A DNA stretch of 64,000 bases from an uncultured Candidatus Nitrosopumilus sp. GTDB lineage: Archaea > Thermoproteota > Nitrososphaeria > Nitrososphaerales > Nitrosopumilaceae. Location of the stretch: assembly GCA_905616385.1 (NCBI GenBank), contig CAJQSS010000004.1:40185-104184 (forward strand), written 5' to 3'. The notes below the pieces were generated by a model, which did not search any database, was not told the DNA's origin, and saw only the letters and a program-made list of their open reading frames with translations. Both the position numbers and the translations under genes were made by a program. Positions within the stretch are counted from its first letter, which is position 1. Every line of letters starts with the position of its first letter. Below, piece by piece: positions 1 through 64,000 of the stretch.

Positions 1-618
1 TTCTATGATTCTATACAATGATCCTGGTTCATGCTTTATTGAAAAAATAATTGAAGTTTTATCATTACCAGTTTCTAAAACCTCATTTTTAGATAATATC
101 AAAAATCTAGTATAGTTATTGAGATTATTTGCAATATTTTCAGCAATTATGGGCATATTGTAAATTGATGCAGCTGCTTTACTGGCAATACATGCACAAT
201 TAATTTTATTTAATTCTTGGATAATTTTTACACTTCCTGCTGTATCGTAAGTGGGAATTGTTTTCATAGTATTTTTTTCAATAAAATTTCTACATTGACC
301 TAATGCCTGTGGATGTGAATACACTGTATCAATTTCTTCTATTTTACCAAATCCAATTAAACAATGTTCTATTCTGTGATATGTTTCCCCAGTTGCATTT
401 AGATCTGTTGAATATAATAAATCATAACTTTCTCCTACACTTCCTTCTAGTGAATTTTCTACAGGTAAAATTGAAAATTCTGTAATATCGTTAGATGTAT
501 TTTCTAAAATTTCTGCAAATGTTGCAAGTGGAATTGTTTTGATATCATTTTTGAAAAAGGATTTTGCTGCGGCTTCACTATATGCACCTCGTTCACCTTG
601 GAACGAAACATTTTTCAT
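1..618 (-). CDS. pheA: Prephenate dehydratase, C-terminus cut by window edge
   Basis: This enzyme converts prephenate to phenylpyruvate in phenylalanine synthesis. I translated the edge-truncated minus frame by hand: it starts MKNVSFQGERGAYSEAAAKS, the standard opening of the prephenate dehydratase catalytic domain (FQGxxGAYSE). It continues through a VENSLEGSV segment and a conserved SHPQALGQC segment. The frame is still open at base 1, about 206 codons in; the frame has just entered the start of the expected C-terminal ACT regulatory domain (the segment with FSIKHEPGSL), and the rest lies outside the window. The start ATG is at 618. The neighbouring csl4 gene ends 5 bases upstream in the same direction, so the two are probably co-transcribed. 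Family call is firm; the missing end prevents judging phenylalanine feedback control. Confidence 0.93.
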   Translation of the reverse strand, partial: MKNVSFQGERGAYSEAAAKSFFKNDIKTIPLATFAEILENTSNDITEFSILPVENSLEGSVGESYDLLYSTDLNATGETYHRIEHCLIGFGKIEEIDTVYSHPQALGQCRNFIEKNTMKTIPTYDTAGSVKIIQELNKINCACIASKAAASIYNMPIIAENIANNLNNYTRFLILSKNEVLETGNDKTSIIFSIKHEPGSLYRIIE

Positions 619-622
619 TTTT

Positions 623-1174
623 TTATTCTCTCAAATGTATAAAATCACTTTTGCCAAAATTTGACGAAAGTTTTCTTTCATCAATCCATGAACAATCTGT
701 ACATTTAATCGCATCACGCATTGTAACAACTTTTCCACCACACTTTCTACATTTTGTAAATATAATTCCTAATTCTGGTTCATCCATAACTGCATGAATT
801 GTTCCATTAAGATGTGCAATAATTTTCAATGCTGCTATGTCGTTAACCAGTGCTACATTTCTTATCCTCATATTTCGTGTAGCGCAAATACATTCTACTT
901 TTGATGTAGTTGGTTTTCCATTAATATAATCAATTGTAATTGCAACCATGGATGACATTACTGCTGCCACTGTTCCAATTATGATATCTCCTACTTTTGG
1001 AATTGATAGAAGTTTAGGGTGATTGACATTTACTATTCTTGTTTCTTTATCCATATTTTTCTCTCCCATTGTAGATGATCTGACCATATCGCCATCATCA
1101 AAAGTATTGTGGCCAGCCTCATATTCCTCAATAGATGCTATTTTATCTCCTGGAAATACTGAATTATCTGACAT
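623..1174 (-). CDS. csl4: Exosome RNA-binding subunit Csl4
   Basis: Csl4 forms part of the RNA-binding cap of the archaeal exosome, which degrades RNA 3' to 5'. The 183-residue protein has the expected order: an N-terminal strand region (VFPGDKIASIEEYEAG), a central S1-like barrel (about residues 60-125, beginning VGDIIIGTVAAV) and a C-terminal zinc ribbon with paired cysteines CRKC and CTDC. Length and domain order fit archaeal Csl4. The start ATG at 1174 faces away from the plus-strand MDR gene, so 1175-1261 is a divergent promoter region. No exosome core gene (rrp41/rrp42) is seen nearby. Confidence 0.9.
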   Translation of the reverse strand: MSDNSVFPGDKIASIEEYEAGHNTFDDGDMVRSSTMGEKNMDKETRIVNVNHPKLLSIPKVGDIIIGTVAAVMSSMVAITIDYINGKPTTSKVECICATRNMRIRNVALVNDIAALKIIAHLNGTIHAVMDEPELGIIFTKCRKCGGKVVTMRDAIKCTDCSWIDERKLSSNFGKSDFIHLRE

Positions 1175-1261
1175 AATCTAATTTTTGTTGTTATGATTAT
1201 AATTGTTTATGGGAGAAAAGATCCTGATAAATCATATATCTCTAAAATCTAGAAAGAAGTC

Positions 1262-2341
1262 ATGAGGGCATTAGTATATGATGAATACACTAGTAATGAT
1301 GATTTTTCTAAAATTTTAAAAATCAAAAATATACCCAAACCTGAACCACGATCTAACGAAGTTGTTTTCAAAGTAATATCTGCAGGATTAAACTATGATG
1401 ATATTTGGGGTATGCGCGGCAAACCTTTAGCAATACCACTACCTCATATTTCTGGAACAGATGCTGCAGGCGAAGTTATTGCAGTGGGTTCTGATGTTAA
1501 AAATATCAAAATTGGAGATAGAGTAGTTTCTCATGGAAATATGTCATGTAGAGTTTGTAAAGCATGTACTGATGGTAGAGAATTTGATTGTAAAAAAAGA
1601 ACAATTTGGGGTTTTGAGACAGGACCTCTTTGGGGAGGTTATTGTCAATTTACACATTTACCTGAAGTTAATGTACTTAAAATTCCAGAAGGTGTATCAT
1701 ATGATCAAGCAGCAGCTGCATCAATGACATTACTAACTTCATGGCACATGTTAGTTGGTAGAGCAAAAATTCAACCTGGACAACTAGTTTTGATAATGGG
1801 TGGTAGTTCTGGAATTGGAACTTTTGGAATTCAAATCGCAAAATTATTTGGTTGTACAGTAATTGCAACAGCAAGTCCTGACAAACTAGACAAATGTTTA
1901 GAACTTGGAGCTGACTTTGCAGTTGATCATAGAAAAGATGATTGGCACAAAGAAGTCAGAGCAATTGCAAAAAAAATTCCAAAACCTTATAGTGATGTAC
2001 CTGGTGTCGATGTAATTTTTGAACACATTGGTGGTTCACATTGGAATAAAGAATTGACTTTGTTAAATTATGGTGGAACTATTGTTACAACTGGTGCTAC
2101 AACTGGATATGATGCTAAAACTGATTTACGACATATTTTCTTTAAAGGAATTAACATTTTAGGCTCAACTCAGGGAACTAGATCTGAATTAGAAGAGGGT
2201 TTCTATTGGATGTCAAAAGGTAAAATAAAATCTGTTATTGATTCTGTATATTCTTTAGATGATGCAGTTAAGGCTCATAATAAAATGCTAAATGGTAAAG
2301 GACTTTTTGGTAAAATTTTGATTAAACCTAATTCTGATTAG
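1262..2341 (+). CDS. MDR-family zinc/NADPH reductase, Ccr/acryloyl-CoA-reductase-like
   Basis: A medium-chain dehydrogenase/reductase of 359 residues. The N-terminal GroES-like domain carries a structural-zinc cysteine cluster (CRVCKACTDGREFDC, about residues 96-110). The Rossmann domain has a GGSSGIGTFGIQIAK nucleotide-binding motif near residue 180. The position that holds the catalytic-zinc cysteine in alcohol dehydrogenases reads LNYDDIWGMRG, so that ligand is absent. This is the pattern of quinone or enoyl-CoA reductases, not classical alcohol dehydrogenases. A role as acryloyl-CoA or crotonyl-CoA-type reductase in the 3-hydroxypropionate/4-hydroxybutyrate cycle is possible but is inference. 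The next gene, a TPR protein, follows after 2 bases. Confidence 0.72.
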   Translation: MRALVYDEYTSNDDFSKILKIKNIPKPEPRSNEVVFKVISAGLNYDDIWGMRGKPLAIPLPHISGTDAAGEVIAVGSDVKNIKIGDRVVSHGNMSCRVCKACTDGREFDCKKRTIWGFETGPLWGGYCQFTHLPEVNVLKIPEGVSYDQAAAASMTLLTSWHMLVGRAKIQPGQLVLIMGGSSGIGTFGIQIAKLFGCTVIATASPDKLDKCLELGADFAVDHRKDDWHKEVRAIAKKIPKPYSDVPGVDVIFEHIGGSHWNKELTLLNYGGTIVTTGATTGYDAKTDLRHIFFKGINILGSTQGTRSELEEGFYWMSKGKIKSVIDSVYSLDDAVKAHNKMLNGKGLFGKILIKPNSD

Positions 2342-2343
2342 TT

Positions 2344-2943
2344 ATGACTGATCCTAAAATAAATTCAATTTTGGATGAAGGTAATCGCTTATTTTTAGAA
2401 GGAAAATTTCAACAAGCAATATCATATTATGATAAAATATTAGATGAAGATCCAAAACATATCAGTTCCCTTAACAATAAAGGATATGCTCTAAGTAAAC
2501 TCAAAGATTTTACCAATGCAATGAAATGTTATGATATTGCTTTAGAAATATATCCTCACGATTTATCTGTATTAATTAATAAAATTTCTTCATTTCGTAA
2601 ACAAGGTAATTTTATTGAGGCATTATCAATTTGTGATAATATTTTAAAAAATAATTCCAATTATAATATTGTATTATATCACAAGGAGCGTATTTTATTT
2701 TCTATGAAGAAATTTAATGAATCTATTTCTTGTTGTAATTGTATACTGAAAGATTATCCTAATAATGGTGATGTTCTTTTTGATAAAGCATCCAATTTTG
2801 CAATGCTTTCCAATTTTGATAATGCTTTAGATTTACTTGAACATGCTATTTTTCAAGGAATTCAATACAAAGTTAAAGCAAAAAAATCAAAATCATTTGA
2901 AAATTTATCTAATAATACTAGATTTCAAAATTTAATATCTTAA
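2344..2943 (+). CDS. TPR-repeat protein
   Basis: A 199-residue protein made mostly of tetratricopeptide repeats, helical hairpins that bind other proteins. Repeated cores such as GNRLFLEGKFQQAISYYDKIL, ALSKLKDFTNAMKCYDIALE and SSFRKQGNFIEALSICDNIL recur at about 34-residue spacing across residues 12-170. The C-terminus is lysine and serine rich. There is no signal peptide or membrane segment, so it is probably cytoplasmic. It starts 2 bases after the MDR reductase stop and is likely co-transcribed with it, but no specific partner can be named. It converges with dph2, whose stop abuts its own. Confidence 0.8.
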   Translation: MTDPKINSILDEGNRLFLEGKFQQAISYYDKILDEDPKHISSLNNKGYALSKLKDFTNAMKCYDIALEIYPHDLSVLINKISSFRKQGNFIEALSICDNILKNNSNYNIVLYHKERILFSMKKFNESISCCNCILKDYPNNGDVLFDKASNFAMLSNFDNALDLLEHAIFQGIQYKVKAKKSKSFENLSNNTRFQNLIS

Positions 2944-3939
2944 CTATAACCAATGTGGAATTTCTAAATATTCATCAATATTCTCTTTTCGTAAAACTTT
3001 GAGAAGTGCATTTGCTTGAGGTGTTGACAACACTGGTTTATCAAATTGATTATCTGTAGAAATTCTTGGGCATGCAACTTGAATGAATGCATCAATCCCT
3101 CTTAGATTGTTTAATCGATCATTTGTAATATCTGTTAAAGCAAATAATTGAACCTTTTTTCCTTCCTTTTCTAATTCTTTTTTAAATTTTAATCCAAATA
3201 CTTTTGATAACTGTCCTTCTTTTAATCCAATAATTATTCCAAATGAGTTTGCTTCTGCTGCTTTGTATATTGCAAGTGTTGCTTTCTTTTTTAGTGTACG
3301 TGCAAATTCTGTTACTTCTCTTACTTCATTAAAGTATGGATCTAAAACAAATGTTGGTAAATTTGTTGATAATGCAATTCCTGCTGCATGAAAATTACTT
3401 TGACCTAAAAATACGTAGGCATCAACTTCTTTTTTTAATTCTGTTGCGGGATAAAATTCACAACCAAATACCTGACCATCATTTAATTGCCCTTTACCTT
3501 TTCCAATTTTAACATTAATTCCATTTTTTGTTAAAATTTTTTCGACTTTATCCATTTGATGCAAATGTTGACTATCTGTAACAAGTGAAATTAATTTTCC
3601 TTTTAGTATTTTTGTACATTTTTCTGCAACACTATCAAATCCAACATCATCAAAAGCATCAATTAAAACTAAATTTTTTTCTAATGATTCTGTATTAATC
3701 GTATGTCCAATATTAAATTGGATTTCTGCTCCTAATATTTTTGATCCAGTTGTATTCAAATCACAAGTTCCCCATGTTGTATCTGCTAAAACATATGCTG
3801 GTATCTCATATTTTGTTGTAATTTTAATTGCCATATCCTGAACTTGTGGTAACATACCATCTGGACCATTTAATGAAACTGATGCTGGCTTCTTTTCTTC
3901 TATTTCTTTGAAAATTCTTGCTTCATCAATTATTATCAA
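2944..3939 (-). CDS. dph2: Diphthamide synthase, 2-(3-amino-3-carboxypropyl)histidine synthase Dph2
   Basis: Archaeal Dph2 uses a [4Fe-4S] cluster and S-adenosylmethionine to transfer a 3-amino-3-carboxypropyl group to a histidine of elongation factor 2, the first step to diphthamide. The 331-residue length fits archaeal homodimeric Dph2. The three expected cluster cysteines are visible in their usual contexts: TTWGTCD (about residue 59), VFGCEFYP (about 160) and VACPRIS (about 290). The frame opens with a TTG at 3937-3939 (MIIIDEARIF); no upstream ATG exists in frame. It faces the plus-strand tiaS gene across an 82-base gap. Confidence 0.93.
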   Translation of the reverse strand: MIIIDEARIFKEIEEKKPASVSLNGPDGMLPQVQDMAIKITTKYEIPAYVLADTTWGTCDLNTTGSKILGAEIQFNIGHTINTESLEKNLVLIDAFDDVGFDSVAEKCTKILKGKLISLVTDSQHLHQMDKVEKILTKNGINVKIGKGKGQLNDGQVFGCEFYPATELKKEVDAYVFLGQSNFHAAGIALSTNLPTFVLDPYFNEVREVTEFARTLKKKATLAIYKAAEANSFGIIIGLKEGQLSKVFGLKFKKELEKEGKKVQLFALTDITNDRLNNLRGIDAFIQVACPRISTDNQFDKPVLSTPQANALLKVLRKENIDEYLEIPHWL

Positions 3940-4021
3940 TTTAGCTTCGAATACTGTGTTATTAATTTAAACCAACTGTAATTTACAACAACTAAAAATG
4001 TCTGAACTAATTAGATAAATC

Positions 4022-5350
4022 ATGAATAAGGAATCTGTTCTAAATATTGGATTTGATGATACTGACTCTCCTACTGGAATGTGTACCACATTTCTAGCCT
4101 ACAAAATTGTTGATTTACTCCAAAAACAAAAAACGGAATTCCTTGATTTTCCAAAATTAATTAGATTTAATCCCAATATTCCATGGAAAACTCGAGGAAA
4201 TGGTGCTGTTTCATTAAAAATTAAGACTAAAAATCCTTCTAAAATAAAACATCAAATTAAAAATTTAGTTTCAAAATACTCAGATACTAAAAATGGAGCA
4301 AATCCTGGATTGGTATTTTTTGAAAGTAATTCCATTCCTTCTGAATTTACAAAATTTAGTAATTTAGCTTTATGGCAATTAATTAATAGAAATAATGCTA
4401 AAAAATTTGCTAAAAAAAATAAACTTGATTTTTTTTATGAAGGAAATGGTCAAGGATTAGTTGGAGCCATTAGTGCGATTGGATATGATTTTCATGATCA
4501 TACATTAGAGTTACTAAGTTATAGAAAAAAAAGAAAATTTGGAAAAGAAAGAAAAATTTCAGTAGATAGTGTTAAGGAAATGCAAGAAAAAACTTTTCCA
4601 TATACATTCAATAGTTTTGATACAAAAAAAGGTCGAGTTTTAATTACTCCTCATGGGCCTGATCCAGTTTTTTATGGAGTGAGAGGAGAAAATGTAGATT
4701 CTTTAGTTAATGCAACTAAAATTCTAAAAAGTAATGAAAAATTAGATGGATATATGATTTTTAAATCTAATCAGGGAACTGGTGATCATTTAAAAAATGA
4801 ATTAAATTTTGAAACAATGAAACCGTATGCTTCTGGAACATTAAGTGGAATTGTATCTAATATTCCAAAAATAGTAAAAGGTGGACATGTTTTTTTTACT
4901 ATTATTTCTAAAAATCATGAATTTTGGTGTGCTGTGTATAAGGAAACAGGAATTTCTACTATTGCTTCTAATCTAATAATTGGTGATGAGATTTCAATTG
5001 GTGGAGGGGTTAGAAAGGCTTCTAAAAATTTTCCACGAATAATTAATCTTGAATTTATTGAAATTATCCACCTTAAAAAAAATCTCTCAAAATCTAACCC
5101 AATGTGCAAAAAATGTAGTAAAAAAATGAAGTCAAAAGGTCAGAATCAGGGATTTCAATGTATTAGATGTGGAAAAAAGAGTTCTAACAAAATAACTGTG
5201 GAAATTCCAAGAAAAGTCAAAAAACAACTGTATATTCCTCAAATTTCTGCTCATAGACACCTTACACGACCTCTACAGCGAACAGGAATTATTAACAAAA
5301 CTTCAAAATTTGATGAATCTCTTTCTTGGTTTTGTGTTTATAGAAACTAA
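4022..5350 (+). CDS. tiaS: tRNA(Ile2) 2-agmatinylcytidine synthetase TiaS
   Basis: TiaS attaches agmatine to C34 of the CAU anticodon of tRNA-Ile2 so that it reads AUA and not AUG. The 442-residue protein begins with the family signature NIGFDDTDSPTGMCT. It has a central kinase-like region (IGYDFHDHTLELLSYR), an OB-fold region around residues 270-340 (ASGTLSGIVSNIPKIVKGG), and a C-terminal zinc ribbon with cysteines in CKKC and CIRC. Start ATG at 4022. A tRNA with a CAT anticodon lies directly downstream on the other strand, though its features mark it as initiator and not the Ile2 substrate. Confidence 0.93.
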   Translation: MNKESVLNIGFDDTDSPTGMCTTFLAYKIVDLLQKQKTEFLDFPKLIRFNPNIPWKTRGNGAVSLKIKTKNPSKIKHQIKNLVSKYSDTKNGANPGLVFFESNSIPSEFTKFSNLALWQLINRNNAKKFAKKNKLDFFYEGNGQGLVGAISAIGYDFHDHTLELLSYRKKRKFGKERKISVDSVKEMQEKTFPYTFNSFDTKKGRVLITPHGPDPVFYGVRGENVDSLVNATKILKSNEKLDGYMIFKSNQGTGDHLKNELNFETMKPYASGTLSGIVSNIPKIVKGGHVFFTIISKNHEFWCAVYKETGISTIASNLIIGDEISIGGGVRKASKNFPRIINLEFIEIIHLKKNLSKSNPMCKKCSKKMKSKGQNQGFQCIRCGKKSSNKITVEIPRKVKKQLYIPQISAHRHLTRPLQRTGIINKTSKFDESLSWFCVYRN

Positions 5351-5351
5351 G

Positions 5352-5426
5352 TAGCGGGGAGTAGATTTGAACTACTGAACTGCGGGTTATGAGCCCGCCG
5401 GGATGACCTGGCTTCCCCACCCCGCT
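5352..5426 (-). tRNA. Initiator tRNA-Met (CAT)
   Basis: Read on the minus strand the 75-base cloverleaf is complete: acceptor AGCGGGG pairs with CCCCGCT; the D stem is GGGA/TCCC; the anticodon stem GCGGG/CCCGC encloses loop CTCATAA (anticodon CAT); the T stem AGTAG/CTACT encloses TTCAAAT. Three consecutive G:C pairs next to the anticodon loop and an A1:U72 acceptor pair are the archaeal initiator hallmarks, separating it from elongator Met and Ile2. CCA is not encoded. Its 3' end lies one base from the tiaS stop. No intron. Confidence 0.93.
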
Positions 5427-5508
5427 GAACCTAAATAAAGTTCAACGGTATATACGCTTTATCAAATTTTTGAAAGTAATTAATAGGATTTGAAAAGATT
5501 ATTTTCTA

Positions 5509-6606
5509 ATGAATAAAAAAATTCAAATTACTGCAATAACAGGTGCCATAATATTTTCAATATTTGTTTTAACTTCTCCAGACAATGAAACATCAATTCC
5601 ATTACCCCAACCAAATTCATATTCAGAAAATAGTTCTGTAATTATTTTAGCTGAAAATCTTGATAAACCTCGTGCTATTGCTGTTTCTGACAATAGGATT
5701 TTTGTTACAGAAAAAGATGGATACATCAGAGTAATTGAAAATAATACTTTATTGGAATCTCCATTAGCTACATTCCGTACTGTAAATGTATTTGATGGTG
5801 GATTGTTAGGAATTACAGTTCATCCAAATTTTTCAAATAATCATCTTTTGTATGTTTTTTTGACATATGAGGAAAATGGAAATTTATGGAATAAAATTTT
5901 ACAAATTACTGAAGAAGAAAATAAATTAAAAGATGTTAAAGTAATATTGGATAAAATTCCTGGCTCCTCTTTTACTAATGGTGGTTTTCTAAAATTTGGA
6001 CCTGATAAAAAATTATATGTTGGTACGGGTACAGTTTCAGACGCATCCCATTTACCACAAGATATCAATTCATTGGCTGGCAAAATTTTGAGATTAAATG
6101 ATGATGGTACTATTCCAAGTGATAACCCATTTCCAAATTCATATGTTTACTCTTTAGGCCATAGACATCCACAAGGAATGACTTGGGATGATAGTGGTAA
6201 TTTGTTTGTTGCAGAATTTGGACCTGAAAAAAATGATGAAATTAATTTAATTAAAGCCGGAAAAAACTATGGATGGCCTGAACAAGAATGTTCTGGAAAT
6301 ATTGATTTTGAAAATGCACTTCTTTGTTATGACCCAAGTATAGAGCCTGGTGGAATTTTATTTTATTCTGGTGATAAGATTGATTTTGAATCTAAATTCA
6401 TAATGGCCTCAATGAGAGCCTCTAATCTTTATCAAGTTGATTTTGAAGAAGGATTGAGTTCACAAAAATCAATTTTAAGTGGAAATGGCAGAATTCGTGA
6501 TGTGGTAGAAGGTTCTGATGGAAGTCTCTATGTAATTACTTCAAATACTGATGGAAAAGGTTTTCCGGATGGATTGGATGATAGATTATTGAGGATACTG
6601 AAATAA
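5509..6606 (+). CDS. Glucose/sorbosone-dehydrogenase-like exported beta-propeller
   Basis: A 365-residue protein of the PQQ-type soluble aldose sugar dehydrogenase family. A hydrophobic N-terminal segment (ITGAIIFSIFVLT) acts as signal or anchor, so the protein works outside the cytoplasm. The propeller shows typical blocks: LDKPRAIAVSDNRIFVTEK, GLLGITVHPNF, FLKFGPDKKLYVGTG, ILRLNDDGTIPSDNPF, GHRHPQGMTWD and VAEFGPEKNDEINLI. The HPNF histidine, the GHRHPQG motif and the acidic GPEKNDE loop fit the cofactor and calcium site of the family. The actual substrate in an ammonia oxidiser is unknown. It is followed after one base by the HMG-CoA reductase gene. Confidence 0.85.
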   Translation: MNKKIQITAITGAIIFSIFVLTSPDNETSIPLPQPNSYSENSSVIILAENLDKPRAIAVSDNRIFVTEKDGYIRVIENNTLLESPLATFRTVNVFDGGLLGITVHPNFSNNHLLYVFLTYEENGNLWNKILQITEEENKLKDVKVILDKIPGSSFTNGGFLKFGPDKKLYVGTGTVSDASHLPQDINSLAGKILRLNDDGTIPSDNPFPNSYVYSLGHRHPQGMTWDDSGNLFVAEFGPEKNDEINLIKAGKNYGWPEQECSGNIDFENALLCYDPSIEPGGILFYSGDKIDFESKFIMASMRASNLYQVDFEEGLSSQKSILSGNGRIRDVVEGSDGSLYVITSNTDGKGFPDGLDDRLLRILK

Positions 6607-6607
6607 A

Positions 6608-7864
6608 ATGCCTGATTCATCTATTTCCAAATTTTTTGAAAAATCTCGAAAAGAAAGATTGGACATAATTGCAAATTTTGCAAATCTCTCTAAAAATGAA
6701 TTAGATATTTTAGAAAATCCTGATGGGGGAATTTCTTTTGAGAAAGCAGATAAAATGATAGAAAATGCAATTGGAACTTTTTCACTACCTTTGGGTGTTG
6801 CAACAAATTTTAAAATTAATGGTAAAGACTATGTGGTTCCAATGGTCATTGAAGAACCTTCAGTAATTGCAGCAGCATCAAAAGGTGCTAAAATTGCACG
6901 AATTAAAGGTGGATTTGAAGTAAATGCTGATGAATCATACAGTATAGGTCAAATTCAAATTTTAAATGTTGATGCAAATTCTGTTATTAAAAAAATTCAA
7001 GATTCTACTTCTGAAATTTTAGAATTAGCAAACTCAAAAAGTAATACTCTATCTAAGATGAATAAAGGTGCTAAAGAAATTACATGTAAGGAAATTGATA
7101 CACCTTCTGGTAATATGCTGATAGTAGAATTATTGATTGATGTTGGTGATGCAATGGGTGCAAATATTACAAATACAATGTGCGAAGCTGTTTCACCTCT
7201 TATAGAACAAATTACTGGAGGAAGAGCATTACTTAGAATTTTATCTAATTATTCTACAAGACGTATGGTAAAAGCAAGAGCTATTTTTGAAAAAGAATCT
7301 GTTGGTGGAGAAGATGTAGTTGATAATATTATTTTAGCATTTGAATTTGCAGATAATGATGTTTATCGTGCAGTTACTCATAACAAAGGAATTATGAATG
7401 GAATCGTATCTGTTGCTAATGCAGTAGGTCAGGATAGTAGAGCTATTGAGGCTGCTGCAAATGCATATGCTGCAATTTCAGGAAAATACCGTTCACTAAG
7501 CAAATGGAGTAAAGATAGTGATGGAAATTTGGTTGGAATTTTGGAAATTCCTCTCTCAGTTGGAATTGTTGGTGGAATTGTCAATGTACACCCTGTAGCT
7601 AAGGTTTGTGCAAAAATCCTCAATGTTGCATCTGCTCAAGAACTTGCATGTGTGATGGTTGCTACAGGATTAGCTCAAAATTATAGTGCAATTAGAGCTC
7701 TTTCTACTGAAGGAATTCAAAAGGGGCATATGAGATTACATGCACGAAATCTTGCAGCTTCAGCAGGAGCTACTACTGATCAAATTGATACTGTTGTTCA
7801 AAAAATGATAGAAAGTAAGAAAATTTCATTAGACAGTGCTAAAGAAATTTTAAAGAATTTTTAA
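6608..7864 (+). CDS. hmgA: HMG-CoA reductase, class II type
   Basis: Makes mevalonate from HMG-CoA, the committed step to archaeal isoprenoid lipids. The 418-residue sequence matches class II (Pseudomonas mevalonii-like) reductases in its substrate-site block IGTFSLPLGVATNF followed by VIEEPSVIAAAS. Candidate catalytic residues are in place: Glu83 (EEPS), Lys260 (THNKGIMNG), Asp276 (GQDSRAI) and His374 (KGHMRLHARN); DAMGAN at 181-186 is the dinucleotide-binding motif. There is no membrane domain. Class II enzymes usually prefer NADH, which is inference here. Start ATG at 6608, one base after the sugar dehydrogenase stop. In this lineage it must serve biosynthesis. Confidence 0.93.
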   Translation: MPDSSISKFFEKSRKERLDIIANFANLSKNELDILENPDGGISFEKADKMIENAIGTFSLPLGVATNFKINGKDYVVPMVIEEPSVIAAASKGAKIARIKGGFEVNADESYSIGQIQILNVDANSVIKKIQDSTSEILELANSKSNTLSKMNKGAKEITCKEIDTPSGNMLIVELLIDVGDAMGANITNTMCEAVSPLIEQITGGRALLRILSNYSTRRMVKARAIFEKESVGGEDVVDNIILAFEFADNDVYRAVTHNKGIMNGIVSVANAVGQDSRAIEAAANAYAAISGKYRSLSKWSKDSDGNLVGILEIPLSVGIVGGIVNVHPVAKVCAKILNVASAQELACVMVATGLAQNYSAIRALSTEGIQKGHMRLHARNLAASAGATTDQIDTVVQKMIESKKISLDSAKEILKNF

Positions 7865-7868
7865 ATAA

Positions 7869-8735
7869 TTATAATTCTTTTAATGCTTTGAGTAATACTG
7901 CATTTTGCCAAACTGATTGTTCTGGATAACAATTTAACATAAAACCATTTGATATTTTATAAAATTCCCAATTATCACAATCCTTATCAAATTCATATGG
8001 GTGCGTGTTTTCATTTTCCCAATCAAATCCATTTACTATTGTTGATTCTGGATAACCATGTCCACGAATTAATGTAATTTCATTATTACTCATATCAACT
8101 TCAATTTCAGCATACAATGCATTTGGATATAAAAAAACTACATTCTTGTGTAATGTTAATGCATCAAACATAATTTTTGAAACATATTCATTATGTAGAA
8201 CAATAATTTTTTTATAATCATTTAAAATATTTGGATTTTTATGTAATTCTAAATCTGATATTGAATGATATCCTAATAAATTTAAGATTTTAACTCCATT
8301 TGCACTAGACTTGTAATCTAATTTATCTTCTGAAATAATTCTTGTAGTTAAACATTGTTCTCCGCATCGCTCATTATAATAATCATAAAACCCAAAAGGT
8401 GCATATGCACTTGCAGTAAATGTTGGAATAATGACTAAAGGTTTTACCGCTTGATCAAAAACACCAATTTCGTCATAAATTTCTTTTAATTCTGATTTTA
8501 ATCCAAATGTTGCCTTTAGCGGTACTGATTTACCTTCAAATAATATGATATCATTAGGATCCACCAAAACTTTGAATAACTTATCTGAATCCCATTCAAT
8601 TAATTGATTTATTTGCTCGCTTGGATTTTCCTCTATTTCTTCTATCATGTTTGATTCAGTTGTAACATAAGATATTGAAATTATACCTACAATTATTATG
8701 ACAATGCTTAATATTGTAATTTTAACTAATTTCAT
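7869..8735 (-). CDS. Membrane-anchored extracellular protein of unknown function
   Basis: I do not recognise this 288-residue protein. It has one N-terminal membrane segment (about residues 4-24, ITILSIVIIIVGIISISYV) followed by a soluble domain that should face outwards. Visible traits are a CGEQC cysteine pair near residue 130, a strand-rich block HKNVVFLYPNALYAEIEVD, and further cysteines near the C-terminus (DKDCDNWEF, MLNCYPEQSVW). It lies alone on the minus strand between hmgA and the divergent his operon. The ATG at 8735 faces the hisG promoter, so the 53-base gap holds both promoters. Confidence 0.7.
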   Translation of the reverse strand: MKLVKITILSIVIIIVGIISISYVTTESNMIEEIEENPSEQINQLIEWDSDKLFKVLVDPNDIILFEGKSVPLKATFGLKSELKEIYDEIGVFDQAVKPLVIIPTFTASAYAPFGFYDYYNERCGEQCLTTRIISEDKLDYKSSANGVKILNLLGYHSISDLELHKNPNILNDYKKIIVLHNEYVSKIMFDALTLHKNVVFLYPNALYAEIEVDMSNNEITLIRGHGYPESTIVNGFDWENENTHPYEFDKDCDNWEFYKISNGFMLNCYPEQSVWQNAVLLKALKEL

Positions 8736-8761
8736 ATTTCAATTTTAAAGTTAAATGTGGG

Positions 8762-8768
8762 TTTTATA
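8762..8768 (+). promoter_or_regulatory. TATA box of the his operon
   Basis: The sequence TTTTATA at 8762-8768 lies about 21-27 bases before the hisG ATG at 8789, the archaeal spacing for a TATA box serving a leaderless or nearly leaderless mRNA. No other promoter-like element is obvious in this short divergent gap. Confidence 0.55.
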
Positions 8769-8788
8769 CATACTTGATGTATTCATAA

Positions 8789-9766
8789 ATGCCTGATGTA
8801 AAATTTGCCATACCTAAAGGAAGCCTAGAAGATGCTACGTTCAAGCTATTAGAAAAGTCATGGACTAAGGTTAATAGAAAGAGTCGGACATATCGTGTTT
8901 ATCTTGATGATCCTAGTATCTTAGTCAAGATGTTACGTCCACAAGAAATTCCTACTCTTGTATCTGAAGGATTGTATGATGTTGGTATTACTGGTAAAGA
9001 TTGGGTTGGGGAAACTAATTCTGACGTTGAATCAATTCTTGATTTAGAATATGGAAAAATTAGACTTGTAATTGCTTTTCCTGATAAATATAGCTACAAA
9101 AATCTTGATGCAATGATTGCTGATTATGGAAAAAAGAAAAAAACACTTCGTATTTCTTCTGAATATTTAACAACTGCATCTAAATTTATCAAAGGTTTAA
9201 AATCATATCAAAAATATTATGGTAAAAAAGATCCACTAATTGTTACTCCTTGGATGCGATTAGGAAATAACAAAGATGTTCAAATTCATTTATCATTTGG
9301 TGCAACTGAAGCAAAACCCCCAGAGGATGTTGATGCAATTATGGATGTTACTGAAACTGGAACCACTTTGAAACAAAATAAATTAAAAATTGTTGATGAA
9401 GTTCTTACTTCAACTGCACATTTAATTGTAAATAAAAAATCACTAAAGGATCCTAAAAAACGTGAAAAGATTTTTGATATGATTACATTAATCCGAGGTG
9501 CAGTTAATGGAAGAAAATATTTACACATTTATCTTAATGTTGAAGAAAAAAATCTGAAAAAACTTTTAGCACAGATGCCTTCCTTAAAGCGACCTACAAT
9601 TAGTCCTCTTAGTGAAGATGGTTGGTTTGGCGTAAACACTGTGATCAAAAAAGAGGAATTTCATAAACTTATTCCTAAATTAAGAAAAATTGCACAAGGA
9701 CTTGTAGTACATGAACCACGTCAAATATTGGAACTAGAAGAAATTAAACGCGACGAAGAAAATTGA
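8789..9766 (+). CDS. hisG: ATP phosphoribosyltransferase, long form
   Basis: First enzyme of histidine synthesis: joins ATP and PRPP. It begins with the family start KFAIPKGSLEDATFKLLEKS. Further blocks are DVGITGKDWVGE (about residue 67) and the PRPP-binding region DVDAIMDVTETGTTLKQN (about 180-197). At 325 residues it is a long-form enzyme: the C-terminal part (about 220-310, including MPSLKRPTISPLS) is the ACT-like regulatory domain for histidine feedback, so no HisZ partner is needed. It opens a nine-gene operon; its TGA overlaps the hisD ATG by one base. Confidence 0.95.
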   Translation: MPDVKFAIPKGSLEDATFKLLEKSWTKVNRKSRTYRVYLDDPSILVKMLRPQEIPTLVSEGLYDVGITGKDWVGETNSDVESILDLEYGKIRLVIAFPDKYSYKNLDAMIADYGKKKKTLRISSEYLTTASKFIKGLKSYQKYYGKKDPLIVTPWMRLGNNKDVQIHLSFGATEAKPPEDVDAIMDVTETGTTLKQNKLKIVDEVLTSTAHLIVNKKSLKDPKKREKIFDMITLIRGAVNGRKYLHIYLNVEEKNLKKLLAQMPSLKRPTISPLSEDGWFGVNTVIKKEEFHKLIPKLRKIAQGLVVHEPRQILELEEIKRDEEN

Positions 9767-11034
9767 TGAAAATCCATAAAGTAACAAATATTGAACAATT
9801 TGTTGCAAAAATCCTTCCAAAGCAGGCTCAAAATAACAAGTCTATTGTTGAATCTATTTTAAAAAATGTTCAAAAAAATGGTGATTCTGCAGTAAAAAAA
9901 TATGAAAAAAAATTTACTGGTGCTAGTCTTTCTACTTTACGTATTTCTAAAGCAGAAATTAAAAATGCATATTCCAAAGTTTCAAAAAATGAAATTATTG
10001 CATTACGTTTAGCAAAAACTAGAGTTGAAAAAACAGAATCTACTATTAAAAATATTTTTAAGGATAAAAAAATTAATCATGATGGTATACAAATATTAAA
10101 AAAATTCATACCAATTCAAAGTACTGGATGCTATATTCCTGGTGGTTTGGCAAGATATCCAAGTTCTGTAATCATGTCTGTTGTTCCTGCAAAAATTGCT
10201 GGTGTAAAACGAATAGTAGTTGTATCTCCACCAAATTCTAATGGTAAAATTGATCCATTAACAATTGTAGCTGCCGATATTTGTGGTGCTACTGAGATCT
10301 ATAAAACTGGGGGCGTACAAGCAATTGGTGCATTATCTTACGGTACTAAATCCATTTCAAGAGTTGATAAAATTGTTGGACCTGGTGGTGCATTTGTTAC
10401 TTTGGCAAAATCATTAGTTAGTGATAATACTGGAATCGACATGCTTGCTGGACCTACCGAATTAGGAATTATTGCAGATAATTCTGCCAATCCTGAGTTT
10501 CTAGCACTTGATTTAATTTCTCAAGCAGAACATAGTAGTGATACCTTTTGTTATCTAATTACAAATTCAGAAAATATTGCAAAACTTGTTAATGACATAA
10601 TTTCAAAATTATTACCAACAATTCAAAGAAGAGATTTAGTTAAATCAAGTTTATCAAAAAATGGATTTATTGCAGTATGTAAAAATAATTCTGATATGAT
10701 AAATTTAGCAAATTCTCTTGCCCCTGAACACTTACAAATCATGACCAAAAATCCAAAATCAATCTCTTCAAAAATAACTACATCTGGACTAGTTTTACTT
10801 GGTAATTATTCTCCATCATCTGCTAGTGACTATATTTTGGGCTCAAATCATATCCTTCCTACAAATGGATTTGGAAAAATTCGGGGCTCACTATCTGTTA
10901 TGGATTTTATAAAAATAAACACTGAAGTTTTAGCCTCTAAATCTTCTTTATCTAAAATTTCAAAACATCTTGATACATTAACTACATCTGAAGGATTACC
11001 AAATCATTATGAAGCAGTTAGAGGTAGGCTGTAA
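9766..11034 (+). CDS. hisD: Histidinol dehydrogenase
   Basis: Catalyses the last two oxidations, L-histidinol to histidine, with NAD and zinc. Motifs typical of the family are visible: STGCYIPGGLARYPSSVIMS, the KTGGVQAIGALSYGT block, KIVGPGGAFVTLAK, DMLAGPTELGIIAD and SQAEHSSDTFCYL (zinc and catalytic region), then LAPEHLQIMTKNP and the late SASDYILGSNHILPTNG. Length of about 422 residues is standard. The ATG at 9766 (TGATG overlap with hisG) is preferred to the TTG three bases upstream. Confidence 0.95.
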   Translation: MKIHKVTNIEQFVAKILPKQAQNNKSIVESILKNVQKNGDSAVKKYEKKFTGASLSTLRISKAEIKNAYSKVSKNEIIALRLAKTRVEKTESTIKNIFKDKKINHDGIQILKKFIPIQSTGCYIPGGLARYPSSVIMSVVPAKIAGVKRIVVVSPPNSNGKIDPLTIVAADICGATEIYKTGGVQAIGALSYGTKSISRVDKIVGPGGAFVTLAKSLVSDNTGIDMLAGPTELGIIADNSANPEFLALDLISQAEHSSDTFCYLITNSENIAKLVNDIISKLLPTIQRRDLVKSSLSKNGFIAVCKNNSDMINLANSLAPEHLQIMTKNPKSISSKITTSGLVLLGNYSPSSASDYILGSNHILPTNGFGKIRGSLSVMDFIKINTEVLASKSSLSKISKHLDTLTTSEGLPNHYEAVRGRL

Positions 11035-12104
11035 TGAAAAAAAATTGGTTTGATTCAAAAGTTAAAGAATTTTCTTCCATTGGTGGATATCAAAAGCCTC
11101 AATTAAATGAAAATTCTCTTAAATTAGATTCAAATGAAAATTATGTTCTTTCTAAACAATTTCAAAATGATATTGTATCTGCAGCTAGAAAAAATTCTGA
11201 TGTTAGAGAATACCCACTTGGTGGAGTTGAAAGATTAATTCAAATAATTTCTAAATTTGTTAAAATCCCTGTATCCATGATTGGTATTGGAAATGGTTCT
11301 GATCAAATTTTAGATTTGATTTTATCTAATTTTGCATCAAATCAAACTAAAGTTCTTACATCAAATCCTACTTTTAGTTTTTTTGAGGAGAGATGTAAAT
11401 TATATTCAATTCCATTAATTGCAATTCCATTTACAGATGATATGAGATTAGATATTAAACAATTTATTAAAGAATCAAAAAATGCAGATATTTTATATCT
11501 TGATTCACCAAATAATCCTACTGGATTTCAATTTTCAAAAATAGACTTACAAAAACTAATCAAATCTTTTGATGGTTTGATAATTATTGATGAAGCTTAT
11601 GGTGAATTTTCTGATTATTCTCTTTCTAGTCTTGTAAAAACACAAAGTAATCTAATTGTAGTTAGAACTTTATCAAAATCATTTGGAATGGCAGGTCTTC
11701 GTTTAGGTTATTTTGTTGCAAATAAAAAATTTACAGATGCATTTCTTAATGTTTTACAATACCCGTATCCTCTAAGTACCATTACTATTGAATCTGGAAT
11801 TTTAGCCTTAGAAAAAGTCAATTTAATGGAAAATGCAACAAAAATAATTAAAATTGAAAGACAAAGAATTATTGAAACATTAAAAAAATTTGATGCTTTT
11901 GACGTCTTTGATTCCAAGGCTAATTTTGTATTATTTGACGCTCATAGCTCTTACAAACGAGTATATTCGGCACTTACAGAACAAGGAATCTCAATTAGAA
12001 AATTGGGCAAGATAGGAAATCATGAAGGATGTCTTAGGGTAACAATTGGAACAAAAGAAATGAATTCAAAATTTTTACTGGCTATTCGTGATCTATTAGG
12101 ATGA
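11034..12104 (+). CDS. hisC: Histidinol-phosphate aminotransferase
   Basis: PLP-dependent fold-type I aminotransferase that converts imidazole-acetol phosphate to histidinol phosphate. Diagnostic blocks are LDSNENYVLS near the start, GIGNGSDQILDLI, LYLDSPNNPTGFQFS, the aspartate loop IIDEAYGEFSD, and the Schiff-base lysine in VRTLSKSFGMAGLRLGY. The arginine near the C-terminus (GCLRVTIGTKEMN) would bind the substrate carboxylate or phosphate. 356 residues is a normal length. The gene overlaps hisD by one base (TAATG) and the downstream HAD gene by four (ATGA), so translation is probably coupled. Confidence 0.95.
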   Translation: MKKNWFDSKVKEFSSIGGYQKPQLNENSLKLDSNENYVLSKQFQNDIVSAARKNSDVREYPLGGVERLIQIISKFVKIPVSMIGIGNGSDQILDLILSNFASNQTKVLTSNPTFSFFEERCKLYSIPLIAIPFTDDMRLDIKQFIKESKNADILYLDSPNNPTGFQFSKIDLQKLIKSFDGLIIIDEAYGEFSDYSLSSLVKTQSNLIVVRTLSKSFGMAGLRLGYFVANKKFTDAFLNVLQYPYPLSTITIESGILALEKVNLMENATKIIKIERQRIIETLKKFDAFDVFDSKANFVLFDAHSSYKRVYSALTEQGISIRKLGKIGNHEGCLRVTIGTKEMNSKFLLAIRDLLG

Positions 12105-13069
12105 CTTTAAAACAGAAATCAGAAGGAATCTATCTTGATGATTCATTTGATGATGTTATGTTTGATAGCTTAATTTTTGATTGTGATGGTGTATTAATTG
12201 ATATCACAAAATCATATGATCAAACAATTATTACAACTACAAAATATATTTTAGAAACTTTAGCAAAAATTACTGATTCTATTGATATAGATTTTAAAAT
12301 TATTGATGGATTCAAATCCACTGGAGGTTTTAATGATGAAGTTGATTTAACTTATGCTGCAATTCTTTCAATTATTGCAGCAAAAAAATTAAAAAAAGAT
12401 CAAACTGAATTTATCTTTAATGTAATAAAAAATTCTGATTCAACTGGTATAAAGTCAGTAGAAAATTTTCTGAAAAAACAAATCGATATTTCTGAAATTA
12501 TTGGTCAATTATCTTATCCTGGTTCTCATAAAGAAAATATTTTGTATCAAACATTTGATCAATTATTTTATGGGCCTGAACTTTATTCAAAATTATTTCA
12601 AAAATCCTCAAAATTTTCTGACCCTGGTTTAATTGAAAATGATGATGTGATTTTTAATGATAATTTATCTGAGAAATTACAGAAAAAATTTGGTAAACAA
12701 ATTTCTATGGTAACTGGGAGAGGAAAAGAATCTGTTAGATATTCATTAAAACATCTATTAGAAAAATTTGATTTAACAAATTCAGCATTTTTAGAGGATG
12801 AATCTCGAGATCTTGCAAAACCAAATCCTCAAGCACTGATCAATTCTATTAGTGGTATGAATAGTAAATCTTGTTTGTATGTTGGTGACTCTATGGAGGA
12901 TTTTCTTATGGCTAAAAAATCTACAATTTTAGGCTATAAAACTACTTTTTGTGGAATAATTGGAACTAGTAAAAATCCACAGGAAAAATTGAAATTATTT
13001 GAACAAAATGAGGCTATTCTTGTTTTAGACTCCATTGAACTACTACCAAAGGTATTAAATTTAGAATAA
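12101..13069 (+). CDS. HAD-superfamily phosphatase, probable histidinol-phosphatase
   Basis: A 322-residue haloacid-dehalogenase-type hydrolase. Motif I is FDCDGVLID (about residues 25-33, nucleophile Asp). A motif II-like threonine is in SMVTGRGKES, a candidate lysine is in RDLAKPNPQAL, and the acidic motif IV is YVGDSMEDFLMA. The region between motifs I and II is long and helical, larger than a minimal cap. It overlaps hisC by four bases and precedes hisB, exactly where histidinol-phosphatase activity is needed, and no other phosphatase is in the operon. That role is inferred from context; only the HAD family is shown by sequence. Confidence 0.8.
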   Translation: MTLKQKSEGIYLDDSFDDVMFDSLIFDCDGVLIDITKSYDQTIITTTKYILETLAKITDSIDIDFKIIDGFKSTGGFNDEVDLTYAAILSIIAAKKLKKDQTEFIFNVIKNSDSTGIKSVENFLKKQIDISEIIGQLSYPGSHKENILYQTFDQLFYGPELYSKLFQKSSKFSDPGLIENDDVIFNDNLSEKLQKKFGKQISMVTGRGKESVRYSLKHLLEKFDLTNSAFLEDESRDLAKPNPQALINSISGMNSKSCLYVGDSMEDFLMAKKSTILGYKTTFCGIIGTSKNPQEKLKLFEQNEAILVLDSIELLPKVLNLE

Positions 13070-13086
13070 ACCATATCATATAATCC

Positions 13087-13683
13087 GTGAAAAATATGGT
13101 TCAAAGAAAAGCATCAATTAATCGAAGTACTAAGGAAACTACTATTTCTGTATCTGTTAATCTTGATGGAACAGGTAATACTAGTATTAAGACTGGAATT
13201 AATTTTATTGATCACTTGATCACATCTTTTGGTAAACATGGGATGATGGATCTTAAAGTTACTGCAAAATCTAATGATGGAATTGAACACCACTTGATTG
13301 AAGATACTGCAATTACAATTGGTCAAGCAATTGATAAAGCATTAAGCTCTAGACATGGTATAACAAGATTTAGTTATGCTTCAGTACCAATGGATGAATC
13401 TCTAGCTGAAGCATCAATTGATCTAATAAAACGACCATTTTCAAAATTGACTCTATCAATAAAACGAAGTAAAATTGAAAATGTTTCTAAAGAAGATCTA
13501 GAACATTTTTTCCAATCATTACTTCAAAATCTGAATAGCTGTATTCACCTTACTGTAAAGTATGGAGATAATGATCATCACAAAGTTGAATCTGCAATTA
13601 AATCTCTTGCAGTTGCATTTAGATCTGCATCATCATATGATAAAAAACAAAAAGGAATTCCAAGTACTAAAGGTTCAATGTAA
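13087..13683 (+). CDS. hisB: Imidazoleglycerol-phosphate dehydratase
   Basis: Dehydrates imidazoleglycerol phosphate to imidazole-acetol phosphate. The two manganese-binding histidine clusters are clear: INFIDHLI...FGKHGMMDL near residues 38-55 and [12 protein letters not shown] near 68-80. The second half holds [18 protein letters not shown] and [18 protein letters not shown]. At 198 residues it is a single-function enzyme with no fused phosphatase, consistent with the separate HAD gene upstream. Start is either GTG 13087 or ATG 13096 ([10 protein letters not shown]); the ATG gives the more usual N-terminus. Confidence 0.94.
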
Positions 13684-14291
13684 TGGTTAGTGTAGCAATT
13701 TTTGACTATGGTGCTGGAAATATTTTCAGCCTCAAAAATTCTCTTGAACAAGCAGGTGCTTCAGTAGATGTGATAACTTCTTTTGACAAACCTAATGTTT
13801 ATTCTGGATTATTGTTACCTGGTGTAGGTAATTTTGATCCTGCAATTAAAAGCATAAATGAAAATTCAAAAACTAAATTTCATGATTTTGTTAAAGAGGA
13901 TACTCCTGTTTTAGGCATATGTCTTGGAATGGAAATGTTTTTTGAAAAAAGTGAAGAGGGAATTGAAAAAGGATTTAATGTAATTGATGGTGAAATAGTG
14001 GTTTTACCATCTACTATGAAAGTTCCTCATATGGGATGGAATAATTTAGAAATTAAAAAACCTGGAATTATTTTAGAAGACGTTGCAGATGATTCCTGGG
14101 TTTATTTTGTTCACTCTTATCGTGCAAAACCAACATTTGATGATGTAATTACAGCTGAATCTGATTATGGTGTTAAAGTTCCTGCAGTAGTTGAAAAAAA
14201 CAATTTTTTTGGAACTCAATTTCATCCTGAAAAATCAGGAGATGTTGGAAAAATTATGATACAAAATTTTCTGAATGTGTGTAAAAAATGA
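13683..14291 (+). CDS. hisH: Imidazole glycerol phosphate synthase, glutaminase subunit
   Basis: Class I glutamine amidotransferase that supplies ammonia to HisF. Its catalytic triad is visible: Cys in LGICLGMEMFF (about residue 80), and His and Glu in GTQFHPEKSG (about residue 180). The oxyanion region is GLLLPGVGNFDPA. The start FDYGAGNIFSLKNSL is typical. 202 residues is normal length. It overlaps hisB by one base (TAATG) and hisA by four (ATGA). HisF lies one gene downstream, so both subunits of the synthase come from the same mRNA. Confidence 0.95.
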   Translation: MVSVAIFDYGAGNIFSLKNSLEQAGASVDVITSFDKPNVYSGLLLPGVGNFDPAIKSINENSKTKFHDFVKEDTPVLGICLGMEMFFEKSEEGIEKGFNVIDGEIVVLPSTMKVPHMGWNNLEIKKPGIILEDVADDSWVYFVHSYRAKPTFDDVITAESDYGVKVPAVVEKNNFFGTQFHPEKSGDVGKIMIQNFLNVCKK

Positions 14292-14995
14292 AAGTAATCC
14301 CTGCAATTGATCTAATGAACGGCCAAGTAGTTAGACTCTACAAAGGTGATCCTAATCAAAAAACCATATACAGTGATGATCCAATTAGTGTTGCAAAAAA
14401 ATGGGAAGATGCTGGGGCGGATATGATTCATCTTGTAGATTTAGATGCTACATTGGGGTTGGGCTCTAATTTTGAATTAATTAAAAAAATTACTTCTTCA
14501 GTATCTATTCCTATAGAAATTGCAGGCGGACTACGTTCTGAATCATTAATACTTGAAGCTCTGGATATTACTGATAGAGTTGTAATTGGAACTTTGGCAT
14601 TCAAAGAACCTGAATTACTACAAAACTTACTTACTAAACTAGGACCTGAAAAAATTGTTATTTCTGTTGATCACAAAGATGGAATTATTGTAACGCATGG
14701 ATGGCAAAGTACTACTGATATTTCATTAATTGATTCAATGAAGGAATTTTTACATGTTGGATTTACAGAATTTCTTTTAACCAATGTTAATCGTGATGGA
14801 ACTTTAGAAGGACCTGATCTAGAATTTCTTAAAGAAGCCTGTGATTTAGATAAAGCAAATGTAATTGCTAGTGGTGGAATTTCTAATATTGATGATATTC
14901 CTAAAGTGAAAGAAAAAAATGCATGGGGTGTTATTTTAGGGAAAGCACTTTATGAAAATAAAATAACTATTGAGGAGGCAAAGAAATTATCATGA
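14288..14995 (+). CDS. hisA: ProFAR isomerase
   Basis: Isomerises phosphoribosylformimino-AICAR phosphate (N'-5'-ProFAR to PRFAR) in histidine synthesis. A (beta/alpha)8 barrel of 235 residues beginning [19 protein letters not shown], with the catalytic aspartates expected in strand 1 (AIDLMNG) and strand 5 ([13 protein letters not shown]). The phosphate-binding loops IEIAGGLRS and [13 protein letters not shown] are present. The lysine-rich N-terminal loop YKGDPNQKT is typical. The gene overlaps hisH and hisF by four bases each. Nothing suggests the dual-function PriA type. Confidence 0.94.
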
Positions 14996-15795
14996 CCTTA
15001 ACTAAAAGAATTATTCCTTGTTTAGATGTAAAAAATGGTAGAGTTGTTAAAGGATTAAATTTTGAATCCATTAAAGATGCAGGAGATCCAGTAGAGTTAG
15101 CTGCTAAATATAGTAATGAAGGTGCTGATGAACTTGTATTTCTTGATATTACAGCTTCTGATGAACAACGAGAAACAATTAAAGAATTAGTTCGTAAAGT
15201 TGCTTCTGTAATTAATATTCCATTTACTGTTGGTGGTGGTGTGAAATCAATTGATGATGCTAGAAATATTTTACTTAATGGAGCTGATAAAGTCGGGGTT
15301 AATACTGCAGCAATAAAAAATCCGCCACTAATTACTGAATTAATGACATTATTTGGAAGACAATGTGTTGTAGTTGCAATTGATGCTAAAAGAAATTATG
15401 AACTTAAAGAAAATGTAAATATATTTTCAGAAGATGATAAAAAATTCTGGTTTGAAGTTTTTATTTTTGGAGGAAAGCAAAAAACTGGTATTGATGTAAT
15501 TACATGGGCAAAAGAAGCTGAAAAATTAGGTGCTGGCGAAATTTTACTTACTAGTATTGATGCAGATGGTACAAAAAATGGATATGATGTTTTACTCACA
15601 AAATCCATTGTTGATTCTGCATCTATTCCTGTAATTGCATCTGGTGGATGTGGAAAACCTGATGATATGGTGGAAATTTTTGAAAAATCAAATGTTGATG
15701 CTGCACTTGCTGCCTCAATTTTTCACTATGAAACTCATGGTGTGAAAGGCGTCAAATCTTTTCTTAAAGAGAAAAAAATCTCTGTAAGATTATAA
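14992..15795 (+). CDS. hisF: Imidazole glycerol phosphate synthase, cyclase subunit
   Basis: Barrel enzyme that uses ammonia from HisH to form imidazoleglycerol phosphate and AICAR. It starts [19 protein letters not shown], where the aspartate of CLDVKNG is one catalytic acid; the second is in [15 protein letters not shown] (about residue 190). Phosphate loops are [13 protein letters not shown] and [14 protein letters not shown]. 267 residues fits the family (about 250); the slight excess is a short insertion near 140-150 ([11 protein letters not shown]). It follows hisA with a four-base overlap. A 23-base gap separates it from hisI. Confidence 0.95.
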
Positions 15796-15818
15796 TATCT
15801 AAGTTATAGATAGAAATT

Positions 15819-16145
15819 ATGAACAAATCTATTGATGAAATTGATTTTGAAAAAAGTGGTGGTCTTGTACCTGTAATTGTTCAAGATGCAAATACAAAAG
15901 ACGTTCTTACACTTGCTTATACAAACAAGGAATCTTTAGAATTGGCAAAAAAAACTGGCAATTCTTGGTTTTGGAGTCGTTCCAGAAATAAACTTTGGAT
16001 GAAAGGTGAAGAGTCTGGTAATACCCAAAAAATTAAAGAAATACTAGTTGATTGTGATTCTGATGCAATAATTTATCTTGTTGAACCATCAGGACCTGCA
16101 TGTCATACTGGTGAAAAAGTTTGCTTTCATAACGAACTAAAATAA
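15819..16145 (+). CDS. hisI: Phosphoribosyl-AMP cyclohydrolase
   Basis: Opens the adenine ring of phosphoribosyl-AMP. The 108-residue protein has the standard blocks: ANTKDVLTLAYTNKESL, WFWSRSRNKLWMKGEESGN, the metal site LVDCDSDAI (Cys and Asp residues) and a second cysteine cluster GPACHTGEKVCFH. It is a single-domain HisI; the phosphoribosyl-ATP pyrophosphatase HisE that normally works just before it is neither fused nor elsewhere in the window. It is the last gene of the his operon and converges with the unknown gene at 16147. Confidence 0.94.
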   Translation: MNKSIDEIDFEKSGGLVPVIVQDANTKDVLTLAYTNKESLELAKKTGNSWFWSRSRNKLWMKGEESGNTQKIKEILVDCDSDAIIYLVEPSGPACHTGEKVCFHNELK

Positions 16146-16146
16146 T

Positions 16147-16614
16147 TTAGCAAACTGGTTCAAATATTCTATCATCCCATGAACTAACTTGGTTAAGAAT
16201 TTCAAAATTTATGTCTTCATATTGTGTTCCTGAAAATCTGACTATCCAATTACCTGCAATATCATCCATTGAACATATTCCAGTGTACATCTGAAGTCTT
16301 GGTTCAAAATAATAATTAAATTGTTGTTTACTCATTCCATCAAATGACAATTTGATGTATATTTTATGATGTGTATCATTTATTGGTCGTAAAAATTTTA
16401 TTGTTCCTTTATCATCAAATTTTAAACCGTCTGTATCAAGAAAAATTTTTTCACCTACATTGTATTGAGCTTTATCAATTGCAAACGGCCCTGATCCTAT
16501 CCATTTTTCTTCTATTTCATTTTTAGTTGTTTCTTCATTGGAAGTAAATATGATTAGTGCTGCAATAATTATTATTATAATTATTATTGGAATTATTATT
16601 TTAACATTAACCAT
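16147..16614 (-). CDS. Membrane-anchored hypothetical protein
   Basis: An unrecognised 155-residue protein. The first 25 residues are an extreme isoleucine-rich membrane segment (IPIIIIIIIIAALIIF), encoded by a low-complexity ATT repeat. A soluble beta-rich domain follows that should be extracellular (GEKIFLDTDGLKFDDKGTIKF; IYIKLSFDGMSK), with two cysteines near the end (GICSMDD and the C-terminal VC). It resembles other Thaumarchaeota N-anchored small proteins in layout only. It ends one base from the hisI stop and faces the threonine synthase gene across 163 bases. Confidence 0.65.
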   Translation of the reverse strand: MVNVKIIIPIIIIIIIIAALIIFTSNEETTKNEIEEKWIGSGPFAIDKAQYNVGEKIFLDTDGLKFDDKGTIKFLRPINDTHHKIYIKLSFDGMSKQQFNYYFEPRLQMYTGICSMDDIAGNWIVRFSGTQYEDINFEILNQVSSWDDRIFEPVC

Positions 16615-16723
16615 GTAAACTGACCTTTAAAAAATCTCTAAAAACTTTACTATTTTCAAAATTGATTACCTATTCTTCGTCTAATTCATTCTCAAGTTAT
16701 ATTATATTTTTCTAGACTAAAAT

Positions 16724-16772
16724 TAAGTATTACTTAACTTGGTATTAGGATTTTTTATCTACGTTTGAGGGG
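16724..16772 (+). promoter_or_regulatory. Leader of thrC: inverted repeat and Shine-Dalgarno
   Basis: In the 163-base gap ahead of threonine synthase, an AT-rich TATA-like stretch lies at about 16697-16710. It is followed by the inverted repeat TAAGT-ATT-ACTTA at 16724-16736 and by a strong Shine-Dalgarno GAGGGG at 16767-16772, five bases before the TTG at 16778. A real leader with a ribosome site contrasts with the leaderless genes elsewhere in the window. The repeat could be an operator; that is inference. Confidence 0.45.
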
Positions 16773-16777
16773 AATCA

Positions 16778-17998
16778 TTGATCTTGGCTAGAACATCATT
16801 ACAATGTAGGGAGTGTAAAAAAGAGTATGAAACTGCTTTCAAGTATGTTTGTGATGACTGTTTTGGTCCACTAGATGTAAAATATGACTTTCCAACTTTA
16901 ACAAAAGAAACATTTGCTAATCGTGAGCAGACATACTGGCGATATTTTGAATTACTTCCAATAGAAAATAAATCAAATATTGTTAGTATTGGAGCTGGAA
17001 TGACTCCACTTACTAAAGCTGATAATCTTGGAAAAAAATTAGGACTAAACAATCTTTACATAAAAAATGATTCTGTAAATCCCACATTTTCATTTAAAGA
17101 TCGTCCAGCTGGTGTTGCAATATCTAAAGCAAAAGAATTTGGATTAACTGCAGTTGGTTGTGCATCTACTGGTAATTTAGCATCTGCAACTGCAGCACAT
17201 GCAGCTAGAGCTGGATTACCGTGTCATGTATTTGCACCAAGTAATATTGAAATGGCAAAAATTGCTCAAGCATTATCTTACGGTGCAAATTACATTGCAG
17301 TTGATGGAACTTATGATGATGCAAATAGAATTGCAGCACAGATTGGTGATAGTAAAGGAATTGGTATAGTAAATATTAACATGCGTTCACACTATGTAGA
17401 AGGTTCTAAAACATTTTCTTATGAAGTTGCAGAGCAACTTGATTGGCAAGTACCTGATCAATTAATAATTCCTGTAGGAAGTGGTGCAATGCTTAATGCA
17501 ATTTGTAAAGGATTTGAAGAATTACAAACTGTATCATTACTTGATGATGTATCTAACATGCATATGATTGCAGCACAACCACATGGATGTGCACCAATTG
17601 TTGATGCTTTTAAGAAAAATTCTAAAGAAGTTATTCCTGTTGAAAATCCTGACACTGTAGCTAAGAGTTTAGCAATTGGTGATCCTGGAGATGGAAGATA
17701 TGTTTTGAAAAGATTACAACAGTATAATGGATTTGCAGAAGAATGTAATGATCAAGAAATTTTAGATGCAATTCTTCTTTTGGCTAAAACTGAAGGAATA
17801 TTTACTGAACCAGCTGGTGGTGTATCTATTTCTATATTACAAAAAATGGTTGAACAGGGTAAAATTGATAAAAATGATAAAGTTGTATGTTATGTTACAG
17901 GTAATGGTCTCAAAGCAACTGAATCCATTATGCAAGTATTACCACAGCCAACTATTTACAAGCCAAACATTAATGAAATTTCGGCGGTAGTTCAATAA
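16778..17998 (+). CDS. thrC: Threonine synthase
   Basis: PLP-dependent fold-type II enzyme making threonine from O-phosphohomoserine. An N-terminal zinc-like cysteine quartet (CRECKKEYETAFKYVCDDC) precedes the catalytic domain. The Schiff-base lysine is in NPTFSFKDRPAGVA (about residue 106), the cofactor-binding SCTSN-like loop is GCASTGNLASATAAHAA, and the phosphate-binding glycines are PVGSGAMLNAI. 406 residues is usual. TTG 16778 is chosen because GAGGGG lies five bases upstream; TTG 16784 (MARTSLQC) is also possible. The next gene follows after one base and encodes a ubiquitin-like/E1-like fusion, so the two are surely co-transcribed. Related PLP enzymes can use protein thiocarboxylates, but nothing in the sequence proves that here. 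Confidence 0.9.
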   Translation: MILARTSLQCRECKKEYETAFKYVCDDCFGPLDVKYDFPTLTKETFANREQTYWRYFELLPIENKSNIVSIGAGMTPLTKADNLGKKLGLNNLYIKNDSVNPTFSFKDRPAGVAISKAKEFGLTAVGCASTGNLASATAAHAARAGLPCHVFAPSNIEMAKIAQALSYGANYIAVDGTYDDANRIAAQIGDSKGIGIVNINMRSHYVEGSKTFSYEVAEQLDWQVPDQLIIPVGSGAMLNAICKGFEELQTVSLLDDVSNMHMIAAQPHGCAPIVDAFKKNSKEVIPVENPDTVAKSLAIGDPGDGRYVLKRLQQYNGFAEECNDQEILDAILLLAKTEGIFTEPAGGVSISILQKMVEQGKIDKNDKVVCYVTGNGLKATESIMQVLPQPTIYKPNINEISAVVQ

Positions 17999-17999
17999 T

Positions 18000-19322
18000 A
18001 TGGCAAATATCACATTTACAATTCCATCTGTACTAAATGCAGGTGGTGGTGAGAAAAAAACTGAAATCTCAGCAGATTCTTTACAAGATGCATTTCTAAA
18101 AATATCTGAACTTTTAGGCGATGATTTTAAGCGTAGAGTATTAGAAGCTGATAATACACCTCGTTCTTTGATTAATATTTACATTAATGGTAAAAATGCA
18201 AAATTTTCTAGTGGTATAGAAACTACTCTAAAAGATGGTGATGAGGTGTATATTTTACCAGCAGTTGCTGGAGGTTCAGAAGATCTTTCTTCAAAAGAAC
18301 TAGACAGATATTCACGTCAAGTAATGCTTGAAGAAATTGGATACAATGGACAACTAAAATTAAAAAATTCTAAAGTTTGTGTTGTTGGAACTGGTGGATT
18401 AGGACATCCAATTATTACAAGATTAACTGCAATGGGAGTTGGTACATTACGAATTGTTGACAGAGATGTAATTGAATTATCTAATTTACATAGACAAACA
18501 TTATTTGATGAATCAGATGTTGGACAAGTAAAAGTTGAAGCAGCAGCAAAAAAATTAAAAAAATTAAATTCGGAATGTAACATTGAAGCTTTAACTGTTT
18601 CTGTAAATGATTACACTGCACTTGAAGTTGTAGACGGATGTGATGTTGTAATTGATGCACTTGATTCAGTTAATGCAAGATATGCATTAAACAAAGCTTG
18701 TGTTAAATTTGGAATTCCATTTGTTACAGGAGCTGCAGTTGGAACATCAGGACAAGCATTTACAATTTTACCAAAAGAATCTGCATGTTACTATTGCATG
18801 TTTCCTGCACTTGATGAAGATACAATGCCAACATGTAGTATTGAAGGAGTACATCCATCAATACTTTCTATTGTCGGTGGAATAGAAGTTGCAGAAGCTG
18901 TAAAAATAATTACTGGAAAGAAACCAAATTTATCAAATAGAATTTTACATATTGATTTAGAAAATTTAGATTTTAACAGTACAAAAACATTCAGAGCTGA
19001 AGAGTGTCCAATTTGTGGAACTGGAAAATTAAAAGTTGTAGAAAAACAAGAATTAATTTTAGAAGAATTATGTGGAAGAAATAGAGGCAAGAGAACTTAT
19101 TCTATTACCCCAACTGAAACTTTTAATTTAGATTCTGCAAGTGTTTCTGCAATTGCAAAAGAAAAAGGATTTCTAGTTGAGAATTTAGGTGACTTGGGAC
19201 TATCTATGAGAACAAATGATCTTTCTGTTAATTTTATGAGGCGTGGTTCTGCAGTAGTTGTTGGTTCAAAAGATGAATCTGATGCAATTACACTTTACAA
19301 AACGCTATTATCGAAAATTTAG
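18000..19322 (+). CDS. MoaD/ThiS-like ubiquitin-fold domain fused to E1-like adenylyltransferase (ThiF/MoeB)
   Basis: A 440-residue two-part protein. Residues 1-92 form a MoaD/ThiS-like domain ending in PAVAGG, the glycine pair (91-92) that in free sulfur carriers must be the C-terminus to be adenylated. From residue 93 an E1-like domain begins (SSKELDRYSRQVMLEEIG). It has the nucleotide loop VGTGGLGHP (about 129-137), the arginine of LSNLHRQTLF, zinc cysteine pairs CYYC and CPIC, and a candidate catalytic cysteine in PTCSIEGVHPS. The last 80 residues form an extra small domain I do not recognise. Roles could be molybdopterin, thiamine, tRNA thiolation or amino-acid sulfur transfer. The glycine pair is internal, so either processing or an unusual mechanism is needed. 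It directly follows thrC. Confidence 0.87.
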   Translation: MANITFTIPSVLNAGGGEKKTEISADSLQDAFLKISELLGDDFKRRVLEADNTPRSLINIYINGKNAKFSSGIETTLKDGDEVYILPAVAGGSEDLSSKELDRYSRQVMLEEIGYNGQLKLKNSKVCVVGTGGLGHPIITRLTAMGVGTLRIVDRDVIELSNLHRQTLFDESDVGQVKVEAAAKKLKKLNSECNIEALTVSVNDYTALEVVDGCDVVIDALDSVNARYALNKACVKFGIPFVTGAAVGTSGQAFTILPKESACYYCMFPALDEDTMPTCSIEGVHPSILSIVGGIEVAEAVKIITGKKPNLSNRILHIDLENLDFNSTKTFRAEECPICGTGKLKVVEKQELILEELCGRNRGKRTYSITPTETFNLDSASVSAIAKEKGFLVENLGDLGLSMRTNDLSVNFMRRGSAVVVGSKDESDAITLYKTLLSKI

Positions 19323-19445
19323 CCTGTAAATATTTCATGAATCCATAGTAAATGTTATAAAATATAGTTTTTTGATCTAAATATTGAAACAAATTATATG
19401 AAATATCCTTAAATCATGTAAAAATAATGAAAAATAAGAAAAATA

Positions 19446-19503
19446 TGTGAAAAAATCACAAGAAATGGTCTATTTGTGGACAAATCGTCCATTAGGCTTA
19501 AAT
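19446..19503 (+). promoter_or_regulatory. S-layer promoter: two inverted repeats and TATA box
   Basis: The 209-base gap before the S-layer gene holds two short inverted repeats, TGTGA-AAAAA-TCACA at 19446-19460 and ATTTGT-GG-ACAAAT at 19472-19485. A TATA-like GCTTAAATA follows at about 19496-19504, around 28-36 bases before the ATG at 19532. The repeats lie immediately upstream of the TATA box, where an activator or repressor could bind. Whether they act is inference. Confidence 0.5.
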
Positions 19504-19531
19504 ACAAATTTTTGAAAAAAATATCAATAAC

Positions 19532-22500
19532 ATGAATAACGAAATAGGACGTAAATTAACTAGTCTTACGCTAATGACAATAATGTTAGCTGGTGGTATG
19601 GTTATTGCCGCACCTTCAATGGTGCCAGAAGCCGCAGCCGCTGGTCAACTTTATGTCTCCGCAGAAAACGCACAATTCGGAAACCTCTTTGGAGGTGGTT
19701 CAGTTGTTGAAGTAATTGTAAAAGATCCAAACAGAGCAGATACAGATGTAGCAGAAGCCGAACCAACTGTCTACGTAGATAACAACACACTACGTATGGC
19801 ACAAGGTGTCGATGGTTATTGGTACGCATACATTGGAGCCTATGGCTACATTGACCAAAGTGGTACAGAAGACTACGATAGTACAAACAACAATTTGGAC
19901 TATGGGTATGAAGCTTCTGATACTGTAACACCATGGAAAGCCACATTTATCGGACAACACCATGCAGGTACTGCAAGTGGTGCAGGAGCCGGTTTAGGCC
20001 AAGCATTAGGAGCCACGACATCAACTGGCGCTTCTACTACTTTGTTAGGTGCTGCTGCTGGAGTTATTACAAATCCGCCAACGTTATCAGATTACAACAG
20101 CACCAACAATGTTGGTGGTGATCCGGTAACGATGAACGCAGATCAATCTTCAACTGTAGGTCAAATCGGTATTAATAATACCGAATGGCCTTTCATACAA
20201 CTGTATGACTTCACACAAGGAGCTTTCGATATTGTACTTTCACAAGCCGGACAAGATGAAGTAGTCACATTAGACTATGATTCTACAGGATTAGATGGCT
20301 TTGCAGGAATTGAAGCAGATAGATTATCAGCAACCCAAGGTTCTGATGTCCATCTAACAATTTCTGATCAAGCCTTGAACATCGACCCAACCAATGAAGA
20401 CGTTGTTGTCTTCCTTGTAACTGGTACTCAAACCATGAGTTTTACTAATGGTACAGCACCAAATACAACTACAGAAGGCCTTGCACAAAATGTAGAAACT
20501 GGCGATAAAGGTTTCTATCAAGCAGAAACAATGGGCTTTGGTGATAACGGAGTTTTGAAAATTACTTACGACGCCAATGGAGTTGGAACAAACGTATTTA
20601 CAGATACAGTCACAGCTGACGACGCTTACAACGACAATTACCTTGTCTTCTTTGAAGGTGGCGACAGCACTGGTGTATTTTCAAATACCGATGATAATTC
20701 AGAATCTAATCTAGAAGTCAACTCAGCAGCACTAAGAGGAACTACTGCAACTATCGATTATAACGATAGTGGAGTATCATTCGTTGTATCAAATGACTTT
20801 GGTACACTCGATATGGATGAAGCCTCTGTTGGTGATGAGTGGAATTCCGGTGAAAGTCTAGCAGTAACACTTGTAGATCAAGACTTAAATAAAAACACAT
20901 TATCCGACGAAAGCATGACACTAACAACACACCAAACGTTAATTCCATCGTTGCAGATAGGTTCTCCAATTACATTGGAAACCACTTCAACATTTGAACA
21001 AGCAACAATGACCTGTGGTACATTTAACAAAATTTGTACTATAGCCTCTGTACCAGCTGGGGATCTATATGATAACCACGCTGGAACTGTTCAATTAACG
21101 TTGCCAGATACTGTAGCAGACTTTAGAGCAATCTCTGATGGCGCATCATTTGTTTACTTAAACTTTGATTTGTCAGAAGTAGCCACCTCACTTGGAACTA
21201 TAATTCTAACTGACGGTGACACTCTATTGACTGTCGCAGCAGTAAACTCTGCAAATTTGGGATTTGTCCAATTAGGTGCAATTAGCGCCGTTGGTACAGC
21301 AGGTATCACAGAAACTGCCAACCTAGCAATCAATTTCACAGAAACTGATACTACGCTAGCAACAGTTGACGATTTCTTGTATGCTGATATCTTCACCTTT
21401 GGTGATAGAGTCAACAATGCAATGTATCGTTTCCTCTTAGAGGAATCTGATGATAACACTGCATCTTTCGAAGGTGATGTTGAATTTGTTATGCTCAACC
21501 AAATCAATAATGATTTGGCTGGTACATACAGCGGCATTACAGCAACATCTGATAGTATCACCATCATTGTCCATGAGGACTTAACTGATGAGGATTCACC
21601 AAGAATCAATTATTTGGATCTTGGATCAGATGGTGTATCAACTCAAATTGCTGATCAAGTAGCAGCTCCATCACACAGTGGTGTAGTTACATTTGATTCA
21701 GCCAATTACAAAACAGCTGATACAGTAACTGTAACGATTGACGATCAGGATTTGAATACCGATAGTTCATTACTTGATGTATACATTACATCACAAAGTG
21801 ATCATGTCGGTGAGAATGCTGCCTCTTCATCCGCTTATGTAATGGATATAACTTTCAATGATGTTCTATGGCAAGATGGTTTGGATCAAGTCGGTACTGC
21901 CGGCGTTCCTGACGATGGCTTGCGTCACTCTGGCTTTACATTAGTAGAGACAGGTGTTGATTCAGGTATCTTCACAGGTTCCTTCCAAGTGCCATCAACT
22001 TACTATGGTAACAACGCAACACAAACAACAACAGGAACAGATATCGAGGTCAACTACAACGACCATCGTGATGCTTCTGGTGAAACCATAGAAGTTGGTG
22101 CCGGTGCAAGCATTAATGCTAACACTGGTTCTGTATCATTTGATAGAAATGTATATCCTGTACCATGGGGTAATGAAACAGACGGTGAGCGATTCTTATT
22201 GCACGGAACTGCAGTAGAACCAGCAACCACCGCTGCATTGAGTCTTGCTCAAGGTAATGTAACAGTACACATCAGTATTACTGATGCTGATTACGATGTC
22301 TCCGCATTTGGTGAAGACAGCATCTCAGATACAACAGTCACTCTCAACATTGAGAGAGGCTCTGTAGAGAAGCTAGTCGCCACATTCGGAAACACTGCTA
22401 ATCCAATTGTCGAAACATCTCCAACATCTGGTGTGTTTGAGTATGACGCAACTGTAGGATTTAGATCTGGACCAACTACAAACTGTCCAGCTATATTCAC

Positions 22501-24139
22501 AGATAATTGTGTCTTACAAGGTGATATTCTCACTGTAACATACAATGATATCAAAGATGCTTCAGGACAAGCACAAGCTGTTACTGATTCTGCAACTTTC
22601 GACCTTAGAAACGGTGTATTACAAGCCGATAAATCAGTCTACTTAATTGGTTCAGATATGATCTTAACCTTAATTGAGCCAGACTTCGATCGTGATAACG
22701 ATGGAGCTGAATCCTACACACTCGATTTGATCGAGTGGGACTCTGATGCTGCAGAAACCACTATGGGTACCTATGGTCTCACTGGTGCAAATGCAGCATT
22801 TGATCCTGAGCCTTCAATGCTCAGAGAAACAGGTGACTCTACTGGAATCTTCCAGGTAGTCATTGAAATCCCTGATACGTTGAATAGTGCATTATTGGAT
22901 AGAGGTGAAAAAATCGACTTGGAATATGTTGACTGGGGTCCAGCAGGTGCTGACTATGTTGGACAAGAGAATGAAGATATAGGCGTAACTGTCTATACTT
23001 CTAACTTTGGTGCAACTATAGAACTCGATCAAAAAGTATACACATGGACTGACTTAGTCTACATCACAATTGTAGCTCCTGACCATAACTTCGACAGTAA
23101 TTTAGTTGATGAAATTGGCTCTGGTACTGGTGACCCAATAAAGGTCGCTACCAGAGGTAACGAATTAAACAACTACAAACTCGTTGAATCAGGTGCTGAT
23201 ACAGGTATTTTCATCGGTGAGGTAACTCTCGGTGGATTCCTACACGATGCAGATGGAGACAAGACAACCGGTGATGTAAACGGTATGGATATCACAGCAG
23301 TAGCTAATGGAGCAGCAGGACTCGGTCCAACTTCAGGTAGTATTGCAACAACTGACAATGATGGACTAACTGTCTCCTTTGAATTCTCAGAGGATGAAAC
23401 AGTTGTAGGTTCAGCATTAATCAGATGGAATATAGGTGAGATCCAATGGCTCGAGAGCAGTTACCCAGCAAGCGGAACAGGTGTGATTAGAATAATTGAC
23501 GCAGATATGAACTTAAATCCAGCAGCAATCGACAACTTTAATGTTGACGCTTGGTCTGACTCCGACGCCGGAGGTATTGACCTTACTGTAACTGAAACTA
23601 ATGAGGCAACTGGAATTTTCGAGGGCACAGTATTCTTTACTACTGTCAACGATTCTTCCGGTCATAGACTCAGAGTAGCAGAAGGTGACACAGTCACCGC
23701 AGAATACGAGGACAATACATTACCTGATCCATATACTACTGCAGATGAACTTGATATTACAGCCACTACACTAATCGGTACTGTTGTACCACCTCTCGAG
23801 AGAGCACCAGCTGCTAACTTGAGAATCGTTGATGCATTCGGTAACAGCTTAAACGCTGTTAGCGTAGATCAACAAGTACAACTAACTGCTGACTTAGCAA
23901 ATGGTCAAGATAAAGAGCAATCATTCGCATACTTAGTACAAATTCAGGATGGTGACGGTGTAACAGTCTCACTCGCATGGATTACAGGTTCACTATCTAG
24001 TGGTCAATCATTCAGCCCAGCATTATCATGGATTCCAACTGAAGGCGGTAGCTACACAGCAACTGCATTCGTATGGGAATCAGTAGATAATCCAACGGCA
24101 TTATCACCACCAGTTAGTACAACAATAAGTGTACAGTAA
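19532..24139 (+). CDS. slaA: Major S-layer protein (Thaumarchaeota SlaA type)
   Basis: A 1535-residue secreted protein, the likely main wall component. The signal peptide is residues 1-36 (LMTIMLAGGMVIAAPSMV then PEAAAAG) and the mature start is near QLYVSAENAQFG. The body consists of repeated beta-sandwich units. A DxDxN-type motif recurs (ISDQALNID, LVDQDLNKN, IDDQDLNTD, ITDADYDVS, IEPDFDRDN, IDADMNLNP), paired with a later E-S/T-G-x-x-T/S-G-I-F motif (ETGVDSGIFTG, ETGDSTGIFQ, ESGADTGIFIG, ETNEATGIFEG). It is strongly acidic and has almost no lysine-rich stretches or C-terminal membrane segment. Codon choice is visibly different from neighbours (many GAC, AAC and TAC codons), as expected of a very highly expressed gene. 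It is flanked downstream by an anchored surface protein and a subtilase. Confidence 0.88.
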   Translation: MNNEIGRKLTSLTLMTIMLAGGMVIAAPSMVPEAAAAGQLYVSAENAQFGNLFGGGSVVEVIVKDPNRADTDVAEAEPTVYVDNNTLRMAQGVDGYWYAYIGAYGYIDQSGTEDYDSTNNNLDYGYEASDTVTPWKATFIGQHHAGTASGAGAGLGQALGATTSTGASTTLLGAAAGVITNPPTLSDYNSTNNVGGDPVTMNADQSSTVGQIGINNTEWPFIQLYDFTQGAFDIVLSQAGQDEVVTLDYDSTGLDGFAGIEADRLSATQGSDVHLTISDQALNIDPTNEDVVVFLVTGTQTMSFTNGTAPNTTTEGLAQNVETGDKGFYQAETMGFGDNGVLKITYDANGVGTNVFTDTVTADDAYNDNYLVFFEGGDSTGVFSNTDDNSESNLEVNSAALRGTTATIDYNDSGVSFVVSNDFGTLDMDEASVGDEWNSGESLAVTLVDQDLNKNTLSDESMTLTTHQTLIPSLQIGSPITLETTSTFEQATMTCGTFNKICTIASVPAGDLYDNHAGTVQLTLPDTVADFRAISDGASFVYLNFDLSEVATSLGTIILTDGDTLLTVAAVNSANLGFVQLGAISAVGTAGITETANLAINFTETDTTLATVDDFLYADIFTFGDRVNNAMYRFLLEESDDNTASFEGDVEFVMLNQINNDLAGTYSGITATSDSITIIVHEDLTDEDSPRINYLDLGSDGVSTQIADQVAAPSHSGVVTFDSANYKTADTVTVTIDDQDLNTDSSLLDVYITSQSDHVGENAASSSAYVMDITFNDVLWQDGLDQVGTAGVPDDGLRHSGFTLVETGVDSGIFTGSFQVPSTYYGNNATQTTTGTDIEVNYNDHRDASGETIEVGAGASINANTGSVSFDRNVYPVPWGNETDGERFLLHGTAVEPATTAALSLAQGNVTVHISITDADYDVSAFGEDSISDTTVTLNIERGSVEKLVATFGNTANPIVETSPTSGVFEYDATVGFRSGPTTNCPAIFTDNCVLQGDILTVTYNDIKDASGQAQAVTDSATFDLRNGVLQADKSVYLIGSDMILTLIEPDFDRDNDGAESYTLDLIEWDSDAAETTMGTYGLTGANAAFDPEPSMLRETGDSTGIFQVVIEIPDTLNSALLDRGEKIDLEYVDWGPAGADYVGQENEDIGVTVYTSNFGATIELDQKVYTWTDLVYITIVAPDHNFDSNLVDEIGSGTGDPIKVATRGNELNNYKLVESGADTGIFIGEVTLGGFLHDADGDKTTGDVNGMDITAVANGAAGLGPTSGSIATTDNDGLTVSFEFSEDETVVGSALIRWNIGEIQWLESSYPASGTGVIRIIDADMNLNPAAIDNFNVDAWSDSDAGGIDLTVTETNEATGIFEGTVFFTTVNDSSGHRLRVAEGDTVTAEYEDNTLPDPYTTADELDITATTLIGTVVPPLERAPAANLRIVDAFGNSLNAVSVDQQVQLTADLANGQDKEQSFAYLVQIQDGDGVTVSLAWITGSLSSGQSFSPALSWIPTEGGSYTATAFVWESVDNPTALSPPVSTTISVQ

Positions 24140-24153
24140 GAATAACTAGTTCT

Positions 24154-24175
24154 AATTTTCCTTTTTTCCTTTTTT
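24154..24175 (+). terminator. T-rich terminator after the S-layer gene
   Basis: Runs TTTTCC, TTTTTTCC and TTTTTTT follow the S-layer stop within 40 bases, with no clear hairpin. Archaeal RNA polymerase stops at such T tracts, so this probably ends the abundant S-layer mRNA. Confidence 0.6.
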
Positions 24176-24250
24176 TGAATACCTCTTAACGAAAGTTATG
24201 CACAATTTTTTCACAAGTAATATCTAGTAGAACATTAGAAATAAATTAAA

Positions 24251-25219
24251 ATGAAATCATTTGTTTTACTTTCTATCCTATTTGTATTTCTATTAATTCC
24301 AATCCAAGATTCATTTTCAGAATTAGAAATTTCTACAAATACTAAGGTGTATTCCTCTGAACACACTTTACAAGTATATGGAACAGGTTTACCTGGAGAA
24401 AATCTTATTTTAAGATTATTTGCACCTGATGAATCTATTACAAAATTTGATCAAGTTCAAACAAACCCTGATGGAACTTTTAATCATCAGTTATTGATTT
24501 GGCCTGATCCTTCTACTGGCACTCCTTATGGAACTTATGTTGTTGAAGTGTTAAGTACTGAACAAAAAGGATTATCTAAAAAAATTAATATTAAATTTTC
24601 ATCAACAACAGAACTAATTTCTGTTGCAGTAGAGCGGCAAATTGATACTGTTGTTTTTGCACCTGAAACTGGCGCAACAAATCAATCATTTCGAGTATTC
24701 ATTCAAACTACCCGTGATGGTTTAAGCATTGGAAATGATCCTTCTAAACTTCTTGGAAATTCTAAGATTCATTTACCTGATGGCTCATCATTATTTCTCA
24801 AAAATCATTTTAAAACATTATACTCTGGAGTTTATTATTTTGATTTTACTCCTTCACAAGAGGGAACTCATGTTTTTCAAATCTCTGTTTTTAATGAAGG
24901 TGTTACATCAAAAGGCTTTGCTGCAACACATGTGTTGAGTCAAAATCTTGGTGGAATTAATAAACAAATAATTAAACTAAATTCTGTTTTAGATGAAACT
25001 TCTAATGAATTAGATGTTTTAAAATCTGAAATTGAAGGATTTGATTCTACATTGTTAACTGCGAGTGAAAAAATTGATCAAAGTACTGGCACTATTTCTA
25101 CATCTGTTGGAGCCATTAGTGAGGCATCCTCTCAGCTTAATTCTTTATTATTTCCAATCATAGCATCTATAGGAATCATAGTTGCATTACAAATTACAAT
25201 TATTGCTAGAAGAAGATAA
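24251..25219 (+). CDS. Secreted, C-terminally anchored surface protein of unknown function
   Basis: An unrecognised 322-residue envelope protein. The signal peptide is residues 1-22 (VLLSILFVFLLIPIQDSFS). An immunoglobulin-like extracellular part follows (VYSSEHTLQVYGTGLPGEN; LILRLFAPDESIT). A stalk-like region near 230-290 (LNSVLDETSNELDVLKSEI) looks coiled-coil. One C-terminal membrane helix (LLFPIIASIGIIVALQITII) ends in RRR, which would face the cytoplasm. The architecture suits a pillar between membrane and S-layer, and its position directly after the S-layer gene supports an envelope role, but that is inference. It has its own spacing of 111 bases and AT-rich codon use unlike the S-layer gene. 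Confidence 0.7.
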   Translation: MKSFVLLSILFVFLLIPIQDSFSELEISTNTKVYSSEHTLQVYGTGLPGENLILRLFAPDESITKFDQVQTNPDGTFNHQLLIWPDPSTGTPYGTYVVEVLSTEQKGLSKKINIKFSSTTELISVAVERQIDTVVFAPETGATNQSFRVFIQTTRDGLSIGNDPSKLLGNSKIHLPDGSSLFLKNHFKTLYSGVYYFDFTPSQEGTHVFQISVFNEGVTSKGFAATHVLSQNLGGINKQIIKLNSVLDETSNELDVLKSEIEGFDSTLLTASEKIDQSTGTISTSVGAISEASSQLNSLLFPIIASIGIIVALQITIIARRR

Positions 25220-25252
25220 TTATCATTATGTCACAAAATGTGAAACTAAATA

Positions 25253-28200
25253 ATGCTGTATAAAGTGGCACTCCTATCTGTATTTCTATTATTTTCATCA
25301 ATCTTATCTAATTCCTATGCATTACCTTTTGATGAATTAAGTTCATTCGATGATTCTCAAAATAAAATTATTTTTAATTCAAATATTATAGATATTGATT
25401 CAAATTTTTTTATTGAAAATAATTTCAAAAGATATTTAATTTTTGGTTCTAATTCATTATCTGATAATAATTTGCATAATAATTCCCTGTATGGGATTAA
25501 ATCTGATTATGGATTTTTTTCTGTATCTGTACTTTCTCCAGAATTTGCATCTAATCTTGTTTCTCAAGGATATAATGTAATTGAAGACTCACAATTAGAT
25601 TTTCATTTATCTGAAAAAATAATTCCTGATGCTTCACGAATTGGTGAAATCACGGGTTCAACTATTGCTAAAGAACAATACAATGCAACTGGAAATAATA
25701 TTGTAATTGCAATTGTGGATACTGGAGTTGATTTTTCAAATCCTGACATACAACATTCGCTTGCACGAGATGAACTGAATTATCCTATGATGTTGGATCC
25801 TGATGGACAAGGAATAATTTTAACAAATGCTACTTTTACCGCATTCATTAATGAACATGGTACTCTTAAAAATTATGAAAAAGAAATTCCAGGCAATATG
25901 ACTTCCTCTGTATATTTTACAAGAGATGGTGTTTTCCTTGACATGTCTCAAGGTGGTAGTGGTACTACAATTCAGGTCTATAATTCATTTTATCCCCAAT
26001 TTGGAAATTCAATTATTTTTAATGGAACTATATCTGATGACATGAAAATTGGAAATAGTCATCATGATTATATTAAATCTGCAAGTGGTGTATATCATTT
26101 TGGTGTAATGTACCAGGGTGAATTTTTAAGTAAAATACAGATTGTTCCTGTGCTTGTAGTTGATTCTACAATTGCTGGATTGTATGATACTATAATTCCT
26201 GATCTTAGTACTTCTTGGACAGATTATGTACTAGATGATTTCAAACCTAATTCAAAATCTAAATATGATTTTGATTTTACAGATGAAACACCTATTACAT
26301 TAGGCAGTGGAAATGAATTTTTAGTATTTGATTCAGATAATGATGGAAAAAATGACTACAGTGCAGGAACTTTTGGCGCACAAATTTTAGATGTTTATGG
26401 TGTAATTAAAAATAATTCTACTATAATTCATGATTCACTTAATGCAATTAATGGAACATTATTGCCTCCCTTAGATCCAGATGGTAACTTTTTTGGTGTA
26501 ATGACTGATTTCATGGGTCATGGCACATCTAGTGCAGCATCAATCACTTCCCGTGGTCAAGAATCTTATGATATTTACAATAATACAAAAAAATATTCTA
26601 TAATTGGTATAGCACCTGATGCAAAAATTTTACCTGTTAAAGCATTATGGTTAGGTGATACTGTTTATGGTTGGCTATGGTCTGCAGGATTTGAAAATAC
26701 TGATAATCATTGGAAGTTTTCAGGTAAACCAAAAGTTGATATTATTTCTAATAGTTGGGGGATTTCCAATTTTCCTTTATCCAACACATCTCCGGGTATG
26801 GATGTTTTATCTTTAATTCTAAGTATTCTTTCAACTCCGCATTCTTTAGATGATGATTATCCTGGAGTTACAATTATCTCAAGTGCTGGAAATTCTGGAC
26901 ATGGATATGGAACAATTGGTTTACCTAATGCATCACCTTTTGGAATTTCAGTTGGTGCTACAACTAACAACGTATTTGTTGGATACGGTCCTTTCAAAGA
27001 TCAACCGAGATTTGGTAATAATACAATTCATTATGATCATGTAGTTGACTTTTCTAGTAGAGGTCCTAGTTCTATTGGTGATCCTAAACCTGATCTTATG
27101 AGTATTGGTGCTCACGGGTTTACACCGTCAAGTATTTTAAAATCTGACAAAGATTCTAAGGATGAATCCTTTTCATTATTTGGTGGAACTAGTATGGCCG
27201 CACCATTAGTTTCAGGAAGTGCTGCAATTTTGATGGAAGAAATGAAAAACGAATCCCAAGATTATGATTCATTTACAATTAAAAATATCTTAATGTCCAC
27301 TGCAACTGATTTACAAAATGATCCGTTCACTCAAGGATCTGGATTATCAAATATTAAATCTGCTTTAGACTATGTTCATGGAAATAATGGCATTTTCATA
27401 GTCTATAATGATGCATCTTATGATAATTTAAAAGAAATTCTTACACCAGCATTAACCAATCTAAATTCAACCACAATTGGATTTGAAAAATTTAATTTTC
27501 CCTCAAAATCATTCCCTATGACTAGCTGGTTTGCAGGACAATTATTGCCTGGCGATAGTGTTACATCTACTTTTACAATCAAAAATCCTACTAATGAAAC
27601 ACTCACAATTAGTATAAATCCAAATACTCTTTCTTTAATTGAAAAAACTCAATTTGATGGAATTACAACTGTACAACAACAAGATTCTATTTTAAATGAA
27701 ACTGGAATTTATATTCCAAATTATGTTAAGTTATCTGATATTCAAGAAAATTCTACATTAAATCATCTTTCTAGTGCAGAAAATCCAATTCCTGATGCAT
27801 CTTCTTTAATGATATTGAATTTAATTTTCCCTTTTAATCAATTCATGAATAATACATCAGAAGTTTATGCGGATGATCTCAAAATCTCTTCATTATACAT
27901 TTATGATTGGCTTGATAACAACAATGATACAAAAACTAGTTCTGATGAATTATCTATGATAAATCGAGCTGGATCTTGGGGAACCGTCCAGGAATTACGG
28001 ATATCAGAACCTAAAGAAAAATTTGATGGTGTCCCATTAATTGGAGTTTACCCCGTACCAGAAGTATTTTCTTTCTGGTTAGGTAATACAAATCAAAATT
28101 CAACTTCAATGGACTATACTCTTTCTGCAAGTTATTATGAAAAAAATAATTGGTCTTTGATATTACCTGATTCTAAAATAATTGATGTACCCCCAAAAAA

Positions 28201-29035
28201 TTCTACAACTGTTGATGTTACATTAATTGTTCCTGATGATTTACAAACTGGTGTGTATCAAGGATTTCTAACTTTTGAAAGTGATGAACATTCTGTTAAT
28301 GCACCTGTATCTTTTGTAGTTAAACATCCAATTATAGAAAATGATACTACGATATTGATTAAAGGAATTTCAAGTAATGATGTACTATATGGAAATGGAT
28401 ATACAAAAGGTGCATTTGATATGTCTAGTAGATACATGGCTGGCGATTGGAGGCAATATTATTTTGATGTTCAAAATGAATTAGTTAACACTGCTGTGAT
28501 TGAACTTTCATGGAAACTTGATGATACAAATCTTGCAGTATTTGCAATGGATCCATCTGGAAAAATAATTCAAACAAATGTTCCTTCTGGAGTGTTTGGT
28601 CATTTTCTTGACTGGCCATCCCTTGATTGGTTAGGTAATTCAGTTTTTAGTCAGGGTGGAGGATTTTTCCCAGTTAAAAATAAAGATGCAACATCCACTG
28701 TACTTTATGTTCCGCTTAATCAAACTGGTACTTACACTATTTTAACACATTCAACTTTGTTTGCAGGTAATTCTACTACTGAACCAATAACACTTGCAGC
28801 AAAATTTACAAATATTTCATCTGAAATTATTTTAGATCCTCAAAATAATTTAGAATTAGAATCCATCCTTGTTGATAATGAATCTGATATAATCTCTAAA
28901 TCCAATAATGATACCATAGTTGTTTCAAAAATTGACTATGTTTCTGAATTTGATATTGGACTTGTAATTGGAATTGCTATTGGAGTTGCGATCGGAATAT
29001 CTTTGTTATTCGTTTTTAGGCAAAAAAAAACCTAA
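25253..29035 (+). CDS. Large membrane-anchored subtilisin-like serine protease (S8)
   Basis: A 1260-residue extracellular protease. Signal peptide residues 1-23. The S8 catalytic triad is Asp156 (AIVDTGVDFSNPD), His423 (MGHGTSSAAS) and Ser647 (GGTSMAAPLVSGSA), with the oxyanion Asn547 (SSAGNSGHG). About 266 residues separate Asp and His, far more than the 30-60 of subtilisins, so an extra domain is inserted there (about 165-415). After the catalytic domain come beta-rich domains with many N-glycosylation-type sequons. A C-terminal helix (IGLVIGIAIGVAIGISLLFVF) with RQKKT behind it anchors the protein. It sits between S-layer-associated genes and the Rieske gene, so processing or turnover of envelope proteins is a fair guess. 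Confidence 0.88.
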   Translation: MLYKVALLSVFLLFSSILSNSYALPFDELSSFDDSQNKIIFNSNIIDIDSNFFIENNFKRYLIFGSNSLSDNNLHNNSLYGIKSDYGFFSVSVLSPEFASNLVSQGYNVIEDSQLDFHLSEKIIPDASRIGEITGSTIAKEQYNATGNNIVIAIVDTGVDFSNPDIQHSLARDELNYPMMLDPDGQGIILTNATFTAFINEHGTLKNYEKEIPGNMTSSVYFTRDGVFLDMSQGGSGTTIQVYNSFYPQFGNSIIFNGTISDDMKIGNSHHDYIKSASGVYHFGVMYQGEFLSKIQIVPVLVVDSTIAGLYDTIIPDLSTSWTDYVLDDFKPNSKSKYDFDFTDETPITLGSGNEFLVFDSDNDGKNDYSAGTFGAQILDVYGVIKNNSTIIHDSLNAINGTLLPPLDPDGNFFGVMTDFMGHGTSSAASITSRGQESYDIYNNTKKYSIIGIAPDAKILPVKALWLGDTVYGWLWSAGFENTDNHWKFSGKPKVDIISNSWGISNFPLSNTSPGMDVLSLILSILSTPHSLDDDYPGVTIISSAGNSGHGYGTIGLPNASPFGISVGATTNNVFVGYGPFKDQPRFGNNTIHYDHVVDFSSRGPSSIGDPKPDLMSIGAHGFTPSSILKSDKDSKDESFSLFGGTSMAAPLVSGSAAILMEEMKNESQDYDSFTIKNILMSTATDLQNDPFTQGSGLSNIKSALDYVHGNNGIFIVYNDASYDNLKEILTPALTNLNSTTIGFEKFNFPSKSFPMTSWFAGQLLPGDSVTSTFTIKNPTNETLTISINPNTLSLIEKTQFDGITTVQQQDSILNETGIYIPNYVKLSDIQENSTLNHLSSAENPIPDASSLMILNLIFPFNQFMNNTSEVYADDLKISSLYIYDWLDNNNDTKTSSDELSMINRAGSWGTVQELRISEPKEKFDGVPLIGVYPVPEVFSFWLGNTNQNSTSMDYTLSASYYEKNNWSLILPDSKIIDVPPKNSTTVDVTLIVPDDLQTGVYQGFLTFESDEHSVNAPVSFVVKHPIIENDTTILIKGISSNDVLYGNGYTKGAFDMSSRYMAGDWRQYYFDVQNELVNTAVIELSWKLDDTNLAVFAMDPSGKIIQTNVPSGVFGHFLDWPSLDWLGNSVFSQGGGFFPVKNKDATSTVLYVPLNQTGTYTILTHSTLFAGNSTTEPITLAAKFTNISSEIILDPQNNLELESILVDNESDIISKSNNDTIVVSKIDYVSEFDIGLVIGIAIGVAIGISLLFVFRQKKT

Positions 29036-29047
29036 AAATCGAACAAG

Positions 29048-29055
29048 GTTTATAA
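29048..29055 (+). promoter_or_regulatory. TATA box of the Rieske/cytochrome b operon
   Basis: GTTTATAA at 29048-29055 lies 27-34 bases before the Rieske ATG at 29082 and just after the subtilase stop, a good archaeal TATA position giving a short leader. Confidence 0.55.
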
Positions 29056-29081
29056 CCAATTTGTCGAGTATTCCAGCTTGA

Positions 29082-29687
29082 ATGTCAGAGGTTGGGACAA
29101 AAAAATCTGATGGGTTATCTCGGAGAGATTTTCTGAGATTAATGGGTGCCGCAGGCACAGGTTTAGCATTTGCTCCATTTATCCCATTTGGTGACTTTAT
29201 GCCTAACCCTAATCAAGCATCACTAGAAAAAGTTCCAGTAATTTTACCTGATGGAACTCACGCCAATATGAATACATATGAAATTAATTCTGCACAAGTT
29301 ATAACATATCCTTCAACTGGAGATCCAGCACTTGATGCAGAAGCATTTCGTAAATGGCAATTCATTAGACTTCCTGAAGAACTAGGTGGTGGAAAAACTG
29401 ACACATCTGGTATTCGTGCATATAGTATGATTTGTCTTCACCTTTGGTGTTTATGGAAATATTGGCCTGAGGATGGAAGAAAAAGAGGGGAATGTCCTTG
29501 TCATGGAAGTATGTATGATCCAACAACTGGAATAGCTTTTGTTGGACCAGCATCAGTACAAGCTGCACCATCAAACACATTACCTGAATTAACTTTAGAA
29601 ATTGATTCAGATGGATTTGTTTTTATTTTACCACCTAAATTTGACGCAAACAATAATGGAGTAATTGGATATGGCCGTTTCGCTTGA
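29082..29687 (+). CDS. Rieske iron-sulfur protein of the cytochrome bc-type complex
   Basis: A 201-residue electron-transfer subunit that carries a [2Fe-2S] cluster outside the membrane. The cluster ligands are Cys118 and His120 (ICLHLWC) and Cys138 and His141 (CPCHGS); Cys123 and Cys140 would form the stabilising disulfide. The N-terminus shows a twin-arginine signal (SRRDFLRLMGAAG) with a short hydrophobic stretch, so folding with the cluster before export through Tat is expected. The insert between the two ligand pairs is short. The gene overlaps the start of cytochrome b and together they form the complex III equivalent. Confidence 0.95.
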   Translation: MSEVGTKKSDGLSRRDFLRLMGAAGTGLAFAPFIPFGDFMPNPNQASLEKVPVILPDGTHANMNTYEINSAQVITYPSTGDPALDAEAFRKWQFIRLPEELGGGKTDTSGIRAYSMICLHLWCLWKYWPEDGRKRGECPCHGSMYDPTTGIAFVGPASVQAAPSNTLPELTLEIDSDGFVFILPPKFDANNNGVIGYGRFA

Positions 29688-31269
29688 TAGAAGAACGGGT
29701 ATAGTAGCCCTACTGTATTGGATTTGGGATGGAATAGATAGAACTATTTTTACTGCAATAAAATTTTCTTTCCCTTCAAGATTTGTAAGTCCGTTTGGAT
29801 TTTTAGGAATGTTAACATTTTCTACTTTTATTATTCTTGGAGTTTCAGGAGCTCTGCTGATGTTTTACTACCAACCTATTTTGGATAGAGCATGGGATAG
29901 TGTTCAATTCATTAACGATGATGTACCATTTGGTTTTCATATAAGAAACATTCACTATCACGGTTCTAATGCAATGGTTTTACTTGCAGTTCTTCACATG
30001 TATTACCAATACTTTAGTGGAAGATACAAAATTAGAAATGAAATTTTATGGATGACTGGTGTTATTCTTGGTGTTGTTACAATCCTTGAAGCCTTTACTG
30101 GTTATGATGTAATATTTAGTGAAAGAGCAGAACTTGCGATTAGTATTGCAGCATCACTGACAACCTCAATTCCTGTTGTAGGACCAACAATTAGAGATGC
30201 GGCGTTAGGTAGTGGATTTTCTGATTTTGTCTTGAGATTTTATGCACAACATGTGTTCTTGTTACCTATTGTAATGCTTGGATTAATGGCAGTACACTTC
30301 CCACGATTCCTAGTATTTGATGTCCCAATGGTTATGGCAATTGGTGGTGCGATTTTAATCACTGGTGGTGTTTTCCCAATTGATATGGGATTCAAGTTTG
30401 AACCCACAGTGCCGCCTGGTGTAACAGTCCCAGAATGGTACCTTACTGGAATTTACGCGTTTATGAGAACACAGTATGATAAGTTTGTTACAGGCTTATT
30501 ATGGCCATTAGTGTTTATCATATCTCTTGTATTGATACCCTTCCTTGATAGATACAAGAAATTTTCATGGAGAGATAGACCAATGGTTACTGCATTTGGT
30601 ATTACTAGCCTTGCGCAAATTATGGTTACGACTTATTGGGGATTCTATATTTCTCCTGATGTATCCATTCCATTAGTAGAACGTTTGGTTATTGATCCAT
30701 TGTTCTTCTATGGAACTATGATTCTATTGGTTCCATTAGGATTTGGATTTACATATATGATGATTAAACTTGCAAATGAAGCTGAGAGAAAATCAAAACT
30801 TGCAAAAAATACTGGTCCACAAAAAGTAGCAACCATTAACCTTTCTGATAAATGGATTAATTGGTTACTTGTTGCACTCTTAGCATTCCAAGTATTCCTC
30901 AATATTGCAGCATACAATGCAGCTTTAACTGGAATGAAGAATATTTCATTATTCCTAATTGGAATTATCTTGTTGGTATTTGCAGCATTTTTCCATATCT
31001 ACAGATATGCATTAAGTCAACAAAAGAGTGCTCCACCACCAGCACCTGTAAGAATTGTAGAAGATTTCCCAGAATTGTCTGAATCCGAAGTAACTCCAGA
31101 AATTACTGCAGATTCAACTAGTGAAGCATCTAAACTTCCAGATGATGGTACTGAAGAAAAACCTAAAGAATTAGCACCTACAGTTCCAACGCCAACAACT
31201 AAAGCTGATTTGGATATTGGAAATAATAATAATTCTAATTTAGGTTCTCAAGATCTTACAAAACCTTGA
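29671..31269 (+). CDS. Cytochrome b
   Basis: Membrane core of the complex III equivalent, moving electrons from quinol to the Rieske protein and across two b hemes. Heme-ligand histidines are visible in two helices: IHYHGSNAMVLLAVLH (helix B) and QHVFLLPIVMLGLMAVH (helix D). The quinol-site motif VPEWYLTGIYAF is present (PEWY form). About nine to eleven hydrophobic segments span residues 35-450, meaning cytochrome b and subunit IV regions are fused. A 90-residue proline- and acid-rich tail follows. ATG 29671 overlaps the Rieske stop by 17 bases; a TTG six bases earlier is an alternative. No cytochrome c1 gene follows; a blue-copper gene does. Confidence 0.94.
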   Translation: MAVSLDRRTGIVALLYWIWDGIDRTIFTAIKFSFPSRFVSPFGFLGMLTFSTFIILGVSGALLMFYYQPILDRAWDSVQFINDDVPFGFHIRNIHYHGSNAMVLLAVLHMYYQYFSGRYKIRNEILWMTGVILGVVTILEAFTGYDVIFSERAELAISIAASLTTSIPVVGPTIRDAALGSGFSDFVLRFYAQHVFLLPIVMLGLMAVHFPRFLVFDVPMVMAIGGAILITGGVFPIDMGFKFEPTVPPGVTVPEWYLTGIYAFMRTQYDKFVTGLLWPLVFIISLVLIPFLDRYKKFSWRDRPMVTAFGITSLAQIMVTTYWGFYISPDVSIPLVERLVIDPLFFYGTMILLVPLGFGFTYMMIKLANEAERKSKLAKNTGPQKVATINLSDKWINWLLVALLAFQVFLNIAAYNAALTGMKNISLFLIGIILLVFAAFFHIYRYALSQQKSAPPPAPVRIVEDFPELSESEVTPEITADSTSEASKLPDDGTEEKPKELAPTVPTPTTKADLDIGNNNNSNLGSQDLTKP

Positions 31270-31290
31270 TACAAAAAATTCTAAACAAGC

Positions 31291-31298
31291 TTTATAAG
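31291..31298 (+). promoter_or_regulatory. TATA box of the plastocyanin gene
   Basis: TTTATAAG at 31291-31298 lies 24-31 bases ahead of the blue-copper ATG at 31322, so this gene probably has its own leaderless transcript as well as possible read-through from cytochrome b. Confidence 0.55.
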
Positions 31299-31321
31299 AA
31301 CTTGGAAGATTTACAAAAATT

Positions 31322-31783
31322 ATGAGTACTACTACATCAAGTCATGCATATGGAATTGGTGTAATTGCATTAATTATTGGCATGGGAGCTTCAATTCTAT
31401 TTTATACTTCATTTTATCTTCCTGAATCTTTGGAAAAACCATCCGTTGACATACATATTTTGGAACCCACTGAAAATTTTTTAATTAGTATTGCTGAAGG
31501 TGCAGCAACTGAAGGAAATCCTAGTTATGTTCCAAACAATCCAAAGATAACTCTAACAATAGATAATCATGTTATTTGGATGAATGATGATATGACGCCA
31601 CATACAGTAACTGCAGATCATAGACATTCTGATTCATACAGTGGTGAGTTTGGTTCTGCAGGAGTTGTAATGCCTGGAGACTCTTATGAATTCATATTCA
31701 CTGAACCACAAGAATTACACTATCACTGTGACCCACATCCATGGATGACCGGATCTTTGATTGTTGAGAAGAGTAGATTTTAG
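31322..31783 (+). CDS. Membrane-anchored plastocyanin-like blue copper protein
   Basis: A 153-residue cupredoxin with one N-terminal membrane helix (IGVIALIIGMGASILFYTSF). The type 1 copper ligands are His in MTPHTVTAD, then Cys, His and Met in HYHCDPHPWMTG near the C-terminus. Such proteins replace cytochrome c as electron carriers in ammonia-oxidising archaea. Its place directly after Rieske and cytochrome b suggests it is the electron acceptor or a subunit of that complex, standing in for cytochrome c1. Length and loop order are normal. It ends with a 4-base overlap with the convergent unknown gene at 31780. Confidence 0.92.
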   Translation: MSTTTSSHAYGIGVIALIIGMGASILFYTSFYLPESLEKPSVDIHILEPTENFLISIAEGAATEGNPSYVPNNPKITLTIDNHVIWMNDDMTPHTVTADHRHSDSYSGEFGSAGVVMPGDSYEFIFTEPQELHYHCDPHPWMTGSLIVEKSRF

Positions 31784-32130
31784 TTAGAATATTTTGCAAA
31801 AATTATTTTACTTTCAATTTCCTTATGTTGTTCAATTATTGATACTCTAAATTTTACTTCATGTTCTTGTTTAGGCTCAAATTCAATCAATGCTGTAAAT
31901 TCTGCTTTATTTTCGGGCATTGTATCTTTACTGATAAATAATCTTGAAACATGTTGTGAGATCTTTTTTTGATTATATGATTTGTAAATAATATGTTCAT
32001 TTGAATCTAAAATTGTTGTATTTACTACTACTCCGTCATATCGTCCTGGATATGATACCATAATCGTTCCAGTAATTTCTGAATTTTGATGAATATCTGT
32101 TGAATTTAATTTAAAATCTAAATCTCCCAT
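31780..32130 (-). CDS. Hypothetical protein
   Basis: An unrecognised protein of 116 residues, starting at ATG 32130 (MGDLDFKLNS). A longer frame beginning at 32178 would run into the tRNA-Arg gene, so the shorter start is preferred. It looks all-beta (ITGTIMVSYPGRYDGVVVN; FTALIEFEPKQEHEVKFRVS), resembling an arrestin or immunoglobulin sandwich, with no signal peptide or cysteine motif. It lies just 3' of the tRNA-Arg gene on the same strand and converges with the plastocyanin gene. Confidence 0.6.
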   Translation of the reverse strand: MGDLDFKLNSTDIHQNSEITGTIMVSYPGRYDGVVVNTTILDSNEHIIYKSYNQKKISQHVSRLFISKDTMPENKAEFTALIEFEPKQEHEVKFRVSIIEQHKEIESKIIFAKYSN

Positions 32131-32169
32131 GCATAATTTCTTGTTGCTGTGAATAAATAATTTGTTAAG

Positions 32170-32244
32170 TGGGCCCAAAGGGCTTCGATCCCTTGACTTT
32201 TGGATTAGAAGTCCAACACGCTATCCATGCTGCGCCATAGGCCC
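32170..32244 (-). tRNA. tRNA-Arg (TCT)
   Basis: On the minus strand the 75-base sequence folds as a full cloverleaf: acceptor GGGCCTA/TGGGCCC with one G-U type pair, D stem GCGC/GCGT, anticodon stem TTGGA/TCCAA around CTTCTAA (anticodon TCT, reading AGA), T stem AAGGG/CCCTT with loop ATCGAAG, and discriminator A. The T loop starts with A and not T, slightly unusual. No intron and no encoded CCA. Confidence 0.92.
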
Positions 32245-32277
32245 AGAAACCTCCAAATTAATTGCTATTTTAAGGGT

Positions 32278-33120
32278 TTACAGCCATTTTTTATTATAAT
32301 TTTCTCTTTCCATTTTGAATAAAAATTGCTGAGCATATCCACAGTATGGGCCAAAATAATTCACAATTTTTTCATGAAGTATTTGATATTGTTTTTCTGT
32401 AATAGTTTTTGTTTCTATGTTAAATTGATTTGAATAATATTTTTCTAAAATTTTAATCATCCATGTATCTAATGGAAATGCTTCTAACTTGTTTAATGAA
32501 AATAATAATATACAATCTGCTACTTTATTTCCTACACCTGGAATTAAACAAATATTTTTTTTTGCTTCCTGGTAATCACATTTTTCTAAATATTTAAAAT
32601 TAATTTTTTTCAAAACAATCATTTTTGATGCTTGCTTTATGAATGGAGCCCTATATCCAACTCCACATTTTTTAATTTCTTCGATTGAAGCATTTGCAAG
32701 TTTTTCTGGTTTAGGAAATAAAAAAAATTCTTTATTTTGTATTTTTACTTTTTTTCCAAATTTTTTAGATATTTTTTCTAGACTATTTTTAATTTTTTGA
32801 ATATTTGAATTTGATGAAATAATAAATGAAATCATACACTGAAAGGGATCTTGTTTAAATATTCTTAACCCTTCATATTGTTTTACAGATTTTTTTACTG
32901 TTTCATCTTTTGAAATTGATTTGATAATCTCTTGCATATTGTCATTTTTTCTAAAAAAATTTGTCTTTGAATTTAGAATTGATTTGATTATCCCATTTTC
33001 ATTTATTTTCAGTATGTCTTGACCATTTATTCCATACCAGTCAGTTCCATTTTTTTCCCAAAGAAAAACTTGACCACTATTTATTGAATTGTCTATATTT
33101 ATTGAAAATTTATCTTTCAT
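32278..33120 (-). CDS. ogg: 8-oxoguanine DNA glycosylase/lyase, OGG1 type
   Basis: Removes oxidised guanine from DNA and nicks the abasic site. The 280-residue protein follows the OGG1 layout: SGQVFLWEK near residue 15, an HhH-GPD domain with CGVGYRAPFI, and the helix-hairpin-helix LIPGVGNKVADCILL, which carries the Schiff-base lysine Lys199. The catalytic aspartate is Asp218 (AFPLDTWMI). These blocks resemble the human OGG1 region around Lys249/Asp268. The sequence is AT-biased and lysine rich. It shares the minus strand with the beta-CASP nuclease one base upstream; the two may be co-transcribed. Confidence 0.9.
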   Translation of the reverse strand: MKDKFSINIDNSINSGQVFLWEKNGTDWYGINGQDILKINENGIIKSILNSKTNFFRKNDNMQEIIKSISKDETVKKSVKQYEGLRIFKQDPFQCMISFIISSNSNIQKIKNSLEKISKKFGKKVKIQNKEFFLFPKPEKLANASIEEIKKCGVGYRAPFIKQASKMIVLKKINFKYLEKCDYQEAKKNICLIPGVGNKVADCILLFSLNKLEAFPLDTWMIKILEKYYSNQFNIETKTITEKQYQILHEKIVNYFGPYCGYAQQFLFKMERENYNKKWL

Positions 33121-33121
33121 C

Positions 33122-34387
33122 TTAGATGGCTATTTTATCATTAACCATAGGTGCATATGTCTCTAAACCAAATTGTTCATGAATTTCTTTAGCAAATATT
33201 TGACATGATTCAGAATCTCCATGAACAGTCCATACTTTTGGATTTCCTTTGATAGTCTTAATCATTGAAAATAATTCTTTTTTATCTGCATGTCCTGAAA
33301 ATTGGAATTGCTTAACTTCTGCTTTTACAGTAAGATCCTTACCTCTAGTTGATACTTTCCCTGTATCTAGTAATTTTTTACCTGGTGTGCCTTCACCTTG
33401 GTAAGAAACCAAAGCAATTCCATTTTTACTATCAAATGATAATTGTTGTAAGTAATATACTGCATTACCTCCAACTAACATTCCAGCTGGTGATATTACA
33501 ACACATGGTTCTCCCATTGCACGTTTTCTTTCTGCATGCTCTCTAATTGCAGTTGAACTTTTAATTGCCTCTGCAAAAATTTTAGGATCTCTAAGGTATT
33601 CTGGATGTTTAAACATTATTTCATTAACTTTTAGTGCCATTCCATCCATTATGATTTTATGTTTGAAGTTTGCACTTCGTAAAATACAAGCCATTTCTTG
33701 AGACCGTTCAACTGAGAATGATGGAATAAATAAAATTCCTTTTCTATCCATTACTTCGTTTGCAAATTCGATTAATTGATCTTCTGATGTTTTTCTAGGA
33801 ATTTGTTCTGTTTTAGCATACGTACTTTCAGTAATTAGTAAATCTATTTCTCCAATATCTGTATCCATTTCTCGTAACATTCTTGACCCACTTGTTTTGA
33901 TATCTCCTGTGTAGAATAATTTTTTCTTTTCTGATTCGACTAAAACAGTACTTCCACCAATCACATGACCTGATTCTCTAAATTCAAAAGTTGCATTACC
34001 TTTAGTTACTTTTTGTTTAAATCCAATTTCTTTTGCATTTTTCATCATGTTGTTTAATTCTGGCAAGTCAAATGGATGTGAATTTTTTTCAATTTTTAAC
34101 ATGTCATTAATTAATAATTTTGAAAGATCAAATGTTGGTGGGGTGGCATAAACATCTGTATTACCACTTACAAATAATGATGGAACATTTCCTGAATGAT
34201 CTAAATGAGCATGAGTAATTATAATCGCATCCAAATCTTTAGGCTTTACATGTAGAGGATATTGTGGGGGTGAACCTCTCCTTCCAAACATCACTCCATA
34301 ATCTAATAATAATTTTGTACCATTACAATTGACTAAAAATCCTGATCGGCCTACCTCGTTTGCAGCACCTAATACTTGAACATCCAA
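33122..34387 (-). CDS. Beta-CASP metallo-beta-lactamase RNA nuclease (aCPSF2-like)
   Basis: A 421-residue zinc nuclease of the CPSF73/RNase J superfamily. Metallo-beta-lactamase motif 2 is ITHAHLDHSG (about residues 58-67), further ligands lie in FRESGHVIGG and FYTGDIKTSG, and the beta-CASP part includes FIPSFSVERSQE, VVISPAGMLVGG, a late FSGHADKKEL and TVHGDSES. There are no N-terminal KH domains, so it matches the short archaeal form (aCPSF2) and not aCPSF1, the transcription-termination factor. RNA processing or 5'-3' decay is expected. ATG 34387 is the start. Confidence 0.88.
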   Translation of the reverse strand: MDVQVLGAANEVGRSGFLVNCNGTKLLLDYGVMFGRRGSPPQYPLHVKPKDLDAIIITHAHLDHSGNVPSLFVSGNTDVYATPPTFDLSKLLINDMLKIEKNSHPFDLPELNNMMKNAKEIGFKQKVTKGNATFEFRESGHVIGGSTVLVESEKKKLFYTGDIKTSGSRMLREMDTDIGEIDLLITESTYAKTEQIPRKTSEDQLIEFANEVMDRKGILFIPSFSVERSQEMACILRSANFKHKIIMDGMALKVNEIMFKHPEYLRDPKIFAEAIKSSTAIREHAERKRAMGEPCVVISPAGMLVGGNAVYYLQQLSFDSKNGIALVSYQGEGTPGKKLLDTGKVSTRGKDLTVKAEVKQFQFSGHADKKELFSMIKTIKGNPKVWTVHGDSESCQIFAKEIHEQFGLETYAPMVNDKIAI

Positions 34388-34499
34388 GGATTACATGCAT
34401 TTTCAACGACCTTAAAACCTTTTTTAGATGCATCCGATCATTATATCTAATATAGAATCGACAAAAGCTTTAATTAGTGACAGCTAAGAATGGATCCTC

Positions 34500-34712
34500 A
34501 TGGGAAGAACCTATGATCAATGGATAGCTGAACAAGACCAAGCTGTCGTAAAGAAAACTCGTGCAGGGGATGAAGGAAATAAAGTACTTCTAAACCAGAT
34601 CAACTGGATTTGGGTTAACAATCTTATGAACAAGAAAGCCGAACTTAATCCATCATCAGCAGAATTACTCGATTGGGTAACATCTGGCCAAATTGATGCA
34701 ATGAGAAAATAA
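34500..34712 (+). CDS. Small conserved-looking hypothetical protein
   Basis: A 70-residue soluble protein, unrecognised. It is helical and tryptophan-rich (MGRTYDQWIAEQDQAVVKK; INWIWVNNLM; LLDWVTSGQIDAMRK). Codon usage is coding-like and a hairpin terminator follows its stop, both arguing that it is real. An upstream ATG at 34490 is in another frame and stops quickly, so ATG 34500 is the start. Candidates such as a nucleic-acid or protein-binding helper cannot be separated from sequence alone. Confidence 0.7.
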   Translation: MGRTYDQWIAEQDQAVVKKTRAGDEGNKVLLNQINWIWVNNLMNKKAELNPSSAELLDWVTSGQIDAMRK

Positions 34713-34747
34713 ACGTAGAAACATCACGTTAACTTTTTATTTTTAAA
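34712..34747 (+). terminator. Hairpin plus T-tract terminator
   Basis: The inverted repeat AACGT (34712-34716) and ACGTT (34726-34730) is followed by T-rich sequence from 34733 onwards. It sits right at the stop of the 70-residue gene and would end its transcript. The same repeat overlaps the 3' end of the tiny minus-strand frame described at 34724. Confidence 0.5.
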
Positions 34748-34819
34748 TTTTTTAATTATACATTTTGCGCATAGATTTTCTTCGATCATTTTCATAACAG
34801 AGTTATGATATTCAATCAT
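34724..34819 (-). CDS. Possible 31-residue CxxC microprotein
   Basis: A short minus-strand frame with ATG at 34819 and TGA at 34724 reads MIEYHNSVMKMIEENLCAKC and ends in a lysine-rich tail. The LCAKC pair plus an upstream histidine could bind a metal, but with two cysteines only it would need a partner. It lies between the ferredoxin promoter and a terminator. Codon evidence is weak at this length; it may be chance. Confidence 0.3.
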   Translation of the reverse strand: MIEYHNSVMKMIEENLCAKCIIKKFKNKKLT

Positions 34820-34820
34820 G

Positions 34821-34829
34821 GTTTAAATA
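34821..34829 (+). promoter_or_regulatory. TATA box of the ferredoxin gene
   Basis: GTTTAAATA at 34821-34829 lies 26-34 bases ahead of the ferredoxin ATG at 34855, standard for a leaderless archaeal gene. Confidence 0.55.
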
Positions 34830-34854
34830 GTGATATTGACATTTTAATTTCATA

Positions 34855-35157
34855 ATGCCAATAGCAATACTTCCAGACATTGATGAACAAAGATGTATCG
34901 GATGTGCACTATGTGTAGAAATCTGTACAACTCTTGGTCCTGATGTCCTTAGAGTAAAACCTGTTGAAGGCTGGAAAAGAGGAAAAGCATTCGTTTTCTA
35001 CCCAGAAAGATGTATTTCTGATGGTGCATGCATAGGTGTATGCCCAACAAAATCAATCTTTTGGATGAGACCAATGAATTACACTGCTGGACAACCAGTA
35101 CCTCTTCACAAAAACGGTGTCTTCATCAAAGGTTGGGCAGAAGACGCAGCACTATAA
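34855..35157 (+). CDS. 4Fe-4S ferredoxin
   Basis: A 100-residue soluble electron carrier. The first cluster motif is CIGCALCVEIC (residues about 14-24) and the second is CISDGACIGVCP (about 58-69), so two iron-sulfur clusters are possible, although spacing in both motifs is longer than the strict CxxCxxC. The C-terminal tail (GQPVPLHKNGVFIKGW) is an extension typical of Thaumarchaeota ferredoxins, as far as I recall. Codon usage is biased like that of highly expressed genes. It has its own promoter. It may donate electrons in carbon fixation or biosynthesis; the partner is not visible. Confidence 0.88.
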   Translation: MPIAILPDIDEQRCIGCALCVEICTTLGPDVLRVKPVEGWKRGKAFVFYPERCISDGACIGVCPTKSIFWMRPMNYTAGQPVPLHKNGVFIKGWAEDAAL

Positions 35158-35209
35158 GGCTGAATCTTTTAGCACATTCTTTTTATTTTTATTTGTTAAA
35201 GTAATTTTT

Positions 35210-36721
35210 TTACCCAAATGATTTTTTCTTAATTTCTTTTGGCAATGTTTTTACAAAATATCGTAAAAATTCATCTTCTTTATTATAATGAATTTCTAAA
35301 AATTTATTTTTCTTAAAGAAATTTTCCCATGTTTTTTCAAATATCATAAATTCTTTTGGATCATAATTAATTCTAGAAGTTTCATGATGTGCTGCAGGAA
35401 ATATGTCTGAAATTTCAATTGGAATTAATCCTAAATGTGGATTATATTGACATACTTGAAATGCTTCAAAATCTTTTAGTTTCTTTTTGAGTCTCTTATA
35501 TTCTTGAGAAAGATATCCTGGTTTTGTATTTGATTCTTTGACTATGATTAATTTTTTCTTCTTTGATTTGAATTTTCTAACTATTTTATGAAATGATTGA
35601 ACTTCTGGACGATATTGATCCTCTTTACTGTATAGAAAAATTGCTTTTTCTTTGAATTTTGGTGTACCTAAACCTAAAAATTCATAATTTTCAGTCATCA
35701 CTTCAATCATTTCAAATAATTTGGGATGAGCTCTTGCTTTTTTTATGACATATTCCCATAATCGTCCTTCATGAATTGCTTGCTTTACTTTATCCACTTC
35801 TAGTTTAATTGCATGTAAGTTGTGTATTGCTAATTCATTGATTTTATTTGTTATTTCTAATTGACGTAATTCATCAGGAGTATATTTTGAACATATTTCA
35901 CAATTACAAGGAAATACTGTAATATCTGATAAATATCGTGTGCCATCATCTGTCATGTATCTTAATTGTTTAGCATACAACATGTATGAAGCTGAATCAA
36001 ATGTGTCACATCCTAATGCTATTGCAAATGGTATTGTAAGTGGATGGCCTGCTCCAAAAAGATGTAGTGGTATTGATTCTGGCATTTGTTTTTTTGCAGA
36101 TACAATCATTTGTGCTAATAGTCTATACTCATATGACTCCATAAATTCAACTGGACTTCCTAAGGCTAACATTTGAAAACCCATATCTACTAATGCCTTT
36201 GTTGATTTTGCTACAAGATCAAAATGTTCTCCTCCTTGAATTGGACCAATCCAAATCTGTCCATTATCTTCACTATCATCAAGAGTTTGTTTACAAACTG
36301 TGAGTGTATGTTTTACATATGCTTCAGCTTTTTTAATTGGTAATCCATAACCTGTTGGTTTATCCAACGGAATTGCAAAATCTGTTAATATTCCTGTTTC
36401 AAAATTTGCCATATCTGATGGTAATACTTCTAGGTCTCCATACTCCAACACCTGATATCCTCCAGAATCTGTCATAATTGATTTGTCGAAATTTATTATC
36501 TTATGAATTCCTTTTTTTACTGCCTCATCGCCATAATTATTTTTTGTAATGTATGCATTTGTAATAACAACATCAAAACCAATTTCTTTAATTTTTTTTG
36601 ATGGTATTGTTTGTTTCACTGGATGTATAACAGGAACAAATGCCGGTGTCTCTATCTTACCATGATTTGTATACATGGTCCCTATTCTTCCTGCTAGATC
36701 TGTTTTAGAAATTTCAAACAA
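35210..36721 (-). CDS. tgtA: Archaeosine tRNA-guanine transglycosylase
   Basis: Swaps guanine-15 of archaeal tRNA D loops for preQ0 on the way to archaeosine. The 503-residue protein carries the TGT barrel: ETPAFVPVIHPVKQT, the catalytic DSGGYQVLEYGDLEV (about residue 87), IGPIQGGEHFDL, LALGSPVEFMESYEYR and FDSASYMLYAKQLRYM, and zinc ligands in FPCNCEICSKYT. The C-terminal part matches the archaeal C1 region (QVCQYNPHLGLIPIE). A terminal PUA domain usual in full-length archaeal TGT (about 580 residues) is missing, so it is either lost or encoded elsewhere. Start ATG 36721. Confidence 0.92.
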   Translation of the reverse strand: MFEISKTDLAGRIGTMYTNHGKIETPAFVPVIHPVKQTIPSKKIKEIGFDVVITNAYITKNNYGDEAVKKGIHKIINFDKSIMTDSGGYQVLEYGDLEVLPSDMANFETGILTDFAIPLDKPTGYGLPIKKAEAYVKHTLTVCKQTLDDSEDNGQIWIGPIQGGEHFDLVAKSTKALVDMGFQMLALGSPVEFMESYEYRLLAQMIVSAKKQMPESIPLHLFGAGHPLTIPFAIALGCDTFDSASYMLYAKQLRYMTDDGTRYLSDITVFPCNCEICSKYTPDELRQLEITNKINELAIHNLHAIKLEVDKVKQAIHEGRLWEYVIKKARAHPKLFEMIEVMTENYEFLGLGTPKFKEKAIFLYSKEDQYRPEVQSFHKIVRKFKSKKKKLIIVKESNTKPGYLSQEYKRLKKKLKDFEAFQVCQYNPHLGLIPIEISDIFPAAHHETSRINYDPKEFMIFEKTWENFFKKNKFLEIHYNKEDEFLRYFVKTLPKEIKKKSFG

Positions 36722-36752
36722 GTAATTAGAGAAAATTGAAGGTGTTATTTAA

Positions 36753-37301
36753 TCAATGAGTAAAAAATTTTTCTAAATCATTATTTTTTGTTACTAAATT
36801 TAACCAATCTACTTCTTCATTACCCTCTTTTTTGGAAATAATTTCTAATACTTTTCTAACTACTTCTTGAATATTTTTTTCACTAACGTCTATTTGAAAT
36901 GCTTTTTCTTCAAATTTTTCAATTGTATCATGAGTAATAATTCCTAAGATCTCACTACCTGTATTTTCTTTAATTTTAATTTCTGAATAATTCCTTTCTT
37001 TATAGACTGATTCCAAATCATATGGATTTCTTCTTAATATGATGATTATTTTTACTTGATTTTTTTCTAAAACATATGGTGCTAAATGACCTACAACTAT
37101 TTTTTCATCTAATTTCCTCTCTCCAAGTATTTTTGCAAGTTTTTGAGTATCTACATCGTTTGTATTTTCATTTTTTTCATATAATTCTAAATCTTTTGCA
37201 ACAATATTGATATCCACTATTGGAAAATTCAGTATTTCTGAAATTTTTTTTGTAATCGTATGTTTACCAACGCCTGGATTTCCAGTTATTACTATTGACA
37301 T
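36753..37301 (-). CDS. AK6/Fap7-type adenylate kinase-like NTPase
   Basis: A 182-residue P-loop kinase starting MSIVITGNPGVGKHTITKK, with Walker A GNPGVGKHT. A later VVGHLAPYVL block and an arginine-rich lid RRNPYDLESVYKERNY fit the AK6/Fap7 family, which acts in late small-subunit ribosome assembly and can phosphorylate AMP. The C-terminal helix (residues about 120-180) is longer than the minimal fold. It lies next to tgtA on the same strand and diverges from the YchF-like GTPase gene, a translation-related setting that fits. Confidence 0.8.
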   Translation of the reverse strand: MSIVITGNPGVGKHTITKKISEILNFPIVDINIVAKDLELYEKNENTNDVDTQKLAKILGERKLDEKIVVGHLAPYVLEKNQVKIIIILRRNPYDLESVYKERNYSEIKIKENTGSEILGIITHDTIEKFEEKAFQIDVSEKNIQEVVRKVLEIISKKEGNEEVDWLNLVTKNNDLEKFFTH

Positions 37302-37364
37302 AATGTTAAATCATCCGAACTAGATTAAACGATTTCTGCAATACTAATAAGTAGAATTACATTT

Positions 37365-38561
37365 TTGTGGGTATTGCAAATTGGATTACTGGGAAAAGCA
37401 AATGTTGGAAAATCAACATTTTTTTCTGCTGCAACTGAAACACCTGTCGCTTCAGGTAACTTTCCATTTACCACAATTGAACCAAATGTTGGTGTAGCTT
37501 ACGTACAATCAGATTGTGCTTGTAAACACTTTGATCTCAAACATGAAAATCCATTATGTATTAATGGTACTAGATTAATTCCAGTAAAATTAATTGATGT
37601 TGCTGGTTTAGTTCCAGGTGCACATGAGGGAAAAGGATTAGGAAATCAATTCCTTGACGATGCAAGACAAGCTGAAATTTTAATTCACGTTGTAGATATT
37701 GCAGGTACTACTGATATTCAAGGTCAACCAATAGCTGTTGGAACACATGATCCTTTAGAGGATATTGCATTTGTACAAGATGAATTTGATCAATGGTTTA
37801 TTGATATTCTTAAAAGAGAATGGGATAAGATAACTCGCGAAATAGATCAAAAACGAGCAAAACTTACTGATGGAATTGCAAAAAGATTCAGTGGGTTAGG
37901 AATTAAAGAATATGAAGTACAAGCAGTATTACAAAAACAAGGTCTTATTAGTAGAAATCCAAAAGAATGGATTGACTCTGACATAGAGAATTTTGCTAAA
38001 GAGTTAAGACAAAATACTAAACCAATGATTATTGCTGCAAACAAAGCGGATCTTTGTCTAGATCTTGATATTCTTAAAAAAATCCCTGATACTGTAATTC
38101 CTTGTAGTGCTGAAACAGAATTACTGTTACGAAAAGCTACAAAGGCTGGAATAATTAATTATACCTCTGGTGATAATGGATTTAAAATTAATCAGGAAAA
38201 AGAAATTCCTGCACCACAACAAAAAGCACTTGATCTAGTTAACAGAATCTTTTCTAAAATCACATCAACTGGAATTCAAAAAATTCTAAATAGTGCGGTA
38301 TTTGACTCCTTAAATCTAATTGCTGTTTATCCTGTGGAGGATGAATCTAAATTTACTAATAAGGAGGGTGTAGTTTTTCCTGATACAAAATTACTTCCAC
38401 CAGACTCTACTGCTAAAGATTTGGCAAGTCTAATTCATGCTGACATTGCAAAAGGCTTTTTGCATGCAATAGACTGTAAAACTAAACAAAGAATCAGTGG
38501 TGATCAAAAATTAAAACATGGTGATGTGATCAAAATTGTATCCACATTAAGTAGGGGATAA
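37365..38561 (+). CDS. Obg/YchF-like GTPase with TGS domain
   Basis: A 398-residue translation-associated GTPase or ATPase. G1 is GLLGKANVGKST (residues about 7-18), G3 is DVAGLVPGAHEGKGLGN, and G4 is ANKADLCL. The C-terminal TGS domain is recognisable (DCKTKQRISGDQKLKHGDVIKIV). The long insertion between G3 and G4 includes a helical region, as in the archaeal Drg/YchF-like family. The frame opens at TTG 37365, but TTG 37374 (giving MQIGLLGKANV) is the more natural start. The kae1 gene follows after one base, so both belong to one transcript. Confidence 0.88.
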   Translation: MWVLQIGLLGKANVGKSTFFSAATETPVASGNFPFTTIEPNVGVAYVQSDCACKHFDLKHENPLCINGTRLIPVKLIDVAGLVPGAHEGKGLGNQFLDDARQAEILIHVVDIAGTTDIQGQPIAVGTHDPLEDIAFVQDEFDQWFIDILKREWDKITREIDQKRAKLTDGIAKRFSGLGIKEYEVQAVLQKQGLISRNPKEWIDSDIENFAKELRQNTKPMIIAANKADLCLDLDILKKIPDTVIPCSAETELLLRKATKAGIINYTSGDNGFKINQEKEIPAPQQKALDLVNRIFSKITSTGIQKILNSAVFDSLNLIAVYPVEDESKFTNKEGVVFPDTKLLPPDSTAKDLASLIHADIAKGFLHAIDCKTKQRISGDQKLKHGDVIKIVSTLSRG

Positions 38562-38562
38562 T

Positions 38563-39546
38563 ATGTTTGGTTTGGGAATTGAAAGTACTGCTCATACTTT
38601 TTCTTGTGCCATAATTGAAAAAAAGGGGAAGAAGGGTAAAATCCTCTCTGATATCAGAAAAATCTATCGTCCTGCGGCTGGACAAGGAATTCATCCACGT
38701 GAAGCATCTCGTCATCATATTGAAAATAGTCCTTTTGTATTATCTGAGTGTCTTAAAGAGGCAGATGTATCAATTCAAGATTTAGATATAATTTCATATG
38801 CTGCTGGACCTGGATTAGGTCCTTGTCTTCGTGTTGGTGCTGTAGTTGCAAGATCTTTATCTTCATTTTATAAAATTCCAATTTATCCTGTAAATCATGC
38901 AATTGGTCATATTGAATTAGGAAAATTACTAACTGATGCACGTGATCCTTTAGTTCTTTTAGTTTCTGGTGGTCATACAATGCTTTTGTCCTTTCTTGAT
39001 AAACAGTGGAGAGTTTTTGGTGAAACATTAGATATTACATTAGGTCAATTACTTGATCAATTTGGTAGATCAATTGGATTCGCATCCCCTTGTGGAAAAA
39101 ATATTGAAGAATTAGCATCTACTTCTTCAAATTATATTCCATTACCCTACTCAGTTAAAGGAAATGATGTATCTTTCTCTGGATTACTATCTGCAACTAA
39201 ACCTATTTCTGAAAAAAGTAAAGTTGATGCATGTTATTCTCTTCAAGAAACTGCTTTTGCAATGATTAGTGAAACTGTAGAACGTGCATTGTCATTTACA
39301 TCTAAAAAAGAATTAATGATTGTAGGTGGTGTTGCAGCTAACAAAAGATTATCTGAAATGTTAAAAGATGTATGCAAAAGACATGGTTGCAAATTCTTTG
39401 TTGTACCATTACAGTATTCTGGCGATTGTGGTAGTCAAATATGTTGGACTGGACTTTTAGAATCACAAGTTAAGGGAGGTGTTTCATTAAAGGATACATT
39501 TGTCACTCAATCTTGGAGATTAGATTCAGTAGTAGTTGATTATTGA
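38563..39546 (+). CDS. kae1: KEOPS catalytic subunit Kae1 (tRNA t6A synthesis)
   Basis: Transfers threonylcarbamoyl to A37 of ANN-decoding tRNAs. The 327-residue ASKHA-fold protein starts FGLGIESTAHTFSCAI. The metal-binding histidines are in HPREASRHH (about residues 46-54) and VNHAIGHIELG; other motifs are YAAGPGLGPCLRVGA, LLVSGGHTMLL and VGGVAANKRLSEM. The partner kinase Bud32 lies just downstream but is separated by an antisense gene; Pcc1 is 18 kb away in the ribosomal-gene operon. Its last seven bases overlap the 3' end of that antisense gene. Confidence 0.95.
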   Translation: MFGLGIESTAHTFSCAIIEKKGKKGKILSDIRKIYRPAAGQGIHPREASRHHIENSPFVLSECLKEADVSIQDLDIISYAAGPGLGPCLRVGAVVARSLSSFYKIPIYPVNHAIGHIELGKLLTDARDPLVLLVSGGHTMLLSFLDKQWRVFGETLDITLGQLLDQFGRSIGFASPCGKNIEELASTSSNYIPLPYSVKGNDVSFSGLLSATKPISEKSKVDACYSLQETAFAMISETVERALSFTSKKELMIVGGVAANKRLSEMLKDVCKRHGCKFFVVPLQYSGDCGSQICWTGLLESQVKGGVSLKDTFVTQSWRLDSVVVDY

Positions 39547-39866
39547 GAATCTTTTTGTTCTATTGTTTGCTCTATACTTTTTGCCCAACCTTTTGTATTA
39601 AAAACTCCAAATTTGTATGTCTGTTCACCATCATCTATTTTTGCTGTAAAACATACTTTTTTTATAAATAACCCTTCTTTCCATGTTTTTACTATATTTT
39701 CTAATGGGACATCAAGTACAGTTTCACCAATACGTTTTGTAAAATCCATTATTCTTGATTTTGTTTTATCGAATGCTAATCTTTTATTTGTTAATGTTAA
39801 AATTCCTGGACCTAAGTTATCCTCATTACAATCTTCTTGTTTTATTCTTTTTTCACCATCTTCCAT
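39540..39866 (-). CDS. Small PH/GRAM-like hypothetical protein, antisense between kae1 and bud32
   Basis: A 108-residue soluble protein, not firmly recognised. The pattern GPGILTLTNKRLAFDKTK followed by strands and the closing helix KGWAKSIEQTIEQ looks like a bacterial-PH or GRAM-type domain, often a lipid- or protein-binding module. It is lysine- and glutamate-rich. It is inserted on the opposite strand between kae1 and bud32, which in many archaea are adjacent or fused. It overlaps kae1 by seven bases tail to tail. Confidence 0.6.
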   Translation of the reverse strand: MEDGEKRIKQEDCNEDNLGPGILTLTNKRLAFDKTKSRIMDFTKRIGETVLDVPLENIVKTWKEGLFIKKVCFTAKIDDGEQTYKFGVFNTKGWAKSIEQTIEQKDSQ

Positions 39867-39888
39867 GATTAACTTTTATTGAATTCTT

Positions 39889-40524
39889 TTGGATATAATG
39901 TTAATGAAATTAATAAAAAAAGGTGCTGAGGCTGATATCTATACGGGTATGTGGAATAATTCTAAATCTATTTTTAAAATTAGAAAAATTAAAAATTATA
40001 GAAATTCTTTACTTGATTCAAAAATACGTAAACAACGTACAATTAAAGAATCACAAATACTTTCTCAAGTGAAATCTTTTGGAATACCTTCACCTCTTGT
40101 TTATTTTGTTAATTTAGAAAAAAGTATGATAGTAATGCAGGAAATTCCTGGAAAACCTGTATATGATTTATCTGACTCAAAAATTATTGAAGTATCTAAA
40201 GAAATTGGTAAGTTAGTTGGACTTTTACATAAAAATGGAGTAATGCATGGAGATTTAACAACATCTAATTTTATTTTATTTAAAAATATTATTTATATGA
40301 TTGATTTTGGACTTTCTCAAAATACAATAAAACCTGAAGATCATGCAGTTGATTTACGATTAATTAAAGAAATTCTTAACAGTGCTCATGCAAAAATTAT
40401 GAAATCAGCTTGGAAAAATTTTCTAATTGGTTACAAATCTATAGTTGGAATTACTTATCAGAGTAAAATAGTAAAATTAGTTTTAGATATTGAAAGTCGT
40501 GGTAGGTATGCACAAGTTGTCTAA
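39889..40524 (+). CDS. bud32: KEOPS kinase Bud32
   Basis: Small atypical kinase/ATPase regulating Kae1. The 211-residue protein begins with the glycine-loop-like KKGAEADIYTG. Catalytic and metal motifs are HGDLTTSNF (about residue 118) and IDFGLS (about 136). The N-terminal part contains the IRKQRTIKESQIL helix typical of Bud32. ATG 39898 or 39904 is a more likely start than the TTG at 39889. The ITPase gene starts inside its last codons, so translation is probably coupled. Confidence 0.92.
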   Translation: MDIMLMKLIKKGAEADIYTGMWNNSKSIFKIRKIKNYRNSLLDSKIRKQRTIKESQILSQVKSFGIPSPLVYFVNLEKSMIVMQEIPGKPVYDLSDSKIIEVSKEIGKLVGLLHKNGVMHGDLTTSNFILFKNIIYMIDFGLSQNTIKPEDHAVDLRLIKEILNSAHAKIMKSAWKNFLIGYKSIVGITYQSKIVKLVLDIESRGRYAQVV

Positions 40525-41056
40525 TCTATTCTTTGTATCTTCAAATATTCATAAATTTAAAGAAGCCAAAGAAATTTTAGATTCTTTTGGAATATCAATT
40601 CAATTTTTTAAATTAAATTTAGAAGAAATTCAATCAAATTCAATTAAAGAAATTGCAACAAAAAAAGCACAAGATGCATTTTCAAAATGTAAAAAACCTT
40701 TGATTGTTGAAGATGATGGACTCCATATTGATTCACTTGATGGATTTCCTGGTCCTTACTCATCTTATGCCCACAATACTATTGGAAATAAAGGGATTCT
40801 TAATTTATTGAAGCAAAATAGAGATGCAAAATTTATTTCAACTATTACATATTGTGATAAAAACAGTTTAGAATCTTTTGAAGGAAAACTAGATGGGACT
40901 ATATCTAAATCTCAAAAGGGAGAAGGTTGGGGGTATGATCCAATTTTTATTCCAAAAAATACAAAGAAAACTTTTGCTCAATTAAATGAGAAAAATATTA
41001 TTTCACATAGATACAAAGCACTAAAAAAATTTTCTAATTGGTATTTGCATAAGTAG
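40508..41056 (+). CDS. XTP/dITP pyrophosphatase (RdgB/HAM1 family)
   Basis: House-cleaning enzyme that hydrolyses non-canonical purine triphosphates. It begins FFVSSNIHKFKEAKEIL (nucleotide-binding SSNxxKxxE). It has the metal-site block VEDDGLHIDSLDGFPGPYSS and the closing SQKGEGWGYDPIFIP and AQLNEKNIISHRYKAL motifs. ATG 40508 (MHKLSNLFF) overlaps bud32 by 17 bases; an earlier TTG at 40490 would give extra residues without family support. It ends in a 23-base convergent overlap with taw1. Confidence 0.92.
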   Translation: MHKLSNLFFVSSNIHKFKEAKEILDSFGISIQFFKLNLEEIQSNSIKEIATKKAQDAFSKCKKPLIVEDDGLHIDSLDGFPGPYSSYAHNTIGNKGILNLLKQNRDAKFISTITYCDKNSLESFEGKLDGTISKSQKGEGWGYDPIFIPKNTKKTFAQLNEKNIISHRYKALKKFSNWYLHK

Positions 41057-42065
41057 AAATCCAACGATCAATAAATCGTTCGTTATTTTGTAAAATTGAT
41101 ATTCTTGAAACAAGACTTTCATCCATAATTGAAAATATTTTACTTTGTTTTGCTATTTGCTCACTGAATTTTTTTACTTCATGCATCTCTAGCATATTTT
41201 CATGTTCTAGCCTATTGGTTGAACGTCCAATATGCATATATGATTTAATTTCAATAAAATGTGGACTTGCTTTTCTAAACATATCTGCAAACGCTGGTAT
41301 CATTTCTTTTTGATCATTATAATTTCTAATCAATGTAATTCTCAAAACTGTTCGTGTATCTAGATTTTTTAACATGTCAAGTGTACGATTCCATCTTTCC
41401 CATGAATCATCGTATTTTGGTTTGTTTATTTTTATAAATGATTCATAATCTGCAGCATTAGTTGATAAATACAATTGTGTTGGTAGTGCATCTTCATCTT
41501 GTAATTTTTGAATCATATCTGGTTCTTGTCCATTTGTAACAAGAAAAATTGATTTTGTTGCTTCAAGTGATTTTAGATATTTAATTAATTCTGGTAATTT
41601 TGGATACATAGTTGGCTCACCTGAAAGTGAAATTGCATAATGACTTGGTAGTAATGATTCATCTAATCTTTGTTTATCGTTTCTTGAATCTCCATAAAAT
41701 CCATCAATTAATTTTTTTCTTTCAGCCATTAATTTAGTTAAAATTTGTTCAGGTTCTGCAACTTGTTCAGGCTCCATTTTCATTGAATCATAAAATTCCA
41801 TTGGCCTCCAACAATATACACAACGATTTTCACAATGCATTCCTGCTGGAGAAAATTCCATACATTGATGAGTTGAAATTCCATAAAATTTGTGCTTATA
41901 ACAACTTCCTTCATGTTTGAATGATTTTTTGGTCCAATGACACAATTCAACTGTTGAGTGATCTGCTACCCCATACTTTGCTTTTTTAAGTTGAGCAGCT
42001 ATGGATGGTTTAATTTGAATAAGATTTTCATCGTCATTATCTACAATTTCTCCAGAACAACTCAT
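41034..42065 (-). CDS. taw1: Wybutosine-synthesis radical SAM enzyme Taw1/TYW1
   Basis: Forms the tricyclic 4-demethylwyosine ring on tRNA-Phe G37 using S-adenosylmethionine and pyruvate. The radical SAM cluster motif is CENRCVYCW (about residues 78-86). The family block YGISTHQCMEFSPAGMHC precedes it; further cysteines such as LCHW and GSCYKH could bind the second cluster. Later blocks AISLSGEPTMYPKL and FLVTNGQEPDMI are standard. 343 residues equals archaeal Taw1. Other wybutosine enzymes (Taw2, Taw3) are not in the window. Confidence 0.94.
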   Translation of the reverse strand: MSCSGEIVDNDDENLIQIKPSIAAQLKKAKYGVADHSTVELCHWTKKSFKHEGSCYKHKFYGISTHQCMEFSPAGMHCENRCVYCWRPMEFYDSMKMEPEQVAEPEQILTKLMAERKKLIDGFYGDSRNDKQRLDESLLPSHYAISLSGEPTMYPKLPELIKYLKSLEATKSIFLVTNGQEPDMIQKLQDEDALPTQLYLSTNAADYESFIKINKPKYDDSWERWNRTLDMLKNLDTRTVLRITLIRNYNDQKEMIPAFADMFRKASPHFIEIKSYMHIGRSTNRLEHENMLEMHEVKKFSEQIAKQSKIFSIMDESLVSRISILQNNERFIDRWISTYANTN

Positions 42066-42184
42066 ACATTGAACTTTGATTTGATTTACTTAAATTCATT
42101 TAGATGCATTTATAGTAAAAAATAGTACATTTTTCGAACTTAAAGTGTAATTTAATAACTGGAATTACTGTTAATAATTATAAA

Positions 42185-44341
42185 TTGAAAGTCAAATATG
42201 CTATCATATTTTTGTTCTTGCTTGGTTCTACACTAAGTATTTCTATTTCACCTATTTTGGCTGCATCTGATATTGATAATGATGGCGTTTTAGATGATAT
42301 TGATCTTTGTCCTCGTCTTCAAGAAGATTATTTTGGTGATATTGATGGCTGCCCTTCTCAAAATGTAGCATGGTTAGATGCTGATAATGACTTGATTCCT
42401 GATAATGTGGATCTATGTCCAAATGTTGCTGAAAATTATAATGGTTTCCAAGATGAAGACGGTTGCCCTGATGATAATTCTACTGAATTAATTTTTGATC
42501 AAGATTCTGATACTATTCCTGATTTAGAAGATCATTGTCCATTAGTTTCTGAAACTTTCAATAACTTTGAAGACACAGACGGTTGCCCTGATGCCCTTGC
42601 AATCGATTCTGATTTTGATGGTGTTCAAGACTTTTTAGATTTATGTCCTGATACTCTTGAAACTTGGAATGGATTTGCAGATTATGATGGCTGCCCTGAT
42701 GAAGTAATAAATCTTGATTCTGATTACGATGGGATTTTAGATATTGATGATCAATGTATTAATGAGCGTGAACGTTACAATAACTTTGAAGATGAAGACG
42801 GTTGCCCTGATATGTCTCCTTATGTAGTATCTCTTGATTCTGATTCTGATGGTATTAGAGATACTATTGACTTTTGTGTATATGCAAAAGAAACTTACAA
42901 TAGTTTCCAAGACACAGATGGTTGCCCTGATGAACCTTTTACTGATTTATTTACAAATAATTTAATGAATGATTATGATTCTGATGGAATTCTTGATAAT
43001 ATTGATAGTTGTTTAACATTACCTGAAACTTACAACAACTTTGAAGATGAAGACGGTTGCCCTGATGATAATTTTATTCGATATTATGATTCAGACAATG
43101 ACCTTATCTTTGACGATGTAGATGAATGTCCAAATGTTGCTGAAACTTTCAATAACTTTGAAGACACAGACGGTTGCCCTGATACGCTTTCTTATGTAGA
43201 ATCTACAATTTATGATTCTGATAATGATGGAATTCTTGATAATATTGATAGTTGTTTAACATTACCTGAAACTTACAACAACTTTGAAGATGAAGACGGC
43301 TGTCCTGATTTTATTTCACAAACTGATTCTGATTATGATGGAATTATAGATGCTTTTGATGATTGTAAATATGTAGTAGAAACTTACAACAACTTTGAAG
43401 ATGAAGACGGCTGTCCTGATTTACTTTATACACAAACATACACCACAGATTCTGATAATGATGGAATTGTAGATAATTTAGATCTGTGTCCAAATGTTGC
43501 TGAAAATTATAATCGCTTTTTAGATAATGACGGTTGCCCTGATGATCCTATTGCAAGTGATTCAGATCAAGATGGAATTTCTAATGCATTAGATTTATGT
43601 CCTAATGTATCTGAAACTTACAATGGTTTTGAAGATAATGACGGTTGCCCTGATTCTGTTGATACTGTAGAACTATTTTCATATCAATTACCTGATAATG
43701 ACAATGACGGTGTTGATGATAGATGGGATCAATGTCTTAATGAATCTGAAACTTACAATGGATTTGCAGATACTGACGGTTGCCCTGATGTAATTGCTAA
43801 AGGAGTACTAGGAGTTGAAATTCTACCTTCTTTTATTGATACTGATGGTGACTTGATTCCTGATAATTTAGATCTGTGTCCAAATGTTCCTGAAAGACAC
43901 AATGGTTATTTCGATAATGACGGTTGCCCTGATGTAGTTCCTGTTAGTTCTTTATCTGATTCTGATTCTGATGGTGTAATTGATTCATTAGATGATTGTA
44001 AATATCAACCAGAAATTTACAACCTATTCCAAGATACTGACGGTTGCCCTGATGTTATTTCTGATGATTATTCTTTCACTGCTACAAAATATCAACCCAT
44101 AGACAATGACAATGACGGTGTTGATGATAGATGGGATCAATGTCTTAATGAATCTGAAAATTACAACGGATTTGCAGATAATGACGGTTGCCCTGATGTA
44201 ATTGGTGCAGAATCCACTATTGTCCCAATAACTGACTCTGATAATGATGGATACATAGATGAACTAGATTCATGCCCTTCTGAACCTGAAACGTGGAATA
44301 AATATAATGATCTAGACGGTTGTCCAGATTCATTACCTTGA
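42185..44341 (+). CDS. Secreted calcium-binding thrombospondin type 3-like repeat protein
   Basis: A 718-residue protein with a signal peptide (AIIFLFLLGSTLSISISPILA) and then only repeats. Seventeen DGCP units are visible, each about 38-44 residues of the form DSDxDGIxDxxDxCPxxxETYNxFEDxDGCPD. The DxDxDG loops are classic calcium ligands and the two cysteines per unit would be bridged. No membrane anchor, sortase or S-layer motif follows, so it is released or held by the S-layer. Start is TTG 42185. At least two pairs of units are nearly identical in DNA, showing recent duplication or conversion. Confidence 0.85.
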   Translation: MKVKYAIIFLFLLGSTLSISISPILAASDIDNDGVLDDIDLCPRLQEDYFGDIDGCPSQNVAWLDADNDLIPDNVDLCPNVAENYNGFQDEDGCPDDNSTELIFDQDSDTIPDLEDHCPLVSETFNNFEDTDGCPDALAIDSDFDGVQDFLDLCPDTLETWNGFADYDGCPDEVINLDSDYDGILDIDDQCINERERYNNFEDEDGCPDMSPYVVSLDSDSDGIRDTIDFCVYAKETYNSFQDTDGCPDEPFTDLFTNNLMNDYDSDGILDNIDSCLTLPETYNNFEDEDGCPDDNFIRYYDSDNDLIFDDVDECPNVAETFNNFEDTDGCPDTLSYVESTIYDSDNDGILDNIDSCLTLPETYNNFEDEDGCPDFISQTDSDYDGIIDAFDDCKYVVETYNNFEDEDGCPDLLYTQTYTTDSDNDGIVDNLDLCPNVAENYNRFLDNDGCPDDPIASDSDQDGISNALDLCPNVSETYNGFEDNDGCPDSVDTVELFSYQLPDNDNDGVDDRWDQCLNESETYNGFADTDGCPDVIAKGVLGVEILPSFIDTDGDLIPDNLDLCPNVPERHNGYFDNDGCPDVVPVSSLSDSDSDGVIDSLDDCKYQPEIYNLFQDTDGCPDVISDDYSFTATKYQPIDNDNDGVDDRWDQCLNESENYNGFADNDGCPDVIGAESTIVPITDSDNDGYIDELDSCPSEPETWNKYNDLDGCPDSLP
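42964..43320 (+). repeat. Near-identical DNA repeats inside the TSP3-like gene
   Basis: A block around 42979-43066 and another at about 43219-43308 share long identical stretches covering LDNIDSCLTLPETYNNFEDEDG. A second pair (about 43699-43793 and 44106-44200) shares the segment encoding NDGVDDRWDQCLNESE. Most other units differ at many silent positions. Confidence 0.75.
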
Positions 44342-44400
44342 TTATTTTTAATCTACTCTTATTCTAAAATAATTAATATCTATAAAATTGCAACTAGTTT

Positions 44401-45363
44401 ATGCTTCCAAAATTTTCTAGTAGGGCATTTTTAGCTCCAATGGCTGGAGTTAGTGATCCTGCTCTACGATTACAGTGTAAAAAAATGGGTGCAGGGTTAG
44501 TAGTTACTGAATTTACTAATATTCATAGTATTATTGCAAAAGAAAAGCAACTTAAAGATCATATGAAAACTATTCAGGAATTTATTGAGTTCTCTGATCA
44601 AGAACGTCCTCTTTCAATTCAATTATTTGGTTCTGATTTACTTGCATTGGAAAAAGCTGCAAAAATTGTTGAACCTTATTTTGATATAATTGATTACAAC
44701 ATGGGATGCCCTGCACCTCATATTACTCAGCAAATGGCAGGAGGTGCACTCTTACAACAAACTAACCTTACTGAACAAATATTCAAAACTCTTGTTAATG
44801 CTGTGAAAAAACCTGTAACTTTAAAAATTCGTTCAGGTGTAACTGATGCAAGTCGTTTTTTATTTAGAGAAATTGCAGAAATTGCTGAAGATGAAGGTAT
44901 TGAAATGATTACATTTCATCCACGCACTGTAAATCAAGGATATTCTGGCAATGCTGATTGGAATTTAATTAAGGAACTTAAGGAAATTTCAGGAATACCA
45001 ATTGTTGGAAATGGTGATATCACTACTCCTGAGGATGCTAAAAAAATGATTGATGAAACTAATTGTGATTATGTTATGATTGGTCGTGGTGCTATGGGTA
45101 ATCCATTTTTATTTGAACAAATTAATGACTATCTTAAAACTAATAGTTATCAAGAATATTCTTTTAAAGATCGATTAGATTCTTTTTTTGATTATTTACA
45201 TTTAACAGGTAAATACAAAATTAAATTTGCAAATCTTAAGGGTCAAGCAATGCGTTTTACCAAAGGTATGAAAGGCGGTTCAAAAATACGTTCTAAAATT
45301 ACGCTTGCTACAAACATTGAAGAATTGGAAAAAATTATGACAAATGCATATTTGCCCTCTTAA
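44401..45363 (+). CDS. dus: tRNA-dihydrouridine synthase
   Basis: FMN-dependent reductase that makes dihydrouridine in tRNA. The 320-residue barrel begins FLAPMAGVSDPALRLQCK. The catalytic cysteine is in NMGCPAPHITQQMAGGALL (about residue 103), and the phosphate and FMN loops are VTLKIRSGV, TFHPRTVNQGYSG, PIVGNGDITTP and MIGRGAMGNPF. A short helical tail follows. It is closest to the DusB type. It stands alone after the TSP3-like gene; the 138-base AT-rich gap downstream holds only the RAM gene promoter. Confidence 0.93.
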   Translation: MLPKFSSRAFLAPMAGVSDPALRLQCKKMGAGLVVTEFTNIHSIIAKEKQLKDHMKTIQEFIEFSDQERPLSIQLFGSDLLALEKAAKIVEPYFDIIDYNMGCPAPHITQQMAGGALLQQTNLTEQIFKTLVNAVKKPVTLKIRSGVTDASRFLFREIAEIAEDEGIEMITFHPRTVNQGYSGNADWNLIKELKEISGIPIVGNGDITTPEDAKKMIDETNCDYVMIGRGAMGNPFLFEQINDYLKTNSYQEYSFKDRLDSFFDYLHLTGKYKIKFANLKGQAMRFTKGMKGGSKIRSKITLATNIEELEKIMTNAYLPS

Positions 45364-45450
45364 AAATTTATTATATTGTATTTTGAACTTAACATTTGTT
45401 TATAATTTTAATTATTTTTAAATTATATTTTTAATAATTTTACATTATTC

Positions 45451-45504
45451 TTATATATTTTAATCAAGTATAGTTACATCATGATGGGAGTACAATTCTA
45501 ATTG
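45451..45504 (+). promoter_or_regulatory. Promoter and short leader ORF of the RAM gene
   Basis: TTATATAT at 45451-45458 is a TATA box about 25-30 bases before an ATGATG at 45481. That ATG opens a six-codon frame (MMGVQF) whose TAA at 45499-45501 directly abuts the TTG start at 45502. GGGAG at 45486-45490 could serve as ribosome site for the TTG. Coupled initiation is plausible. Confidence 0.4.
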
Positions 45505-45741
45505 GCTACAGCATATGTTCTTATCAATTGTGAACTTGGTGCTGAGGAAGCAGTTATTTCAGAACTTAAACCAATCGAAGGTGTTGTTGAAGTGCATGGT
45601 ACTTTTGGTGCTTATGATATACTAGCTAAAGTTGAATTAAGTTTAGTTGAAGCATTACGTGAAACCATTACTTGGAAGATTAGAAAAATTGCAAAAATCC
45701 GTTCAACTTTAACCTTGATGGGAATTGATGGACAACAATAA
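45502..45741 (+). CDS. Stand-alone Lrp/AsnC-type RAM ligand-binding domain
   Basis: A 79-residue protein consisting only of the ligand-binding (RAM) half of Lrp/AsnC regulators: AYVLINCELGAEEAVISEL, GVVEVHGTFGAYDILAKVE and KIAKIRSTLTLMG. The DNA-binding helix-turn-helix half is absent, so it cannot bind DNA alone; such small proteins bind amino acids and may join full-length Lrp proteins. TTG 45502 is the only reasonable start. The short leader frame just upstream may couple its translation. Confidence 0.85.
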   Translation: MATAYVLINCELGAEEAVISELKPIEGVVEVHGTFGAYDILAKVELSLVEALRETITWKIRKIAKIRSTLTLMGIDGQQ

Positions 45742-45817
45742 TTTTTCATCCCTTTTTATAGTTAAATTGTAATAAGAAACATCCCTTCAAAAACAAGTCC
45801 TCCAAAAGGATAACGAC

Positions 45818-45841
45818 CTGAGAGGAGTTGTAGCCTCTCAG
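45818..45841 (+). ncRNA. Perfect 8-bp hairpin in an intergenic region, possible small RNA or terminator
   Basis: CTGAGAGG (45818-45825), loop AGTTGTAG, and CCTCTCAG (45834-45841) form a perfect stem in an otherwise AT-rich 584-base gap (45742-46325). It lies 77 bases after the RAM gene stop and is followed by T-rich repeats. The simplest reading is a hairpin with terminator; a small RNA is possible. The rest of the gap holds the short frame at 46045 and no other gene I can support. Confidence 0.45.
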
Positions 45842-45854
45842 CAGATAATTTCTA

Positions 45855-45895
45855 ATTTTTTAATATTATATTTTTTAATATTATATTTTTTAATT
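45855..45895 (+). repeat. Tandem 15-bp T-tract repeats (likely terminator array)
   Basis: The unit ATTTTTTAATATTAT occurs at 45855-45869 and 45870-45884 and begins again at 45885. Each copy holds a run of six T, so three tracts in a row could stop archaeal RNA polymerase on the plus strand behind the hairpin at 45818. Confidence 0.55.
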
Positions 45896-46044
45896 TACTT
45901 AGAGGGCTTCAGAATTCTTCTTTTTTGATGCAATGTTTAAGATATTTTTCTAAATCTAATTTTATTCTACATGTTAGTCATATGTGGATCTCTTGGTTAT
46001 TCTATTATCCTATTTTCTTTTTAATATAAAAAAAAAGAATTATT

Positions 46045-46221
46045 ATGAAAAGTGATGAAAAAAGGTCTCATCGACTAAATTATCTCTTGAAATGCTATTT
46101 ACTTAATCCTCAAGAAAATGAAATTTATCGTAAAGCAAAACAAATGGGTGTAACTGATTCTACTGCTAAGGATTACATTAGAACTGTAATTATACAAGCC
46201 CAAAAAACATATTCTAATTAA
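46045..46221 (+). CDS. Small helix-turn-helix-like protein, 58 residues
   Basis: Read by hand: ATG 46045 to TAA 46221. It starts MKSDEKRSHRLNYLLKCYLL and continues NPQENEIYRKAKQMGVTDST, ending with AKDYIRTVIIQAQKTYSN. The A-K-x-M-G-V-T-D-S-T-A-K-D-Y segment resembles the turn and recognition helix of a helix-turn-helix protein (as in short archaeal regulators). It is basic at the N-terminus. Codon use looks real and there is no competing frame. A DNA-binding regulator is a reasonable guess, not proven. Confidence 0.6.
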   Translation: MKSDEKRSHRLNYLLKCYLLNPQENEIYRKAKQMGVTDSTAKDYIRTVIIQAQKTYSN

Positions 46222-46325
46222 TTTAGTATATTTCTCAAATTTAGAATTATTTCGTTGTTTGTATGGAAATCATTCGAAATCTTAAACAAGCTATTCATAA
46301 ATAATGAATATGTGGAAAAATTAAC

Positions 46326-46976
46326 ATGACTGATTCGTTACTCGATGATGTAACTTCTCTTTTAGAAGGTGATTTTGGTGATGATCGAATTTTAAAGCAA
46401 ATTGCTAGAGCATGTAAAAATAATGAAGCAATTAGTAATTATGAGAGAAATTATGTTCAAAAACTAGCCGAGCAATATTTGGGTAAAAAAGCTGAGATTC
46501 CTTCTTCAATAGAACCTGAGATTGAATCTTCCATCCAAAATCAAACCTTACAATCACAGGTTTCTCGTAGTCCTGGTTTAAAAAATCCAAAATTAATTTT
46601 AGGATTTGGCGGTGTTGCTTTGGTAATTATTATTGTAGCTGCTATTGCATTTTCTAGTAATTCTGATTCTTTCACATCTGATCCTAACTCTGAGATTCAG
46701 TTAACATTAACAATTCAAACTGATTTATCTTCATACTCTCATAAAGATATTATATCAATTAGTGGTACGTGTAATAATTCTGAAATTGTAAATTTATCAA
46801 TTAAAAATGAAAAAAATAATCTTGTATGGGCAGAACAACTTTCTATAAAAAATAATGGAATGTATTCTACATTAGCTATAGCTGCAGGTTCTGGTTGGGA
46901 AAATTCTGGAACATATACAGTTACAGTAGATAGTGGTTCTGAAATTAAATTAATTAAATTTTCATTCACTTCATAA
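46326..46976 (+). CDS. Single-pass membrane protein with N-terminal cytoplasmic and C-terminal outer domains
   Basis: An unrecognised 216-residue protein. Residues 1-75 are a helical cytoplasmic region (DDVTSLLEGDFGDDRILKQI; YERNYVQKLAEQYLG). A serine- and glutamine-rich linker follows, then one membrane helix (LILGFGGVALVIIIVAAIAF, about 95-117) and an immunoglobulin-like outer domain (DLSSYSHKDIISISGTCNNS; GTYTVTVDSGSEI). The layout suggests linking cell interior and envelope. It ends in a 6-base overlap with the convergent nuclease-like gene at 46971. Confidence 0.65.
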   Translation: MTDSLLDDVTSLLEGDFGDDRILKQIARACKNNEAISNYERNYVQKLAEQYLGKKAEIPSSIEPEIESSIQNQTLQSQVSRSPGLKNPKLILGFGGVALVIIIVAAIAFSSNSDSFTSDPNSEIQLTLTIQTDLSSYSHKDIISISGTCNNSEIVNLSIKNEKNNLVWAEQLSIKNNGMYSTLAIAAGSGWENSGTYTVTVDSGSEIKLIKFSFTS

Positions 46977-47552
46977 TTGTTCAAATTCTTTCCAATGTGA
47001 ATCTATCAAATCTCTGAGTTTTTCTACATTGACTTCTTCCATATATTCACGATAAACAATGAATTTGTTTTGTTTATTTGATTTTTTATCATAAATGTCT
47101 GTAGTGTTTTTTGGAATTACGTTGTTTCTCCATTGACTCATTTCAAAAATCCATATGGGTGAATCTGGATTTGAAAAGTCAATATCATCACATCCTACAA
47201 TATACAAATAACATTTTGTTGCCTGATTTAATTTTTCATATAATTTTTCATATGCTATCATTTGTCCTTGTGCAATGTTGATTTTATCATTATGAAATCC
47301 TTTGAATTCTAAAATTATGAAACTTCCTTTATGTTCAATAAGCCAATCAATATCTGTCCCCCCTGAGGCTACCATTCCATGTACAATAATGTCTCCTAAT
47401 ACCTCTCTTCCACGCGTGAATTCTGCCTCATCAAAAATTTGATATTTTGCTTTTGAGCTTTTACGCACACTTTTTTCAGATGCATTTTGTATTTGATTTG
47501 AAATCTTTTTTCCATATAATGTATCAATTAGATCCTCTGTTTCATCAATCAT
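46971..47552 (-). CDS. Putative PD-(D/E)XK-fold nuclease-like protein
   Basis: A 193-residue soluble protein. The core GGTDIDWLIEHKGSFIILEFKG reads as the PD-(D/E)XK arrangement: an aspartate (TDID, about residue 68-70) on one strand and E-F-K after a short hydrophobic strand (about 82-84). The following helix (NIAQGQMIAYEKLYEKL) carries a glutamine as in many family members. Flanks are not typical of known restriction enzymes. No methylase lies beside it. DNA or RNA nuclease activity is an inference from this short motif. Confidence 0.5.
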   Translation of the reverse strand: MIDETEDLIDTLYGKKISNQIQNASEKSVRKSSKAKYQIFDEAEFTRGREVLGDIIVHGMVASGGTDIDWLIEHKGSFIILEFKGFHNDKINIAQGQMIAYEKLYEKLNQATKCYLYIVGCDDIDFSNPDSPIWIFEMSQWRNNVIPKNTTDIYDKKSNKQNKFIVYREYMEEVNVEKLRDLIDSHWKEFEQL

Positions 47553-47623
47553 CTAATTACAAATTTTTTAATTGATGATAAGATCTTTTGTGAATTTTAG
47601 TAAAGTTATGTATTTTTTCTAAT

Positions 47624-47845
47624 TCATCTACAAAAAAATTCATTATTCTGATCTTTGTATAAAACAAAATATTCTTCTTGATTTTTTCTATCTTTTTTTG
47701 CATTTAATGCATCTTGATACATTTCAAAATGTTCAATTAAATATAATTGATTTTCTGTATCTCCAAAATAATCAATTCCAACTAGATTAAATCCTGTATC
47801 TGGAGTCCACTTCCTTTTTTCTTCTTCAAATTTATTATTAGTCAA
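47624..47845 (-). CDS. Small hypothetical protein
   Basis: A 73-residue acidic, aromatic-rich protein, unrecognised: KWTPDTGFNLVGIDYFGD, LYLIEHFEMYQDALNAKKD and EYFVLYKDQNNEFF. No cysteine pair, signal or membrane segment. It sits between the nuclease-like gene and tbp, all minus strand; 12 bases separate it from the tbp stop side, so read-through from tbp is likely. Confidence 0.55.
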   Translation of the reverse strand: MTNNKFEEEKRKWTPDTGFNLVGIDYFGDTENQLYLIEHFEMYQDALNAKKDRKNQEEYFVLYKDQNNEFFCR

Positions 47846-47857
47846 TTTTTATTCCTA

Positions 47858-48421
47858 TTATTGATCATAAATTATTAAATTTTTTTCTTCTAATAAGCTA
47901 TGAATTTGGTGAACTGATCTATAGACTTCTGTTTCTTTTTTAGCACCAACACAAACCAATTTCCCTGATGCAAAAATCAAAATGACTGTTTTTGGATCAA
48001 GCATTCTGTGAATCAATCCTGGGAATTGTTCTGGTTCGTACATACTTCTTGGCAGAGTTCTTGCAGCTTTTTCTAAATGAATTTTTCCACCTAAATTAAT
48101 AGATGAAACAATATTTTGTACTGAAATAATTGCATCTTTTTTTATCTTTATTTTGGCTTTTCTTAATTTTTGAACTACCATGTTTACTGCAGCAATTGAT
48201 AATTCTTCAGATTTAGCACCTGTACATACCATTTTACCCGTTCTAAAAATTAATGTTGCTGTTTTTGGATTGGTTAATCTAAAAACTAGTCCTGGAAATA
48301 CATCTGGATTATATTCTGTCTCTGGAAATTTCTTTTCAATTTTAATTAGATCCATTTTTTGATCTATTGATGCTGATGAAACCACGTTGACTATACTTAC
48401 AATTGGTTTTGTTTGGGGCAT
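47858..48421 (-). CDS. tbp: TATA-box-binding protein
   Basis: General transcription factor that binds the TATA box. The 187-residue protein has the two-fold repeated saddle: PIVSIVNVVSSASIDQKMDL with FPGLVFRLTNPKTATLIF and GKMVCTGAKSEE, and the second copy IISVQNIVSSINLGGKIHL with FPGLIHRMLDPKTVILIFASG and KLVCVGAKKE. The F-P-G-L pairs that insert phenylalanines into DNA are present in both halves. ATG 48421 is the start. A second tbp paralogue may exist elsewhere in the genome but not here. Confidence 0.96.
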   Translation of the reverse strand: MPQTKPIVSIVNVVSSASIDQKMDLIKIEKKFPETEYNPDVFPGLVFRLTNPKTATLIFRTGKMVCTGAKSEELSIAAVNMVVQKLRKAKIKIKKDAIISVQNIVSSINLGGKIHLEKAARTLPRSMYEPEQFPGLIHRMLDPKTVILIFASGKLVCVGAKKETEVYRSVHQIHSLLEEKNLIIYDQ

Positions 48422-48443
48422 GCGATGGAGTTTATGTATTTCC

Positions 48444-48452
48444 TTATATATA
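48444..48452 (-). promoter_or_regulatory. TATA box of tbp
   Basis: On the minus strand TATATATAA (48452-48444) lies 23-31 bases ahead of the tbp ATG at 48421, so the factor is transcribed from a promoter of the type it recognises itself. Confidence 0.55.
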
Positions 48453-48459
48453 CTAGTAA

Positions 48460-48500
48460 TGATTTTTTAATCTTTTTATTTTTTAATCTTTTTATTTTTT
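48460..48500. repeat. AT-rich tandem repeat between ASCH gene and tbp
   Basis: Copies of a 16-17 base unit built on TTTTTTAATCTTTTTAT follow one another here. On the minus strand, the direction of both flanking genes, the tract is A-rich, so it is not an obvious terminator for them. Confidence 0.5.
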
Positions 48501-48954
48501 AATGATGCCCAACCCATTGATAACTAAATTCTTCTTCAATCATATCAGACACTATTTTGTTATCTTTAATTTTTGTCTTAGGTAAATTAACATCAAAAAA
48601 TCCTAGTTGACCTTTCCATGGAATGGGAACTCTGAATGGTTTAGCATTTTTTAAAATAAATCCAAATCTTTTTTCCTGAGATCCAATTGATGCATGATGT
48701 TTCTTTTTATCTATTTGAATTTCTTTTAATGATTCATATTTTTTTACATCATAAAGTTCTACTTTGCCTATGATTGCACCTGTTGTTAATTTTTCTTTAA
48801 TTTTCAATTTTTTATAATCTTCTTTTCTAATTTTGATTGGAGCATGTATTAAAAATTCTCCACGTATTTTTGTATTCCATGTTCTTAATTCTATTGTTTT
48901 TTTATTTTGAATAATTAATTCTGCAAATGGTTGACAAATTGAAAGGCATTTCAT
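48499..48954 (-). CDS. ASCH-domain protein
   Basis: A 151-residue RNA-binding-type ASCH (PUA-like beta barrel) protein. It begins MKCLSICQPFAELIIQNKK, followed by TIELRTWNTKIRGEFLIHA (typical ASCH strand with charged pocket) and GAIIGKVELYDVKKY. The remaining part holds FILKNAKPFRVPIPWKGQLG. ASCH proteins bind or modify RNA or nucleosides; the ligand here is unknown. It follows the PLP-rhodanese fusion gene on the minus strand by 31 bases and may be co-transcribed. Confidence 0.82.
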   Translation of the reverse strand: MKCLSICQPFAELIIQNKKTIELRTWNTKIRGEFLIHAPIKIRKEDYKKLKIKEKLTTGAIIGKVELYDVKKYESLKEIQIDKKKHHASIGSQEKRFGFILKNAKPFRVPIPWKGQLGFFDVNLPKTKIKDNKIVSDMIEEEFSYQWVGHH

Positions 48955-48985
48955 AATTATTATAATAATATAAATTTGATATGCA

Positions 48986-50551
48986 TTAAAACTGTGAAGC
49001 TTGTTTGACTAGTTCTGAGAGTTGACTATTTCTTGCTTCAGGAAGTTCTGTTATCCCTCCAATTAGACTGTCTGTTATTATTCCTTTTTCTGCTAATACA
49101 TTGGCAGCCATTAATGATGTTCTTCCAGCCATACAAACCATTAGAGCTTTTCCTTTTGATTCTTGGATTGAATTATTAATTTCATCTGGAATTCCTTGTC
49201 CCGATAATAGTTGTTGTGCTGTTCTTGCATTTGGTACAACTATTTTGCTTTTATCAATACCTAGAGATTTTGCAAGTAATTCTATTCCTCCTTCTTGAGG
49301 AGTATATTGTGTGTGAATCCAAATAACTTTATCATAATCACCTGAATTTGAGGCTACATCCTCCTGTGAAACTTGTCTTGGAGGCTGAATTTTTCCAATT
49401 TTTTCCAAATTCTTTCTATATTTTTCTATTCCATCACAAATCATTACTACAAATTTACTTCCTTTATTTGCACTAGCTAATTGTAAAGTTGCATAGAGTT
49501 CTAGGGCACTACTTTCTCCAATGTCATGGCCTTTCTCTACAAAAAATTTGAGAAGTGGTTTTGCTTTTTCAAAATCTACTTCATATTCTCCAGCGTATTT
49601 ATCTGGTTGATAATATTTTAAACCATCTGCATTATTATGAGTTCTAATTCCTGCAACATCTTGGCCTCCTGGTGGAAATATTACGTGAACTCCTTTTTTA
49701 TTATATTTTTCAGAGATATATCTACTTAATCCACCTGAAGTTCCACCTGTACCAAATGTACATAGAATGTTAAAGTCTTCAAGTGAGTTTCCATCTTCGT
49801 GTAATTGTTGATCTATTTCAGCCCCAGTTATGGTTCTATGTGTATTCACATTCAAATCATTATCATATTGTTCTGGACAGAAACAATTGTATATTTTTGA
49901 AAGTAATTTTGCCAAATTGATAATATCTTGTTTAGCTAATAATGATTCAATTTCAGTAATTGAATTATCGAAAATACTTGGATCAAATTCTAACTGAGTT
50001 AATTGTGAACGAATGTTAGCAGCTGTTGCTTTTGCAACTAATTCATCTTTTTTTCCTTCCATTCCTGGTGCAGGACAAATATCCATTTCTAAATCCATTA
50101 TTTTGATATTCATATTCCTTAATTCATGAAATACTCCTTCTTGTAATTTCCTTGAAACAATTGTTACTACTTGTAAGCCTAATTTTGATAACATTCCTAA
50201 TGCTATTCCAAAATTACCTGATGTTGCCTCAATTATTGTTTGACCACTTTTTATTTTTCCTGTCATGATTGCATCATGAATTATGGTTGCAGCTGGTCTA
50301 ATCTTGATTGAACCTGTAAGTAATGTGGAGTCTAATTTTCCATAAACTTGTAATTCTGAATTAGAAAGTTCTAAATTGTAAATTTTTTTAGCACATTCTT
50401 TAAAATCGGCTGTAATGTCTACTAGCGGTGTTGCATTAATGACCTTTGCACCCTCTTCATTATTTTCTAAATGTGGTACTTTACTCCAAATTTCTTCCTC
50501 AAAGCGTTCAAGAAGAACTTTGTCGATATTTTTATCTTGATTTTGTTCCAA
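48986..50551 (-). CDS. Cysteine-synthase-like PLP enzyme fused to a rhodanese domain
   Basis: A 521-residue fusion. Residues about 35-390 form a fold-type II PLP enzyme of the cysteine synthase/cystathionine beta-synthase family: the lysine is Lys83 (LLTGSIKIRPA), the cofactor loop SGNFG is at 111-115, CPEQYDNDLNVNTHRTITG fits the family Q-Y-x-N block, and GTGGTSGG is at 267-274. About 45 extra residues lie between 175 and 222. Residues about 400-521 form a rhodanese-like domain with Cys473 in the loop CMAGRTS. Rhodanese can deliver persulfide sulfur directly to an amino-acid synthase. The substrate is not proven; the usual GGSIKDR motif is altered to GSIKIRP. Confidence 0.85.
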   Translation of the reverse strand: MEQNQDKNIDKVLLERFEEEIWSKVPHLENNEEGAKVINATPLVDITADFKECAKKIYNLELSNSELQVYGKLDSTLLTGSIKIRPAATIIHDAIMTGKIKSGQTIIEATSGNFGIALGMLSKLGLQVVTIVSRKLQEGVFHELRNMNIKIMDLEMDICPAPGMEGKKDELVAKATAANIRSQLTQLEFDPSIFDNSITEIESLLAKQDIINLAKLLSKIYNCFCPEQYDNDLNVNTHRTITGAEIDQQLHEDGNSLEDFNILCTFGTGGTSGGLSRYISEKYNKKGVHVIFPPGGQDVAGIRTHNNADGLKYYQPDKYAGEYEVDFEKAKPLLKFFVEKGHDIGESSALELYATLQLASANKGSKFVVMICDGIEKYRKNLEKIGKIQPPRQVSQEDVASNSGDYDKVIWIHTQYTPQEGGIELLAKSLGIDKSKIVVPNARTAQQLLSGQGIPDEINNSIQESKGKALMVCMAGRTSLMAANVLAEKGIITDSLIGGITELPEARNSQLSELVKQASQF

Positions 50552-50639
50552 ATTTGTTTCTATTTTCCAATTTTTAGAAGGTCATATAAAATATCTTATA
50601 TTTTACATTAAGTTATTTTATTTTTTAAATTTCTCATAT

Positions 50640-52202
50640 TTATACATCTAAAAGATTGATTACTTTATTTGGAATATCTTTCAACCTACTTACTGCCATA
50701 GTTTTATCATATCCTAAATGTTTGAGATTATTTGCTATGGTGGTAGCTCTTACTGTATTTGGTCCTAATCCTAAAGCAACCATGTTAATTCCTAAGCCTT
50801 TTAGTGATTTTGTCATTTTTCTAACTGCATTGGAATCTGATGGTTCTCCATCAGTTAATGTCAAAAAAATATCTGGTTGTTTTGCTTGTAATGTTGAAAA
50901 CATTTTATCATAAACTTCTGCTAATGGTGTTGATCCGTTTGCAACTATCTGTGCTAATCTTTTTGCAGTGATGTTATTCCATTTCACATTTTCTTCTTTT
51001 ATTGACCAGCATACCATTGATCTATTTTCTGTACTAAAGGCATATACTGCAAATTTTACTTTAAGAAATGCTAAAACTTCACATAATGCTATTGTTGCTT
51101 TTTTGTATTCAATTGCATCTGAAGATATACTTGAAGAATGATCCAATAAAATTACAATTTTTGTTTTAATTGATTTTTTAATATCTGTAAAAAATGGTTC
51201 ATTTCCTTCAATGTAATTTTCATCATCAAATTCATCTCCAGATCTTAAGTGCTGTTCTTTCCAACCTGTTTTCCATTCTTTAAATTTCATTTTTAATCCA
51301 TTAATCAAACTCATATCATAGATGATTGTTTCATCAATATTTTTTGTAGATGGAATTTGTATTCCTATTGTTTCAGATGAAAGACCTTTATTTTCTATTT
51401 TTTTATTTTCATCAACTAATACTTTGTATTCATCATAAACATTATCTCCTTTTACTACTGCTGATGTATCAATAGAACCAAAATCACCTTCTTTATTTTT
51501 TGCAATGATTTTCAATACTTTTCGTAGTTCTTCTTCTGATAACGCCATACCTGCTTTCATAAATGCTACTGATATTGGAATTGTTAACAGTGAATCAATT
51601 TCTAAAATTTTAATTATTTGTGTTACATTTTTTTCAATCCAGCTTGTTTTTTGATTATTTTTTATTGATTCACTTACAATTTTTTTTGCAAATGTACTTG
51701 CTTTTTTAATTTTATCAAAATGACTTTCTTGAATTTCTCCTTTGATTGCACCAAACATAAAATATTGATAAAATGCCTCTACAATTCTTGCTTTACCATA
51801 AACTGTATGAAGTTGTGGTCTTGCAACAAGCATGTATGAATAGTTAAAAATAATTTCTTCATCCATTCCTTTCCAAATTTTCCTTCCTAATTCTTCTACT
51901 CTTTGTGTTTCCATTGCATTGAGGATAAATCCAAAAGCATGATCATCACTAAGAATTTTTTCAGAATATTTTATTTTCATTGCTTCGTACCATGATGATG
52001 TTCTAAACTGTCTATATTTTTGAAAGTCATTTCCTATTCTTTTTTCTAAAGGTGTCAAGATTACTTTATTTTCTTTTAATCTTGTTTTGGTTTCAATATT
52101 ATTTGAAATTTCAATTATGACGTTGTCTACTTCAGACCATCGTCTAATAAGAAAAGTAGCTATTTCTAATAAAGAATCATTTTGAAGTTGGATTGATTGC
52201 AT
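50640..52202 (-). CDS. VWA-domain protein (CoxE/NorD-like)
   Basis: A 520-residue cytoplasmic protein with a C-terminal von Willebrand A domain. The metal-ion adhesion site begins IVILLDHSSSISSDA (DxSxS, about residue 350), with a later TNGSTP-like threonine (VANGSTPLAEVY) and FLTLTDGEPSDS. The N-terminal 300 residues are helical and unrecognised. It is adjacent (one base) to a MoxR-type AAA ATPase, the arrangement of MoxR/VWA chaperone pairs that insert metals or activate enzymes (as CbbQ/CbbO and NorQ/NorD). The client here is unknown. No direct cofactor gene is beside it except the PLP-rhodanese fusion downstream. Confidence 0.85.
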   Translation of the reverse strand: MQSIQLQNDSLLEIATFLIRRWSEVDNVIIEISNNIETKTRLKENKVILTPLEKRIGNDFQKYRQFRTSSWYEAMKIKYSEKILSDDHAFGFILNAMETQRVEELGRKIWKGMDEEIIFNYSYMLVARPQLHTVYGKARIVEAFYQYFMFGAIKGEIQESHFDKIKKASTFAKKIVSESIKNNQKTSWIEKNVTQIIKILEIDSLLTIPISVAFMKAGMALSEEELRKVLKIIAKNKEGDFGSIDTSAVVKGDNVYDEYKVLVDENKKIENKGLSSETIGIQIPSTKNIDETIIYDMSLINGLKMKFKEWKTGWKEQHLRSGDEFDDENYIEGNEPFFTDIKKSIKTKIVILLDHSSSISSDAIEYKKATIALCEVLAFLKVKFAVYAFSTENRSMVCWSIKEENVKWNNITAKRLAQIVANGSTPLAEVYDKMFSTLQAKQPDIFLTLTDGEPSDSNAVRKMTKSLKGLGINMVALGLGPNTVRATTIANNLKHLGYDKTMAVSRLKDIPNKVINLLDV

Positions 52203-52997
52203 TTAACTTCCAAACATTGAAGTAATAATATCACTTACTTTTTGATATTCTATATTTCCCCACTGTGTGTATACATTTCCAAAAACAATGTTAGCAGCTT
52301 CTTTTGGTGATACTTCTTTATCTAATAATTTTCCAAATGCAATAGTTTCTCTCAAACTTGGTGAATAAAATAATTCTTCAACTGCTGCAGCCTGTCTTAA
52401 TGTATTTGCTAGTTTAATTGCTTGAATAATTTCTGATTCATGATTTCCTGAAACATATTTTTTTACAATGTCTAACTCTATTTCTTCTGGTGGATATTCC
52501 AATCTAATGCGTACTGGAAATCTACTTAGTATTTGTGGTGGAAGTTCTTTTGTTCCAGTATGTGATAATGGATTAATTGTTGCAATTACGAACCAATTTT
52601 CTTTTGCTTTGATAACTTCGCCTGTTGCCTCTTTTAGTACAATTTGTCTTCTATCATCTAATGCCTCATCTAATCTAAGCAATACATCTGCTTCAGCTGC
52701 ATTGATCTCATCTAAATAAAGTAAATCTCCATTTTTCATTGATTTTATCAATAGACCTTCATCAAAACTAACTGTTCCATCTGTTAGTGTTTTTGTTCCA
52801 ATCAAATGACTTTCTCTGGTTCTTAAACTAAAATTAATTGATTCTAATTTATTATTATTATTTTTAGCAAAATCTCTTACTAGTGATGTTTTTCCAGTTC
52901 CTTTTGGTCCAATTATCAGAACAAAAAGTCCTGCTTCGTATGCTTTTTTGATAATTTGATTTGAATTATTCCAATCTAAATATTGAATTTCTTCCAA
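52203..52997 (-). CDS. MoxR-type AAA+ ATPase
   Basis: A 264-residue ATPase that remodels a client with its VWA partner. Walker A is GPKGTGKTSLV (about residues 32-42), Walker B is LLYLDEINAAE (about 93-103), the sensor 1 asparagine is in FVIATINPLSHTG, and the arginine finger region is ILSRFPVRIRLEYP. It resembles the NorQ/CbbQ/CobS group. Start ATG 52997. It overlaps nothing but abuts the VWA gene (52202/52203), so their products are made together. Confidence 0.9.
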   Translation of the reverse strand: MEEIQYLDWNNSNQIIKKAYEAGLFVLIIGPKGTGKTSLVRDFAKNNNNKLESINFSLRTRESHLIGTKTLTDGTVSFDEGLLIKSMKNGDLLYLDEINAAEADVLLRLDEALDDRRQIVLKEATGEVIKAKENWFVIATINPLSHTGTKELPPQILSRFPVRIRLEYPPEEIELDIVKKYVSGNHESEIIQAIKLANTLRQAAAVEELFYSPSLRETIAFGKLLDKEVSPKEAANIVFGNVYTQWGNIEYQKVSDIITSMFGS

Positions 52998-53037
52998 GGC
53001 TTTTTTTCATTAATTGTAACAATATTTAATGTTGGAT

Positions 53038-54495
53038 CTATTTGTCAAATGCTTCTACTTTAGCAAATGATTCATCTAGTCTCTGATGTAATGATTTACT
53101 CCATTGTTCAAATCCTGATGGATCTTTTGGATAATCATAATAATGTTCAACTAACCATTGGTTTTGTTGAGATGTATATCTTAGACCCTCTGCTACAGTT
53201 TTATTCATTGCACCCCTTATGATCATACCAATTTTTCCTAATCCTGAAAAGTCAGGATGCTCACCTTTACTAATTGATTCCACGTCAAGATTTCCTAAAA
53301 AGTGCTTCATTCCATAACTAATTTGTTCATTAGACATTTGTTGAACTAATCTTCTAAAAAGTTCTAATCCTGCAGTTTTGTATCCGTATTCTTTAATGAA
53401 ATCTAAATTATATTGCCATAATGATGCTTCAGATGCATCATTTGCTTCAAGTGATTCAACTATGTTCTTCCCTGCAATTGTTCCTGCAATTATTGCTGGT
53501 CCAATTCCTCCTGCATCAATTGGTTTTGGCATCCAAGCTGAATCCCCAATTAACATGTATCCGCCTGATACCATGCAATCATTTTGTCTTCTTACAGAAA
53601 CTTGAAAGATACCTGTATTGTTGTTAACATCTTCTACGTCTTCTGAAAGTTTTGGATTTTTAATTACACTGTTTCTTTCAAGATATTCTTTCATCAATGT
53701 TTGAACATTATCTTTTTTTCCTAATCTTTTGTTTCTTCTATCTAATAGTGATTTTTCAACACCTAAACCAATATTGACTTTATTATCTGCTTTTGGAAAT
53801 ACCCATCCGTATCCCCCTGGTGCAATGTCTTGATCTAAATGAATGATACAATAATCTGGATCAAATTCTTTAAGATTTTCTTGTTCTGGTTCAAAATACA
53901 TTATTTCTCTTCCAGTTGATTCTAAATCTCGTCTATCAATTCTCTTTTCAACTTTAGTAGAATTTTTTAATCCATTTCTTAAAACAGATGTTACACCAGT
54001 TGTATCCACTACTATTCTACATGTTTTTTTGAAAGGTTGTTTTGTTTTATTATCTATACCTTCAATTCCTACTACTTGTTGCCCATCATAAATTAGACCT
54101 GTAAGATTAATTTCAAATTCAAATTCAATTCCTGCTTTTCTACATCGTTCATTTTGTATTTCAGGAAGTTTAACACGATTAAGCATGTAGCCTGCACCAT
54201 CAAATGGAATTGATGTTTCATTATCTGGTGAGAATGCCATTACTCCTTTAACATCATGTTCAATTTCTGGTCTGGTCCATTGAACTTTGATTTTTTCTGA
54301 CATGAAATCAACTGCTTCTTTTGAACATGCATCTCCGCATACCCATCCTGCTAATGATTTTCTTCCTGGTAAAAATTCAGTATTTCTATCAATTACAAGA
54401 ATTTTTAAATTTTGATTTGAATAATATGATATGGATTGTGCTGTAATTGTGCCTGCTAATCCTCCTCCAGCTACTATAACGTCATAATCTGTCAT
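53038..54495 (-). CDS. Geranylgeranyl reductase family FAD enzyme
   Basis: A 485-residue flavoprotein that reduces double bonds of archaeal lipids or quinones. The FAD-binding site is DVIVAGGGLAGTITAQ, with the GWVCGDACS block (a conserved cysteine) near residue 50, IVVDTTGVTSVLR, and the second nucleotide motif MLIGDSAWMPKPIDAGGIGPAI (about 310-330). It matches digeranylgeranylglycerophospholipid reductases and menaquinone-saturating relatives; which is not decided. It reads in the same direction as the MoxR gene downstream (40 bases). Confidence 0.88.
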   Translation of the reverse strand: MTDYDVIVAGGGLAGTITAQSISYYSNQNLKILVIDRNTEFLPGRKSLAGWVCGDACSKEAVDFMSEKIKVQWTRPEIEHDVKGVMAFSPDNETSIPFDGAGYMLNRVKLPEIQNERCRKAGIEFEFEINLTGLIYDGQQVVGIEGIDNKTKQPFKKTCRIVVDTTGVTSVLRNGLKNSTKVEKRIDRRDLESTGREIMYFEPEQENLKEFDPDYCIIHLDQDIAPGGYGWVFPKADNKVNIGLGVEKSLLDRRNKRLGKKDNVQTLMKEYLERNSVIKNPKLSEDVEDVNNNTGIFQVSVRRQNDCMVSGGYMLIGDSAWMPKPIDAGGIGPAIIAGTIAGKNIVESLEANDASEASLWQYNLDFIKEYGYKTAGLELFRRLVQQMSNEQISYGMKHFLGNLDVESISKGEHPDFSGLGKIGMIIRGAMNKTVAEGLRYTSQQNQWLVEHYYDYPKDPSGFEQWSKSLHQRLDESFAKVEAFDK

Positions 54496-54571
54496 GATAA
54501 CTAGCCTTGTTTATCCGTATTTATAATAAACCCTGTTCTAATGTTAAAATTCCTTTGATTATCATTAAATT

Positions 54572-54650
54572 AATTTGGGGTCGGTTCGTCGCGGCGTCTT
54601 CAAGGCGTTAGCTCAGACTGGAGCGGCTAATATTTCCTCATTCCCAAATT
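54572..54650 (-). ncRNA. Structured small RNA, C/D-box-like
   Basis: A GC-rich 79-base island in AT-rich sequence. On the minus strand the ends pair (AATTTGGG with CCCAAATT, 8 bp). Inside, in order, are a C-box-like ATGAGGA (54641-54635), a D' box CTGA (54616-54613), a C'-like TTGAAGA (54603-54597) and a D-like CCGA (54584-54581) directly next to the closing stem. Three of the four boxes deviate from RTGATGA/CTGA. Guide stretches would be AGCCGCTCCAGT before D' and GCCGCGACGAA before D. Their targets were not searched. It sits between the geranylgeranyl reductase gene and the RNA-binding-protein gene. Confidence 0.45.
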
Positions 54651-54676
54651 GGATAATCGATCTATTCCTATTTAAT

Positions 54677-55105
54677 CTAGTTGACCATTTGAAAAATTTC
54701 AGTAAATATTTTTGTGGTGTCTTTTTTGTTATAAATTGGAGTATGAATTTTTATTTTTATGGTATCTTTTTCACTAACTATCAATGCACCTTTAACTAAT
54801 TCTTGTTTATCTAATCTTAGATGAAATCTTGAATCTACAGTTCTATCTTCAATCTCTTCAATTAATTCATTAATTTGATTACTTGGTAGTAATTTCATAA
54901 TTTTTTTTATCAAATTTTGAGCCTGTTTTTTCACAAGTTTAGCCTTTAACATGATTATTGGATTTTCAAAATAGCCTGTTGTTTCTATCATCGTGAAATC
55001 TTCTTCTTTAACTTCTAATATTTCATCAAAGGATTGGAATATTTTTGAAATATCTTCTGTTGCATGAACAATTACGTCGATAGTAATTTCTATCTTGTTA
55101 GTCAT
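54677..55105 (-). CDS. RNA-binding protein of the COG1325 exosome-associated type
   Basis: A 142-residue small protein opening with IEITIDVIVHATEDISKIF and continuing with a RFHLRLDKQELVKGAL segment and KIKIHTPIYNK. This alpha/beta pattern fits the archaeal RNA-binding family often encoded next to ribosomal and exosome genes. It follows eS1 on the minus strand after 26 bases, an information-operon setting. RNA binding is a family inference; no catalytic site is visible. Confidence 0.72.
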   Translation of the reverse strand: MTNKIEITIDVIVHATEDISKIFQSFDEILEVKEEDFTMIETTGYFENPIIMLKAKLVKKQAQNLIKKIMKLLPSNQINELIEEIEDRTVDSRFHLRLDKQELVKGALIVSEKDTIKIKIHTPIYNKKDTTKIFTEIFQMVN

Positions 55106-55131
55106 AATTGTAAATAGATAATTCTAATTAC

Positions 55132-55743
55132 TTATGCTTCTAGTAATTTTGTCTCTTTATCTGCTGTTCTGATTAGTTTTACTTTCTCAAGACCAACGTG
55201 TCTTACTTTGATAACTCTCTTGAATGCAGCCATGATGTCTGAATTAATTTTACTATAACAGGTAGCTTGAACAAATTGATCAATTGTCATTTCTGGAACT
55301 GTTTTATTAATTACATCTCTTGCAATAATTCTTAGTGCATGTTTTCTTGATGTGTTTAATGGTTTATGTGTTAATGCAATTACTTTAACTCTGAATACAT
55401 ATCCATCTTTTGTTTTAATATCTATGATGAAATTAATTTTAGATGAACCTCTTCTAACTAAACTACGCAAAAATTCTTTTGAATATTCAAATCTCTTGAA
55501 AATTGTTGTTGCAATTTCGCCTTCTATTTTATGTAATTGGAAATATAGTTTGTACTGATGCTGTGAAGGATCTCCTTTAAGAATATCAAATAATGTGATT
55601 TCTATTACTCTACCTAATGCATTTTCATCATCTGTAATTGGTACATATGCGATTGGGATATTGTTAAATGAATCTGGAGCATTAACTGTAACCCAGCGTT
55701 TTTCTCGCCACTTGTCCTTTATTCGACCTTTTCTACGTGCCAA
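55132..55743 (-). CDS. rps3ae: Ribosomal protein eS1 (S3Ae)
   Basis: Small-subunit ribosomal protein. The 203-residue sequence begins ARRKGRIKDKWREKRWVTV and has IGRV-like ALGRVIEITLFDILKGD, LRSLVRRGSSKINFIIDI and HALRIIARDVINKT, all eS1 blocks. The basic N-terminus and length fit. It is followed by an RNA-binding-protein gene and preceded by serS on the same strand. Confidence 0.95.
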   Translation of the reverse strand: MARRKGRIKDKWREKRWVTVNAPDSFNNIPIAYVPITDDENALGRVIEITLFDILKGDPSQHQYKLYFQLHKIEGEIATTIFKRFEYSKEFLRSLVRRGSSKINFIIDIKTKDGYVFRVKVIALTHKPLNTSRKHALRIIARDVINKTVPEMTIDQFVQATCYSKINSDIMAAFKRVIKVRHVGLEKVKLIRTADKETKLLEA

Positions 55744-55783
55744 TTCTTAACGACCTTTGAATCCAAAATATAAGGGTATGTGA

Positions 55784-57049
55784 CTAGATCTCTTTTTGAT
55801 TTCCCATATATCCCTGTAAAACTTGAGGAATTCTAATGTGACCATCTTTTGTTTGAAAATTCTCCATTATAGCTACTAAAACTCTAGTTGTAGCTATTAG
55901 TGTACTGTTCAAAGTATGGATGTACTGAGTATCTTCATTTGTTTTATCTCTGAATCTAATTTTCAATCGTCTTGCTTGATATTCTAAACAATTTGAACAA
56001 GATACAATTTCTCTATATGCATTCTGTCCAGCCATCCATGCTTCAATATCGTATGTTTTTGCTGAAATTTTTCCAATATCTCCTGTTGATAGTAGCATTA
56101 CTCTGTATGGAATTTCTAATTTTTGATAAAATTCTTCTGCAACTGCTAACATTTTTTCATGTTCTTTCCAAGAATCTTCTGGTTTTGAAAAAACAAATTG
56201 TTCAATTTTATCAAATTGATGTACTCTGAAAATTCCTTTTTGATCTCGTCCATGTGCTCCAGCCTCTTTTCTGAAGCATGGACTAATTCCTGCATATTTC
56301 ATTGGAATTTCTTTCCCTTCAATAATTTCTTTTGAATGCATTGCAGCCATTGCATGTTCTGATGTTCCAATCATATAGAGATCTTCTTCTTGAATTTTGT
56401 AAATAACTTCTTCAAAATCTTCGGCAATTACTGCCCCTTCCATTGATTCTCGATTAATCATGTATGGTGGTTGAATCAGAGAATATCCTTTTTCTGCAAG
56501 AAAATCTAATCCAAAATGAATCAATGCTTGATTTAATCTTACTAGATCATTTTTTAGATAATAAAATCTGGCACCTGCTACTTTTGCAGCTCTTTCTAAA
56601 TCTACTAAATTCAAATCTTCTGAAATATCAATATGATCTTTTATTTTAAAATCAAATTCTGGAATATTCCCCCATTTTTTTATTTCTATATTTGCACTAT
56701 CATCTACTCCTATTGGAACTGATTCATGAACTAGATTTGGAATTGTTGATGCTAATTTTAAATATTCACTTTCAATATTTTCTTGTTCTGATTCTGATTC
56801 TGTTATTTCATTTGAAATATTTTTCATTTCTGCTAAAATTGAAGATATATCATCACCGCCTTTCTTTTTTTCTGATATTATGATTGCAACTTGATTTTTC
56901 TTTTTTCTTAATTCATCCGTTTTAATTATAAACTCTCGTCTTTTTTTATCTAATTCAATTAACCCATCTAGATCAAATTCCACTGCTCTGGATTTGAGCA
57001 TACTTCTGATGATTTCTGGGTTCTCTTTGATTAGTTTAGGATCTAACAT
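55784..57049 (-). CDS. serS: Seryl-tRNA synthetase
   Basis: Class II synthetase charging tRNA-Ser. The 421-residue protein has the N-terminal coiled-coil arm (about residues 30-105, LDKKRREFIIKTDELRKKK) and class II motifs: motif 2 FRKEAGAHGRDQKGIFRVHQF and motif 3 in TLNSTLIATTRVLVAIMENFQ. It is the common (bacterial/eukaryotic-like) form, not the rare methanogen SerRS. ATG 57049 overlaps the pcc1 stop by one base (TAATG), showing coupled translation. Confidence 0.95.
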   Translation of the reverse strand: MLDPKLIKENPEIIRSMLKSRAVEFDLDGLIELDKKRREFIIKTDELRKKKNQVAIIISEKKKGGDDISSILAEMKNISNEITESESEQENIESEYLKLASTIPNLVHESVPIGVDDSANIEIKKWGNIPEFDFKIKDHIDISEDLNLVDLERAAKVAGARFYYLKNDLVRLNQALIHFGLDFLAEKGYSLIQPPYMINRESMEGAVIAEDFEEVIYKIQEEDLYMIGTSEHAMAAMHSKEIIEGKEIPMKYAGISPCFRKEAGAHGRDQKGIFRVHQFDKIEQFVFSKPEDSWKEHEKMLAVAEEFYQKLEIPYRVMLLSTGDIGKISAKTYDIEAWMAGQNAYREIVSCSNCLEYQARRLKIRFRDKTNEDTQYIHTLNSTLIATTRVLVAIMENFQTKDGHIRIPQVLQGYMGNQKEI

Positions 57050-57291
57050 TATTCAATCACCTTTAATGCAACTTGGATATGTTCCAACACTTCATCTATA
57101 GTTCCTACTAACTGTTTCATGTTTTCTTTACTTTCAAAATTAAAAACTAGTTTGTTATCAATATTTTCAACATAAAGACTCAATCCTTTTGGAAAATTTA
57201 CATTATCTGGCTCTAATGCCTTTTTGACAGTTTCTGCCTTTTTCTCAGATATGTTATTGAGAATTACTTGTATTTCGCACGTTAACGACAT
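57049..57291 (-). CDS. pcc1: KEOPS subunit Pcc1
   Basis: Small dimerising subunit of the KEOPS complex that makes t6A in tRNA with Kae1 and Bud32. The 80-residue protein (EIQVILNNISEKKAETVKKA; ALEPDNVNFPKGLSLYVEN; LVGTIDEVLEHIQVALKVI) has the alpha-beta Pcc1 pattern and length. ATG 57291 lies inside the 3' end of the DHH gene (38-base overlap). Its place in a ribosomal operon, 17 kb from kae1 and bud32, shows that KEOPS genes are dispersed here. Cgi121 is not seen in the window. Confidence 0.88.
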   Translation of the reverse strand: MSLTCEIQVILNNISEKKAETVKKALEPDNVNFPKGLSLYVENIDNKLVFNFESKENMKQLVGTIDEVLEHIQVALKVIE

Positions 57292-57913
57292 TTACTTCTA
57301 AATATTTTAAAAATTCGTCCAATTTGTCTTTAGTTATTTTTGCACCTGCTGCCCCATTATGACCTCCTCCAATACCCTCAAATCTTTCAGCACCGTTTCT
57401 CATTAATTCACTGAGATTGATCTCTGATTTACAACTAAAGGATTTCCTTGATGAAAATTTTATTGTATTCTCCTCTCCTCTAGTTCTTAGAATTACAATT
57501 TTTCCTGTATTTTTTGGTGATCCTGCAATTAGTGATGATATTGTCCCTGTCATTGTTTCTGGTACTATGTCTTCTCCATTTACCATTACACAATTTTCAT
57601 TTTCTGAAATTCTCCACCTTTCATTTGATAAGATATTCATGTATTCTTTGATCTTTTTTCTATAATCTGTTAGAATATCTTCTCCTTCGGTTAGAATTTT
57701 ATTTCTGTCCCCCATACATATTGCCATTCCAACTCCTGAACGATTAATTCTTCCACATGAATTAAGCATAGTTGAATATTCTCTGCCGTCTCTTAGGAAA
57801 CTTCTCTTATCTTCTCTTGGAAATGTGTATGTATATCCAATTAATTCTGACATTACTTCTGTAGTATTTTTATCTGAAGAGAATTTAGTTATAGATTCTA
57901 TTACTAATTTTTT
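57254..57913 (-). CDS. DHH nuclease, 3' part (DHHA1 domain), frame -1
   Basis: The second half of a RecJ/GAN-like phosphoesterase. Its longest ATG frame starts at 57853 (MSELIGYTYTFPRED), but the frame stays open upstream through LVIESITKFSSDKNTTEV, joining exactly to the first half at a run of seven A. The DHHA1 domain is clear: SCGRINRSGVGMAICMGD and FEGIGGGHNGAAGAKI (about residues 160-175 of this part). Read together, both parts give about 473 residues, the normal length. The end overlaps pcc1 by 38 bases. Confidence 0.8.
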   Translation of the reverse strand, partial: KKLVIESITKFSSDKNTTEVMSELIGYTYTFPREDKRSFLRDGREYSTMLNSCGRINRSGVGMAICMGDRNKILTEGEDILTDYRKKIKEYMNILSNERWRISENENCVMVNGEDIVPETMTGTISSLIAGSPKNTGKIVILRTRGEENTIKFSSRKSFSCKSEINLSELMRNGAERFEGIGGGHNGAAGAKITKDKLDEFLKYLEVNVVNVRNTSNSQ

Positions 57914-58674
57914 TCCTCTTCATTTAGTTCTGCTGGAACTCTCCATCTACCCTCTTCTTTTAGTTCAATTCCAGATGACTTTAGAATTGATAAACATGTT
58001 TCTTTATTCCATGTTAATCCTTCAATAAATGGCTGTGATGTAAAAGCAAGGGCTTCTGCAAGTGGTCTAGTTTCTCTTCCAACTAATAACAAGTCTAAAT
58101 CTATCTCTACTAGTCCTAATTCTTTAGCAGTATTGGCAATTTCAAAATTTTTACCTGTAAATGATTTTCTTTCTCCTTGATCTTGTCTATCTCCTAATGC
58201 TGAAACTACTGCAATTTCTGACAAATCTGAATTTTTTTCATCAAGTGCCATTGCTGCAAAATATGCCATTCCCCCAGCACAAATTTCTGAACCGCCATCA
58301 ATTCCATATTTCCATGAATTTATGATATTTTGATTATCTTTTTCTTCTTCTGATATTTGATGATGATCTAAAATAACCCAGTTATCCCCTAATGTTTGAT
58401 TTAGATCTTTTCCAAATCCCACTCCCAAATCTGTTACAATGTGAAAATCTCTAGAATCTGTTTTGAACGACTCTACTACATTTTTACTAAATTCTTTTGA
58501 TGTTCTAAGGGTACATCTTGCACCTTCTCTGATCAACGCTTTAGCAATAATACTTCCAGATGTTAATCCATCACAATCAATATGAGTTGTAATTGAAATT
58601 GATTTTTTAGATTTTATACAATCTGAAATTTTATCTTTGAAAAATGATAGTGATTCTTCAAACGCTTTTGTCAT
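57904..58674 (-). CDS. DHH-family phosphoesterase/nuclease, 5' part ended early by a frameshift
   Basis: First half (256 residues) of an archaeal RecJ-like single-stranded-DNA or RNA nuclease of the DHH family, a partner of the CMG replication complex in several archaea (GAN). The metal-binding motifs are THIDCDGLTSG (about residue 31) and the eponymous VILDHHQIS (about 105), with SALGDRQDQGE later. It ends GEEK-N then TAG, immediately after A7 (57914-57908). One more A, or a -1 slip, would continue into the downstream DHHA1 frame. ATG 58674 overlaps the uS15 stop by one base. Confidence 0.85.
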   Translation of the reverse strand: MTKAFEESLSFFKDKISDCIKSKKSISITTHIDCDGLTSGSIIAKALIREGARCTLRTSKEFSKNVVESFKTDSRDFHIVTDLGVGFGKDLNQTLGDNWVILDHHQISEEEKDNQNIINSWKYGIDGGSEICAGGMAYFAAMALDEKNSDLSEIAVVSALGDRQDQGERKSFTGKNFEIANTAKELGLVEIDLDLLLVGRETRPLAEALAFTSQPFIEGLTWNKETCLSILKSSGIELKEEGRWRVPAELNEEEKN

Positions 58675-59123
58675 TACTCTAATTGAGCAACCACAGATTT
58701 ATACTTCCATGTTTTAGGAATTCTCTCAATTCTTTTGTAATATACCGATAATCTGTGAACTTTAGCTTCAATCAATTCTAAAGATCTAACATTTCTGTTA
58801 TCTCCTTTGTTTTCTTTAAGATGTTTTTGAAGACCTACTGCTCTGTTGACAATATTTTCCAAGTCTTCTGGCATATCTGCTTTCAAATCATTTTCTTCTA
58901 GAATTTGATTAATGCCCTTTTTTGTAATTGGTTTGATTAATGGAATTGAATGTTGATCTCTTAATTTGATTCCAATTTGACTAGGAGTCAAACCATCTTT
59001 GGAATATTTTACTACTAATGCTTCTATTTCTGCAGGAGTTAATGTAATCCATGATGGTACACGTAGTGTGGCTGGTCTAATTGAATGTGATTTACCGTGT
59101 CTATGTGTATGCATTCGTCCCAT
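58674..59123 (-). CDS. rps15: Ribosomal protein uS15
   Basis: Small-subunit protein of 149 residues. It begins MGRMHTHRHGKSHSIRPATL, the archaeal/eukaryotic S13-type extension, then PAEIEALVVKYSKDGLTPSQ and the core LKENKGDNRNVRSLELIEAK. ATG 59123 is preferred over the start at 59135 because it gives the canonical MGRMH opening. It heads the minus-strand operon with the DHH gene, pcc1, serS and eS1. Confidence 0.95.
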   Translation of the reverse strand: MGRMHTHRHGKSHSIRPATLRVPSWITLTPAEIEALVVKYSKDGLTPSQIGIKLRDQHSIPLIKPITKKGINQILEENDLKADMPEDLENIVNRAVGLQKHLKENKGDNRNVRSLELIEAKVHRLSVYYKRIERIPKTWKYKSVVAQLE

Positions 59124-59246
59124 GATTTGGCTCAATTAAAAGTAGAATTAAACGTTGCTTTTGCTGATCTCGCAAATAAATCATAATCTTGGCATTTAGA
59201 ATAAAAGTTAAATAAGTCTCTGGCTGGAAAACGACAGGTAAAAGGT

Positions 59247-59579
59247 ATGAACACAAAAATAATTTTAGTAGCATCCTTAATAGCTGTCTTCACTATCGGA
59301 CTCTATGCAGAAAGTGCAGTAGCATTTGCACAGTACATGGGTAACGTTGGTGGTGCAGGAGAAACCGGATCCTATACTTTAGAAGAAGCACTTGAGATTC
59401 AAACACGAAGAGTTGCTTCTGCTGAAGCAAATCCAGCAGCTGGATCAGGAACACCATACATTAGTGCAGACGGTGTTGTTGGCGCAGCAATAATTGCAGG
59501 TGCAGTATTCGGTGGTATTGCAGGAGCTTTCTTCATAAAAGGAAGATCTGGTAAATACGCAGCAATGGGCAGAGGATAA
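59247..59579 (+). CDS. Small membrane protein near amo, possible AMO accessory subunit
   Basis: A 110-residue exported protein. It has an N-terminal hydrophobic signal (ILVASLIAVFTIGLYAESAVAFA) and a second helix near the end (VVGAAIIAGAVFGGIAGAFFIKG) ending basic (KGRSGKYAAMGRG). The stretch between is a short outer loop (GSYTLEEALEIQTRR). Codon use is that of highly expressed genes. It stands upstream of a second small membrane protein and near amoB. AmoY/AmoZ of ammonia-oxidising archaea are small helical proteins encoded near amo in many genomes; identity with one of them is my inference. A TATA-like GTTAAATAA lies near 59208. Confidence 0.62.
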   Translation: MNTKIILVASLIAVFTIGLYAESAVAFAQYMGNVGGAGETGSYTLEEALEIQTRRVASAEANPAAGSGTPYISADGVVGAAIIAGAVFGGIAGAFFIKGRSGKYAAMGRG

Positions 59580-59660
59580 AACAAACCTCACTTTTCCTTT
59601 TCATTTTATTATGCTCTTTTAGTGGATACTGATCTCGTACTTTATGATAATAAGAGAAAT

Positions 59661-59668
59661 GTATATAT
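59661..59668 (+). promoter_or_regulatory. TATA box of the 89-residue membrane-protein gene
   Basis: GTATATAT at 59661-59668 lies 24-31 bases before the ATG at 59692, indicating a leaderless transcript of its own separate from the 110-residue gene upstream. Confidence 0.55.
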
Positions 59669-59691
59669 CGCAGAAATAGTGCAAAAATGTT

Positions 59692-59961
59692 ATGATTCCT
59701 ATCGTAGGTACTTTCCTAAATATCCTGTCAACATTAACAGGGCAATTAGGACCAAACTATGATCCATTATTCTATGATGTAATGATTTACATCTTCGGAA
59801 CCATGATGTTCACAGTATTCCTTTTAGCTGTAATTTCATTCTGGTTACGTGTACACGGCTGGGCTTACAAAGACAACCGTGAGAGATGGGTTGATGAATT
59901 AGACAGACACTTTGAAAGAGAAGGTATTGGTCTTATTCCAGACAACGGTAAATATTGGTAA
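59692..59961 (+). CDS. Small single-pass membrane protein near amo, possible AMO accessory subunit
   Basis: An 89-residue protein with one strong membrane helix (VMIYIFGTMMFTVFLLAVISFWL, residues about 29-51), a hydrophobic amphipathic start (MIPIVGTFLNILSTLTG) and a charged tail rich in arginine, aspartate and tryptophan (NRERWVDELDRHFEREG). Codon use is highly expressed-like. It matches the expected size and layout of an AMO accessory subunit such as AmoY or AmoZ, inferred from neighbourhood; I cannot decide which one. The tail would face the cytoplasm if the positive-inside rule holds. Confidence 0.6.
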   Translation: MIPIVGTFLNILSTLTGQLGPNYDPLFYDVMIYIFGTMMFTVFLLAVISFWLRVHGWAYKDNRERWVDELDRHFEREGIGLIPDNGKYW

Positions 59962-60105
59962 AATTACCACCTTTCATCTTTTCATTATTTTTAATATTTT
60001 CAAGTTAGTTTTTCCACGATTTTATCTTTTCAAAATACTTTGTTCAAAATAATTTAAAATTATTTTTCTAAATTCACAAAGTCTAAATTTACTTTTTTTT
60101 TGAAT

Positions 60106-60642
60106 TTAGTTTTCTGGTAATGGTGGCAAGTAATCTTTGTCTTTAGATGTATCATAATTCTTTGAAGTAAATACTGCTTTGTAGTTATATCCATCTTGTA
60201 ATGGATGATTGATGAAATGAGATGATTCTTTATCATTCACATAAATTGTTGATTTATTCTGATCCATGTCTCTTAGAGGAAAATCCCACATCCACAAAAA
60301 GTGTCCTATTTCAAATGGATATTCTTCTTCCCATTCTGCGTAAATGGTACCATCATTAGTTAATGTATACAGAGTTCTTTGACATTCTCCTTCATCCAAT
60401 CCAATATTTGCGGGAATGTCTGCTTTTACGCCATCAATAATTATCTCTAATGTTGCTTTAATTTTGTATGGCGTATCTCTATCTTCAATGCAGACTTTGA
60501 GAGGATTATCTTGCCCAAGTGTACCTTGAATCAAAGTACTTCCTAAACCTACTGATATTGCAATGACTGCAGTAATTGCTAGAAATTTGATTGTTTTTTT
60601 CCTTTTATATGGATCTCCAGTACCTGGCCAAATCATTGTCAA
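60106..60642 (-). CDS. Exported hypothetical protein
   Basis: An unrecognised 178-residue protein. After a charged start, one membrane segment (FLAITAVIAISVGLGSTLIQG, about residues 24-45) anchors an outer domain with two cysteines (LKVCIEDRD and GECQRTLY), possibly a disulfide, and tryptophan-rich strands (GTIYAEWEEEY; FLWMWDFPLR). It lies between the small membrane proteins and amoB on the opposite strand to the former. No link to ammonia oxidation can be shown beyond position. Confidence 0.65.
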   Translation of the reverse strand: MTMIWPGTGDPYKRKKTIKFLAITAVIAISVGLGSTLIQGTLGQDNPLKVCIEDRDTPYKIKATLEIIIDGVKADIPANIGLDEGECQRTLYTLTNDGTIYAEWEEEYPFEIGHFLWMWDFPLRDMDQNKSTIYVNDKESSHFINHPLQDGYNYKAVFTSKNYDTSKDKDYLPPLPEN

Positions 60643-60674
60643 TATTTCATTTAGATTCCTTAAAGTCCTTTCTT

Positions 60675-60989
60675 TTACTCATACATTATTTCAATTGTAT
60701 CTAATTGGTCCTGATTGTCTGCAAGAAAATATGTGATTTCATTTGAGTCTATTTCTAACCACTCTGATTCTCCTTTGTATGGTAAATAATCTTCTACAAA
60801 CAAATCCCCAGATCCTGTCATCCTTACAATGATTTTTTCATTTTTTGAATCTATTTGAAATGGTAATCTGAGAACTTTACCTCTTCTTTCATTTTGAATA
60901 TTTACTTTGTATTTATCAGAACGAAATTCAACTTCTCCAAAAAAATAACTTTGATTGATATCTAACTTTGTTATTTTAAAATTTAACAT
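60675..60989 (-). CDS. Small hypothetical protein
   Basis: A 104-residue soluble, beta-rich protein, unrecognised (ITKLDINQSYFFGEVEFRS; GKVLRLPFQIDSKNEKIIVRMTGSGD truncated for brevity in pattern only). No cysteines, signal or membrane helix. It sits 33 bases ahead of the exported protein gene in the same direction and 92 bases after amoB's 3' end, so it may be part of an amoB-downstream transcript. Confidence 0.55.
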   Translation of the reverse strand: MLNFKITKLDINQSYFFGEVEFRSDKYKVNIQNERRGKVLRLPFQIDSKNEKIIVRMTGSGDLFVEDYLPYKGESEWLEIDSNEITYFLADNQDQLDTIEIMYE

Positions 60990-61080
60990 TTCTTTTTTAT
61001 TGTGTTTTCTGAATAAAAGGTATTTTGATAACTTAACGCAAAGCGTAAGGAGAATCTATAAAATGAAAAAGTGGGTTATT

Positions 61081-61650
61081 TTAGATAACTTGCCAAGGTC
61101 TAGTTGCAAACGTAATAACATATCCGACACCAATTATGATTGATTGGTATGCGATGTTGGTATATGGAATTGGTTTGATAATTGGTTCACCTTCTACGAC
61201 AACTGTTTGACCTGGACCAAGTCCTGGACCAACTTTTGCTACGTTGAGTTGGGTGTGTACGTGGTATACACCTGCTTCAAGTGCTTTTGCAGATAATGAG
61301 TAATCAACAACTGAGTTACCTGGAACATCGAAGACGTTTCCTGGTGGATCTCTTGCTAACATTTCCCATCTGTTACCTGCGTTGGTTGACTCTGAGAAAA
61401 TGGATAACCATCCTCTAAGGTCTCTTTCTACAAGACTGACTAAAGTTCCTTGAAGTGTCAAGGTTTCGCCAGTTTGTAGGGATTGTCTGTTGAAGGTTTC
61501 ATCTTCAATTCTGATGAAACGACTTTGGAGTTGTGCTTGGACACCGTGTGCATCTGCAGGTGGCAATATAGATTCAACCCAGTTGAATCCTAATGTTCCT
61601 AGTGCAAGTACTACAGCTAGTCCGAATACGAGAATCTTTTTTTCGTCCAT
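61081..61650 (-). CDS. amoB: Ammonia monooxygenase subunit B (archaeal short form)
   Basis: Outer-facing subunit of AMO. The 189-residue protein has an N-terminal signal (FGLAVVLALGTLGFNWVES). Cleavage after PPADA would leave His as the first residue (HGVQAQLQ), the N-terminal copper ligand known in particulate methane/ammonia monooxygenases. The partner His-x-His is in GVYHVHTQLN (about residues 138-142). Unlike the bacterial form it lacks the second C-terminal cupredoxin domain, and ends with one membrane helix (YQSIIIGVGYVITFA). It is divergent from amoC, with a TATA-like CATATAAC at 61693-61686. Confidence 0.96.
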   Translation of the reverse strand: MDEKKILVFGLAVVLALGTLGFNWVESILPPADAHGVQAQLQSRFIRIEDETFNRQSLQTGETLTLQGTLVSLVERDLRGWLSIFSESTNAGNRWEMLARDPPGNVFDVPGNSVVDYSLSAKALEAGVYHVHTQLNVAKVGPGLGPGQTVVVEGEPIIKPIPYTNIAYQSIIIGVGYVITFATRPWQVI

Positions 61651-61685
61651 ATTATATCCCTATTAATGATGAGGTAAATTTCATT

Positions 61686-61693
61686 GTTATATG
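61686..61693 (-). promoter_or_regulatory. Probable TATA box of amoB
   Basis: On the minus strand CATATAAC (61693-61686) lies 36-43 bases ahead of the amoB ATG at 61650, giving a leader of roughly 10-15 bases. The 257-base amoB-amoC gap (61651-61907) is AT-rich with no extra gene. Confidence 0.45.
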
Positions 61694-61876
61694 TTTTACC
61701 TTCTTAACGAGGATCGATGATTTTATCATTGTTTAACATTAATGTTAAACATTGAAAGTGATGAAAAACTAATGAAATTATTATAATATATTATTAGATT
61801 AAGTAAATTTATTTCAATTTATTAAAAAAAATTATGTAATAAAACTATTAAAAATGTTGAGTTTATGAGCTCTTAC

Positions 61877-61883
61877 TTTATAT
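61877..61883 (+). promoter_or_regulatory. TATA box of amoC
   Basis: TTTATAT at 61877-61883 lies 25-31 bases before the amoC ATG at 61908, so amoC mRNA is leaderless or nearly so. Confidence 0.6.
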
Positions 61884-61907
61884 GTCGAATTCACCATATA
61901 TCTATAC

Positions 61908-62471
61908 ATGGCACAGATGCCCGCATTAATTCCAAAAGAAGTTGAGATCCAGAGACTAAAGAAAATCTGGCTCATCGTCATAGCTATGGGATCCACTGCA
62001 GCATCAGTCGAAGTTGATAACTTCGTTGATGGTTCTTTGCATCAAACCTCTATCAGAGATAGTGCATTTACACCAGCACACTGGTGGCTATACTCTCACT
62101 TCATCACATTACCACTTGGATGGGGAGCAGCAGCAATCTATGATAGAAAAATACCTGTTCTTAGAGGTCCTAATAATTCAATGAACACTGGTTTAAAGAT
62201 GACCATTCTTGGTTACTTAGCAACTATGTTTACAATTGGAATCAATGAGATGTGGCATTTCTGGTTTGTAGAAGAAATATTTGCAGTACCAAATCACTGG
62301 ATGTTTAACATGGGAGTTGTAGTAGCTTTCATGGGAGCACTAGCATACGTAGTTAGAGTATATGCTCGACTTGTAGAACTAGGTGCAGAAACTCCTGGTG
62401 AGAATCCATATGTTGCAGAAATGTACAAGATGGCCTTAGAAGGTAAATTGTACAGTAGAAGCATTCCATAG
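61908..62471 (+). CDS. amoC: Ammonia monooxygenase subunit C
   Basis: Integral AMO subunit of 187 residues with about five helices (for example IWLIVIAMGSTAASVEV and ILGYLATMFTIGI). The likely copper-site residues are Asp and His in VDNFVDGSLHQ and AFTPAHWWLYSHF (about residues 38-64). ATG 61908 gives MAQMPALIPKEVEIQRL. It is followed by amoX and amoA on the same strand; this order amoC-amoX-amoA with divergent amoB is the marine archaeal arrangement as I recall it. Confidence 0.96.
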   Translation: MAQMPALIPKEVEIQRLKKIWLIVIAMGSTAASVEVDNFVDGSLHQTSIRDSAFTPAHWWLYSHFITLPLGWGAAAIYDRKIPVLRGPNNSMNTGLKMTILGYLATMFTIGINEMWHFWFVEEIFAVPNHWMFNMGVVVAFMGALAYVVRVYARLVELGAETPGENPYVAEMYKMALEGKLYSRSIP

Positions 62472-62592
62472 ACAAAACGTGCAAAAGCACACTTTTTTCT
62501 ATTTTTCTTATTTTCTCTAAGTCTGTCTGATCGTGCTGAAATCGTCCCTTGAAGAAAGATTTAATAGGATTCTGAATCAGATTAATTGCATA

Positions 62593-62955
62593 ATGACTCT
62601 TCCTAAAGGATTCGGTTCTGGCGGCGCTGGTGGATCATCAAGTGCCGACGTTGAACGAATGATTGGACGACGCGTTGAAAATATGACTGGTATGATTACC
62701 CTTTCATTCATCGCAGCATGGTTAGCAACTTTTGGTGGAACTGCAGCAGGATACTTCTATTATCCATGGGCATATCCAACCCCAAGTGGTCACTTTGCAT
62801 TCATCGTACTAACAATCATTGAGGCAATAGGTTACATCTTCTGTGTTAAAGTAATGGAAGAAGGTTCCAACAAAAATAGCAATGGTTTAGTTGCTGGTGT
62901 CGTAGGTGCTGTCACAATAGGTACAATTATGATAGCATTATTCGTTGGAAAATAG
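62593..62955 (+). CDS. amoX: Archaeal AMO-associated protein AmoX
   Basis: A 120-residue membrane protein always found with archaeal amo genes. It begins MTLPKGFGSGGAGGSSSADV, with a Gly/Ser-rich soluble start and then three hydrophobic segments (LSFIAAWLATFGGTAAGYF; FIVLTIIEAIGYIFC; VAGVVGAVTIGTIMIALF). ATG 62593 is chosen since the longer frame from 62533 adds residues with no sequence sense. It lies between amoC and amoA. The protein is thought to be an AMO subunit; a specific role is not visible from sequence. Confidence 0.92.
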   Translation: MTLPKGFGSGGAGGSSSADVERMIGRRVENMTGMITLSFIAAWLATFGGTAAGYFYYPWAYPTPSGHFAFIVLTIIEAIGYIFCVKVMEEGSNKNSNGLVAGVVGAVTIGTIMIALFVGK

Positions 62956-63030
62956 ATAAAATAACCTCAAATTACTTCTTTTTAATTTTAATTTTCTTCA
63001 AATATGTCGATCTTCATCATACTCTAAAAT

Positions 63031-63038
63031 TTTATATA
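63031..63038 (+). promoter_or_regulatory. TATA box of amoA
   Basis: TTTATATA at 63031-63038 lies 23-30 bases ahead of the amoA ATG at 63061, so amoA is probably also transcribed alone and leaderless. Confidence 0.6.
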
Positions 63039-63060
63039 CAGACCTTTTCATCAACTTCTT

Positions 63061-63711
63061 ATGGTCTGGTTAAGACGATGTACACACTACTTATTCATAG
63101 TAGTTGTTGCAGTTAACTCAACTCTGTTAACAATTAATGCAGGAGATTACATCTTTTACACTGACTGGGCTTGGACTTCGTTTACGGTATTTTCAATATC
63201 GCAAACTTTGATGCTTATCGTAGGTGCATGTTATTATCTTACGTTTACTGGCGTTCCAGGCACAGCAACGTACTACGCTCTAATTATGACAGTATACACA
63301 TGGATAGCAAAAGGTGCATGGTTTGCACTCGGATACCCATATGACTTCATTGTAACTCCAGTTTGGTTACCATCAGCAATGCTTTTGGATTTAGTCTACT
63401 GGGCAACAAAGAAGAACAAGCACTCCTTGATACTGTTTGGCGGCGTACTGGTAGGAATGTCTTTACCATTATTCAACATGGTAAACCTGATAACAGTAGC
63501 GGACCCGCTTGAAACGGCATTCAAATATCCAAGACCAACATTGCCACCATATATGACACCAATAGAACCCCAGGTAGGTAAGTTCTATAACAGTCCAGTC
63601 GCGTTGGGCGCAGGTGCAGGTGCAGTTTTGGGATGTACATTTGCAGCACTAGGTTGTAAATTGAACACTTGGACATACAGATGGATGGCCGCATGGTCAA
63701 AGTGGGACTAA
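63061..63711 (+). CDS. amoA: Ammonia monooxygenase subunit A
   Basis: Integral AMO subunit and the standard marker gene of ammonia-oxidising archaea. The 216-residue protein starts MVWLRRCTHYLFIVVVAVNS and has several membrane helices, with blocks DYIFYTDWAWTSFTVF, TYYALIMTVYTWIAKGAWFA and LDLVYWATKKNKHSLIL typical of archaeal AmoA. 216 residues is exactly usual. Ends with TWTYRWMAAWSKWD. Codon use is biased. A T-rich terminator and an inverted repeat follow. Confidence 0.97.
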   Translation: MVWLRRCTHYLFIVVVAVNSTLLTINAGDYIFYTDWAWTSFTVFSISQTLMLIVGACYYLTFTGVPGTATYYALIMTVYTWIAKGAWFALGYPYDFIVTPVWLPSAMLLDLVYWATKKNKHSLILFGGVLVGMSLPLFNMVNLITVADPLETAFKYPRPTLPPYMTPIEPQVGKFYNSPVALGAGAGAVLGCTFAALGCKLNTWTYRWMAAWSKWD

Positions 63712-63716
63712 AACCC

Positions 63717-63759
63717 AACCTTTTTCATTTTATTATTTTCATTTAGGGTACACCCTAAA
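63717..63759 (+). terminator. T-rich terminator and inverted repeat after amoA
   Basis: T-rich sequence (63717-63740) follows the amoA stop and is followed by TTTAGGGT-AC-ACCCTAAA (63742-63759), an 8-base-arm inverted repeat. The repeat could be part of termination or a binding site for the next gene. Confidence 0.45.
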
Positions 63760-63798
63760 CAAATTTGATTAAAAAATACTGCACATCTTGTGATCTTT

Positions 63799-63818
63799 TA
63801 TTGTCTATTTTGACAATA
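63799..63818 (+). promoter_or_regulatory. Inverted repeat ahead of the adenine methylase gene
   Basis: TATTGTC-TATTTT-GACAATA has perfect seven-base arms and ends 22 bases before the GTG at 63841. Such a palindrome at core-promoter distance fits an operator, for example a methylase controlling itself. No regulator gene is visible before the window ends. Confidence 0.45.
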
Positions 63819-63831
63819 TGCAATTTTGTGA

Positions 63832-64000
<169 letters not shown>

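Follow-up and report, generated by a model that had tools for sequence, protein, structure and literature searches.

The 64,000-nucleotide stretch of DNA from an uncultured Candidatus Nitrosopumilus sp. analyzed here (the window) carries an operon that, judging from comparative analysis, probably serves the formation of homocysteine. It would consist of a gene for a MetM-like enzyme, thrC-A, and a gene for a MetO-like sulfur carrier fused to its activating E1 enzyme. In the scheme we favor, the second gene would give rise to a sulfur carrier in precursor form, linked to the E1 that activates it. A JAMM protease from another locus would cut this chain after Gly92, leaving a free carrier that ends with AVAGG and an E1 that starts with Ser93. 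The E1 would adenylate Gly92, sulfur would then be transferred, and the resulting carrier thiocarboxylate would react with O-phosphohomoserine on thrC-A, yielding homocysteine, the precursor of methionine. Cut and protease, thiocarboxylate, substrate and product are the parts of the scheme that we infer; the product is the weakest link and cysteine the main rival. None of the homocysteine enzyme families we tested accounts for homocysteine synthesis in ammonia-oxidizing archaea, and the thrC-A/fusion module offers a concrete answer. The new element is this likely function, not the fusion itself. The features are as follows:

16778..17998, + strand: thrC-A, threonine-synthase-like PLP enzyme, candidate MetM-type homocysteine synthase (PRK08197, PALP, 99/99 fused loci, signature)
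18000..18275, + strand: carrier domain, residues 1-92, ending with AVAGG (ThiS Pfam; CysO by sequence and fold)
18270..18278, + strand: Gly91-Gly92-Ser93, putative cut site after Gly92 (GG in 91/91 and Ser93 in 88/91 distinct fused proteins; free carriers ending here 6/9)
18276..19025, + strand: ThiF/MoeB-type E1 domain, residues 93-342 (ThiF Pfam; MoeB/ThiF alignment)
19047..19319, + strand: C-terminal alpha/beta domain, about residues 350-440 (PRK12475 match to residue 436; modelled strands and helices)

Several consecutive histidine-type genes lie upstream of the pair, and the next ORF downstream, at 19532, encodes 1535 aa. ORFs that we take to resemble ammonia monooxygenase subunits C and A lie at 61908-63711.

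Architecture of the carrier-E1 fusion

The 440-aa ORF (18000..19322, + strand, ATG start) encodes a known architecture. The original prediction did not say whether such a fusion had been described; it is in the literature of 2010 and 2024. Makarova and Koonin named it 'Ubl-E1-TBP in Thaumarchaeota' (PMC2948915, section 3.3), TBP denoting a TBP-like C-terminal domain, and a fusion/fission survey reported 61 of 98 Thaumarchaeota assemblies to carry a MoaD-MoeB fusion (PMC11237513, cluster 356.1), which it treated under molybdopterin synthesis. The protein studied here belongs to this group: domain order and lineage are identical to those given in the accessible text of both papers, and a ThiS/MoaD N-terminal domain and a ThiF/MoeB core directly behind it are both present; the separate alpha/beta domain modelled at the C-terminus may correspond to the TBP-like one. 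Bacterial Ubl-ThiF fusions were covered by Iyer et al. (2006; PMC1779556), who suggested, in the part of the paper available, that JAB proteins might free the fused carriers. The accessible portions of PMC2948915 and PMC11237513 draw no link to a ThrC-like gene, and a literature search, covering mainly open-access work, retrieved no paper connecting the fusion with such a gene or with homocysteine. Our analysis adds to these two papers the conservation of the internal Gly-Gly, the split forms ending at GG and the joint loss with thrC-A.

As originally proposed, residues 1-92 resemble a MoaD/ThiS carrier ending with AGG. Residues 49-92 match ThiS (PF02597) above cut-off (E 1.2e-8), and a sequence search places residues 3-92 on CysO from M. 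tuberculosis (3dwg_C, E 4.8e-11). Modelled alone (mean pLDDT 88), this part adopts the ubiquitin fold on which the original prediction depended, CysO being the best solved match (TM 0.81) and SAMP1 the second; the score with the SAMP1 model, 43.2 bits, stays below the cut-off of 60.

The E1-like domain was rightly placed immediately behind the Gly-Gly. Residues 104-337 match ThiF (PF00899, E 2.6e-74), and ThiF and MoeB are nearest by sequence to residues 97-342; the NCBIfam models for ThiF, MoeB and UbaA all score below their cut-offs on the 440-aa protein. In the full-chain model (mean pLDDT 86), the E1 core superimposes on ThiF 1zfn (Z 32.9, rmsd 2.0, 243 residues) and on MoeB 1jw9_B (95..340 versus 3..248, Z 32.6, rmsd 1.7, 236 residues); the fold lists for the full chain are dominated by this core and carry little information on the remaining domains. 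At the junction, ...LPAVAGG(92)-SEDLSSKELDRYSRQ..., residue 1 of MoeB aligns with Ser93 and a linker is practically nil, so that a normal E1 would remain after a cut at Gly92. Catalytic residues (Arg106, GGLG 132-135, Arg165, Lys178, Asp222 and Cys279) and zinc-binding cysteines (263, 266, 336 and 339) are present, and those compared among the 91 distinct fused proteins are invariant save Leu134 (90/91). The stretch of residues 84-108 contains no start codon, which speaks against a separately started E1, and the gene should therefore yield a single chain.

The internal Gly-Gly and its putative cleavage

The fused loci and their relatives make up a set of 116 loci (genomes are labelled G, loci L and families f; Nitrosopumilaceae, family f1, were assigned from the names of close loci). 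The fused form occurs in 99 of these, corresponding to 91 distinct proteins, and LPAVAGG is invariant in all 91, so neither chance nor an assembly artefact accounts for the fusion. The linker that follows Ser93, by contrast, differs among them in both length and sequence. The alignment thus shows the internal Gly-Gly to be under constraint. Three records titled Nitrosomonas and Robiginitomaculum (L039, L057 and L048) contain the archaeal fusion locus with 81-85% identity and are probably mis-binned contigs.

The search for split versions that had originally been proposed was successful: in related families, carrier and E1 are encoded by separate adjacent genes in unchanged order. Of nine distinct free carrier ORFs, six stop exactly at GG (L101, L102, L103, L105, L113 and L115) and three extend 2 to 15 residues beyond it (L116, L111 and L110). 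In a tree of 27 E1 domains, the fused E1s of f1, f2, f3 and f7 form one clade (95/93), in which the split member L111 is nested; we read the latter as a secondary split. The L111 carrier (L111:5242-6673) continues past GG as GGNSKGYGYG, and trimming would be needed there also. Ubl-E1-rhodanese fusions of f9 fall into a different clade (100/99), such that carrier-E1 fusion arose at least twice.

Residue 93 is Ser in 88 of the 91 distinct proteins and Ala or Leu in the other three, and a self-cleavage at the Gly-Ser bond that depends on Ser93 is thus not general. The Ser93 codon is TCN in 86 of 91, and the split locus L113 reads GGA GGA TAG AAG ATG in frame. A replaced stop codon may be a simpler source of Ser93 than self-cleavage, though this is only suggestive. 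At the junctions of L113 (5725-5790) and L101, the terminal Gly-Gly codons (GGAGG) double as a Shine-Dalgarno-like sequence before the E1 start.

Considered alone, a cut after Gly92 appears quite likely from these comparisons, given that free carriers end at GG, that MoeB starts at Ser93 and that JAMM genes are present. Prok-JAB matches were found in 126 of the 131 genomes of the order sample. Four of the five genomes without a match (G036, G049, G055 and G061) belong to f13, in which a stop codon already separates carrier and E1 and this cut would not be needed. G005, a single contig with the fusion, encodes two JAMMs with intact HxHx7SxxD motifs, nearest among solved structures to P. furiosus JAMM1 and AfJAMM. 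The nearby JAB/JAMM protease suggested originally adjoins carrier or E1 in sister lineages: six genomes of other families (G031, G034, G044, G099, G105 and G108) have a JAMM gene directly upstream of one or the other, while none of the window ORFs bears the motif. The order in G099 and G108 is JAMM, fused Ubl-E1-rhodanese, Cys/Met-metabolism PLP enzyme. JAMM genes are also retained in genomes that lost the E1. Two f9 loci, L144 (444-3604) and L145 (1654-4754), hold an independent carrier-E1 fusion in a JAMM/PLP cluster, likewise with Ser after GG.

According to the available text of the respective papers, JAMM enzymes cut a MoaD-MoaE fusion in Deinococcus (PMC8832034) and SAMP/Ub precursors in Caldiarchaeum (PMC6043591), freeing a carrier with an internal GG as we propose here. 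What is cut off in those cases is MoaE or a short tail, whereas it is an E1 in the fusion, the cutting of which we infer. The fusion would thus be well suited to showing whether a cell can make an E1 and its substrate as a single polypeptide and then part the two with a JAMM protease.

PF02597 matches two places in 26 of 27 E1-bearing Nitrosopumilaceae and one in the incomplete source genome (751-kb assembly, about 60% complete). The two places are the fusion and a longer ORF, which is a Ubl-Cgi121 fusion in the two genomes examined. Among the 14 E1-less members, 13 have one place and G020 has none. No free carrier is thus found in Nitrosopumilaceae by PF02597, the only profile used, which divergent carriers could escape. 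Ubl-Cgi121 (L140:2263-3036 and L143:2701-3474) has its own internal HGGSS, which is retained in the E1-less genome G131; its Ubl may therefore serve KEOPS structurally and not as an activated carrier.

thrC-A and the probable formation of homocysteine

The gene thrC-A ends 1 bp before the fusion ORF. It was overlooked in the original prediction, which is partly supported overall, and provides the best explanation of function. The encoded protein matches NCBIfam PRK08197 with 315.5 bits (cut-off 303) as well as Pfam PALP, and is labelled threonine synthase by the annotated families. It is encoded directly upstream in 99/99 fused loci, and 109 of all 116 loci have it upstream in the same orientation; the seven loci without it (L104, L106-L110 and L116) are of the E1-alone, carrier-alone or rhodanese type. 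Split loci have thrC-A and carrier in the same order as fused ones. Among 64 genomes picked to include E1-less ones, 46 have an above-cut-off ThiF match, and all but two of these (44) also encode a close thrC-A (E 2e-141 or better), as opposed to none of the 18 lacking such a match; for Nitrosopumilaceae, the figures are 27/27 with E1 and 0/14 without. A Fisher value computed on the latter figures disregards kinship and adjacency and carries no weight. Since a single deletion may remove both neighbors, and completeness of the E1-less genomes ranges from 81 to 99%, this joint absence is weaker than the counts imply.

A second ThrC of 445 aa is encoded in each of the four genomes looked at (G005, G131, G080 and G149) and remains in the three of them that lack thrC-A (G131, G080 and G149), so thrC-A need not be a threonine synthase. 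By sequence it is a second, divergent ThrC: all 110 rows of the alignment carry the signature NP[TS][FY]SFKDRPA plus STGNL (first residues missing in one row; NPTFSFKDRPA and STGNL in the window), while solved threonine synthases have NPTGSFKDRGM plus STGNT at equivalent places. In Nonomuraea, a homologue (45.6% identity, STGNL) is directly followed, after a gap of 24 bp, by the gene for a carrier of 91 aa that ends with PAVAGG. This Nonomuraea gerenzanensis pair (L149:4974-6509) stems from a record filed as an 11.85 Mb plasmid.

A homocysteine route via MetM and MetO was reportedly described by Hasebe et al. in AEM in 2024, the abstract of which is said to place the pathway in archaea too. 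As far as the accessible part of PMC12172450 describes it, MetM from Streptomyces is a ThrC-related homocysteine synthase, with the carrier gene metO alongside; O-phosphohomoserine is its reported substrate. At the thrC-A loci and in the Nonomuraea pair we likewise see a small carrier with a GG end placed right behind a PLP enzyme of the ThrC kind. The arrangement differs in that the carrier is joined to the E1 here, and the likening of thrC-A to MetM is one by description, not by sequence. In S. albulus, metM is preceded by a SAM riboswitch that is absent in Microcystis (PMC12172450, same part); no Rfam family reached gathering score at 15000-20500 of the window, and two sub-threshold matches (E 0.16 and 0.2) are probably chance hits.

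Other means of making homocysteine were sought in 41 Nitrosopumilaceae. HcyBio was found in none of them, nor was full-length PF01053 (MetY/CGS), which gave weak partial matches only. E1-less genomes thus lack every homocysteine enzyme tested, pointing at methionine import or some unrecognized route. Two observations speak against this reading of the operon: thrC-A scores above NCBIfam threonine synthase cut-offs and may simply make threonine, and G034 and G054 carry the E1 without a close thrC-A. For other autotrophs, too, missing knowledge of how homocysteine is formed has been pointed out (PMC5764234, accessible text). If the proposed function is true, the fusion moves from molybdopterin synthesis, where it is filed, to amino-acid sulfur metabolism, and methionine dependence is predicted in lineages without the module. 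More tentatively, both ThiS-type carriers of Nitrosopumilaceae, the fusion and Ubl-Cgi121, have their Gly-Gly inside the chain and a free carrier gene may be lacking, so that JAMM cutting might be obligatory for homocysteine and methionine synthesis in archaea that are among the most common in the ocean, and lineages having lost thrC-A and fusion (14 of the 41 examined) might be methionine auxotrophs.

Alternative roles of carrier and E1

The original prediction sensibly listed cleavage, action with a separate carrier or a different chemistry as options. The fusion may stay whole, with a structural or regulatory carrier part and an E1 that acts on another carrier, e.g. the released Ubl of Ubl-Cgi121. 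The family indeed possesses this second GG-bearing Ubl, and for bacterial ThiF co-occurring with free ThiS, Iyer et al. (2006) argued, in the available part of their paper, for a separate role of the fused Ubl. We nevertheless consider an uncut fusion unlikely: the full LPAVAGG tail is kept in 91/91, related families have free carriers ending at GG, Ubl-Cgi121 keeps its GG even in the E1-less G131, and PF02597, revealing just the fusion and Ubl-Cgi121 in Nitrosopumilaceae, weakens the option of a separate carrier. Were the freed carrier instead conjugated to proteins in a SAMP-like manner and removed again by JAMM, its SAMP1-like fold and sub-threshold SAMP1 match would find an explanation; operon structure and joint loss indicate thrC-A as partner, and such a modifier role is very improbable. 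Service to an NcsA/TtuA-type enzyme in tRNA thiolation, as for Urm1 or TtuB, is hardly more convincing. This role has been put forward for Ubl-E1 pairs of archaea at large (PMC2948915, accessible text) and TIGR00269 (NcsA/TtuA type) occurs in 60 of 64 genomes, but this family is retained in 16 of 18 E1-less genomes and the constant neighbor is thrC-A. Thiolation is thereby weakened as a sole role, a second role being possible. A MoaD-MoeB function in molybdenum cofactor synthesis, under which the accessible part of PMC11237513 files the fusion, has nothing but the domain names in its favor and is rejected as least probable of all: MoaE is missing from all 41 Nitrosopumilaceae sampled, in a search that was positive in 11/64 genomes and 11/14 controls.

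The main rival retains the carrier thiocarboxylate and changes the product. thrC-A would act like CysM, forming cysteine from O-phosphoserine and a CysO-like carrier. The carrier is closest to CysO in both sequence and fold, replacement at the beta-carbon is the usual chemistry of the PLP fold of thrC-A, and CysK/M-like enzymes are missing in some module-bearing genomes, e.g. G005. On the other hand, the nearest relatives of thrC-A are threonine synthases, whose substrate is O-phosphohomoserine, and CysK/M-like enzymes occur in most of the 41 Nitrosopumilaceae, with and without the module, and in most module-bearing ones. We therefore doubt that cysteine is the product. With the mycobacterial CysM/CysO/Mec+ system, the fusion shares a CysO-closest carrier, a PLP partner and a JAMM in the genome; it differs in that thrC-A is of the threonine-synthase and not the cysteine-synthase type, the JAMM lies outside the operon and the carrier is fused to the E1. 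HcyS/HcyF/HcyD from Wolinella reportedly constitute a protein-thiocarboxylate route to methionine in which carrier, E1 and JAMM serve a homocysteine enzyme. The PLP enzyme there is of the Cys/Met-metabolism type, the same type that adjoins Ubl-E1-rhodanese in L144 and L145 and is absent from Nitrosopumilaceae. Genes for a cysteine synthase, an M67 (JAMM) peptidase, MoaD, a rhodanese and an encapsulin cysteine desulfurase, interrupted by insertion sequences, are assembled on plasmid pACIB of Aliarcobacter cibarius (L150:8695-16001).

Follow-up and report, generated by a model that had tools for sequence, protein, structure and literature searches.

On the minus strand of the window (the whole 64,000-nucleotide stretch of Nitrosopumilus DNA analyzed here), a gene with DHH and DHHA1 domains is divided between two reading frames at a run of seven A residues. 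The locus raises the question of whether this break is a sequence error, a mutation in the cell, a site at which slippage still yields the full-length protein, or the boundary between two genes. A previous sequence-only reading had proposed the first three and had suggested that the gene is RecJ/GAN-like and probably needed. The answer depends on the structure of the gene, on its state in related genomes, and on the general quality of the assembly that contains it.

Structure and identity of the broken gene

The features of the locus are as follows.

58674-57254, minus strand: RecJ/GAN gene, whole (DHH/DHHA1)
57904..58674, minus strand: first part of RecJ/GAN, with DHH and most of DHH_CID, 256 codons, TAG end (Pfam; ORF)
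57908..57914, minus strand: A7 run at which the frame is lost; A8 in the same-species genome RIS_SAG_08 (DNA alignment)
57254..57910, minus strand: second part in the -1 frame, with the rest of DHH_CID and DHHA1 including GGGHNGAAGA (Pfam)
58674..59135, minus strand: ribosomal protein S15, intact, upstream neighbor
57049..57291, minus strand: Pcc1 (KEOPS subunit), intact, downstream neighbor
55784..57049, minus strand: seryl-tRNA synthetase (SerS), intact
55132..55743, minus strand: ribosomal protein S3Ae, intact

The first open frame ends with ...GAG GAA AAA AAT TAG, the seven A being located just before the TAG. From the A run onward, the -1 frame meets no stop until a TAA at 57254, and joining of the two frames through the run results in a protein of 473 residues with a normal end (junction around NEEEKKLVIESITK). 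The coordinates, the number of A residues and the total length of 473 residues had all been read correctly. Pfam assigns DHH and DHH_CID to the first part and DHHA1 to the second, in agreement with the earlier proposal that the missing domain is carried in the -1 frame. The break lies within DHH_CID, which spans residues 197-267 of the intact protein, and not in a linker or between domains; residue 256 is the last that the first ORF encodes. The first and second parts match the protein of one relative in consecutive order, and the break is therefore beyond chance. No damage is present elsewhere in the gene.

The intact copy in RIS_SAG_08 scores 484.9 bits against the NCBIfam model RecJ_archaeal (NF053576; curated cut-off 360 bits), and the first ORF of the window alone scores 270.3 bits, under that cut-off. 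The intact copy also matches solved structures of archaeal RecJ/GAN, the best being 5ghr (E 1e-61). DHH, CID and DHHA1 are all present in this copy and are split over two frames in the window. Archaeal RecJ/GAN proteins (NF053576; structures 5ghr, 5x4h) have DHH, DHH_CID and DHHA1 in the same order and share the motifs HIDCDG, DHH and GGGH as well as the S15/Pcc1 neighborhood; the only difference is the one-base break in the assembly of the window. The gene order here is S15, RecJ/GAN, Pcc1, then SerS and S3Ae, and the conserved archaeal neighborhood of the RecJ/Cdc45-like gene consists of S15, S3 and Pcc1 (PMC3307487). The same-strand neighbors are intact, as had been noticed, and the RecJ/GAN-like assignment is borne out by the model score and the structure matches. 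Its domains, motifs and position mark it as an ordinary archaeal RecJ/GAN (Cdc45-like) nuclease gene of a Nitrosopumilus, normally encoded in a single ORF. A member of this family would be expected to bind GINS and to act in the CMG complex. The suggestion that it is probably needed is weaker than originally put, given that a delta-gan strain of Thermococcus kodakarensis is viable (PMC5717133). A second archaeal RecJ copy was not found in the window's genome (60% complete), where the search gave just a different DHH protein.

The site in the same species and in relatives

Among named genomes, the best match is RIS_SAG_08 (CAJQRM010000039.1), which belongs to the same species and is 99.9% identical over 17.7 kb. 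RIS_SAG_08 has A8 where the window has A7, and the rest of the 1421-base gene is identical. Over the 10.7 kb around the gene, the two differ by 16 substitutions and one indel, which is the A; over the whole 17,749-base RIS_SAG_08 contig, compared with the window's genome, 21 substitutions and that one indel alone are found.

Comparison of the homopolymer across relatives, which had been suggested as a check, extends this result. Matches to the gene occur in 147 of the 151 Nitrosopumilaceae genomes searched, and in most of them it is a single ORF, full length at about 470-485 codons. Some genomes, many of them incomplete, have just a weak C-terminal-domain match, which probably comes from the other DHH protein, or a gene cut off by the end of a contig. 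Among about 108 aligned DNA loci, all but the window's own have one more base at the site (40 vs 39) and keep the frame, apart from three distant loci in which 42 bases likewise keep it. The A run is interrupted by G in many relatives. A split into two genes at the break was seen in no relative, either in the 151-genome search or among the about 108 aligned loci. These alignments show that the one-base difference is private to the assembly of the window and that a genome of the same species carries an intact copy.

Several other observations were made in the course of these comparisons. In an aminotransferase gene (Aminotran_1_2; window 11034-12104, plus strand), RIS_SAG_08 has T8 near 11378 where the window has T7, and here the gene is intact in the window and frameshifted in RIS_SAG_08, a mirror image of the RecJ/GAN case. 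Identity between the window and RIS_SAG_08 is uneven: it is about 97% at 2.5-12.4 kb, about 94% at 12.6-20.9 kb and 99.8% at 51.5-64 kb, a pattern of the kind that strains exchanging DNA by recombination would produce. Parts of a large ORF of 1535 aa (19532-24139, plus strand) are only 78-79% identical to RIS_SAG_08, with many indels of in-frame size, and the flanking DNA is mostly 94-99% identical; this ORF looks hypervariable and possibly encodes a surface protein. A Nitrosopumilus-type RecJ gene is also present, at 84% protein identity, in JAJDDX010000004.1, which is titled as a Phycisphaerae bacterium MAG and is probably a mis-binned contig.

Origin of the missing base

For a census of frameshifts, ORFs from G119, a complete genome, were compared with 723 kb joined from the 751 kb of the window's genome; 743 of these ORFs matched at no less than 60% identity, and 669 were covered over at least 90%. 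RecJ/GAN is the only convincing frameshift among these roughly 670 conserved genes, the census being blind to frameshifts very close to gene ends. Two further flagged candidates proved not to be genes: one is an ORF running into the start of the 16S rRNA, and the other, on C17, is an ORF that lies opposite small genes on the antisense strand. The conserved coding sequence contains 827 A/T runs of at least 7 (655 of 7, 151 of 8, and 21 longer). The assembly is therefore mostly clean and the RecJ/GAN break is an isolated event; a generally error-ridden assembly can be rejected.

The missing A is probably a technical error. One A of an A8 run would have been dropped in the assembly, throwing the frame and exposing the TAG, and the base may have been lost during whole-genome amplification, in assembly at low coverage or through an error in the consensus; the gene in the cell would then most likely be intact and encode one 473-residue protein. 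The break has the characters of homopolymer frameshift artefacts and private indels in draft SAGs and MAGs, namely the loss or gain of one base in a run of 7-8 A or T and a near-identical genome with the gene intact, and no difference from such cases was seen. It is private to one assembly, and the type of site is the one that is also frameshifted in the aminotransferase gene of RIS_SAG_08. The Ross Ice Shelf single-cell workflow, which from the name we infer to be the source of RIS_SAG_08, has a benchmark frequency for amplification plus assembly that averages 3 indels per 100 kb (PMC8748734). The 60% completeness of the window's genome suggests a comparable amplified single-cell draft; if it is one, such an indel is expected. 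Counting against a technical error, the assembly is otherwise almost free of frameshifts despite its many A/T runs. That the loss is technical rather than mutational is likewise a step that we infer.

Next in likelihood, though unlikely, is that the cell or strain that was sequenced truly lacks the base, giving a private, recent loss-of-function allele that encodes a 256-residue protein without DHHA1. In its favor, mutations naturally concentrate in A8 runs, the rest of the assembly is clean, and T. kodakarensis can live without RecJ/GAN. However, nearly all relatives, the same species included, have the gene at full length, and no second archaeal RecJ copy was found in the incomplete genome, so that loss should be costly. 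An old pseudogene was rejected; apart from the break, the gene is undamaged and identical to the sister copy.

It is very improbable that A7 is real and that the full-length protein is made through -1 ribosomal slippage at A_AAA_AAT or through slippage of RNA polymerase. The heptamer is of the slippery type and nothing interrupts the -1 frame, and in both the A run at the break and the open -1 frame the locus resembles A-run indels that are compensated by transcriptional slippage or ribosomal frameshifting (PMC5009743). Unlike those, the allele of the window has no sign outside this assembly and no conservation, since relatives lack the break and often have an interrupted run. A_AAA_AAT occurs in frame 413 times in the conserved coding sequence of the window's genome, where runs of 7 are common in any case, and folding of the 118 bases downstream is no stronger than that of shuffled sequences (z 0.08). 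Programmed -1 frameshifting was therefore rejected: the aligned loci hold no conserved break or slippery site, a 3' stimulatory RNA structure was not found, and the heptamer is common in frame. Were A7 real and the protein rescued by slippage on the run, this would be a thaumarchaeal case of an indel compensated by homopolymer slippage. Of the origins proposed from the sequence, the comparison supports the loss of one base from A8, by error or private mutation, and lends no support to slippage of ribosome or polymerase, which none of the observations requires.

Two real, separately translated genes forming a natural DHH/DHHA1 split can practically be dismissed: two ORFs do exist in the window (58674-57904 and 57853-57254), but the frame of the second encodes conserved residues ahead of its first ATG (57853), the break is inside DHH_CID, and the relatives compared, including the same-species genome, have one gene.

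Returning to a probable technical loss of one A, differences of one base in homopolymers between drafts of the same species need to be checked both ways, because the reverse problem affects a different gene of the sister genome. In annotation, the locus should be entered as a single RecJ/GAN gene carrying an assembly-level frameshift, and should be taken neither for two genes nor for evidence of recoding or of the loss of a replication factor.
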